Virus record (IMG/VR): IMGVR_UViG_3300021057_000128
Span: 1-32,261 of that record
Strand: one strand, 5' to 3'
Length of the DNA stretch: 32,261 bases
Source of the DNA: a virus
Positions 1 through 32,261 of this stretch are shown piece after piece. Position 1 is the first letter of the stretch. Every line of letters begins with the position of its first letter. Position numbers and translations under genes: made by a program. The notes beneath the pieces were generated by a model. The model made no database searches. It saw only the letters and a list, made by a program, of their open reading frames with translations, and was not told the origin of the DNA.

Positions 1-120
1 AAAAAGCTCGCTTATCTGATGAGCATCTCCTACGGCCGCGCCTCAGCCCTTATCGACCAGCTCGAAGCAGCCGGTGTTATCAGCCCTAAAGACGCCAATG
101 GACGGCGACATGTTTTATGA
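1..120 (+). CDS. ftsK: FtsK/SpoIIIE-type DNA translocase, C-terminal gamma domain (5' truncated)
   Basis: Reading frame 1 is open from the window edge to the TGA at 118-120 and encodes the last 39 residues of a protein. The segment YGRASALIDQLEAAGVISP followed by a short Arg-rich end matches the winged-helix gamma domain of FtsK/SpoIIIE, which reads oriented chromosomal motifs and steers the hexameric pump. Only the DNA-reading tail is in the window, so the motor domain is unseen. The stop overlaps the next start (ATGA), so the two genes are translationally coupled. It could be the host ftsK next to a prophage, or a translocase belonging to the element; the same ATGA coupling continues through the small genes downstream, which slightly favours one operon. 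Confidence 0.8.
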   Translation, partial: KKLAYLMSISYGRASALIDQLEAAGVISPKDANGRRHVL

Positions 121-350
121 CAGCCACCAAAAAATGGGACTCAGCATACATTGAAGCCAAACTATTGGAAGGGAAAGTGCTCGTTCTGCCCGAGCATTTG
201 TACGAAATGGGCATGAAGCGCTTACGTTCCGATGGTGTAAGCGAGCAAGCGCTAGAAAGCGTTCAAAAGACCAAATATTTGCCCGAAAGCGAGGTAGCTT
301 ACCTTTGGGGCGAAAACTGGAAATTCCCCTACGACAAAATGAATTGGTAG
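117..350 (+). CDS. Hypothetical protein, coupled to the FtsK-like gene
   Basis: 77 residues, no recognised family. It starts at an ATG overlapping the upstream stop (ATGA), with no Shine-Dalgarno needed. The sequence is mixed charged, with a C-terminal aromatic stretch (WGENWKFPYDKMNW), and has no membrane segment or signal peptide. The motif YLPESEVAYLWGE and the general size recall small DNA-metabolism accessory proteins of phages and plasmids, but I cannot assign a function. Confidence 0.6.
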   Translation: MTATKKWDSAYIEAKLLEGKVLVLPEHLYEMGMKRLRSDGVSEQALESVQKTKYLPESEVAYLWGENWKFPYDKMNW

Positions 351-386
351 CTTCGCAAATTGTAATATTGTCCGGCTATCAAAAAT

Positions 387-557
387 ATGAAGAAACACGA
401 ACATTACTGGTCGTTTGACCATACCATATGGGAGGGGAGAACGAAGAACGAAGTCGCAGTGCATCGTTACTGTGCGTGTGGAAAGCACCAGATTGCGTAT
501 GCGCGCATCTGGCATATGCCCCGCAAGGTATACCAATTTGGAAAACACGGCTTATGA
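387..557 (+). CDS. Small basic hypothetical protein (56 aa) with one Cys-x-Cys
   Basis: This 56-codon frame (starting MKKHEHYWSFDHTIWEG) runs to a TGA overlapping the next ATG (ATGA at 554-557). It is rich in His, Tyr and Trp and has a CACGKHQ motif that could bind zinc together with neighbouring His. I prefer it to the longer frame starting at 428 because the gene chain here repeatedly uses ATGA overlaps and the codons are coherent. The start has a TATG context and no Shine-Dalgarno. Function unknown. Confidence 0.5.
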   Translation: MKKHEHYWSFDHTIWEGRTKNEVAVHRYCACGKHQIAYARIWHMPRKVYQFGKHGL

Positions 558-862
558 GAGCCACATGGAGCGAGCGAGTGAAGAAGCCAGTAAAGCCTCG
601 CAATGTAAGGGTATGTGAGCTGTGTCGCGAGCCTTTTCACCCGCACAGCAAACAACGATTCTGCGGAAGCATCACGTTTAAAGTGGGCTGCGCTTATAAG
701 ATGAAGGTAGCTCGAAATATGGAATTTAACAGAAAAAAGAGGCCGTGGTGCAGACCCGAACGCCGAACGAAACACGCCGCCTATATGCGGAAGTACAGGG
801 CAGAATTAGCAGAAAGGCGAGCAAGGTGCACCATAACCACCACTAACAACCACACACCATGA
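554..862 (+). CDS. Small zinc-finger-like, basic hypothetical protein
   Basis: 102 residues from the ATG that overlaps the preceding stop; the frame is open further upstream to 428, but that part is covered by the preceding gene. The motif CELCREPFHPHSKQRFC is a CxxC...C zinc-knuckle pattern with a third Cys in VGCAY, typical of small phage proteins that recognise DNA or join an HNH-type fold. The C-terminal half is very Arg/Lys-rich (repeated RRTK, RKYRAELAERRAR), suggesting nucleic-acid binding. It ends with ATGA coupling to the next gene. Specific function unknown. Confidence 0.6.
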   Translation: MRATWSERVKKPVKPRNVRVCELCREPFHPHSKQRFCGSITFKVGCAYKMKVARNMEFNRKKRPWCRPERRTKHAAYMRKYRAELAERRARCTITTTNNHTP

Positions 863-1029
863 CCGACAAAGAAATGAGAGACATGTTCGCCGCCGCAGCG
901 TTGCAAGGGTTAATTAGCAAGGGAGCTTTTGACATTACCGAATACTCGCAACACGCCGGTATTGCCTACCTTTTTGCAGACAGAATGATGGCCGAACGCG
1001 CTAAAAGGGATAACACCAATAATCATTAG
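859..1029 (+). CDS. Small hypothetical protein (56 aa)
   Basis: It begins at an ATG overlapping the upstream TGA (ATGA at 859-862) and ends at TAG 1027-1029. The acidic-to-amphipathic sequence (start MTDKEMRDMFAAAALQGLI) looks helical. Phages often carry such 50-60 residue proteins with the pattern 'A..AL.GLI...', which resembles small phage proteins of unknown function. No cysteine cluster or membrane segment is seen. Confidence 0.5.
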   Translation: MTDKEMRDMFAAAALQGLISKGAFDITEYSQHAGIAYLFADRMMAERAKRDNTNNH

Positions 1030-1034
1030 AGGCT

Positions 1035-1190
1035 ATGAACATTCGTTGCCTGCTGAAGTTCCACCACATAACATTTGACTGCGGCTTATACAAACAGAAT
1101 GGCAATATCTGCACCTTTGTATGTACGGGCGGCTGTAAGTTGTGCGGCTTGGTTGTCGAACCAGAGGTCAAAGAAATAGTGCTAAAATAG
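1035..1190 (+). CDS. Small Cys-rich protein, DUF1660-like
   Basis: 51 residues. The start MNIRCLLKFHHITF followed by a CTGGCKLCG cluster resembles the small prophage zinc proteins of the DUF1660 kind (an N-terminal Cys-Leu-Leu-x-x-His block and a closing CxxCG). That assignment is by eye and weak. The extended -10 promoter for the next transcript lies inside the 3' end of this gene. Confidence 0.5.
   Translation: MNIRCLLKFHHITFDCGLYKQNGNICTFVCTGGCKLCGLVVEPEVKEIVLK
1180..1188 (+). promoter_or_regulatory. Extended -10 promoter (TGCTAAAAT)
   Basis: A TGn extension directly precedes TAAAAT (5 of 6 to TATAAT). No convincing -35 box is seen. A start near 1195 gives a short leader with AGGAGG at 1206-1211 in front of the gene at 1217. 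The same promoter style recurs at least seven more times downstream. Confidence 0.45.
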
Positions 1191-1216
1191 CAATGGCATA
1201 TATACAGGAGGCTACC

Positions 1217-1306
1217 ATGCTCCGTCGTCTCTTTCGCTTGTTCATCCGACGCCCGGTCATCATTCCCCCTAAAACCCGCGAGGATGCCGCGAGACTCGTA
1301 TGCTAG
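1217..1306 (+). CDS. Very small basic peptide (29 aa)
   Basis: A perfect AGGAGG at 1206-1211 sits 5 nt before the ATG, the strongest ribosome-binding site of this region, which is why I call so short a frame. The peptide (MLRRLFRLFIRRPVIIPPKT and nine more residues) is amphipathic and Arg-rich, like a membrane-active or leader peptide. Its stop TAG overlaps the Shine-Dalgarno of the next small gene. Confidence 0.45.
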   Translation: MLRRLFRLFIRRPVIIPPKTREDAARLVC

Positions 1307-1315
1307 GAGGCCCCC

Positions 1316-1411
1316 ATGCGCCCTTTCGACCTGTACTGGTTCTGGTGGGACGCTTTCGGCTTCCCGCGCTACGTCGTGCTCCCCGGAGGCGGATTCGCTT
1401 TCGAGACGTGA
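1316..1411 (+). CDS. Very small aromatic peptide (31 aa)
   Basis: AGGAGG at 1305-1310 lies 5 nt before the ATG and overlaps the previous stop, so the pair should be coupled. The product is rich in Trp, Phe and Tyr (MRPFDLYWFWWDAFGFP), possibly membrane-interacting. Function unknown; the support is the ribosome-binding site and spacing only. Confidence 0.4.
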   Translation: MRPFDLYWFWWDAFGFPRYVVLPGGGFAFET

Positions 1412-1461
1412 TAGCCAAGTTCGCGCTCGTGCTGTTTTTCCTCTCCCTTCGCAGCCGTTGA
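1408..1461 (+). CDS. Possible 17-residue hydrophobic peptide
   Basis: A GTG overlapping the preceding TGA opens a frame encoding MIAKFALVLFFLSLRSR, one short hydrophobic helix with a basic tail. Its stop lies in the loop of the terminator hairpin. This may be chance; only the overlap supports it. Confidence 0.2.
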   Translation: MIAKFALVLFFLSLRSR

Positions 1462-1474
1462 CCACGGCTGTTTT
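1452..1474 (+). terminator. Rho-independent terminator after the small-gene cluster
   Basis: A 7-bp stem CAGCCGT/ACGGCTG with a 5-nt loop (TGACC) is followed by TTTT. It ends the rightward transcript of the small genes and separates them from the repeat/tRNA region. Confidence 0.6.
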
Positions 1475-1576
1475 CCTTGAAAAGCCGTCCGCGACATGCC
1501 AAATAGCCGGAGACTGCCCCGAACCTAAGAGCCTAACCGGAGACTAAGGGACGGGGAGGGGTCGCTAACTCCTTGT

Positions 1577-1616
1577 GCCGCCGTAGCTCAGTTGGTTAGA
1601 GCACCAGATTGTGGAT
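1577..1616 (+). other. 5' half of a tRNA-His(GTG) gene; candidate att-site remnant
   Basis: The sequence has a 7-nt acceptor strand, TA at positions 8-9, a D-arm with GCTC/GAGC stem and AGTTGGTTA loop, A26, an anticodon-stem strand CCAGA and a loop TTGTGGA containing the GTG anticodon. Similarity ends at about 1616: the expected TCTGG stem partner, T-arm and 3' acceptor are absent. A tRNA fragment ending in the anticodon loop next to a tyrosine integrase is what an att site looks like. Alternatively the 80-nt segment 1575-1654 (closing stem GTGCCG/CGGCAC) is a tRNA-derived small RNA. Confidence 0.6.
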
Positions 1617-1687
1617 AGGGTGCCAAGACCACACCTGTGAGAACATCACGGCACCTAAGTTACTGCCCTCTCTAGACTTTCTCCGTT

Positions 1688-1758
1688 TTAGGCTCATCCT
1701 GTTAGCACATATCGAAACGCCTGCAATCTCGGTGTTTCGGAGACTATGGAGAGCCTAA
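1688..1758 (+). promoter_or_regulatory. Structured leader before the integrase gene
   Basis: An outer stem (TTAGGCTC 1688-1695 with GAGCCTAA 1751-1758) encloses a 9-bp hairpin CGAAACGCC/GGTGTTTCG (1713-1721 and 1731-1739, one G-T pair). The outer 3' strand ends 1 nt before the ATG and overlaps the weak Shine-Dalgarno GGAG at 1748-1751, so folding would hide the start of int. It could restrain integrase translation; the same bases also belong to the repeat family. Confidence 0.45.
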
Positions 1759-1759
1759 G

Positions 1760-2908
1760 ATGCCCAAGGTGGCGCTCACCGACATGAGCGTGAAGGCGCT
1801 CAAACCCCCCACCCAAGGCCAAGTCACCTACTGGGATACAAACCTTGCCGGGTTCAATCTCCGCATCTCACAGGGCGGGTCTAAAACCTTCACACTCGTA
1901 CACGGCGAGGGGAGGGAGCGGATCACACTCGGCCGCTACCCCGTCATCAGCTTGAGCCAGGCGCGGCAGAAGGCCCGCGAGATTTTAGCCGAGAAGACCC
2001 TTGGCATTGCGCCGAAGCCCGCCAGCCTCATGTTTGAGGAGGCACTAGCCCTCTTTCTCGCCTCACGCGAGCAGAAGAACAAACCCCGCACCGTCCAAGA
2101 GACGCGCTGGCTCCTTCACAAGCACCTCTTGCCAAAGCTTCGCGGCAAGCCTGTAGCCGACGTGACGGCGCACGATATCACCCGCGTCACCGACGCCCTG
2201 CGGGACACCCCTTCAGCCGCGCTGCATCTCACCGTCGCAGCGAAGACGATGTTTCGCTTCCTCACGCGCCGAAAGCTCATCCCCTCGAACCCTTGTGAGG
2301 ACTTGGAGCTCCCCAGCAAGACGCGCCAGAAAGACCGCGTGCTGACCGACCAAGAGCTTGTCGCGGTGTACCGCGCAGCGGAAGAGTACGGCTATCCCTT
2401 CGGGATCATCGTGCAAATTTTGGCGAGAACCGGACAGAGACGTTCTGAGGTTGCCGCCTTGAGAAAAGGCTATTTGAACGGTGATATAGTTACCTTACCC
2501 AGTTTTCTATGCAAAAACGGCAGAGAGCACAGCTTCGTTCTTGGACCGACTGCCATATCTACGTTACAACTTGCCCTGAGTATGGCGTGTGCCGAGAAGA
2601 ACACTTTGTTATTCCCTGCACGCGGAAAGCCCGAAACGCCCTTCAACGGCTGGTCGAAGAGCAAAGCAGCTCTTGATAAGCGCTGCCCGATTGCCCCTTG
2701 GACACTCCACGACCTTCGCAGAACGTTCAGCACGAACCTTGCCCGCTTAGGCGTGAAGCCGCACATCATCGAGCGCATCTTGAACCACGTCACGGGGGAG
2801 ATCAGCGGCGTCGCTGCAACCTACAATCGCTACGCCTACCTCGACGAAACCCGCGACGCGATGCTCTTGCATGAGCGTTGGCTTGACGGTCTTTTGGCAC
2901 AAGCGTAG
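1760..2908 (+). CDS. int: Tyrosine recombinase / integrase, P4 type
   Basis: 382 residues, the normal length for P4-like integrases. Residues 1-85 are the DUF4102-like arm-binding domain (DTNLAGFNLRISQGGSKTF, ITLGRYP), 90-180 the core-binding domain and 190-382 the catalytic domain. Catalytic residues are visible: the first Arg in TGQRRSE (about 227), a Lys in LCKNGRE, His-x-x-Arg in HDLRR (317/320), His in LNH (343) and the nucleophilic Tyr, probably in ATYNRY (355). It should cut and join attP and a tRNA-linked attB. It sits just downstream of the tRNA-His fragment and upstream of an excisionase-like gene, the classic arrangement for an integrating element. It looks intact. Confidence 0.93.
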   Translation: MPKVALTDMSVKALKPPTQGQVTYWDTNLAGFNLRISQGGSKTFTLVHGEGRERITLGRYPVISLSQARQKAREILAEKTLGIAPKPASLMFEEALALFLASREQKNKPRTVQETRWLLHKHLLPKLRGKPVADVTAHDITRVTDALRDTPSAALHLTVAAKTMFRFLTRRKLIPSNPCEDLELPSKTRQKDRVLTDQELVAVYRAAEEYGYPFGIIVQILARTGQRRSEVAALRKGYLNGDIVTLPSFLCKNGREHSFVLGPTAISTLQLALSMACAEKNTLLFPARGKPETPFNGWSKSKAALDKRCPIAPWTLHDLRRTFSTNLARLGVKPHIIERILNHVTGEISGVAATYNRYAYLDETRDAMLLHERWLDGLLAQA

Positions 2909-2918
2909 CCTCGTCACG

Positions 2919-2930
2919 CCCGCTAGCGGG
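2919..2930 (+). promoter_or_regulatory. 12-bp perfect palindrome between int and the xis-like gene
   Basis: CCCGCTAGCGGG is fully self-complementary and lies 10 nt after the integrase stop. It may be an operator for the small regulator just downstream, or a protein-binding site for excision. No T-run follows, so it is not a terminator. Confidence 0.35.
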
Positions 2931-2978
2931 ATGAACCTCAACCAAGGGTCATCCGGGTGCCCCGAAGGAGCACTCGTG

Positions 2979-3179
2979 ATGACAGAGGATCGTCTCATAG
3001 TTGACTTTGCCATGCTCAAACGCATGGGGCTCACGTACTCGCGCTACCACGTCATCCATAGGCTCGTGCCTGCGGGACACTTCCCAAAACCCTTCAAGGT
3101 GGGGAAGCGCCCAAACGCCAAGAACCTGTGGTATTGGAGCGAAGTCAGGCCCTTTTTTGAGCGCAGGGTCGCAGAGTAG
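2979..3179 (+). CDS. AlpA/excisionase-like DNA-binding protein
   Basis: 66 residues. I choose ATG 2979 (or GTG 2976) because GAAGGAG at 2964-2970 sits at correct spacing, whereas the longer frame from 2871 overlaps int and has no ribosome site. The pattern LKRMGLTYSRYHVIHRLV, then GHFPKPFKVG and a closing Trp-rich helix (LWYWSEVRPFF), is the MerR-like winged helix of AlpA/Xis proteins, which bend att DNA for excision or activate int. Its place directly after int supports that role. It is followed by a strong terminator. Confidence 0.75.
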   Translation: MTEDRLIVDFAMLKRMGLTYSRYHVIHRLVPAGHFPKPFKVGKRPNAKNLWYWSEVRPFFERRVAE

Positions 3180-3202
3180 TCATTGACGCTGCTCTGTAGG
3201 GC

Positions 3203-3238
3203 CAAGGGGTCGGAGTCCAATCCGGCCCCTTGCTTTTT
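3203..3238 (+). terminator. Strong rho-independent terminator after int-xis
   Basis: An 11-bp stem CAAGGGGTCGG/CCGGCCCCTTG (one G-T pair) with an 8-nt loop AGTCCAAT is followed by C and TTTTT. It closes the integration module; the next gene has its own Shine-Dalgarno immediately after. Confidence 0.85.
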
Positions 3239-3248
3239 GGAGGCGGTG

Positions 3249-3770
3249 ATGAAGTTCCGCTACCAGCGACGGGTAAGTGGGGGCAGCAAGCCCATTCACT
3301 ACCTCGACACCCAAGTCATATTCACCAACGAAGAAAAAGCCATTATCAAAACAATGCGCCTTGAGCGCGACAGGATATTCTCGGTCGTTCCTGAGACGGT
3401 CGAGACTTGGGACAATCTCTATGGCGGTGTGCGCGGCCGCCTTTTTGACGCCTTTATCGTGGTGTGCCGCTTTGCCATTCTTCCCGTCTCCTTTATTTTA
3501 GGAACCTTCGTACAGTTTTCTCTCGGGTTTATCGTTTTCGTCGCGATGGCAACCCTCATTATTTACGACATACGCAACGCCCGAAAAATTCAGACATTAA
3601 CCAAGCCAAAAGAGTATACGGCTACCGACTATATCAACGGGCAAACGATCACCTTCGCCGCCCATACCGGCGCTCACATCCGCCACACCCAACAACAATG
3701 CATCCTCGGGCTTCAGGAGTTTAAGCGCCAGCTTGCGATACACATGGAAGAGGTGGAGGAGGAAACATGA
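3249..3770 (+). CDS. Putative two-helix membrane protein
   Basis: 173 residues. ATG 3249 is chosen because GGAGGCG (3239-3245) precedes it closely and the longer frame from 3183 would run through the terminator. Residues about 68-110 contain two adjacent hydrophobic segments (FIVVCRFAILPVSFIL and GFIVFVAMATLIIY), giving a hairpin in the membrane with both soluble parts on the same side. The C-terminus is acidic (MEEVEEET). Its stop overlaps the ATPase start (ATGA). Because it is coupled to a VirD4/TraG-like ATPase it may anchor that protein to the membrane, as small membrane partners do in conjugation systems; this is inference, and no family was recognised. Confidence 0.7.
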   Translation: MKFRYQRRVSGGSKPIHYLDTQVIFTNEEKAIIKTMRLERDRIFSVVPETVETWDNLYGGVRGRLFDAFIVVCRFAILPVSFILGTFVQFSLGFIVFVAMATLIIYDIRNARKIQTLTKPKEYTATDYINGQTITFAAHTGAHIRHTQQQCILGLQEFKRQLAIHMEEVEEET

Positions 3771-5692
3771 CCGACGACGAATTTGCCACCGACGTGATAC
3801 AAACCCATGTGGCAACGCATGGAAAATACCCAACCGATTCGCTTCTGGACGCCATGTTCAAGTTTTGTGGCGTCATGTTTTTAGCCGAAGGGTACGCCGA
3901 CCCACCCGAAAAACCCGAGAGTAATAACCCGATTGTGCAAGGACGCTATTTAGACCAACTCGAAGCATGGAACCGCAAGCGGGCAAACATACACGTCACC
4001 CTCCCCCTGCTCAAAGAGGCCGTGCTGTTGCTTTTGAATGTGATACAAAGCGCCCTCCCTAATGACCTGTTTTTTGACGACTGGAACGAGCGCGAGTTTC
4101 CCGGCACGACGCCGCTCGGAGATCGCCTCCTTGCCCCGAACGAATTTACAAAACAAATATGCGCCTACATAAACGCCGAGCAGCTTATGAAACACAACCT
4201 CCTGCACCTCACGCGGGGGAAAATCTTTGAGAAAAAGATGGAGGGCAAACAAGGACTGGAGCTTTTGGCTGACGGGCCAGTGGGATGGTTTCTTGAATAT
4301 CCCGTACCCCTCGCACCCGCCGATTACGACACCCGATACAAACACTCCCTCGTGTGCGCCCGTACCGGGCACGGCAAGACCCAACTCTTGGGCAACCTCA
4401 TTCTGTGGGATTTGCAGCAGGACAACCCACCGGCCACCGTCGTACTCGATTCGACCGGGAGCTTTGTGCAGACCATTTCAAAGCTCAAGCTCTTTGACCC
4501 CACCGTGGACGGCTCCCTCGCCGACCGGCTCATTTACATAGACCCAACCGACACATTCCCCCCTGCCATGTCGTTGCTTTCAATGGCCCAACAAGGAGCC
4601 CAGGCCGAAACCCAAGTCAACGCCCTTATCGCCTATGCGCTTTCCGACGCCTCAATTCCCTTAACAGGTTTGCAAGAGACGATGATGAGCTTTGTCATTC
4701 GTCTCGTTATGAGCATGAACGGCAACCTTCAGACTATGCACGACGTTCTCAACGAAAATCCCTCAAAAGGCGAATATGCGAACAGCCGGTATAAAGCACA
4801 AATCGAAACACTCGACGAAACCGCACAGGGCTACTTTAGAAACGAATTTTTCGGCAAGCACACGGCGGCCACCAAGCGGCAGATTGCCACAAAGTTGTAC
4901 GGCATCCTCACCAACCCAACCCTGCTTAACGTGTACGGCGCACGGGTGAACAAAATCGACTGGTATGAAGCTCTAAACAAGCGAGCTATCATTTTGTGCA
5001 ACACCGCTGAGGGGGAACTGGACGAAAAGCATATCGACTTCTCACGCTACCTTATCGCTCAGGTTATGTTAGCCGTTTTCAAACGCCAGAAGGACAACCC
5101 CCAATACCGCGTCCCCACCTTCCTGTGGGTTGACGAAGCAGCGGGGATTGTCGATTCGACCTATGAACGCTTGCTCATTCGAGCGAGACAGCTCAAGTGC
5201 GGCACCTGTGCCTGCTTTCAGAGTTTCGGCCAGCTCGAACCCCAAAAGCTCCAAGACATGATGGGGAGCCAGACCAGCATCAAGTACATGGGCGGCCTCG
5301 ACCCAACCGAGGCCCGCCGCCTTGCCGCCCGGATGGGAAAAACGGACCCGAACCAAATCCTCGAAACCCAGCCCTTCCAGTACGTCGTCTACTACGAGGG
5401 CCACATGAGCCACGGGGCAACCATGCAACTCCCCCGAGGCGTTCTCCAAAACCAACCCCCGATGGACGACGCCGCCTATGCGCTCCTCATGCAGCGCAAC
5501 CGCGAACGGTTCGGTGTGAAGCCCGAGCCAGCTCCCCCGACTGGCAAAGAACTAGCCACCGCGTACGTTGCCGCTGCAAAGACAGTCCAAGAAACAGTAC
5601 CCCAGCCCCCGCCCCCTAAGAGCACAGTCACGCCTGCGCCTTCCGAGCCTTCCCCACAGCGGAAGCGCCCCAAAGCCGGGACTTCGTGGTAA
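3767..5692 (+). CDS. VirD4/TraG/HerA-like coupling ATPase (TraD-type DNA pump)
   Basis: 641 residues. Walker A is ARTGHGKT (about 198-205), Walker B lies in FLWVDEAAG (about 445-455), and a conserved block follows (FQSFGQLEPQKLQDMMGSQT, then YMGGLDPTEARRLA and KTDPNQIL). That order is typical of T4SS coupling proteins and HerA/FtsK-family ATPases, including the TraG/TraD C-terminal region. Such proteins hexamerise and drive DNA through a membrane pore. The N-terminal 190 residues have no clear membrane helices, so the separate membrane protein encoded just upstream (3249) could supply the anchor. The Pro-rich tail (PQPPPPKSTVTPAPSEPSPQ) is disordered. No relaxase or mating-pore genes are seen nearby. 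It is intact; its role in a phage is unusual. Confidence 0.8.
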   Translation: MTDDEFATDVIQTHVATHGKYPTDSLLDAMFKFCGVMFLAEGYADPPEKPESNNPIVQGRYLDQLEAWNRKRANIHVTLPLLKEAVLLLLNVIQSALPNDLFFDDWNEREFPGTTPLGDRLLAPNEFTKQICAYINAEQLMKHNLLHLTRGKIFEKKMEGKQGLELLADGPVGWFLEYPVPLAPADYDTRYKHSLVCARTGHGKTQLLGNLILWDLQQDNPPATVVLDSTGSFVQTISKLKLFDPTVDGSLADRLIYIDPTDTFPPAMSLLSMAQQGAQAETQVNALIAYALSDASIPLTGLQETMMSFVIRLVMSMNGNLQTMHDVLNENPSKGEYANSRYKAQIETLDETAQGYFRNEFFGKHTAATKRQIATKLYGILTNPTLLNVYGARVNKIDWYEALNKRAIILCNTAEGELDEKHIDFSRYLIAQVMLAVFKRQKDNPQYRVPTFLWVDEAAGIVDSTYERLLIRARQLKCGTCACFQSFGQLEPQKLQDMMGSQTSIKYMGGLDPTEARRLAARMGKTDPNQILETQPFQYVVYYEGHMSHGATMQLPRGVLQNQPPMDDAAYALLMQRNRERFGVKPEPAPPTGKELATAYVAAAKTVQETVPQPPPPKSTVTPAPSEPSPQRKRPKAGTSW

Positions 5693-5789
5693 AAATAAGA
5701 GGCACGCGACGGAACCTCTACGAACATACGGGAACGAGAGCGCACTTCCCGCACGTTGAGATTCCGTCCTGCTTTGCTAACGCGGAGGT

Positions 5790-6740
5790 ATGCGACGATC
5801 TAAATTTGGAAACGAACCCGTCAAGGACAAGAACGGCAGGCTCAAGCACGTCATGCCGGTTAACGGCGACCTTGATATTTACAAGGCGCTCGCCCGCCCC
5901 TACTGCCCCCTCTCCCGCTCTTCGGAACTTGCCGCCCTCTTAGGCCGTGACAAGAGCAGCATGGACGAACGGCTGAGGAACCTCAAAGCCGCCCCCAACA
6001 ATTTCGTCCGGGTGTGCTACCACCAGACCGAGAACAAACAGGCGCATCTCTCTTCGAGCCTGTTCTACCAGCTCGACAAAAAGGGACGCGAGCGGTGTGC
6101 CGAAGAAGGCATTGAGGCAACCGACTTTCGCACCGATCAATTCACCCACGCGGTGATGTGGTGTATGTGCGCCAACTCGCTCGACATTGCAACCGTGCAA
6201 AACCCTTCACTGGACATCATCTGGTGGGAAGAGATTAAGACGAACAAAGGGTTTAAGTCGGATTTTTCCGCCGCCGTCCCCGTCAACGACCGCACCCGCC
6301 GCTCAGATGGAGTGCCGTTTGTGCTCAGCCGCATCAATCACCCGATGCAATATGTGTTCTCCAATGGCATTGAGATAGACACGGGCAGCGAACCGATCAA
6401 ATCAAGCAATAAACACAGAGCCACCATCGAGGAAAAGTTTGCGGATTATATAACCATCATCAAAGAGGACCTTTTTAGCGATCACTTCAGCACACCGACT
6501 TCGTTTGTCGTTCCCTTCGTCACCACGACAGAGGCACGTATGTTTTCCATGATGGAGCTGCTTGCTGACATGACGAACAATCGCGAGGTGCTGAGTCGCG
6601 TCCTGTTCAAATTCATCCCTGTGAAAAGCACGGGCTATGAGAAAGCCTGTCCTGCGACGGGACATATATACACAACGCCATGGAAACGTGCGGGTATGCC
6701 GGACTTCAACCTGGCGACGGACTGGGAGGTTTTTTGGTAA
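5790..6740 (+). CDS. Replication-relaxation-like winged-helix protein
   Basis: 316 residues with Shine-Dalgarno GGAGGT just before the ATG. Residues 25-115 contain a winged-helix pattern (KALARPYCPLSRSSELAALL, then MDERLRNLKAA and SLFYQLDKKGRERC) as in the Replic_Relax family, plasmid and phage proteins linked to replication or relaxation of supercoiled DNA. The remaining 200 residues (IIWWEEIKTN, DGVPFVLSRI, TIEEKFADYITIIKEDLF) look like the family's degenerate nuclease-like C-terminal domain. Replic_Relax genes are commonly found next to TraD/VirD4-like ATPases on plasmids, as here. The assignment rests on pattern and neighbourhood rather than a unique motif. Confidence 0.6.
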   Translation: MRRSKFGNEPVKDKNGRLKHVMPVNGDLDIYKALARPYCPLSRSSELAALLGRDKSSMDERLRNLKAAPNNFVRVCYHQTENKQAHLSSSLFYQLDKKGRERCAEEGIEATDFRTDQFTHAVMWCMCANSLDIATVQNPSLDIIWWEEIKTNKGFKSDFSAAVPVNDRTRRSDGVPFVLSRINHPMQYVFSNGIEIDTGSEPIKSSNKHRATIEEKFADYITIIKEDLFSDHFSTPTSFVVPFVTTTEARMFSMMELLADMTNNREVLSRVLFKFIPVKSTGYEKACPATGHIYTTPWKRAGMPDFNLATDWEVFW

Positions 6741-6767
6741 AAAAAGAGCCGCCAATAAGAGGCGGCT
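6739..6767 (-). terminator. Terminator for the minus-strand gene
   Basis: AGCCGCC/GGCGGCT (6747-6753 and 6761-6767) with a 7-nt loop is flanked on the left by seven A, so a minus-strand transcript ends in a stem followed by a U-tract. It may also slow rightward transcripts leaving the gene that ends at 6740, although the + side has only a weak T-run. Confidence 0.7.
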
Positions 6768-6804
6768 GAGTTTGGTAGGCACCCTGTTGGTCGGGCTGGG
6801 GGCT

Positions 6805-7053
6805 CTAGCGAAGTTCACCCGTCTCAGGATCATGGTCGGGGATTTCTTCTTCAGGATTCGGAGGGAAGAGCGTGAAGCGGCCGTCCCATTGAACCGGGAT
6901 AGCCACCAGGCGGATGGAGTAGCCCTCGCTCCCGTCGCGGAAGCCCCAGGCGGCCCCTATCGTTCTCCAGTAGCCGTTCTCGTCTTTCGACTTCGCCAGG
7001 AACACCGGCTGGCGCTTCGGCTTGGGTTGGAACCGTCGTTGAGGATTCACCAC
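6805..7053 (-). CDS. Small conserved hypothetical protein (mobile-element type), minus strand
   Basis: 82 residues from a GTG start with AAGGAG 8 nt upstream on the minus strand. The block WRTIGAAWGFRDGSEGYSIR followed by LVAIPVQWDGRFTLFPPNPE matches the small plasmid/phage proteins with the pattern W-x-x-IG-x-AW...DG-x-G...L-x-x-x-P...GR-x-x-L, usually found beside antirestriction or transfer genes; their function is unknown. It is the only minus-strand gene I support in the window, and it has its own terminator and a divergent control region. Real coding is supported by the start site, terminator and family-like pattern. Confidence 0.75.
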   Translation of the reverse strand: MVNPQRRFQPKPKRQPVFLAKSKDENGYWRTIGAAWGFRDGSEGYSIRLVAIPVQWDGRFTLFPPNPEEEIPDHDPETGELR

Positions 7054-7170
7054 GTCGTAACTCCTTTGCTAGTCCTGGCCCACAATAGCACAAGCAAAAT
7101 CCGAGTAAACGTGCGGGAAGTTCGCACAAGTGCTTACTTGTTACTATTGCGTGCTATAATTGTTTGCACT
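7054..7170. promoter_or_regulatory. Divergent control region with two inverted repeats
   Basis: Between the minus-strand gene and the HNH gene lie GTGCG-N7-CGCAC (7111-7127) and ACAAGT-N4-ACTTGT (7126-7141), partly overlapping. A minus-strand promoter can be read as TTTACT, 16 nt, TATTGT (weak). The inverted repeats sit between the two start regions, as operators for a shared repressor would. Confidence 0.45.
7152..7160 (+). promoter_or_regulatory. Extended -10 promoter TGCTATAAT (leaderless HNH gene)
   Basis: Perfect TGn plus TATAAT. The last base is 11 nt before the ATG at 7171, so the transcript should begin at or within a few nt of the start codon, and no Shine-Dalgarno is present. Confidence 0.7.
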
Positions 7171-7680
7171 ATGGAGATCAAACAAAGCGAGTTAAGGACG
7201 CTTTTTGCTTACGACCCCGCGACAGGCGAACTGATTAGGAGGATCTCGTGCCCGCCCGCCGTTAAGGGCCAAAAAGTGGGAACGCTAAACCGTGCCGGTT
7301 ATCTCGTCTGCGCCATACGCCGCAAGCAATATCGTGTCTCTCGCCTTATATGGATGATGCACTTTGGAGACATCCCAAAAGGAAAGCAAATCGACCACAT
7401 CGACAGGAACCGGCTCAATAACCGCATTGAGAACCTGCGTTTGGTGACGCCTTCTCAAAACTCACAAAACCGAACTTATCGTGCGAACAAGACAGGAGTT
7501 GTGGGAGTGTCCTGGTATTCGCCCGAACGTAGGTGGAATGCGCAAATCGGAATCAACGGCCGTCTCATCTATCTTGGGAGATTCAAGACATTTGTGGAGG
7601 CCGTCGATGCGAGGAAAGCTGCCGAACAGAAGTACTACTATGGTACTGTTCTCCCAGAGACCTTGAGTAGTGGAGGTTGA
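7171..7680 (+). CDS. HNH endonuclease with AP2-like DNA-binding domain
   Basis: 169 residues from the ATG at 7171; the frame is open upstream, but that part overlaps the minus-strand gene and its control region. Residues 1-55 form a small N-terminal domain (FAYDPATGELIRR) common in phage HNH enzymes. The HNH core is at 64-95 (KQIDHIDRNRLNNRIENLRL) with conserved His and Asn. Residues 104-155 (NKTGVVGVSWYSPERRWNAQ, then GINGRLIYLGRFKTFVEAV) are an AP2-like DNA-binding fold. It is a free-standing phage endonuclease that nicks or cuts DNA, possibly for homing, packaging or host-DNA breakdown. It overlaps the primase frame by 11 nt. Confidence 0.88.
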   Translation: MEIKQSELRTLFAYDPATGELIRRISCPPAVKGQKVGTLNRAGYLVCAIRRKQYRVSRLIWMMHFGDIPKGKQIDHIDRNRLNNRIENLRLVTPSQNSQNRTYRANKTGVVGVSWYSPERRWNAQIGINGRLIYLGRFKTFVEAVDARKAAEQKYYYGTVLPETLSSGG

Positions 7681-8452
7681 CTTGGCTACGCAGTTCCTGA
7701 ATTTTGACGAGGTTCGTGAGCTTGCCACTATCGAACAGATAGCTGCCCGGCTAGGCTTGCCTGTCAAGCAAGAGCCAGGGAGCCTTCGCTGTGAATGTCC
7801 TAGGCACGGTGGAGGGAAGCGCTCACTCACGATCACGCTGGACAAGCTCTCGGCCCGGAACCGGAGCAAGGGGGTATTCTTCTGCAATGTCCCCCCGAAA
7901 GGCGGGGGAGATCGCATCGGCCTGGTGGCTCACTGCTTGGAGATCGGCCAGCAGGACGCGGCCAAGTGGGTTCAGGAGCAGTTTGGCGGCCCCGTGCAGG
8001 AGAAGCCCCCCAAAGGCACCTTCGACGTAGACCGCTACATCAAAGGGCTCGATCCCAACCACGAAGCATTGGAGCCCTTGGGGATAGCCCCCGAGACGCT
8101 GCAGCTCTTCATCGCTGGCTACGTCTCAGGCGGCCGGAATGCGAAGCGTCTGGCGATAGCCATGCACGACCCGAAAGGCGACGTGACGGGCTTTATGGGG
8201 ATTGCGCTGTCCGAGGAGGATACCCCGCGTATCAAGCTCCCCGATGGGATGGACGCCCGACGAGTCCTCTTCAACGCCCACCGCGTGAAAGAGGGCGAGG
8301 TTAAAGTCCTTCAGTCTCCCTTAGACGTGATTCGAGCGAGCGAGTTCACCGACGACCAGCATGTAGCCTTCCTCACGGAAGATGTAACCTCTGAGCAGTT
8401 GGAAATGCTCGTCTCCCTCCTTGATGAACGTAAATGCACCCTTGTGTTCTAG
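7670..8452 (+). CDS. DnaG-like primase: CHC2-type zinc finger plus degenerate TOPRIM
   Basis: 260 residues from GTG 7670; TTG 7682, 4 nt after GGAGGT (7672-7677), is an equally good start (256 aa). Residues 18-105 match the primase zinc domain (IEQIAARLGLPV, CECPRHGGGKRSLTI, FFCNVPPKGGGDRIGLVAHC). The ligands are incomplete: Cys43, His46 and Cys72 are present, but the usual fourth Cys is missing; Cys41 might substitute. Residues 120-260 resemble a TOPRIM-type primase C-terminus (FIAGYVSGGRNAKRLAIAM, KLPDGMDARRVLFNAH, LDVIRASEF), but the catalytic Glu-Gly pair is LQSP, so catalysis is doubtful. It may recognise templates for replication rather than synthesise primers itself. Confidence 0.72.
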   Translation: MEVDLATQFLNFDEVRELATIEQIAARLGLPVKQEPGSLRCECPRHGGGKRSLTITLDKLSARNRSKGVFFCNVPPKGGGDRIGLVAHCLEIGQQDAAKWVQEQFGGPVQEKPPKGTFDVDRYIKGLDPNHEALEPLGIAPETLQLFIAGYVSGGRNAKRLAIAMHDPKGDVTGFMGIALSEEDTPRIKLPDGMDARRVLFNAHRVKEGEVKVLQSPLDVIRASEFTDDQHVAFLTEDVTSEQLEMLVSLLDERKCTLVF

Positions 8453-8474
8453 CCCGCGTCCTGCGGGCTTTTTT
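8451..8474 (+). terminator. Terminator after the primase gene
   Basis: AGCCCGC/GCGGGCT with a 5-nt loop, followed by TTTTT. The stem starts inside the primase stop codon, a very tight junction. Confidence 0.85.
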
Positions 8475-8486
8475 ATAGGAGAAACG

Positions 8487-8699
8487 ATGACCCACGTATA
8501 CCGCTACGTCTACACCTACCGATGCTGTAAACAATGGGACCGTGTAAGTGACGGCTCACCTTTCTATGACCGATGCCCGAAGTGTACCAAGGAGGTGTAC
8601 CCCGCCTATATGTTCGACTTCAACGCTCCCCATGGCGAGCAAAAGAGCTTTACGCTCAAAAAGCCCTTCAGTCTGTGGAGGTGGTTGAACGAGACGTAG
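8487..8699 (+). CDS. Small zinc-ribbon protein
   Basis: 70 residues with Shine-Dalgarno AGGAGA just upstream. The RCCKQWDRVSDGSPFYDRCP segment, with KC two residues later, gives a Cys-Cys...Cys-x-x-Cys zinc ribbon. The C-terminal half (SFTLKKPFSLWRWLNET) is aromatic. Phage zinc ribbons of this size often bind DNA or modify host enzymes; the function is unknown. It lies right after a terminator, so it needs its own promoter or read-through. Confidence 0.65.
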   Translation: MTHVYRYVYTYRCCKQWDRVSDGSPFYDRCPKCTKEVYPAYMFDFNAPHGEQKSFTLKKPFSLWRWLNET

Positions 8700-8703
8700 T
8701 ACA

Positions 8704-8736
8704 ATGCACGGTAGAGCAGGAGGAACTACCGTGCAT
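8704..8736 (+). promoter_or_regulatory. Perfect 11-bp inverted repeat enclosing the SD and GTG start
   Basis: ATGCACGGTAG (8704-8714) and CTACCGTGCAT (8726-8736) are perfect complements separated by 11 nt. The loop contains AGGAGG and the 3' arm contains the GTG start codon at 8731. Either the mRNA folds to hide the start, or the DNA palindrome is an operator overlapping a weak -10 (TACAAT, 8700-8705). Confidence 0.75.
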
Positions 8737-8970
8737 CTACTCACTTCAGAGAAAAAGCAGAAACTTCGACTTCTCGCGAATGCTGAAGGGTATCGCCGCG
8801 TTGACGAGATGTTAGCGGCGGCCGCCGTCGATACGTGCTCACCGGCCATTTGCTGCAACCCCTCATGCGCATACACATGCGAAATGGAGCCCGACCAAGA
8901 CCGGGGATGGTGCGAGCATTGTTCGACCAACTCCATGCAGTCCGCACTCATTCTGGCGGGGCTCATATGA
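8731..8970 (+). CDS. Small Cys-rich protein of unknown function
   Basis: 79 residues from GTG 8731, chosen because AGGAGG (8718-8723) is 7 nt upstream; the in-frame ATG at 8704 has no ribosome site and forms one arm of the inverted repeat. The first 30 residues are a basic helix (LLTSEKKQKLRLLANAEGYR). The centre is Cys-rich (CSPAICCNPSCAYTCE and WCEHC), with six Cys in about 30 residues that could bind one or two zincs. It overlaps the next gene by ATGA. Confidence 0.65.
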   Translation: MHLLTSEKKQKLRLLANAEGYRRVDEMLAAAAVDTCSPAICCNPSCAYTCEMEPDQDRGWCEHCSTNSMQSALILAGLI

Positions 8971-9221
8971 CCCAGCGCGAGCGCAATGACGAGTGCCGCA
9001 GCACCTTCACCTACTGTCACCTTGTGTTGACACCGGAGTTTGTGGCCCTGCCAACCGACACGTTGCTAAAAGCGTTACGTGGCGTTCGGGAGTTTAATGA
9101 TTGGGCACGGGGTGACACCGAGCATCATGCTTACGGCACCTTTGAGGTGGATGGATACGTGGTGGAGTGGACTATCACAGAAAATGGGAGACACCCTATC
9201 CTCACCATTGGGCTGCTATAA
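8967..9221 (+). CDS. DUF3768-family protein
   Basis: 84 residues from the ATG overlapping the upstream stop. The order RNDECRSTF, then HLVLTPEFVALP, LLKALRGVREFNDWARGDTE, HHAYGTFEVDGYVVEWTI is that of DUF3768: an N-terminal Asn-Asp and Arg, a central helix and a closing Phe-Glu with a tryptophan strand. DUF3768 proteins of unknown function are carried by plasmids and phages, often near antirestriction genes. Here it lies one locus before ArdC. A promoter for a small RNA sits inside its 3' end. Confidence 0.65.
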   Translation: MTQRERNDECRSTFTYCHLVLTPEFVALPTDTLLKALRGVREFNDWARGDTEHHAYGTFEVDGYVVEWTITENGRHPILTIGLL

Positions 9222-9222
9222 T
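9214..9222 (+). promoter_or_regulatory. Extended -10 promoter TGCTATAAT (small RNA)
   Basis: Perfect TGn plus TATAAT at the very 3' end of the DUF3768 gene, with no start codon or Shine-Dalgarno for the next 100 nt; the transcript would begin near 9229 and end at the terminator at 9330. Confidence 0.65.
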
Positions 9223-9228
9223 TGAGTT

Positions 9229-9330
9229 TGCCTAGCGTGGAAGCATCTGGTTGGAGCCAGCTCTGTAACACGAGGGCCAACAAGAAACGGCGCTAGCTAC
9301 CTTGCCTCGCACATGCGGGGCTTTCTTTTT
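9229..9330 (+). ncRNA. Candidate small structured RNA of about 100 nt
   Basis: This interval is delimited by a strong promoter and a strong terminator and holds no ORF of note. CTAGCG (9232-9237) pairs with CGCTAG (9291-9296) as a closing stem; inside, GTTGG (9250-9254) pairs with CCAAC (9277-9281), and CTC with GAG at 9261-9263/9272-9274. An alternative hairpin CTGG/CCAG (9247-9260) competes. I recognise no known RNA family. It could be a regulatory or antisense RNA, or a decoy. Confidence 0.55.
9304..9330 (+). terminator. Rho-independent terminator ending the small RNA
   Basis: GCCTCGC/GCGGGGC (one G-T pair) with a 4-nt loop ACAT, then TTTCTTTTT. The last T also starts the next promoter's TGG extension, so terminator and promoter overlap. 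Confidence 0.85.
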
Positions 9331-9338
9331 GGTATAAT
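9330..9338 (+). promoter_or_regulatory. Extended -10 promoter TGGTATAAT (large structured RNA)
   Basis: Perfect extended -10 element overlapping the preceding terminator's T-run. The predicted start, about 9345, matches the start of a 20-bp stem, so this is a natural 5' end for the structured RNA downstream. Confidence 0.65.
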
Positions 9339-9342
9339 GAAT

Positions 9343-9664
9343 ATGAAGGTTGGCTGGTGGGGGAAACTTAGGTCAGGGGTGCGTGCGAATAGTAGGAGAA
9401 ATGGGTTGAAGGCTGCTCATTCGAGACAATAGCTTTCTCACCACCTACCGCGAGAAATCGCACCTTCCCCACAAGCCAGTCTTCATGTGTTGAGTGAGGG
9501 AGTGGCGGAATAGGTAGACGCAACGACAAAGCGACTATGGTGGATGCTTGGGGGTACCGCCCAGTCAATCCATGCGAGGTGACAACTCCGAGGTGACCAA
9601 TGGCGGTGACAGTCCGCATGCAAAGGAGAACTCGGCAAATCCTCGCCTTCCTCACTCAGCACAT
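9343..9664 (+). ncRNA. Candidate large structured RNA with tRNA-Leu-like ends
   Basis: Two long helices lie end to end. Helix A: 9343-9362 with 9467-9486, about 20 pairs with two wobbles and one mismatch. Helix B: 9485-9502 with 9647-9664, about 18 pairs. Inside A there are further stems (GGTGCG/CGCACC; CTCATTCGAG hairpin). B contains a tRNA-Leu-like 5' end (acceptor GAGGGAG 9496-9502, D-arm 9503-9521) and a 3' end (CAAATC, CTCGC, CTTCCTC, A at 9636-9654), with a matching T-stem strand GCGAG at 9574-9578. The anticodon arm and T-loop are replaced by extra sequence, including three GGTGAC copies 13-14 nt apart. It is not a normal tRNA, tmRNA or recognised group I intron. Confidence 0.6.
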
Positions 9665-9685
9665 CTATAACCATGCATTGTTATT

Positions 9686-9694
9686 TGGTATAGT
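9686..9694 (+). promoter_or_regulatory. Extended -10 promoter TGGTATAGT (leaderless gene)
   Basis: TGG plus TATAGT (5 of 6), ending 6 nt before the ATG at 9701. Transcription should start at the start codon itself, and no Shine-Dalgarno exists. Confidence 0.6.
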
Positions 9695-9700
9695 AGACGC

Positions 9701-9994
9701 ATGAAATGTCCCGATTGCTTTAATAAACCTGACGCAGCTTGCAGTAACTGTGTTCCATATAATTATGGGTTCAGGGCTTTTGTAAGGGAGGTCGTAAAAG
9801 CACATAACTTTTTTATGCGCGCTTCTCAGCACTACGTTCTTGGAAATTGGTCAAATCACGAACCTATGACACGGACAAAGTTTCGGCGTTACACTTCACG
9901 ATTTCCGTTCGCATACCTTAGATTCGTGACCTTCATGATTCGGGATTATCGAAAAGGATACAGAAGCGCTCTTAATATAGGCTCTTATAAGTAA
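9701..9994 (+). CDS. Small basic protein with N-terminal Cys cluster
   Basis: 97 residues. Cys-Pro-x-Cys at residues 3-6 and Cys-Ser-Asn-Cys at 14-17 (MKCPDCFNKPDAACSNCVPY) form a zinc-ribbon-like site at the extreme N-terminus. The rest is Arg/aromatic-rich (FRAFVREVVKAHNFFMRASQ; FRRYTSRFPFAYLRF). No family recognised. The base composition is more AT-rich than its neighbours, suggesting a recent acquisition. The promoter leads straight into the ATG. Confidence 0.55.
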   Translation: MKCPDCFNKPDAACSNCVPYNYGFRAFVREVVKAHNFFMRASQHYVLGNWSNHEPMTRTKFRRYTSRFPFAYLRFVTFMIRDYRKGYRSALNIGSYK

Positions 9995-9995
9995 C

Positions 9996-10031
9996 GCGGT
10001 AGAATACTCCCAGTATATAGGGAGTTACCGC
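9996..10031 (+). promoter_or_regulatory. Bulged inverted repeat before the ArdC gene
   Basis: GCGGTA (9996-10001) pairs with TACCGC (10026-10031), and ACTCCC (10006-10011) with GGGAGT (10020-10025), enclosing an 8-nt AT-rich loop; a 4-nt bulge lies at 10002-10005. GGAG in the 3' arm is the likely Shine-Dalgarno of GTG 10033, so the fold would hide it. TAGAAT at 10000-10005 could be a -10. The half-site resembles that at 8704-8736 (CGGTAG), hinting at one shared regulator. Confidence 0.6.
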
Positions 10032-10032
10032 A

Positions 10033-10875
10033 GTGAAGATACAAGCGCTCTATGAAACCGTAACCCAGCGCATCATCAACGAGCTCGAAGCCGGGACAAT
10101 TCCATGGACAAAGCCATGGAAAAACGTACGCGTCGGCGGCATCCTCCCCCAGAACGCTATCACCGCTCACGCGTACCGGGGTGCAAACATTGTCATTCTG
10201 TGGGCAGAGCGACATGAGAAACAATACAGAACCCCTTTTTGGCTCACCTTCCAGCAGGCGAGAGAACGCGGGGGGAATGTACGAAAGGGGGAGAAAGGAA
10301 CTGCCATCGTATTCACCAAAAAGCTGACGATCAAAGAAGAGGACGAAGACAAGCAGATACAGATGCTCAAATGCTATTACGTCTTCAATCTCGATCAGGT
10401 GGACGGCATTGAGCTCCCCGCAATCACCCACAAACCCCATGAACCCCATGCGTTTGTGAAAGCGACGGGAGCGAATATCGAAATCGGCCCGCAAGCGATG
10501 TACGTTCCCTCAAAGGACTTCATCGCCATGCCACCCAAGAACGCCTTTATCAGCGAGGCGCACTACCACGCTGTGACCTTGCATGAATGTGTACATTGGG
10601 CGGGAGCCGAAAACCGACTCAACCGTGACCTCAAGGGACGGTATGGCAGCCAAGCCTATGCGTTTGAAGAATTGGTTGCTGAATGGGGGTCGAGTTTTTT
10701 GTGCGCCCATCTGGGGATCGAAGGGCACCTCCGACACGCCGACTACATCGCCAATTGGCTTCAGCTCCTAAAGAGCGACGACCGCGCCCTGTTTCGGGCG
10801 GCGTCAAAGGCACAACAGGCGGCAGACTTTTTGAGAGCCTTTAGCGAGGAGACCACCGATGCTTGTGAATCGTAA
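10033..10875 (+). CDS. ardC: ArdC-like antirestriction protein (ssDNA-binding plus zincin domain)
   Basis: 280 residues from GTG 10033. Residues 1-125 match the ArdC ssDNA-binding domain (ALYETVTQRIINELEAGTIP, WTKPWKNV, AYRGANIVILWAE, TFQQARERGGNVRKGEKGT). Residues 150-280 are the metallopeptidase domain with HECVH at 184-188 (HExxH) and a downstream Glu in FEELVAE. ArdC protects incoming plasmid DNA from restriction and typically enters with mobile elements. It fits this neighbourhood of DUF3768 and small zinc proteins. It looks complete, and no key residue is missing. Expression may be controlled by the hairpin over its start. Confidence 0.93.
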   Translation: MKIQALYETVTQRIINELEAGTIPWTKPWKNVRVGGILPQNAITAHAYRGANIVILWAERHEKQYRTPFWLTFQQARERGGNVRKGEKGTAIVFTKKLTIKEEDEDKQIQMLKCYYVFNLDQVDGIELPAITHKPHEPHAFVKATGANIEIGPQAMYVPSKDFIAMPPKNAFISEAHYHAVTLHECVHWAGAENRLNRDLKGRYGSQAYAFEELVAEWGSSFLCAHLGIEGHLRHADYIANWLQLLKSDDRALFRAASKAQQAADFLRAFSEETTDACES

Positions 10876-11053
10876 GCGCGTCTATGCCCTCAACGGCTAC
10901 ACCGTGGAGCGCAAAAAGAAGGGCTGGTACTACCGCAAGACCTACCAGGAGGACGACTGGCGCGGCCCCTATAGCTCTGAGATAAGCGTCTGCCTCATGG
11001 TGGCCCGTGCCCTCAAGCGCGAGCTCTTGAAGCGAGATGGTTTACCCACATAG
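10859..11053 (+). CDS. Small basic hypothetical protein after ardC
   Basis: 64 residues overlapping the end of ardC by 17 nt, so probably co-translated. The sequence YTVERKKKGWYYRKTYQEDD followed by WRGPYSSEISVCLMVARALK resembles small plasmid/phage proteins with a Trp-rich beta core and C-terminal helix. No motif identifies its role. A terminator begins inside its stop codon. Confidence 0.6.
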   Translation: MLVNRKRVYALNGYTVERKKKGWYYRKTYQEDDWRGPYSSEISVCLMVARALKRELLKRDGLPT

Positions 11054-11074
11054 CCCGCATTGCGCGGGCTTTTT
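11052..11074 (+). terminator. Terminator of the ardC operon
   Basis: AGCCCGC/GCGGGCT with a 5-nt loop, then TTTT. It starts within the stop codon of the upstream gene and is 2 nt from the TG of the next extended -10. Confidence 0.85.
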
Positions 11075-11076
11075 CA

Positions 11077-11085
11077 TGTTAAAAT
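11077..11085 (+). promoter_or_regulatory. Extended -10 promoter TGTTAAAAT (leaderless gene)
   Basis: TGn plus TAAAAT; a start near 11092 coincides with ATG 11093, giving a leaderless mRNA. ATG 11087 would lie upstream of that start. Confidence 0.55.
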
Positions 11086-11092
11086 CATGCAT

Positions 11093-11308
11093 ATGACCTG
11101 GATTGCTAAAGACGGCAAGCTGGTACAGACAAAGTTCAAACCCCGGCCTCACGCTCCTTCCCAGCCGCATTGCATTCTGTGGCCCCGCAACTGCCAGAAC
11201 GTCGGAACCCATTTCAAGAGAGGAATGATTCAAGGCAAAGAGCAGGCGGTGTGGCTCTGTCCCTCACACGTACACATCATTGACGGAGAGGTTGTCTATC
11301 ACAAATGA
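11093..11308 (+). CDS. Small hypothetical protein (71 aa)
   Basis: 71 residues starting MTWIAKDGKLVQTKF. The longer frame from 11060 would run through the terminator, so ATG 11093 is chosen on promoter position. Cys residues in CILWPRNC and WLCPSH, with three His, could bind a metal. No family recognised. Its TGA overlaps the next ATG (11305). Confidence 0.55.
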   Translation: MTWIAKDGKLVQTKFKPRPHAPSQPHCILWPRNCQNVGTHFKRGMIQGKEQAVWLCPSHVHIIDGEVVYHK

Positions 11309-11424
11309 CCAATGCGCCGCTCACCCCTTCAGAGAAAAAAAGGCTTATCGCGCAAGGCTACATTCGCTACAACAACGTATGGCTCGTCACGCCCAAAAAA
11401 GAAAAAGCAAAAAAGCGTCGCTAA
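11305..11424 (+). CDS. Possible small ORF overlapping the NinG start (39 aa)
   Basis: It starts by ATGA overlap with the preceding gene and encodes MTNAPLTPSEKKRLIAQGYI plus a basic end (PKKEKAKKRR). The codons read like a real protein, while the same bases in the other frame give the low-complexity N-terminus of the NinG-like gene. The two are exclusive or truly overlapping; I cannot decide. Confidence 0.35.
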   Translation: MTNAPLTPSEKKRLIAQGYIRYNNVWLVTPKKEKAKKRR

Positions 11425-11782
11425 ACTCAAAAAAGAGCTCTGGACATGGTTCACACTCTGGGTCAAAAGGCGCGATTCCTATAAATGTGTTACGTGCGGT
11501 GCTCAGACAGAAGGGAGAAACGCGCAAGGGGGACACTACATTGCCAAGGCCGCGTGTGGACTGGACTACTACTTCTCACCATTCAATGTCCATTGCCAGT
11601 GTGGAAATTGTAATCTCCGACTGGAGGGAAACCGACCTGTATACCGTAATTTCATTCTTACAGTTTATGGAGAGGGAATCCTTAAAGATTTGGAAACAAA
11701 CTATCACAAGCCAGCGTTCTGGACGCCCGAAGAGTGGCAAGAAAAAATCGCCTTCTACAAAGCACTCGCACTAGCACCATGA
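11312..11782 (+). CDS. NinG/Rap-like protein with zinc-finger HNH fold
   Basis: 156 residues. The core WFTLWVKRRDSYKCVTCGAQ, then GGHYIAKAACGLDYYFSP, VHCQCGNCNLRLEGN and YGEGILKDLE is the lambda NinG pattern: CxxC (59/62), His75 and CxCxxC (95-100). Lambda NinG (Rap) is a Holliday-junction-targeting recombination protein encoded before the late genes, which is its position here too. The first 40 residues are Lys/Arg-rich and overlap another ORF, so the true start could be later. It may process recombination or packaging intermediates. Confidence 0.8.
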   Translation: MRRSPLQRKKGLSRKATFATTTYGSSRPKKKKQKSVAKLKKELWTWFTLWVKRRDSYKCVTCGAQTEGRNAQGGHYIAKAACGLDYYFSPFNVHCQCGNCNLRLEGNRPVYRNFILTVYGEGILKDLETNYHKPAFWTPEEWQEKIAFYKALALAP

Positions 11783-11976
11783 CCATCACCCCCGAAGCCT
11801 ACAAAGAGTACCAAGAAGAGATATGGGGCAGCGAGTACGGTAAGCACACTCAATTAGCCGATCAGTTGGCGGAAAAATGGAGCCAAGACAAAGACATCAA
11901 GATGTTTCTTCTCGAAGGGGAAATATCAACACCCGCCTTGCGTGAGTTTCTACGAGGTGGTGATACACTTGAGTAA
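11779..11976 (+). CDS. Small acidic hypothetical protein
   Basis: 65 residues from the ATG overlapping the NinG stop (ATGA); the longer upstream frame is a shadow of NinG. It is predicted helical and acidic (YKEYQEEIWGSEYGKHTQLA). The promoter for the following structured RNA lies in its last codons. Function unknown. Confidence 0.55.
   Translation: MTITPEAYKEYQEEIWGSEYGKHTQLADQLAEKWSQDKDIKMFLLEGEISTPALREFLRGGDTLE
11961..11969 (+). promoter_or_regulatory. Extended -10 promoter TGATACACT (late-operon leader)
   Basis: TGn plus TACACT (4 of 6), less perfect than the others, but placed so that transcription would start near 11976, directly before the closing stem of the leader RNA. Confidence 0.4.
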
Positions 11977-12100
11977 GCTCCTGGCTCCGGCCTCTCCCGT
12001 GTGGCTGTCGCACAATTTGAATATCACTCGACCCCTAGAGAGCACGCCCCCCTGAAGGTCCCCACCTTCGTAGAAGCCACAACCGCCCAGGAGCACTTTT
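11977..12100 (+). ncRNA. Structured leader RNA ahead of the packaging operon
   Basis: GCTCCTGG (11977-11984) pairs with CCAGGAGC (12087-12094) as closing stem. TGTGGCT (12000-12006) pairs with AGCCACA (12075-12081), GTCG with CGAC (12007-12010/12029-12032), and GAAGGT-CCCC-ACCTTC (12054-12069) is a perfect hairpin; CTCTC/GAGAG (11992-11996/12038-12042) would form a pseudoknot. The closing 3' strand holds AGGAG, so folding could sequester it. No coding frame is supported in these 124 nt. It could be a riboswitch-like element or an antiterminator RNA acting at the late operon; no known class was matched. Confidence 0.55.
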
Positions 12101-12106
12101 GAAACT

Positions 12107-12268
12107 ATGAAAGGATACGTAATAAAGGTAGTTCCTATACAGCATGACGGAGCCGTCTCATTAACCACAGAGCAGCTTATAGATGCGAAGACATGGTATC
12201 TTGACTCGGCCGACTTTGATGAAAGGGCGCTGGCATCAATTGTGAACAATAGCAGGATAGGAACCTAA
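12107..12268 (+). CDS. Small hypothetical protein (53 aa) heading the late operon
   Basis: 53 residues (start MKGYVIKVVPIQHDGAVSL), mostly beta then acidic helix. It begins 12 nt after the leader RNA with a TATG context; AGGAG is 13 nt upstream, too far for a normal Shine-Dalgarno. Too short to appear in size-filtered gene lists, but its codons and position support it. Function unknown. Confidence 0.55.
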   Translation: MKGYVIKVVPIQHDGAVSLTTEQLIDAKTWYLDSADFDERALASIVNNSRIGT

Positions 12269-12275
12269 AAAACCT

Positions 12276-12551
12276 ATGGCAGGTGACGCATCACGAGAGA
12301 ATGGAAAGAAAGGAGGCAGACCAAAGGGCACGCTCAACAAGCCCCGGTTCCTCGATTTTTATACAGAAAAGGAGTTGGAGCAGTTTGTCGCTGAAACAAA
12401 AGAGAAGGCGAAGACTGACAGCCGCATCCATGCGTGGATTGCAGACCAGATATTCCATAAGGCACCACAGGCAGTTGACGTAACGACAAACGGAAAGGAG
12501 TTGCCGCAGCCGATATTAGCCCCTATTGTAAATAAAGATGGCACACTTTGA
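12276..12551 (+). CDS. TerS-like small terminase protein (putative)
   Basis: 91 residues with an N-terminal GKKGGRPKGTLNKPR motif, the basic AT-hook-like start typical of phage small terminase or DNA-recognition proteins, followed by a helical region (FYTEKELEQFVAETKEKA) and a tail. It lies two genes before TerL in the classic TerS position. It would bind the packaging site and load TerL. The stop overlaps the next gene by 14 nt. The motif alone is not unique, so it remains putative. Confidence 0.6.
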   Translation: MAGDASRENGKKGGRPKGTLNKPRFLDFYTEKELEQFVAETKEKAKTDSRIHAWIADQIFHKAPQAVDVTTNGKELPQPILAPIVNKDGTL

Positions 12552-12795
12552 CCCTATCAAGCAATTCGCTGCGGATTACGCGAATTTATATGCGAACCAG
12601 CAACGTGCGATGAGGCTGCTGTGGCTACTTTCTAAAGATGTACCAAGCGACGACAGCTCTACAATGACAACGAGAACGAGTAAGGAGCCGTGTGATGGTT
12701 GTGGTGCGCCTAGCGTAGCTCTCGATGAGCACGACAGGCTCTCTTGTATCTCGTGCCTATATGTACCAAGCGACAACAGCCCTCAAAAAGATTAA
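12538..12795 (+). CDS. Small protein with inserted zinc-finger module, overlapping TerL
   Basis: 85 residues overlapping both neighbours. The first 33 residues are helical and the last few end PSDNSPQKD. Between them lies a Thr/Ser stretch and a zinc finger (CDGCGAPSVALDEHDRLSC followed by ISC). The segment from residue 34 to about 75 is bounded by two near-identical DNA repeats (12638 and 12761), which encode VPSDDSS and VPSDNSP here. Deleting it gives a continuous 44-residue protein, so the finger looks like a duplication or insertion. Its last 35 nt overlap the TerL start. No function known. Confidence 0.6.
   Translation: MAHFDPIKQFAADYANLYANQQRAMRLLWLLSKDVPSDDSSTMTTRTSKEPCDGCGAPSVALDEHDRLSCISCLYVPSDNSPQKD
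12638..12784 (+). repeat. Direct repeat flanking the zinc-finger segment at the TerL start
   Basis: ATGTACCAAGCGACGACAGC at 12638 and ATGTACCAAGCGACAACAGC at 12761 differ at one of 20 bases and are exactly 123 bp (41 codons) apart. In the TerL frame the upstream copy reads MYQATTALQ then stop, a dead start; the downstream copy is the working start. The arrangement points to an insertion or local duplication that kept both genes in frame. Confidence 0.8.
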
Positions 12796-13957
12796 GGCAA
12801 TGAAGAAGCGCCTCCGGGTTATCCAAGGAGGCTCATCAGCAGGAAAGACCATCGCCATCCTGCTTATTCTCATTCACCGCCTTCAAAGTGAAAAGGGACT
12901 GGTGAGCTCTGTTGTTTCAGAGACGATGCCACACCTCAAACGCGGAGCAATTAGAGACTTCCTCAACATCATGGAAGCGCATAACTACTACGACGACAAC
13001 CGCTGGAACCGTTCAGACTTTACGTACACATTTGAGACCGGCTCTAAGCTTGAGTTTTTCAGTGCTGACTCACCGGATAAAGTGCGCGGCCCCCGACGTA
13101 ACGGCGACCTCTTCATCAATGAGTGCAACAACGTATCGTTTGAGACCTATACGCAATTAGCAATCCGTACCCTCGGCTCGATCTATCTGGACTACAACCC
13201 TGTGGCGGAGTTTTGGGTACATGATGAGATTGTGAATAAGGGGGTTGAGCATGACTTTCTCGTGGTAACATACAGAGACAATGAAGGACTCCCGCAAGTT
13301 ATCGTCGATGAAATCGAAAGCCGCAGAGGCAACAAAGCGTTTTGGCAAGTCTACGGAGAAGGCCAACTTGGAGAAGCTGAGGGACGCATCTTTACTGGCT
13401 GGAATACAGCACTTGAGGAAATCCCCCACGAGGCACGGCTTGAGCGTTACGGGCTCGACTTTGGATACACTAATGATCCATCTGCAATCGTTGGAGTCTA
13501 CTATTACAATGGCGGCTACATTCTCGACGAAATCGCCTACCAAAAGGGCCTCTCGAACAAACAGATTGCCGACATCATCCTCAACCAGCCCAAAAAGGCG
13601 CTCACGATAGCCGACAGCGCCGAGCCTAAGAGCATCGACGAGATACGCTTGTACGGCGTCAATATCATGCCCACCACCAAAGGCCCCGGAAGCGTCTTGC
13701 AGCGAATCCAAATGGCCCAGGATCAGCAAATCAGCGTCACCAAGCGCTCAACCAACGTCATCAAGGAGTATCGGAACTACCTCTGGCTTACGGATAAGGA
13801 CGGGCGCATTATCAACGAGCCCGACCACCTGTGGTCACATTCGATGGATGCCTTCATGTATGCACTTGGTTCAGTTGCGCCGATGCTCAAGCGTAAAGAG
13901 ATATTAGATATGATACCCCGATTAGCAGTGAGAGAACGTAAGAACCCCGCACGGTAA
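12761..13957 (+). CDS. terL: Terminase large subunit (TerL), PBSX/Terminase_3 type
   Basis: 398 residues from ATG 12761 (MYQATTALKKI); the longer frame from 12725 has 12 extra residues that fit poorly. The ATPase domain shows Walker A GGSSAGKT, VVSETMPHLKRGAIRDF, a LEFFSADSPDKVRGPRRNG block and Walker B GDLFINE. The nuclease domain has Asp in GLDFGYTNDPSAIVG, Asp in IADSAEPKSIDEIR and the closing SHSMDAFMYAL. It packages DNA into proheads and cuts concatemers. All key acids are present. It has no visible Shine-Dalgarno. Confidence 0.95.
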   Translation: MYQATTALKKIKAMKKRLRVIQGGSSAGKTIAILLILIHRLQSEKGLVSSVVSETMPHLKRGAIRDFLNIMEAHNYYDDNRWNRSDFTYTFETGSKLEFFSADSPDKVRGPRRNGDLFINECNNVSFETYTQLAIRTLGSIYLDYNPVAEFWVHDEIVNKGVEHDFLVVTYRDNEGLPQVIVDEIESRRGNKAFWQVYGEGQLGEAEGRIFTGWNTALEEIPHEARLERYGLDFGYTNDPSAIVGVYYYNGGYILDEIAYQKGLSNKQIADIILNQPKKALTIADSAEPKSIDEIRLYGVNIMPTTKGPGSVLQRIQMAQDQQISVTKRSTNVIKEYRNYLWLTDKDGRIINEPDHLWSHSMDAFMYALGSVAPMLKRKEILDMIPRLAVRERKNPAR

Positions 13958-13987
13958 CTTATACACAGGCTCTTCACTTGCAATTCA

Positions 13988-13996
13988 TGATACGAT
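13988..13996 (+). promoter_or_regulatory. Extended -10 promoter TGATACGAT (leaderless gene)
   Basis: TGn plus TACGAT (5 of 6), immediately followed by ATGCGTATG. Start near 14003 supports ATG 14003 as a leaderless start rather than ATG 13997. Confidence 0.55.
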
Positions 13997-14002
13997 ATGC
14001 GT

Positions 14003-14260
14003 ATGGCTAAAAAAGCTAAATTCTCCCTTAAAGTACAGATAGGTGATAAGACATACACCTCAACTGGAGAAAGCGCCTTTGAAGCACTCAAGGGACTCCC
14101 CAGGCCCCCTAAAATCATGTCTAAGGTCCTTGTAACCATCACCAGCGGCAAACTCAAGAAAGAGCGGTTGTACTATCCCGTCCAAGCCAAGCGCCTCTTT
14201 TTCACCTCTCCCAACATGCAGCAGATACAAGCCAAGCTTTTAGAAGCGGGGATGAAATAA
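14003..14260 (+). CDS. Small basic hypothetical phage protein
   Basis: 85 residues. A beta-rich Lys-containing protein (KAKFSLKVQIGDKTYTSTGE, LVTITSGKLKKERLYYPVQA) reminiscent of small phage proteins located between TerL and portal. No catalytic motif. ATG 13997 (two residues longer) is possible, but the promoter favours 14003. Confidence 0.6.
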   Translation: MAKKAKFSLKVQIGDKTYTSTGESAFEALKGLPRPPKIMSKVLVTITSGKLKKERLYYPVQAKRLFFTSPNMQQIQAKLLEAGMK

Positions 14261-14261
14261 T

Positions 14262-14501
14262 ATGAACGAGTGCAAAAACAACACATGCGACTGCCCGAAG
14301 GAGGTGCAGGGGGTAACATATTCTAATGTTGACGAGTTTATACGACACCAGAGGCGTAATGGAATCTTTGAGATACATTTTCCTAAGCCAGAATGGGAGG
14401 AGTTGCGCGATTTTTGCCGCGCCAATGGATATGTAGACCCCAACCACAACGACGACATCTTAGGAACCAAATGTGTCCTCGACCATGCTCCATCTGCCTA
14501 A
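14262..14501 (+). CDS. Small hypothetical protein with N-terminal Cys motif
   Basis: 79 residues, start MNECKNNTCDCPKEVQGVTY. Three Cys in the first 11 residues and one near the end could bind metal. The rest is acidic and aromatic. TATG start, no Shine-Dalgarno. It overlaps the next gene by 29 nt. Confidence 0.55.
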   Translation: MNECKNNTCDCPKEVQGVTYSNVDEFIRHQRRNGIFEIHFPKPEWEELRDFCRANGYVDPNHNDDILGTKCVLDHAPSA

Positions 14502-14694
14502 AATCCTCGACCATGTACGCTATACCTGTAACAAAGGAGACAACGACGAAATGGTTTTCCACATACACCTGGCAACCTCGCACTACAAAGGCGAGCGCCT
14601 GCGCAACCTTGACACCAAGCACCTTCGGAAGATTGAGAACCTTTTTATCCTCGCCTACCCCAAAGAGCGGGTGCGCGTAGCCTTTGACCGCTAA
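14473..14694 (+). CDS. Small hypothetical protein preceding the portal
   Basis: 73 residues from ATG 14473; ATG 14485 (69 aa) is equally possible. Basic and His-rich (HLPKILDHVRYTCNKGDND, FHIHLATSHYKGERL). No family recognised. Ends 1 nt before the portal ATG. Confidence 0.5.
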   Translation: MSSTMLHLPKILDHVRYTCNKGDNDEMVFHIHLATSHYKGERLRNLDTKHLRKIENLFILAYPKERVRVAFDR

Positions 14695-14695
14695 C

Positions 14696-16507
14696 ATGGA
14701 CAACGACGCAGATATTTTTGCATACATCCAAACGCAAGAAGCCGCCTATAAGCGGCGTATTCGCGTTGCCGAGGGGTGGGAGTGGAATATGCACTCGCAC
14801 ATCCAGAAAGCCATTTTGTACAAAAACAGCCAGTTCATCGAGGGGAACTCAGACACCGAGCGCCAGTTCAAGCCGTTTAAAAACATCATCCGACCTATCT
14901 TGAACCTGCAATACCGCGCCGAGGGCTTTGATGTAAAAGATATCGTTTTGTATGTAGACAATGCCGGGAAATATCACCTCTCATTCCTCGCAAAGAAGTA
15001 CCATGAGAAATATGCCCGTGATAACGGCTTGGACACCTTCATTGATGAGATGGTAGAGAGCTACATCGACTTCGGCGGCGTCCTCGTGAAGAACGTGAAC
15101 GACGTGCGGCCCGAGGTTGTTCCCCTTCAGAGCATTGCCTTCTGCGACCAAACCGACGTGCTGAGCGGCCCTATCGGCATCAAGCACTACTTCAGCCCCG
15201 ACCAGCTCTTAGAAATGGCCTCAAAGGGCTGGGGAGACAAGAAGAACGGCGCAACCGCCTCGCTTGAGGAAACGATCATCCTCTCCCGCAAAGAAAAGAA
15301 GCAAGACCCGAACGGCGTCCTGACCCAGACACCCGGCAAGTACATTGAGGTCTACGAAGTACACGGCAACCTCCCTCTGAAGTTCCTCAAGGGGGATCAG
15401 AACTCCCTCAAGTACGTGAACCAAATGCAGATTGTGTGCTTCTACGAAAAGAACGGCAGCGAAAAGGGCAAGATCGTCCTCTACAAAGCCGAAGAATCCA
15501 AGAGCCCGTTCAAGTTCAAGAAGCGCGACCCGATCTATGGCCGCGCCCTTGGATTCGGAGGCGTGGAAGAGCTCGAAGACCCCCAGGTGTGGACAAACTA
15601 CAACGAGATACGCAAGCAGCAGATGCTCGACGCCTCTTCCAAGACGGTCATCGTCACCTCAGACAGCGCCTTGGCCTCGCGTCACCCTTCAGGGCTCAAG
15701 GACGTGGACAACATGGAGATCATCGAGGAAGCACCCCAGTCAAATACCCGCCAGCTCGACACCTTCCCCCGCAATATCAAGCTCTTCGAAGAATCCAACA
15801 TGCAGTGGGAGGGCCAGGCGCAGAAAATGGGCTCGGCCAACGACTCCATCATGGGCGAGAGCCCGACCGCAGGCACCCCCTTCAAGCTCCAAGAGCTCGT
15901 CACGCAGGAATCCCACTCACTCCATGAGTACCGCAAGGGCCAGCTCGCCACCTTCCTTGATGAGATATACCGCGACTGGATCATTCCCCGTATCTCCCGC
16001 GACGTGGTGAAGGGCGCGGAGTTCCTTTCAGAGCTCGACCTGGAGGAGTTGCAGTACGTCGGAGATTGCGTCGTCCGAACCGCCGAGAACGACATGATTA
16101 AAGAGAAGATACTCAACGGCGAATTGATCGACCCCGAGGAGGTGGAGGGCTACAAGGAGATTGTCAAAGACGAGTTCAAGCGCAAAGGCAACAAACACTT
16201 CCTCAAACTCCTCAAGGGCGAAATGAAAGACGCCCCTATGAGCGTCAAAACCAACATAGTCGGAAAACAAAAGAACCTCGCCGCGACCGTGGATAAGATC
16301 GGCAATGTTATACGCACCGTATTGCAAGCCGGTGGCCCGACCGCCCTCTCATTCCCGGCTACCTGGGATGTGATAAACCAGATGATTGAAAAGAGCGGCT
16401 TAGACCCCGTGGACTTCAGCGGCTTGGCAGAAGCCTTCAAGAAACTCCAACAGCAACAAGCGCAAATGCAAGCGCAACCCGTACCAGCTCAACCCGCAAT
16501 GGTATGA
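14696..16507 (+). CDS. Portal protein
   Basis: 603 residues from ATG 14696 (the frame extends 4 codons upstream to a TTG that overlaps the previous gene). The N-terminal helical part, Asp/Glu-rich beta core (DIVLYVDNAGKYHLSFLAK, GGVLVKNVNDVRPEVVPLQS), the long central region (YGRALGFGGVEELEDPQVW, YNEIRKQQMLDASS) and a Gln-rich C-terminus (LQQQQAQMQAQPVPAQP) match the large dodecameric portals of phages without a tape-measure gene nearby. It lies between TerL and scaffold, as expected. It forms the DNA entry vertex. No frameshift seen. Confidence 0.85.
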   Translation: MDNDADIFAYIQTQEAAYKRRIRVAEGWEWNMHSHIQKAILYKNSQFIEGNSDTERQFKPFKNIIRPILNLQYRAEGFDVKDIVLYVDNAGKYHLSFLAKKYHEKYARDNGLDTFIDEMVESYIDFGGVLVKNVNDVRPEVVPLQSIAFCDQTDVLSGPIGIKHYFSPDQLLEMASKGWGDKKNGATASLEETIILSRKEKKQDPNGVLTQTPGKYIEVYEVHGNLPLKFLKGDQNSLKYVNQMQIVCFYEKNGSEKGKIVLYKAEESKSPFKFKKRDPIYGRALGFGGVEELEDPQVWTNYNEIRKQQMLDASSKTVIVTSDSALASRHPSGLKDVDNMEIIEEAPQSNTRQLDTFPRNIKLFEESNMQWEGQAQKMGSANDSIMGESPTAGTPFKLQELVTQESHSLHEYRKGQLATFLDEIYRDWIIPRISRDVVKGAEFLSELDLEELQYVGDCVVRTAENDMIKEKILNGELIDPEEVEGYKEIVKDEFKRKGNKHFLKLLKGEMKDAPMSVKTNIVGKQKNLAATVDKIGNVIRTVLQAGGPTALSFPATWDVINQMIEKSGLDPVDFSGLAEAFKKLQQQQAQMQAQPVPAQPAMV

Positions 16508-16740
16508 ACCCCCTCAAACTCATCGCCGATAGTCCCGCAACCTACGAGGCCCTTAAGGAGCTCTTGGATGACCTGTTTCAGGTTGACCGTGAAGAGGTTA
16601 TTGGCCTCAACAATGAGCAAATCGGCGAGGTTGTCAGAGCGAGCCTGACGGGGCTGTATAAGGTCGATCTAGCCTTCAGAGAAATAGACAAGCACAAGAC
16701 AATCGAGAGAGTACAAAACAACATTAACCCAGCCCGTTAA
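16504..16740 (+). CDS. Small acidic helical protein after the portal
   Basis: 78 residues starting at ATGA overlap with the portal stop. Predicted helical (KELLDDLFQVDREEVIGL, LYKVDLAFREIDKHKTI). Such proteins follow portals in many phages and may help portal or connector assembly, but no family was identified. Confidence 0.6.
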   Translation: MNPLKLIADSPATYEALKELLDDLFQVDREEVIGLNNEQIGEVVRASLTGLYKVDLAFREIDKHKTIERVQNNINPAR

Positions 16741-16757
16741 TAGCTAATTATCAACAT

Positions 16758-17153
16758 ATGGAACTCACCAAAACACAAACAATTGCCTTCATACTAGCGG
16801 TAGTGCTGGTATGCGGCTTGGTAGCGAGCATTGTCAAATCGACACGGACAGCGTATGGCGCAGCCCCCAGCGGCTTGATTGCCACCGTTGCCTCTACGTC
16901 GCAATCAGCCGTGAGCGCAACCGCAATCACCCTGTTTGCCACCAGCACATGCACCTCCCGCACGATCTCAACCCTCGGGGCTCCTATCATGCTGACCTTC
17001 AGTGACATCACCGGCCAGACCCCGACCGCTTCCCTTGGATTCGTACAAGGAGCAAGCACCACCGTAACCTACGACGCGGAGCTTTATGGCTGCGGCCGCG
17101 TGCGTGCATACAGCTTTGGCAGCCAGTCCATTACCATTAGTGAAAACAAATAA
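16758..17153 (+). CDS. Small surface-like protein with N-terminal membrane anchor
   Basis: 131 residues. Residues 8-28 form one hydrophobic helix (TIAFILAVVLVCGLVASIV). The rest is a Ser/Thr/Ala-rich beta-type domain (TVASTSQSAVSATAITLFA, SLGFVQGASTTVTYDAE) with two Cys. This resembles a type II anchored or signal-peptide-bearing surface protein. In a phage virion block it is unusual: it could decorate the capsid only if the N-terminus were hidden, or be displayed on the host cell. No homology recognised. Confidence 0.65.
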   Translation: MELTKTQTIAFILAVVLVCGLVASIVKSTRTAYGAAPSGLIATVASTSQSAVSATAITLFATSTCTSRTISTLGAPIMLTFSDITGQTPTASLGFVQGASTTVTYDAELYGCGRVRAYSFGSQSITISENK

Positions 17154-17154
17154 T

Positions 17155-17286
17155 ATGGCAACGCTCGAAGATGCGCGTATGCCGCGATTGAGAGACAAAC
17201 ATCTCGCGCTGGCAGAAAAATCAACCGAATTAGAGCCGGTCGAATCTAAGGAGAAAAAAAGTTATAAGCCTAAGAAAAAGAAGTAA
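17155..17286 (+). CDS. Small charged protein (43 aa)
   Basis: 43 residues with a TATG start directly after the preceding stop. A basic middle, a Glu-rich patch and a Lys-only tail (KKSYKPKKKK). It may bind nucleic acid or the capsid interior. The frame is open upstream to 17086, but that part overlaps the previous gene and is not needed. Confidence 0.5.
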   Translation: MATLEDARMPRLRDKHLALAEKSTELEPVESKEKKSYKPKKKK

Positions 17287-17288
17287 AT

Positions 17289-17960
17289 ATGCACAAAGCA
17301 TTAACCGCAGGACTCACAGCCGTTGTACTCCTCTTAGGAGGCTACACGCTCACCCGTGATACAGGCATTGGTCCTATCGGTCCGCAAGGCCCGCAAGGTC
17401 CCGCCGGTGAAAGCATTGCAGGCCCGCAAGGTCCCGCAGGCAAGGACGGCCGCGCCGTTACCTATGGCGCAGTGTCTTCATCAGAGATTTACACTGACTA
17501 TCTCTGCGTGAACAATTCGTGCACCAAGTACCTTCGCGGATCGTTCCGCGACGCGACGACAACCCTCGCCGCTGTCAGGAATCCGTGGAACGCAACCTCG
17601 ACCGTTACGTTCACCCAGCTCGCCGGTATCAACGGCACCACTACCAACACGTTTGTCGTTGCGACCTCAACCGCAGCCGGAGCAACCGCAGGCGCGACGA
17701 TGGCAGGGAACTTCTCGTGCCAAATCGCCACCTCGACCTCATTCACGGCGGTAGCGGGAGCGACTACGGATGGTTCGACCCTCGCAAGGCTCGTTTCCTG
17801 CACCACTGTTGCAGCGAACGGCTTCCTTGTTGGTCCGAGCGAGTACGTCATCATTCAGGCGTCTTCGACCTATGCTTCCATCGGCGCGGACAACAACGCC
17901 ATTACGAACGTGGTCAATACGCTCTCGGGAACGTACGAGCTCCAGTTCAAGAAGAACTAA
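17289..17960 (+). CDS. Secreted/anchored protein with collagen-like repeat
   Basis: 223 residues. A hydrophobic N-terminus (TAGLTAVVLLLGGYTLTRD) is followed by Gly-x-y triplets (GPIGPQGPQGPAGESIAG, then GPQGPAGKDG) over about residues 26-57 and a beta-rich Ser/Thr domain. Collagen-like repeats trimerise and are common in phage fibres. Combined with a signal peptide this is a secreted or surface-displayed trimer. It precedes the scaffold gene, so it may be a head decoration fibre. Confidence 0.75.
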   Translation: MHKALTAGLTAVVLLLGGYTLTRDTGIGPIGPQGPQGPAGESIAGPQGPAGKDGRAVTYGAVSSSEIYTDYLCVNNSCTKYLRGSFRDATTTLAAVRNPWNATSTVTFTQLAGINGTTTNTFVVATSTAAGATAGATMAGNFSCQIATSTSFTAVAGATTDGSTLARLVSCTTVAANGFLVGPSEYVIIQASSTYASIGADNNAITNVVNTLSGTYELQFKKN

Positions 17961-18017
17961 CTTTTATACAGAGACGCCCAACTCTTAAACGGGCCTAGTG
18001 TTTCCAATCACTCAAAT

Positions 18018-18620
18018 ATGGAAGAAATCATTGAGAACGACAACTCTTTAAATAACGAGACCACCGAAACTGACTCGGGAGCTACTGAAACAACCGTTGA
18101 TGTAGCGGCTTTGCAAAAGAAGGTTGAGGAGTATGAAAATACCAACCGCCAACTCTTTGAACGTGCAAAGAAGGCAGAAGGCTTTGTGAAGGTTGACGGT
18201 AAGTGGGTGAAAGCCCCCAAGCCTGAAGAGGCTATCGAAACCAAAAACAAGCTCGACGCCACCACAGGCGAATTAAGCGAAACGCAACTGGACTACCTCG
18301 ACCTTAAGGGAATTACCCATGAGGAAGACATAGAGATCATTCAGAAGGTCATGAAGCGCACGGGTCAAACCGTCCGCCAGGCCCTCGCAGATGACTACGT
18401 GCAGGCCAAGCTTGAGAAAGCGAAGCAGGCACGGGAAGTCCAGAACGCCATGCCGAGCTCGACTCGACGTTCCGGCCAGACAGAGACCAACGATGTTGAC
18501 TACTGGCTGAACAAGAACGCGGCAACGGGAGAACTTCCGACCGACTTTGAGCTTCGAGCAAAGGTTATCGACGCCAAGATGAGCAAGCAGAGTGACAACA
18601 CTCCGCCGTGGCGTAAGTAA
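18018..18620 (+). CDS. Scaffold-like acidic protein
   Basis: 200 residues, acidic, with a coiled-coil segment (AALQKKVEEYENTNRQLFE) and a helical middle (EDIEIIQKVMKRTGQTVRQ, KLEKAKQAREVQNAM). Composition and position directly before the major capsid protein match phage scaffolding proteins, which guide prohead assembly and leave before DNA entry. No protease gene is seen, so it would have to exit intact. Confidence 0.75.
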   Translation: MEEIIENDNSLNNETTETDSGATETTVDVAALQKKVEEYENTNRQLFERAKKAEGFVKVDGKWVKAPKPEEAIETKNKLDATTGELSETQLDYLDLKGITHEEDIEIIQKVMKRTGQTVRQALADDYVQAKLEKAKQAREVQNAMPSSTRRSGQTETNDVDYWLNKNAATGELPTDFELRAKVIDAKMSKQSDNTPPWRK

Positions 18621-18629
18621 GCAAATTCG

Positions 18630-18660
18630 CCTGATTAACAGACACACTCTGAAAATCAGG
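18630..18660 (+). other. Stem-loop directly before the capsid start
   Basis: CCTGATT (18630-18636) pairs with AATCAGG (18654-18660) around a 17-nt loop; the stem ends 1 nt before the capsid ATG. No T-run follows, so it is not a terminator. A similar hairpin precedes the next gene at 19586-19610. Confidence 0.5.
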
Positions 18661-18661
18661 T

Positions 18662-19579
18662 ATGGCATCAAATCTTCAGGCGCAGTACCAGCAGGAGTGG
18701 GATACACAGCTCGCGCGTCGTCTCGACAAGCCGCAGAACTGGAAGGAGGTATGCGAGGTGAAATACACCAACACGCAGACCATTGTCCTTCCGTACATCT
18801 CGACGGCAGGCGAACCGGCTGTATCAACCAGTCACTTCGCAGCGGCAGCAGATCGCTCGGACGTGACCAAGGTTATCCCGCTCGTGACTGTTACGCAGAC
18901 CTCAGAAACATTACAAATCGTCTCCACGGACTTCGCTGGCAGCGTCTACATCGACTTTGCCGATGAAGCTCAGTCTCGATACGTCAGCCAAATGGAAATG
19001 GCGGACCTCCTGGGCAAGAAGACCAACGAGCGCGTTGAAACCATCATCCTCGCCAACCACGCGGCGTGGACAGACTTCGGCGATGACGGTTCAGGCGGTA
19101 CGGGCCTCTCTGCGACACCCCTCACGGTCTCGAATACGAACATCGACGACATGATCCGTGGCATCATCCGTGAAATCCAGACGGCGAACGGCTACCAGCT
19201 CTATTTGGAGCGCGGCGGCTTCGTCACCTGGCGACCGGCTGACTGGGAGAAATTGGTCGCATTCATGCAGGCCAACGGCTACCAGTTCGCTGACGAGTCA
19301 CTCCGCGACGGTGGTAAGGGACGCTTGGGTAAGGAGACGATGGGCTTGTACCACTACGTCTCGACCTCGCACGCAACCGGCCACCTCATGGCAGGCGTAC
19401 GCGACGTTCAGATCCTCGGTATCCTCGGCACCACGTTTGGCAAGACCTACGTGAACGAGCACCCGGCATCTTCGACGGCTGGCTCCCTCTCGGGCACTCA
19501 GCTCTACACACGCTTGGACTACGGCCTCAAGGTTCGCACGAACCTCAAGCCGACTCTGTTCGACGTGAACGTAGCTTAG
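18662..19579 (+). CDS. Major capsid protein
   Basis: 305 residues, the right size for an HK97-fold coat of the P22/N4 group. N-terminal helix (QAQYQQEWDTQLARRLDKP), beta strands with Thr-rich stretches (NTQTIVLPYISTAGEPAVST), the long spine helix region (QMEMADLLGKKTNERVETII) and an A-domain ending (LDYGLKVRTNLKPTLFDVNV). It follows scaffold and precedes a connector. No visible cleavage site. Start by TATG. Confidence 0.85.
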   Translation: MASNLQAQYQQEWDTQLARRLDKPQNWKEVCEVKYTNTQTIVLPYISTAGEPAVSTSHFAAAADRSDVTKVIPLVTVTQTSETLQIVSTDFAGSVYIDFADEAQSRYVSQMEMADLLGKKTNERVETIILANHAAWTDFGDDGSGGTGLSATPLTVSNTNIDDMIRGIIREIQTANGYQLYLERGGFVTWRPADWEKLVAFMQANGYQFADESLRDGGKGRLGKETMGLYHYVSTSHATGHLMAGVRDVQILGILGTTFGKTYVNEHPASSTAGSLSGTQLYTRLDYGLKVRTNLKPTLFDVNVA

Positions 19580-19585
19580 TTTCCA

Positions 19586-19610
19586 TCCTTGCGCCTTTAC
19601 GGGCGCAGGA
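19586..19610 (+). other. Stem-loop between capsid and glycosyltransferase genes
   Basis: TCCT-bulged T-GCGCC pairs with GGCGC-AGGA around a 6-nt loop, ending 1 nt before the next ATG. No T-run. Together with the hairpin at 18630 it brackets the capsid gene, which could allow RNA processing or transcript stabilisation. Confidence 0.5.
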
Positions 19611-19611
19611 T

Positions 19612-20220
19612 ATGGCAACTAAAAAGCCAAAACAGAATAAACCGAAAGTCTTAGTAGCCCTGACCTCACAGCGGTACATCTTTTCGCGTACCGCGTTCTC
19701 GCTTATCAAAGCCGCCCTCGATCACGCTGACTACGAGTTCGACTTCTACATGGAACTGGGGTGTGAGATAGCGAGCGCCCGCAATCGCACGGTACACACC
19801 GCACGCGAGCGCAATTGCACCCACGTGCTCTTTGTTGACTACGATATGTACTTCCCACCGTCTGCTATCTCAAAACTCTTAGCTGAAGATAAAGACATCA
19901 TCGGCGCTGCCTACAACCGCCGTGACGAAGACCTCAAGTCTACCGCTGTCCCGGTGGGCATGACCGCCGCACCACACCCGCGCGAATTACCTACCGAACC
20001 CTTCAAATGCGAGTGTTTGGGGGCTGGCCTCTTGCTTATCAAAACCTCGGTCTTCGACAAATTCCCCGGCCCTTGGTTTATGTTCGGCTACCAGTCTGAC
20101 GGCACCCTGAGCTACGGTGAAGACACCTATTTCTGCCAGCGTGCGATTAAAGAAGCAGGATTCGACGTGTGGGCTGACCCGACCTTACACGTGAAACATA
20201 TTGGCGAACAACTTTTCTAG
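19612..20220 (+). CDS. GT-A fold glycosyltransferase
   Basis: 202 residues. The DxD motif is in HVLFVDYDMYFPP (D76-x-D78). The N-terminal strand KVLVALTSQRYIF and the closing block GEDTYFCQRAIKEAGFDVWA, then HIGEQLF match phage-type nucleotide-sugar transferases (anp1/GT2-like). It would attach a sugar to a protein or DNA base. Its place between capsid and connector suggests a virion protein is the target, which is inference. It is complete and well preserved. Confidence 0.8.
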   Translation: MATKKPKQNKPKVLVALTSQRYIFSRTAFSLIKAALDHADYEFDFYMELGCEIASARNRTVHTARERNCTHVLFVDYDMYFPPSAISKLLAEDKDIIGAAYNRRDEDLKSTAVPVGMTAAPHPRELPTEPFKCECLGAGLLLIKTSVFDKFPGPWFMFGYQSDGTLSYGEDTYFCQRAIKEAGFDVWADPTLHVKHIGEQLF

Positions 20221-20222
20221 CT

Positions 20223-20936
20223 ATGCAATTCAACGACACCACAAACAAACTCGGTATCTGTCAGGAGATTGACGACCTGTGCGATAGCGATACGAACAAT
20301 TACCCCGTCGCCGCGAAGACCCGCCGTGTAAATACCGCGCTTGAAACCCTCATCGCTGAAATCATCAACGCGGACGGCACGTGGCAGTGGGATGACACCA
20401 ATCACACCACCCTTCCGATTGGAACGGGGAACCTTACCGCCGGACAATCGAGCTATTCATTCGCGGATGAATTTCTCGATATCGAGATGGTGAAGATTAT
20501 GGACTCGGACGGCACCTACCAGCTCATTAAGCCCCTCGATCCCAAGGAGCTTGGGAACGTCTCGCTTGAACAGGTGTACGGCACCGACACGGGCTTCCCG
20601 ATCTACTACGACAAACAGGGAGATACGATCAAACTCTATCCCGCCCCCGCTGCGGCAAACGTCACCCTCACCGCTGGCATTAAGGTGCACTTTAAGCGCA
20701 CCGCCTCATTGTTTACCGCCGCCGACACGACGAAAGAGCCCGGCATTGCCTCTCCCTACCACATCCTTTTGTGCTACATGGCCGCGCTTCCCTACGTCAT
20801 GGCCTACAAAAAAGACCGCGTGCCCCTCTATGAAAAAAAGATCGTCGAAATGAAGGCCGACATGATTAAGTTTTACTCCCGCCGTGAAAAGGACAAGCGA
20901 AAAGTCATGACAACGAAATATATAAGCTTCCGATAG
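20223..20936 (+). CDS. Head-tail connector/adaptor-like protein
   Basis: 237 residues. The helical N-terminus (GICQEIDDLCDSDTNNYPVA, TRRVNTALETLIAEII) and a long beta domain (YEKKIVEMKADMIKFYSRRE at the end) match podovirus adaptor proteins that sit on the portal. No exact family. Position between capsid and fibre supports a connector role. Confidence 0.65.
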   Translation: MQFNDTTNKLGICQEIDDLCDSDTNNYPVAAKTRRVNTALETLIAEIINADGTWQWDDTNHTTLPIGTGNLTAGQSSYSFADEFLDIEMVKIMDSDGTYQLIKPLDPKELGNVSLEQVYGTDTGFPIYYDKQGDTIKLYPAPAAANVTLTAGIKVHFKRTASLFTAADTTKEPGIASPYHILLCYMAALPYVMAYKKDRVPLYEKKIVEMKADMIKFYSRREKDKRKVMTTKYISFR

Positions 20937-20937
20937 T

Positions 20938-21129
20938 ATGTCACTCTCACTCACCAGCGAATCTAAAAACTCCCTCTCGCTTACGAACGAGGCGAAAGGC
21001 CCGCCGACCACTTGGGATGGCGCAACGTACGCATGGGACGATGCCGATGGCACCTGGGATGTACCCGGCGTCATAACCACGAATGAATCTAAAAACTCAC
21101 TTTCTTTGACCAATGAAACTAAAAACTAA
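20938..21129 (+). CDS. Small protein with Ser-Leu-Thr-Asn-Glu repeats
   Basis: 63 residues built of an internal repeat: ESKNSLSLTNEAK near the start and ESKNSLSLTNETK at the end, flanking a Trp-rich middle (WDGATYAWDDADGTWD). Such repeat proteins occur in many phage virion blocks beside tail genes; their role is unknown. It overlaps the next gene by 17 nt. Confidence 0.65.
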   Translation: MSLSLTSESKNSLSLTNEAKGPPTTWDGATYAWDDADGTWDVPGVITTNESKNSLSLTNETKN

Positions 21130-22252
21130 CATCGTCATAGCGGCCCTCGTTTCCTTCGCTGTCTCATATGGTTTTTACTACGGCCTTCCGCTTTTGAGTG
21201 AGGATGTTTCGTACGGGGCAACGATAACGACCATCAACGGCTCTGACACGCTTTCGAGCTCACGCACCACGATCAACAACAACTTCTCTGCCTTAAACGC
21301 GGGAAAGATTGAAAACTCCACCACAAGCCTCCCCCTCATCACCTCACTGGCGGGACTCACCACGATAGGGACGATCAGCACGGGCGTGTGGAACGGGACG
21401 GCTATTGGCGTCGCCTACAACGGCACCGGCACCACGTCGCCCTCTACGAATCACATCATGCTCGGCAACGGCGCGAGCGGGTTTAAGACCGTGAACGGGC
21501 TGGGAAACTCCGGCGAGTTTCTGACCTCGAACGGCGCAGGCTCAGCCCCTAGTTGGTCCTCGGCCTCCGTCAACCAAACCCTTGCCTACTCGTGGACCGG
21601 CCCGCACCTCTTTTCAGGCGGAGCTAGCTCGACCGGCACGACGACCATCTCAGCCTCCAGCCTCACCACCAACCCTTTTGTCATCAACAGCCTGGCCTAC
21701 AAGTGGCCTTCGGTTCGCGGCGCAAGCTCGACCGTCCTCATGGAGGACGGCTCAGGGAACCTCACGTGGAATCCGCCCGGCTATACCCTCCTGGGCTCCT
21801 TCGACGCCTCCGGCTCGACCGCAGGCGCAACGACGACCTTCTCAACCCTCGGCCTCCAGAACCTACGCGTCACGTTCTACTTTACGAGCATCAGCCCCGC
21901 TTCAGATATCCGTGTCACCTTCAATGGCGATTATGGTTCAAACTACGGCTACTACCAGACCGAAACCGCTGGCCCCGTGCAGTCGCACGCTTCCGCTTTT
22001 ATCTATGTGACCCAGAACAGCACCACCTCCCCAGGCCGCATGACCTTTGATATTTCCAATCCCGCTTCAGCACGAAAAAACATGACATTCAATGGTTCCT
22101 ATGGCTCGAACTCGGGAACCAATGCCCCAATTCTGGTGAATGGAGCGGCAGTCTGGAACAACACCGCTGCGCAAATCACGACCGTGAATTTCAACTGCGC
22201 GGGCGGCTGTTCGTTCGGCGCTGGCACCCAAATGCGGGTGTACGGCTACTAA
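21113..22252 (+). CDS. Tail fibre / receptor-binding protein with N-terminal signal segment
   Basis: 379 residues. A hydrophobic N-terminus (IVIAALVSFAVSYGFYYGL) is followed by a fibre-like region (INGSDTLSSSRTTINNNFSA, LAGLTTIGTISTGVWNGTAI) and a C-terminal beta-sandwich-like domain with Cys pairs (FNCAGGCSFGAG). The motif TxIGTISTGVWNGT is common in phage and Parcubacteria fibre proteins. The signal-like start is unusual for a fibre. It probably binds the host surface. Confidence 0.7.
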   Translation: MKLKTNIVIAALVSFAVSYGFYYGLPLLSEDVSYGATITTINGSDTLSSSRTTINNNFSALNAGKIENSTTSLPLITSLAGLTTIGTISTGVWNGTAIGVAYNGTGTTSPSTNHIMLGNGASGFKTVNGLGNSGEFLTSNGAGSAPSWSSASVNQTLAYSWTGPHLFSGGASSTGTTTISASSLTTNPFVINSLAYKWPSVRGASSTVLMEDGSGNLTWNPPGYTLLGSFDASGSTAGATTTFSTLGLQNLRVTFYFTSISPASDIRVTFNGDYGSNYGYYQTETAGPVQSHASAFIYVTQNSTTSPGRMTFDISNPASARKNMTFNGSYGSNSGTNAPILVNGAAVWNNTAAQITTVNFNCAGGCSFGAGTQMRVYGY

Positions 22253-22253
22253 T

Positions 22254-23768
22254 ATGGGAAAACCATTTGAAAATCTCATCACAGACTTCTCGGGAGGCAT
22301 CACCGACGACCCCCGCGACGACCGCAAGAACGTCGCGCAGATGGTGACCAACTTCAATGCCCTTACCAACAAACACCGTTTGATTCCCTACCGCAACAGC
22401 GAAAGTGGCGATAGTTCTGCGAGTACCCGACAAAACCAAGCCTTCTGCATCGCAAAACTCAATTCAACGACGTACGCCCTCTATGGGTTAGGTGTTTCGT
22501 CAGGAACCGGAAAGGCCGAAGTTTCGTACAAAGCCCTCACGACGGGAGCGGCAAACGACTTGGACGACGATAGCTGGAATAATACGAGCAACTATTTTTC
22601 CGCAGCGGGAACGACCTCATTCAACCTCTTTGTGTACTACCAGAGAACGGGGTACATATACGGCGCACGAGCCGGAACGCACATATGGCGCTATGACCCC
22701 GATGGCGGGGATGCGTGGGCAGATTCCCACCAAGCCTTGACGTATGCGAACCTCGCTCAGGGGATTGTTCACTCAAAGGATGACGTGCTCTACATCCCCT
22801 ACGACAACAAGCTTGCCAAGAATGACAACGGAAGCTGGACGACCGCAGCCCTCACCCTCCCCGAACACCTCTACATCACCTCCATTTGCGAGTATGGAAA
22901 CTATTTGGCTATCGGCTGTGCCCCGCTCTCGGGGTATGGCAACTCGATTGTGTACCTGTGGGATCGTGACTCTTCTTCTGCCACTATCTCCGAAAGCATT
23001 GACTGGGGGGAAGGCGTTTTGAAGGTGCTCGAAGAGGTGGATGGCGAGCTCATTGGCATTTCTTTGTGCAGCAGCGGTAACCGCTTTAACGACCGCGTGA
23101 TATTCCGCGTCTTGCAACTCACCAAAGCCCTCAAGTTCAAGGAGCTCCTTACTACCGCTACCACCACCCAGCTTCCCATTTTCAAACAGAAGATCGACAA
23201 CCGCCTCTATTTCATGATGTCCACCTCGCTCTATGGCGCGACCCGCGAGGGCGTGTGGAGCGTTGGAAGAACCCCCGGTGGCCCGTTTACCTTGTTTCAT
23301 GAGCGCACCCCGAACAACGACACGGCACTCACGAGCGGTGTCCTGAAAGGCTTTTATATCGTCGCTGACTACCTCTTTCAGTCGTATATAGACAATGGAA
23401 CCTACGCCCTCTCAAAGACGAACGATTCCGCCTCCTACGCCACCTCGATCTATGAGACAAAAATTCTCAATGAAGGGGACAGCTCGCTTAAAAAAGACCT
23501 CATGGGTGCGTCCGTGATGACCGAGTACATGCCTGCAAACGGACAAATCGTACTGAAATACAAAAAGGACGAGGAAACGTCCTTTACCACCATTTTTACG
23601 AACACGACCGATAGCTCCATCTCCTACTCCGCCGTGAACATTGAAAGCTCCGGCGCAGCGTTACCCAAAGGCTACAAAGAGATCACCTTCCGCATTGAAT
23701 CGACGGGCGGAGCCGTCGTCACGGGACTGCATTACAAGGGCGAGATTGTCGATAAGCGACCGTACTAA
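22254..23768 (+). CDS. Tail hub / tail-stabilisation protein (podovirus-like)
   Basis: 504 residues beginning FENLITDFSGGITDDPRDDR, a start shared by podovirus tail hub proteins. The middle has repeating aromatic beta blades (YALYGLGVSSGTGKAEVSY, YGARAGTHIWRYDP, WGEGVLKVLEEVDGELIGIS) suggesting a beta-propeller, like P22 gp10. It would close the tail tube and carry fibres. No catalytic motif seen. Confidence 0.65.
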   Translation: MGKPFENLITDFSGGITDDPRDDRKNVAQMVTNFNALTNKHRLIPYRNSESGDSSASTRQNQAFCIAKLNSTTYALYGLGVSSGTGKAEVSYKALTTGAANDLDDDSWNNTSNYFSAAGTTSFNLFVYYQRTGYIYGARAGTHIWRYDPDGGDAWADSHQALTYANLAQGIVHSKDDVLYIPYDNKLAKNDNGSWTTAALTLPEHLYITSICEYGNYLAIGCAPLSGYGNSIVYLWDRDSSSATISESIDWGEGVLKVLEEVDGELIGISLCSSGNRFNDRVIFRVLQLTKALKFKELLTTATTTQLPIFKQKIDNRLYFMMSTSLYGATREGVWSVGRTPGGPFTLFHERTPNNDTALTSGVLKGFYIVADYLFQSYIDNGTYALSKTNDSASYATSIYETKILNEGDSSLKKDLMGASVMTEYMPANGQIVLKYKKDEETSFTTIFTNTTDSSISYSAVNIESSGAALPKGYKEITFRIESTGGAVVTGLHYKGEIVDKRPY

Positions 23769-23769
23769 T

Positions 23770-24075
23770 ATGGATGACGACAAAATCAGGCAAATCGTGC
23801 GACAGGAGCTTGAGGAGTTTATCGCTTCCGACCGCTACATATTCAGCCGCCTGGTGCAGTTTCTCGATGGACGGAATGTCCAAGTCGGGAAAACGACGGG
23901 TACGAAAATCGGCACCGAGACCACGCAAAAGATTGCCTTTCACGGCTCAACTCCGGTGGTACAGGCAGGCGCTATTGCAAACCCTTCGGGGGGAGCGACC
24001 GAAGATACCCAAGCCCGCACCGCTATAAACTCTATCCTCACCGTACTTAGAAACAAGGGCTTAATCGCGTCGTAA
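23770..24075 (+). CDS. Small virion protein with fibre-like C-terminus
   Basis: 101 residues. An N-terminal helix (DDDKIRQIVRQELEEFIAS) and a C-terminal block VGKTTGTKIGTETTQKIAFH, then GSTPVVQAGA and ARTAINSILTVLRNKGLI. This ending occurs on many phage fibre and tail-associated proteins as a trimerising or attachment unit. It likely fits on or near the tail hub. Confidence 0.6.
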   Translation: MDDDKIRQIVRQELEEFIASDRYIFSRLVQFLDGRNVQVGKTTGTKIGTETTQKIAFHGSTPVVQAGAIANPSGGATEDTQARTAINSILTVLRNKGLIAS

Positions 24076-24087
24076 AATGAACTTATT

Positions 24088-25971
24088 ATGAACCCCAACT
24101 ACAAACTCCAAGTGCAGGGCCTCGAAGAGCCGACTGGCGCAATCACCTCCTCGACACTGAATCCCGGCCCGAGCCTTCAGTACGAGACGCCGAAAGAGCC
24201 GCCCCTGTTCCCGGTTGCCGGGCTTATGTCGTCCCAGCCCACGCCCGAACTCCAAATGACAGACCAGGAGAAACAAGCGCAGGACTTCAGCTCGCAGATC
24301 CTGGCAATCAATAGCCGCCTTTCTGAGGAAGCCACCTACCGCAACGAGCAAGCCCAGAAGCAGGGGGTAACCGGCCTAGACAACGACATCGCAGACCTCA
24401 CCGGCCGCCTGGACGACCTCAAGAACGAATCACTGGCAATTCCTTTGCAGTTGCAGCAGCAGGCACAGGGACGAGGGATAACTACCGGCGGCTTGCAGCC
24501 CCACCAGACGGCAGCCCTCCGAGAGAACGCCATCAAATCAATTGCAGTCGGAGCGCAGATCGCCGGGAAGCAGCGCCAGCTCACCCGTGCTATGGCCCTC
24601 ATCGACGAGGCCGTAAAGCAGAAGTTTGGCCCCGAAAAGGCCCGACTCGAAGCCGCTACCAAGAACCTCGAACTCATCATGAAGTCCCCGGCGTACGCCC
24701 TGGCCGACAAGAACCGCGCCCAGCGCCAGCTTGAGCTACAGGACGAGAAAAAGCGCCGCATCGCCCGCGAGGAGGAGAATTACAAGACCATCCAAGGGCT
24801 TGCCCTTGCAGCGCAACAGAACGGCGCACCCGACGCCGTGATTGACGCCATGATGAACGCCAAAGACCTTACCTCGGCGCTTAAGGTGGGCAGGGGGTAC
24901 ACCCAGAAGGAGACTGCCACCTCGATCCAAGAGTACGAATATGCGCAGCGCAACGGCTACACCGGCTCCTTCACCGACTACCAAAACGAGGACGCGAACC
25001 GCAAAGCGATAGCGACGGGTGCTACCGGCCTTTCCACGCAGCAGACCCAGAACTTCCTGCGCATCACCGACAAGTTCCAGGCTGATGGTGTTATCAAGGC
25101 AGGGCAGCAGGGCAGCACCGCCATACAGATAGCCGACCGCGTGATTGCCAACCCCAGCAGCGCCGGGGCGCAGCTTTCAATCCTCTACACCCTTGTGAAG
25201 AGCCTCGACCCGGAAAGCGCCGTCCGTGAGGGTGAAATCGCGCTGGCTGACCAGACCAACAGCTTCCTTGGCAAGTTCCAGAAGACCTTCACCCGCATCA
25301 ATGAAGGCCAGATCATCCACCCCACCGCCGCCGTCGAGTTAGCAAACGAAACCAAGCTCCTTGCAAAGTCATGGGCAGATGCCGCGCAGCGTCGCGAAAA
25401 ACAATACAAGTCACAGGCTGGCGTAGCAGGTATCGGAGACGCCTTCCAGCAGTACATTGGCGGTTCAGAGCTTTCATACAAACCAACCCTCAAAGACTAC
25501 TACCAGCAATACCCCGAAAACCGCCAGAAAGTACAGCAACTCATACAGGAGAACCCCGACTTATCCGATGAAGATATCTTAGAAATACTAAATTTTAGCT
25601 CCGTTGGAGGCGACACGAAAACCAGCCTCAACAGACCACAAAGAAACAACAACCCGCTCAACATCAAATGGAGCCAAGTGACCATGAAATATCCCGGCGT
25701 TAAAGGAAAAGACCCCAAACCCGCAACCGACGGCGGTTATTTCCTTACGTTCAACTCACCACAGGACGGCTTCAACGCAGCAAAGCGGCTCATACAAACG
25801 GACGGCTATAAAAACCTCACTGTAGACGCAGCACTCAAACGCTGGAGCAATAAAGGCTATGGCGGCGAGATCATCCCGTCGCTCAAAGGCCGAACAATCA
25901 ACAGCCTTTCCCCAGCCGAACTCGACAAACTTATCAAAACAATGGCAGCCCAGGAGGGCTACACCGCATAA
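24088..25971 (+). CDS. Internal virion/ejection protein with C-terminal lytic domain
   Basis: 627 residues. Residues 1-60 are Pro-rich, 60-280 are a long coiled coil (KQRQLTRAMALIDEAVKQKF, EKARLEAATKNLELI), 280-510 helical. From about 519 a lysozyme-like domain is seen: RPQRNNNPLNIKWSQ, GGYFLTFNSPQDGFNAAKRL, AALKRWSNKGYGG. This matches the 'NNNPxNIK' peptidoglycan hydrolases. As in T7 gp16 it would be ejected and open the cell wall for DNA. The first half is low in conserved motifs. Confidence 0.75.
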   Translation: MNPNYKLQVQGLEEPTGAITSSTLNPGPSLQYETPKEPPLFPVAGLMSSQPTPELQMTDQEKQAQDFSSQILAINSRLSEEATYRNEQAQKQGVTGLDNDIADLTGRLDDLKNESLAIPLQLQQQAQGRGITTGGLQPHQTAALRENAIKSIAVGAQIAGKQRQLTRAMALIDEAVKQKFGPEKARLEAATKNLELIMKSPAYALADKNRAQRQLELQDEKKRRIAREEENYKTIQGLALAAQQNGAPDAVIDAMMNAKDLTSALKVGRGYTQKETATSIQEYEYAQRNGYTGSFTDYQNEDANRKAIATGATGLSTQQTQNFLRITDKFQADGVIKAGQQGSTAIQIADRVIANPSSAGAQLSILYTLVKSLDPESAVREGEIALADQTNSFLGKFQKTFTRINEGQIIHPTAAVELANETKLLAKSWADAAQRREKQYKSQAGVAGIGDAFQQYIGGSELSYKPTLKDYYQQYPENRQKVQQLIQENPDLSDEDILEILNFSSVGGDTKTSLNRPQRNNNPLNIKWSQVTMKYPGVKGKDPKPATDGGYFLTFNSPQDGFNAAKRLIQTDGYKNLTVDAALKRWSNKGYGGEIIPSLKGRTINSLSPAELDKLIKTMAAQEGYTA

Positions 25972-25974
25972 TAT

Positions 25975-27222
25975 ATGGCACTCACACCCGAACAGATACA
26001 GGCGTATAGGCAGAAATATGGCTTAGATGCTGGCGTTTCTAGCGCTCCTACCGACCCCTCGCAGAAGGCCGCTGAGCGCATTTCAACCCTCGAAGCCTCG
26101 GTTAATACGGTGGACTATGGCGGCGTGCCTTTGCAGGCCACACCAGCGCCAGCAGCTAAACCCCTTGTACCGCAAGGAGCAAAAGACTTCGGCAAGGGTC
26201 TGGCTAAAGGAGCCACCGAAGCCTTGTACAGCGCCAGCGCCTTCAATGCCGGTCCCGTAGGACAGGCCATGCTCGACAACGCTCCTGAGCTCAAGGAAAC
26301 CGTCGAGACGGTCATCAAACCAGGCATGGAAGCCGCAAACTCCGCAGAGCAGGCAGGCGTGTACACCGAGAAAGCCGCCGAGTTTCTGACGGGGGCAGGC
26401 GCAGCTAAGGCAGCAAAGAACGCCCTCACCTACAGCACGGACCTCATCGCCGCTGTCAGTCCGAAGCTCACCAAAAAGACCGCTGAAAGCGCACTTGCAA
26501 GAGGGAAGGGCACCGTCTCTAAAGTCCTGGGTAAGGTGGATGTTGATTTTGCAAAAGACCCCCATGTGAAACGTCTGGCTGATACTGTTGCAAAGTACGT
26601 ACCCGACTTTGACCCTGCAAAGCCACTTGTAGAAAACATCAATAAGACCCGCGAGGTTGTATATGGCCTCGCAGATGAACTCAAGCAAGCTATCGCTGCT
26701 ACAGGGAAAGATGTCATCTACCCCCATAAGCAGCTCGCCAGCCACCTCAAAGCCATACCGAAACCGACGCTCCTCACCCGCGACCTTGAGCCGGTGTATG
26801 AGCGCGTCCAGCAGAAAATGATGGAGATTGCACGCAGTAACGGCGGCAAGCTTTCCGACCTCTTCCAGGCACGAAAGGAGTTTGACGAGTTTGTAGATCA
26901 GTCATTTCCGAACCTCTACTCAAGCGACCAACTCACTCCCATGCGTGTCGCTATTAAAGACATCCGCCGTGCAGTGAACGAATTTATAGAAGACAACCTA
27001 CCAAAAGAAATCGGTATGCATGACAGCCTCACCACGCAAAGCAGGTTGTTTGAAGCTATCGAAAATATGGCAGAAAAGGCGGCAAGCGGGGCACAGAAGG
27101 AAATCGGCACCGGGCGAGTTGGGCGCTTCCTGAACAAACACCCCAAACTCAAGGACGCCGCAAAATACGGCTTAGGAGCCCTTATAGGAGGCGGCGCAGC
27201 GAGCGCGGTCCTAAAAGATTAA
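25975..27222 (+). CDS. Internal virion/ejection protein
   Basis: 415 residues, highly helical and Ala-rich (FGKGLAKGATEALYSASAF, LTGAGAAKAAKNALTYST) with a hydrophobic Gly-rich tail (AAKYGLGALIGGGAASAVL) that may enter membranes. No family recognised. It lies right after the lytic ejection protein and before fibres, where podoviruses encode ejection proteins. Confidence 0.6.
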   Translation: MALTPEQIQAYRQKYGLDAGVSSAPTDPSQKAAERISTLEASVNTVDYGGVPLQATPAPAAKPLVPQGAKDFGKGLAKGATEALYSASAFNAGPVGQAMLDNAPELKETVETVIKPGMEAANSAEQAGVYTEKAAEFLTGAGAAKAAKNALTYSTDLIAAVSPKLTKKTAESALARGKGTVSKVLGKVDVDFAKDPHVKRLADTVAKYVPDFDPAKPLVENINKTREVVYGLADELKQAIAATGKDVIYPHKQLASHLKAIPKPTLLTRDLEPVYERVQQKMMEIARSNGGKLSDLFQARKEFDEFVDQSFPNLYSSDQLTPMRVAIKDIRRAVNEFIEDNLPKEIGMHDSLTTQSRLFEAIENMAEKAASGAQKEIGTGRVGRFLNKHPKLKDAAKYGLGALIGGGAASAVLKD

Positions 27223-27232
27223 ATAATACGCT

Positions 27233-27286
27233 ATGGCCCCCAACGCACCAGATACAACACCAGTCCAAAACATGCCGACACCCTAA
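27233..27286 (+). CDS. Possible 17-residue Pro-rich peptide
   Basis: TATG start, reads MAPNAPDTTPVQNMPTP and stop, filling the gap between two virion genes. The context matches other late starts, but it is too short to rule out chance. Confidence 0.25.
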   Translation: MAPNAPDTTPVQNMPTP

Positions 27287-27289
27287 CAT

Positions 27290-27952
27290 ATGGACAAAAT
27301 CTTACAAGGATTCATGCAAGCACTAGAGAACGTCGTCACTAAAGACGAGTTTCTAAAAGCGTGGGAAGGCATTGTCACCCAGTTCAAAAAGACCGAAGCC
27401 ACCCTCACCGAAAAGGTAGACGCCCGGCTCGCTGAACTCAAAGACGGACCCCCCGGAAAAGACGGTAAGGACGGCAAGAACGGGCGGGACGGGAAGGACG
27501 GCCGCGATGGAAGGGATGGACTTGACGGCAGGGACGGCGAACAAGGTCCACCAGGCCCCCCTGGAAAGGATGGAGACATAAAAGACCTCTCCCCGGAGGA
27601 GATACGCAACGCCCTTGAGCTCCTTTTAGGGGACGACCGGCTCAAGACGAGCGCGATCAGCGGCCTTGATGAGGCCATTGCCGACATCAAGCAGCGTGCA
27701 ACCCGCGTGCAAACCCCCGCCAAGGCGTACATGATTCACAACAAGGACGTGTCATCACAGTGCGACGGTTCTAATAAAACCTTCTCGGTCGGAGGGACGC
27801 ACTTCGGCATCGTTGGTGTGTACGGCACCCAACACCCGATCATTTACCGCCCTGTCATTGACTACACCATTACTCGTACGGGCATCCTTCTCACTAGCGC
27901 AGTTTCCGCGCCGGAATCGGGCCAAAGCCTCGTTATACAATTCTTAAAATAG
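27290..27952 (+). CDS. Collagen-like tail fibre protein
   Basis: 220 residues. Residues 1-50 form a helical base, 52-97 are about 15 Gly-x-y triplets (GPPGKDGKDGKNGRDGKDG, then LDGRDGEQGPPGPPGKDG), 98-145 helical, and the end is a beta-sheet head (KTFSVGGTHFGIVGVYGTQH). The charged KDG/RDG triplets form stable triple helices without hydroxyproline. It has no signal peptide. It is probably a trimeric side fibre. Confidence 0.8.
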   Translation: MDKILQGFMQALENVVTKDEFLKAWEGIVTQFKKTEATLTEKVDARLAELKDGPPGKDGKDGKNGRDGKDGRDGRDGLDGRDGEQGPPGPPGKDGDIKDLSPEEIRNALELLLGDDRLKTSAISGLDEAIADIKQRATRVQTPAKAYMIHNKDVSSQCDGSNKTFSVGGTHFGIVGVYGTQHPIIYRPVIDYTITRTGILLTSAVSAPESGQSLVIQFLK

Positions 27953-27953
27953 T

Positions 27954-30900
27954 ATGAAAAAGTGGTATCTCCTTCTCATCTTCCTCCCGCTCATCCCGGT
28001 TTTCGTACAAGCCGCCCCGTACTTTCGCTATGAACAGACCATCCTCCCCATAACCGATAGCAAGTGGGAGCTCGGCACCACAACAAAAGCATGGCTCCGT
28101 GTGTTCTCGGACGAATACTGCTTGACGGGCGATTCCTGCATCACCGCCTGGCCGGGCGGCGCAGCAGCAAGCTTTTCAACCACGAGTGCTGATTACTGGG
28201 TAAGCACGTATGACAAAGGTTACTTCTTCAGTACGACGAGCGCCGACGCATGGAAGAGTTTGCGAAATTTCCACAGCACCACCTCAGTTGACTATTGGGA
28301 AACAACCAAGTGGCGCTGGAGCACCACCAGCTCGGACTATTGGGAAACCCAGCAGTGGAGATGGGCCACCACCTCGGCCACCTACCACCTCGGCACCTTC
28401 GACAAGGGCTACTTCTTCTCGACGACGAGCGCCCAGTACTTTGTTCACAGCTCGACAACCATTCCAAAGACCTACACCGCGAATACGTGGACCCTCTTGC
28501 AGACCTTCTCAAGCGGCTTCCTCTCAAGCGCCTCCTCGACCGTCAACAGCACCTTTGTCGCTGCGACGACCACGACCGGCTCACTCAACGGCAACGTCCA
28601 TGTCACCGGCTGGCCCTACGCCCAAACGAGCGCGGGCCTTCAACAGGCTCTCAACGTGTGTAATTCAAACGGGGGAGGGACCGTGTATGCCGCCCCCGGC
28701 TCCTACACCATCTCTTCGACGGTCAACCTTAAATCAAAGTGCGTTCTCCAGGGCGCAGGCCCCTCAACTGTGCTGGTCCTGAACACCGGCACCACGCTTA
28801 AAGTCCCTGCCAACACCGCTGAGTTCGGTATTCGAGACCTTAAAGTAGACCCCTCTGCGCTTGCTGCCGGGAATACCTACGGCATTTACATGGAGGATGT
28901 TTCGACCGGCTGGATCGAGAGAGTGCAGATTCCCAATGCACCGGGCTTCGCATTCTTTTTCACCGCGACCGCTGCGGGGACTACCAGCAAATTGTGGGTG
29001 ACTGATAACTATTTCACTGGCCTCGGCACCTCTGACGTGATTGGTTGTGGCCCCGCCTACACCAACAATATTTCCCGCGTGGGCGATGTCTTTTTAGAAC
29101 GGAACTATGTTGCCCAAGATTCGAGCGTCGGGGACAATCACGGGGACTCCATCAACTGTGTCGCGCCATTCAACATCCACTTCAACAACAACATCGTCTA
29201 CGGCGGCGTGCTCTTCGGCATGGAGCAGCAGCCCCACCTCAACTCCTCAATGATCGGCAATACTATAAGCCATGCCATCGGAGGACGACGGGCGGCTGTA
29301 GGATTCGTTATCGAGTCAGGAGCCACCACCACAGGCGGCACCCTCGCGGTCAATAGCAATACGATAAATGGCGGCTTCCTCGACTTTTTCTCGAACCCCA
29401 CCTCCCCGATCTTCGACGGCCTGGTCGCGACAGGAAACATCATCAACGCCACTGGCACCGCTACCACTAGCGATGAAGCGGGCATCCGCCTTGCAAACAT
29501 TAAAGGCGCGAACATATCAAATAATTCCGTTCCTACCTCAACCTCAGACTGTATCTGGGCGACGGGCGTTGCCAGCTCCACCTTCATGGGCAACACCTGT
29601 GGCACTATCGCAGGCCAAGCCTTCCACGAGGATTCGGGCTCAAAGAACAACCAATGGCTCTTCAATACCGTTGACTACGCTCGCTATGCCGACGCGCTCG
29701 ATGGTTCCGGCACGTTCTTAATGACGACCAAAAGCGGCAACCTCGGGATCGGCACCTCAACGCCACAAACCAAGGTTCACCTCGACGGTGCGAGCCCCGT
29801 CTTCTTCATGAGCGATACGGGCCAGACCGGACAAGACGGCAAATTCCAAATCCGCAGCGACAGCAATTTGCTTCAGTTTTTCAGCGGCAGACTCGGATCA
29901 TCCGCAAACGAAAAATTGCGCTTGGGCGGCAACGGCATCAACACCGTTACCTCGAACGCGCTCGCCATCCAAACGACCTCCGGCGGCGTGTTCACCGGCA
30001 CCACCCTCATCAACCTCCCCACCAGCGGCAACGTGTATTTCAATAACGGCGGCAATGTCGGCATCGGCACCACCACCCCTGGCGCGACCCTCAGCGTGGT
30101 CGGAAACATCATCGCCTCAACGACCGCCACCTCAACCGCGACAAACGGCTGGAACCTTACGGGGGGCTGCTTTGCGGTTGGGGGAACCTGTATCACCGGA
30201 GGCACGACCTACGCCTTCACGTACCCCTTGGTGAACACCGCCAACACCATTTCCCTCGCTTTCGGCACCACGACGGCCAACACCTGGAGCCAGCTTCAAA
30301 CCTTCACGAGCGGCCTCATCGCCCAAGCCTCAAGCACGATAGGCGACGGCACGGGAGCGGGCGGGCTCACCATTTCAGGCAACGCCACAACGACCGGCAA
30401 ACACTGGATGGAAACCGGCGTCGCCTCGACCTCATTCATGATCGGCACGACTTCCACGACGACCTCGCGCAGGCTCACGATTGTCGGCAGTGACAACACT
30501 GACTTCAGCGGCCTTCAGGTATGGAACTACAACTTCAACGCACCCACGCTCTCTGCCGTCGAATTTCGCCTTGGGTCACTTACAGGAACAGCAAAGGTGG
30601 GGGGCATCGCCGCCGGATCGAGCGCGACAGACTTGGGGCTCTACACGAGCTTCAACAACGGCTCTGCCACCGAAGTTATGCGCCTTAAAGCCGTGGGTGA
30701 TGTTGGAATTGGCTCTACATCTCCCTCTACCCGCCTCTCCGTAAACGGCCCGGCGTACATAACCGCAGGCTTGGGCGTCGGCGTCGTCAATACTGCGACC
30801 GGAACCCTCATCACCACAGGCAACACCCTCCTCGCTGCTACTTCAACCGCCACAACCCCGGCCACCTTTCTTGATGTCGCGGGCGATGGGGCCACCCTCC

Positions 30901-31670
30901 AAAACGCCTCCCGCATTGTTCAAATCCTTCGTCGCCCCTTCCATACAGGCGTCTCACAAGGCAAGGGCGTCGCATTCGCCGTTGGCGCAGCCGACACCAC
31001 ATCGAGCAGCTACGGCCGCTTCGATCTCATGGTCAACGTCACCGGCCTTGGAAGCGGCTCGGTACTAACCACCGCCTTCCAGACCATGCTCACCGTCCTG
31101 GGAACGCAAAAGGTGGGCATCGGCACCACAACTCCCCATGCAGCCTTTTCCGTCGTCGCCACCGGCACCACTCCCACCCTCATTGTCGCCTCGACCTCAA
31201 GCGTCCCGTGGTTCCTCATCGACAACATCGGGCGTATCGGCTTTGCCTCGACTACTCCATCAGCGTTGTGGGGCGTATCCATCGCGACCACCACACAATT
31301 CATGCAAGCCCAGCTCGCCCTTGGCTACGCCTCTTCGACCACCTCGACTTCCGTAGAAGTGGTGAATTGGGATAAGGGCAACAACCAGCGCTACATCCTC
31401 AATACCAACACCACCCTCGTTCTCAACTCCACATCATCACTGCCCCGCGATGGAGCCCGGTACGTCCTCAAAATCTGCCAAGACCCCACGGGAAGCCGCA
31501 CCCTCGCCTGGGCCAACAACCCAACCCGGATTGTCTGGTCGATGGGAACCCCCACCATGCCGACGACTGCCAGCAACGGCCTCATGGTTGGTTTGATCTA
31601 CGACGCCCGCACGTCGCGCTACGACGCAATTGCCGCGACATCCACAGGCTCCGCGAGTTGCGTCCCCTAA
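27954..31670 (+). CDS. Large tailspike: signal peptide, TTSxDYW repeats, beta-helix, GIGTTTP repeats
   Basis: 1238 residues. Residues 1-20 are a classic signal peptide (KKWYLLLIFLPLIPVFVQA). Residues 75-165 hold about six repeats of Thr-Thr-Ser-x-Asp-Tyr-Trp. Residues about 228-580 read as a right-handed beta-helix of the pectate-lyase type (GLQQALNVCNSNGGGTVYAA, VLQGAGPSTVLVLNTGT, then Asn-rich turns). Four GIGTTTP-like blocks lie near 599, 702, 918 and 1054, a signature common in Parcubacteria surface proteins. It probably degrades or binds surface glycans. A secretory signal on a spike of this size is odd. Confidence 0.8.
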   Translation: MKKWYLLLIFLPLIPVFVQAAPYFRYEQTILPITDSKWELGTTTKAWLRVFSDEYCLTGDSCITAWPGGAAASFSTTSADYWVSTYDKGYFFSTTSADAWKSLRNFHSTTSVDYWETTKWRWSTTSSDYWETQQWRWATTSATYHLGTFDKGYFFSTTSAQYFVHSSTTIPKTYTANTWTLLQTFSSGFLSSASSTVNSTFVAATTTTGSLNGNVHVTGWPYAQTSAGLQQALNVCNSNGGGTVYAAPGSYTISSTVNLKSKCVLQGAGPSTVLVLNTGTTLKVPANTAEFGIRDLKVDPSALAAGNTYGIYMEDVSTGWIERVQIPNAPGFAFFFTATAAGTTSKLWVTDNYFTGLGTSDVIGCGPAYTNNISRVGDVFLERNYVAQDSSVGDNHGDSINCVAPFNIHFNNNIVYGGVLFGMEQQPHLNSSMIGNTISHAIGGRRAAVGFVIESGATTTGGTLAVNSNTINGGFLDFFSNPTSPIFDGLVATGNIINATGTATTSDEAGIRLANIKGANISNNSVPTSTSDCIWATGVASSTFMGNTCGTIAGQAFHEDSGSKNNQWLFNTVDYARYADALDGSGTFLMTTKSGNLGIGTSTPQTKVHLDGASPVFFMSDTGQTGQDGKFQIRSDSNLLQFFSGRLGSSANEKLRLGGNGINTVTSNALAIQTTSGGVFTGTTLINLPTSGNVYFNNGGNVGIGTTTPGATLSVVGNIIASTTATSTATNGWNLTGGCFAVGGTCITGGTTYAFTYPLVNTANTISLAFGTTTANTWSQLQTFTSGLIAQASSTIGDGTGAGGLTISGNATTTGKHWMETGVASTSFMIGTTSTTTSRRLTIVGSDNTDFSGLQVWNYNFNAPTLSAVEFRLGSLTGTAKVGGIAAGSSATDLGLYTSFNNGSATEVMRLKAVGDVGIGSTSPSTRLSVNGPAYITAGLGVGVVNTATGTLITTGNTLLAATSTATTPATFLDVAGDGATLQNASRIVQILRRPFHTGVSQGKGVAFAVGAADTTSSSYGRFDLMVNVTGLGSGSVLTTAFQTMLTVLGTQKVGIGTTTPHAAFSVVATGTTPTLIVASTSSVPWFLIDNIGRIGFASTTPSALWGVSIATTTQFMQAQLALGYASSTTSTSVEVVNWDKGNNQRYILNTNTTLVLNSTSSLPRDGARYVLKICQDPTGSRTLAWANNPTRIVWSMGTPTMPTTASNGLMVGLIYDARTSRYDAIAATSTGSASCVP

Positions 31671-31673
31671 TAT

Positions 31674-32054
31674 ATGAAACCCTTGCTCACACTCCTCACG
31701 CTTCTCGGCATCACATCAGCGAGCGTCATGTACGGCGCACCCGCCAAGACCTTTGCAAACGCCACTGAAGTCGCCCAGGCGCAGGAAACCTACAAACTCC
31801 AGACCGGCCGCTACCTCCAGGTCCTCAAAGGTAATGTGCTGCCCCACTACGAAACGGGAACCGTGAGCGGGAAGCTGGGAAAAAACCTCCCCGATACCAT
31901 GCTCGTGAATGTGTATGAGATCGACGGTCAGCTTGGCTTTGAAATCCAGTACGAGGACGCGGTGTACACCTACAGCTACGGCTTTGGCCCCCAGTCGAGC
32001 GAGCGCACCTCCCAAACCCTCAAGCCCATTATCGTCGCCTCAAGCACACCATGA
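31674..32054 (+). CDS. Small exported hypothetical protein
   Basis: 126 residues with an N-terminal signal segment (LLTLLTLLGITSASVMYGA). The remainder resembles the soluble part of pilin-like or fibre-chaperone proteins (VAQAQETYKLQTGRYLQVL). It is too short to decide. It overlaps the next gene by ATGA. Confidence 0.55.
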   Translation: MKPLLTLLTLLGITSASVMYGAPAKTFANATEVAQAQETYKLQTGRYLQVLKGNVLPHYETGTVSGKLGKNLPDTMLVNVYEIDGQLGFEIQYEDAVYTYSYGFGPQSSERTSQTLKPIIVASSTP

Positions 32055-32261
32055 GACCCATAGCTTCCATCCTCATACTCTGCGCCCTTGTCCCCCAGAT
32101 CGTCTTTGCGGCCTACGCGGGAACGCACTCGGCAAACTTGGTCTCGACCTCTTCGCAGCATTTCAGCCGGGCTGACACCGCCACCGTCTCGCCTACCGGC
32201 AACATGACCCTTGAGGGATGGATTCGGTTCACCACCAAGCCCACTAACTCAACCCTCGTAT
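32051..32261 (+). CDS. LamG-like surface protein, 3' truncated by the window
   Basis: 70 residues are visible. A signal peptide (RPIASILILCALVPQIVFAA) is followed by the start of a concanavalin/LamG-type domain (SQHFSRADTATVSPTGNMTL, EGWIRFTTKP). LamG domains bind carbohydrates or proteins on surfaces. It begins at an ATGA overlap. Confidence 0.65.
   Translation, partial: MRPIASILILCALVPQIVFAAYAGTHSANLVSTSSQHFSRADTATVSPTGNMTLEGWIRFTTKPTNSTLV

Follow-up and report, generated by a model that had tools for sequence, protein, structure and literature searches.

The mimicry of tRNAs is already known as a principle from tmRNA, from the bacterial Y RNA YrlA and from the ends of plant viruses. YrlA (RF02553) is described, in the summary of Chen et al. 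2014 given in PMC7790460, as a tRNA-like head on a stem that plays no role in translation, and tmRNA (RF00023) has tRNA-like ends around a replaced middle. In Listeria phages, the small RNAs rliG and rli62 (RF02415 and RF01486) are encoded in the intergenic region that separates the late activator gene from the late genes, RliG being a known Listeria ncRNA (PMC8079631). The RNA analysed here is part of the window, a stretch of 32,261 bases that represents an IMG/VR virus record with genes for an integrase, a coupling protein, ArdC and terminase. It belongs to a large and widespread family of phage RNAs that is none of the tRNA mimics tested and is apparently uncatalogued, as it lacks an Rfam model among those tested; no earlier description was found in the open literature, outside of which most preprints and subscription papers lie.

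Comparison with described RNAs

The window RNA resembles bacterial tRNA-Leu of class II in a near-identical D-arm, U8-G9, an acceptor stem of 7 bp and residues C56-A-A-A-U60 of the T-loop. In contrast to tRNA-Leu, the family has no anticodon arm and no recognisable cloverleaf, its T-stem comprises 6 bp, its T-loop either reads UGCAAAU or is split by an additional arm, residue A73 is not conserved, the CCA end is almost never encoded and the acceptor is closed in one of two subtypes. The initial annotation had excluded a tRNA, a tmRNA and a group I intron by inspection, and this exclusion was borne out: ARAGORN detected neither a tRNA nor a tmRNA in the window RNA, and Rfam release 15, including its tRNA model, yielded no match even at an E-value of 5. 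A group I intron in a tRNA gene was rejected on the same Rfam result and on the T-loop insert of only about 55 nt. The interpretation of the RNA as a tRNA mimic was upheld.

With YrlA, as far as that RNA is characterised in the cited account, the family shares a tRNA-like domain on a stem, but it differs in having hypervariable inserts and in not being matched by the RF02553 covariance model. With tmRNA it shares the tRNA-like ends around a replaced middle; it differs in the Leu-type D-arm, in the negative search of the window and in inserts of down to 28 nt that leave no room for a tag reading frame. The suggestion of a tmRNA-like or primer RNA, likewise made initially, is not supported in view of the negative tmRNA search, the short inserts of some members and the subtype II elements, to which the window RNA belongs, exposing no acceptor end. 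In Enterococcus phage phiSHEF16 (L263), a phage tmRNA at 2145-2495 (130 bits, E-value 7.5e-51) ends directly at the start of a subtype I element, so that tmRNA and element are distinct entities; this tmRNA is missing from the annotation table of the record. The rliG and rli62 RNAs occupy the same intergenic place but are located just upstream of the element, and phage A118 contains an rliG version without the element. The mcrA RNA (RF03010) is a neighbour in the same phage region but represents a separate motif of 51 nt downstream of the element.

Structure and borders of the window RNA

The intergenic region 9222-9700 combines a terminator-like hairpin, an extended -10 element and the structured RNA, all on the plus strand. 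The hairpin at 9304-9321 consists of 7 bp followed by TTTCTTTTT, resembles an intrinsic terminator closing the upstream gene and precedes the putative promoter of the RNA. The perfect extended -10 element that had been noted just before the RNA is present as TGGTATAATG at 9330-9339; no matching -35 region was found, and a start near 9345 would be expected if the element functions as a promoter. Two ORFs of 95 and 63 amino acids on the minus strand of the RNA interval are mechanical predictions without support. The RNA is followed by a small ORF and the genes for ArdC, an HNH protein, TerS and TerL, and the gene of a tyrosine integrase is located about 6.4 kb from it. An ORF resembling an HNH/AP2-type homing endonuclease was additionally observed at 7140-7680, in the interval between the coupling-protein and primase genes.

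Thermodynamic folding of the 322 nt from 9343 to 9664 recovered two end-to-end domains with a free energy of -132.2 kcal/mol, compared with -107.0 +/- 5.5 kcal/mol for dinucleotide shuffles (z -4.6; none of 100 as good). Each domain on its own exceeded all 200 dinucleotide shuffles, with z -4.3 for domain I (9343-9485) and z -3.8 for domain II (9486-9664). With respect to the two helices of about 20 and 18 pairs that had been annotated, domain I is indeed a long hairpin closed by about 20 pairs with one bulge, whereas the basal helix of domain II comprises 17 pairs in the minimum free energy structure. No homologue of domain I was found, and a strongly folded upstream region was detected at only 8 of 67 subtype II loci, which indicates that domain I is not a general feature of the family. 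Its inner helix GGTGCG/CGCACC, after which AAAU occurs late, is reminiscent of another split T-arm in degenerate form.

The tRNA-Leu-like parts previously recognised in domain II were confirmed. The acceptor stem is formed by GAGGGAG at 9496-9502 and CTTCCTC at 9647-9653, the next base being an A at the place of position 73, with no CCA. The acceptor helix continues outward by 11 further pairs in a basal extension, the 5' strand of which (9486-9495) pairs with 9654-9663 of the 3' strand (9654-9664). U8-G9, read as TG, and the tRNA-Leu-type D-arm GCGGAATAGGTAGACGC together span 9503-9521 (TGGCGGAATAGGTAGACGC), with the D-stem formed by 9505-9507 and 9519-9521. They are followed by a hypervariable insert of 52 nt (insert 1, 9522-9573) that replaces both the anticodon arm and the variable arm. 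The T-stem consists of GCGAGG (9574-9579) and CCTCGC (9641-9646), that is 6 bp rather than 5. The statement that anticodon arm and T-loop had been replaced holds for the former; the T-loop (9580-9640) is interrupted instead, with U54 at 9580 and C56-U60 (CAAAT) at 9636-9640 retained on either side of an inserted arm of 55 nt (9581-9635). This arm is closed by CGAG (9589-9592) and CTCG (9631-9634). The three reported GGTGAC copies start at 9578, 9592 and 9605, with spacings of 14 and 13 nt, and two of them start inside the arm.

Identification of the family and covariation analysis

A blastn search with the whole RNA against phages and plasmids detected no direct homologue, three over-specific DNA patterns derived from the window gave either no match or only real tRNA-Leu genes and one odd tRNA, and phages with a related terminase or ArdC contained no match at the equivalent place. 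When IMG/VR was scanned with the D-arm motif AGTGGCGGAATNGGTAGACGC, more than 120 loci were obtained, about 50 of which were classified as non-tRNA by ARAGORN. Many of these share the same layout of acceptor, Leu-type D-arm, variable middle, T-arm and acceptor. Two kinds of T-loop occur among the D-arm loci, namely GGTGCAAATCC and a version in which GGTGACTATACGAGT is followed by CTCG(G/T)CAAATCC. A second scan with GGTGACTATACGAGT as the key returned at least 120 matches, and most of the contexts listed again represented such elements. The set for the covariation analysis was selected by the D-arm and T-loop motifs only, with no pairing criterion, and comprised 103 distinct sequences (subtype I, 35; subtype II, 68).

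Covariation among relatives, a check proposed in the initial annotation, strongly supported the annotated helices in this set. All seven acceptor pairs are formed in 92 of the 103 elements and at least six in 96; the latter corresponds to 89% of subtype I and 97% of subtype II, compared with 9-10% when the partners were shuffled. Each of the acceptor positions 1 to 6 is represented by all four Watson-Crick pair types, the T-stem is completely paired (6/6) in 99 of the 103 elements, and the second pair of the D-stem switches from C-G to U-A among relatives. The compensatory changes, as established by comparison of the elements, indicate that selection acts on pairing at the RNA level.

A covariance model (R1) was built from 21 subtype II elements, with the window excluded from the training; as this alignment had been preselected for full pairing, only the 103-element set counts as unbiased evidence of covariation. 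The model detected exactly one site in the window, at 9496-9653, with 75.8 bits and an E-value of 1.2e-17. True tRNA-Leu genes reached 32-42 bits and subtype I elements 37-57 bits with the same model, so that the score of the window does not result from tRNA likeness alone. In agreement with subtype II, the window RNA contains a 7-bp acceptor stem flanking a Leu-type D-arm, a 6-bp T-stem, a T-loop that is split after U54 and ends with CTCG[G/T]CAAAT, and an acceptor helix extended outward. The exact GGTGACTATACGAGT after the T-stem is replaced by GGTGACAACTCCGAGG, in which GGTGAC and CGAG are kept and the middle differs; since GGTGACTATACGAGT served as a search key for subtype II and the model still assigns an E-value of 1e-17, the exact string is not family-defining. 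The string TATACGAGT is likewise not present in exact form, the window version retaining GGTGAC, CGAG...CTCGG and CAAAT. The window RNA is thus almost certainly a structured, non-tRNA member of the family.

Subtypes and acceptor ends

The two subtypes differ in the T-loop and in the extent of the acceptor helix. Subtype I, found in SPP1, Listeria PSA and phi3T, is characterised by a UGCAAAU T-loop and a helix of just 7 bp, pairing beyond the seventh acceptor pair being at chance level as in tRNA. In subtype II, which includes the window RNA, the T-loop carries the extra arm and the acceptor helix is prolonged outward by 14 or more positions (z 3.0-9.5 at each), so that this subtype is predicted to form a tRNA-like head on a closed stalk. 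Position 73, the discriminator, is not conserved across the 103 elements and just 3 of them encode CCA, which makes ordinary charging by a synthetase unlikely. The closed stalk of subtype II further argues against charging and against maturation by RNase P or RNase Z at the acceptor ends, and processing of the 5' end is disfavoured for this subtype. Subtype I, with its different end, may work differently. As the T-loop insertion of subtype II removes position 55, a normal elbow geometry is only assumed for it.

Hypervariable inserts

According to the comparison of loci, which establishes this architecture at the level of the sequence, the family combines a constant scaffold with two hypervariable inserts, of which the first takes the place of the anticodon arm and the second lies in the T-loop. 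Members differ in the length of insert 1, which is between 28 and 190 nt, and also widely in that of the T-loop insert. The flank comparison is dominated by weakly related pairs, the clear case being the sister loci L034 and L152 of related phages: the upstream 60 nt are 95% and the scaffolds 96% identical, a compensatory change in the D-stem separates the two loci, and the similarity of either insert does not exceed that of shuffled sequence. Likewise, loci L247, L267 and L270 combine near-identical scaffolds with unrelated inserts. Several phages contain two to four matches. The inserts may serve as payload, as spacer or as a surface in an arms race.

A stem shared by the insert 1 sequences was not supported by any consistent pairing across members, antisense complementarity between the RNA and other parts of the window did not exceed chance, and hairpins with a T-loop-like UGNNANY sequence showed only a slight excess within the inserts. 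The idea that insert 1 mimics the 5' end of 23S rRNA was considered and rejected: the match was reached by 1 in 1000 controls against the first 280 nt but by 22 in 1000 against 23S and 16S rRNA together, and no other member had it.

Distribution and genomic neighbourhood

Among named phages, subtype I is present in SPP1, phi3T, Listeria phages PSA, LP-101 and LP-LmcIH1-8, Lactobacillus phages Lenus and Sha1, Leuconostoc phage Ln-9, Enterococcus phages phiSHEF16 and EG-TP1, Brochothrix phage BtpYZU01 and Latilactobacillus phage TMW 1.1397 P1. Subtype II was identified in genomes of Antrihabitans, Arthrobacter, Salipiger and a Cytophagales MAG. The 21-base form of the subtype II key occurs at 4 places in 257 billion bases of bacterial genomes but at 55 of 112 newly fetched viral loci, which characterises it as mostly viral. 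A divergent member is also present in a distant relative of the window phage with a similar primase-ArdC region (G100), though at another genomic position. Annotated features cover almost none of the D-arm hits in the named phage records, and most of these hits have no annotated RNA over them; the re-annotation of SPP1 (PMC6316719) mentions neither a tRNA nor gene 10, and the SPP1 element is located between the head genes 9 and 11. If these assignments are true, one RNA family is common to phages of Firmicutes, Actinobacteria, Alphaproteobacteria and Bacteroidota and is unseen by current annotation. As the element occurs in SPP1 and Listeria PSA, which have been investigated for decades, its function is testable at once in B. 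subtilis.

The elements are mostly intergenic, and an ORF on the same strand follows at 80 of the 103 loci. Transcriptional activators, HNH endonucleases and terminase subunits are the commonest neighbour families of subtype I, whereas the neighbours of subtype II are diverse. In seven phages (TMW 1.1397 P1, EG-TP1, LP-101, LP-LmcIH1-8, Sha1, BtpYZU01 and PSA) the element comes after the gene for a late activator (or a regulator), and an HNH or terS gene is next wherever the record continues. A terminase-proximal packaging RNA was nevertheless rejected, as there is a positional trend only and many members are located elsewhere. The region around the element in Listeria phages also contains rliG or rli62 together with the mcrA RNA, and since RliG is a known ncRNA, this neighbourhood is transcribed. 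Among the 35 elements of subtype I, 4 are followed by an intrinsic terminator, as is 1 among the 68 of subtype II; these figures are near the control rates, and a standalone sRNA with its own terminator is therefore unsupported as a general rule. In phi3T (L260), a DUF3800-VIII RNA motif was observed at 4358-4423, about 1.2 kb downstream of the element.

Proposed function and alternative explanations

The interpretation that we favour, with even chances of being correct, is that 9486-9664 specifies a noncoding mimic of the tRNA elbow of subtype II, the corner of which is held by a putative host elbow-binding factor, with the inserts diversifying. The RNA would be transcribed from the extended -10 element at 9330 and would fold as a tRNA-like corner on a long stalk, in which the conserved D-arm and T-arm might form an elbow for recognition by a host factor; RNase P, RNase Z, a tRNA-modifying enzyme or an exonuclease complex are candidates. 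The closed stalk would make the RNA a competitor or an anchor, i.e. a binder and not a substrate, and meanwhile the inserts could diversify. With a closed acceptor and neither a conserved discriminator nor CCA, the RNA should not be charged or used in translation. The predicted mimic may sequester a host tRNA enzyme, as already proposed in the initial annotation. It counts against the elbow interpretation that the D-arm, on its own, may have been retained for some other purpose. Rather tentatively, the fixed tRNA-like scaffold might display two rapidly exchanged payloads and thereby constitute a modular RNA system with which phages of four or more bacterial phyla take over the host or counter its defences. 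If the family assignment is correct, nature would also supply an instance of tRNA mimicry without charging and a scaffold tolerating complete exchange of its inserts.

The 7-bp helices of subtype I, which stop like those of a real tRNA, and the position of the element between RinA/ArpU-type late activator and HNH-terS genes in several Firmicutes phages, or between head genes in SPP1, would also suit an RNA punctuation signal that is excised by host RNase P and RNase Z to separate early or regulatory from late mRNA. We consider this unlikely, as the covarying continuation of the acceptor helix in subtype II should block 5' maturation there, and the invariant D-arm and the hypervariable inserts are left unexplained. 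The constant scaffold with its rapidly replaced inserts and the several copies per phage could alternatively reflect a decoy against tRNA-directed defence, i.e. a tRNA-Leu mimic that occupies anti-phage nucleases or tRNA-modifying toxins and diversifies its inserts in an arms race. However, the anticodon arm is the target of most known tRNA-cutting defence nucleases and is absent from the family, so that a decoy appears improbable, too. It is still harder to see in the element a cis-acting leader, for instance for transcription antitermination or translation control of downstream genes: the mostly intergenic location, the same-strand ORF that usually comes next and the RNA-rich region beside mcrA RNA and rliG or rli62 in Listeria phages would fit, but the downstream genes differ widely and terminators are about as rare as in the controls.

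Very little probability is assigned to a Y-RNA-like scaffold in which a Ro60-like ring protein binds the stalk and the tRNA-like head addresses an exonuclease. The general layout corresponds to that of YrlA, and one member (L105) is located 47 nt upstream of a gene for a Ro60-like DUF2828 protein; on the other hand, RF02553 gave no significant match in the window and none over the cut-off in 36 member or control records, a TROVE gene was present in 0 of the 36 records, no Ro60/TROVE partner was recognised in the window, and DUF2828 exceeded its cut-off in about 4 of 60 member records compared with 1 of 26 others, which is no clear enrichment. A partner protein might still be encoded by the host. 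Finally, a decayed tRNA-Leu gene or attachment-site relic, suggested by the near-identity of the D-arm to tRNA-Leu and by the phage-encoded tyrosine integrase, can practically be dismissed: compensatory changes in more than 90 diverse elements refute decay, non-tRNA features (the 6-bp T-stem and the split T-loop) are conserved, and the integrase gene is distant from the RNA.

Additional tRNA-like RNAs in the phage records

Several further structures were observed beside the family. The 94-kb phage record L105, in which the DUF2828 gene adjoins a subtype I element, contains a sub-threshold YrlA match (E-value 1.5e-8) about 3 kb away. Tailed phages encode tRNA-Leu-like genes with a normal T-loop UUCRANU and a 5-bp T-stem (L004 at 2788-2907 on the minus strand, as well as L045, L096, L110, L128 and L139), in which the anticodon and variable region is over-long and abnormal; they possibly represent a third group or tRNAs with odd inserts. 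Just after the element of SPP1 (L258), a minimal tRNA-like hairpin set, ACGGACG...CGGGTTCAATTCCCG...GTCCGT, is located at 3542-3590 and is only weakly matched by the tmRNA model. About 25-150 nt upstream of the element in L126, and similarly in L215, another tRNA-like RNA that folds strongly was detected; its acceptor is extended over a long distance, its T-loop is normal and its D-arm is different (AGCCAAAUGGUAAAGGCU in L126), which suggests that mimics of other tRNAs exist, too.
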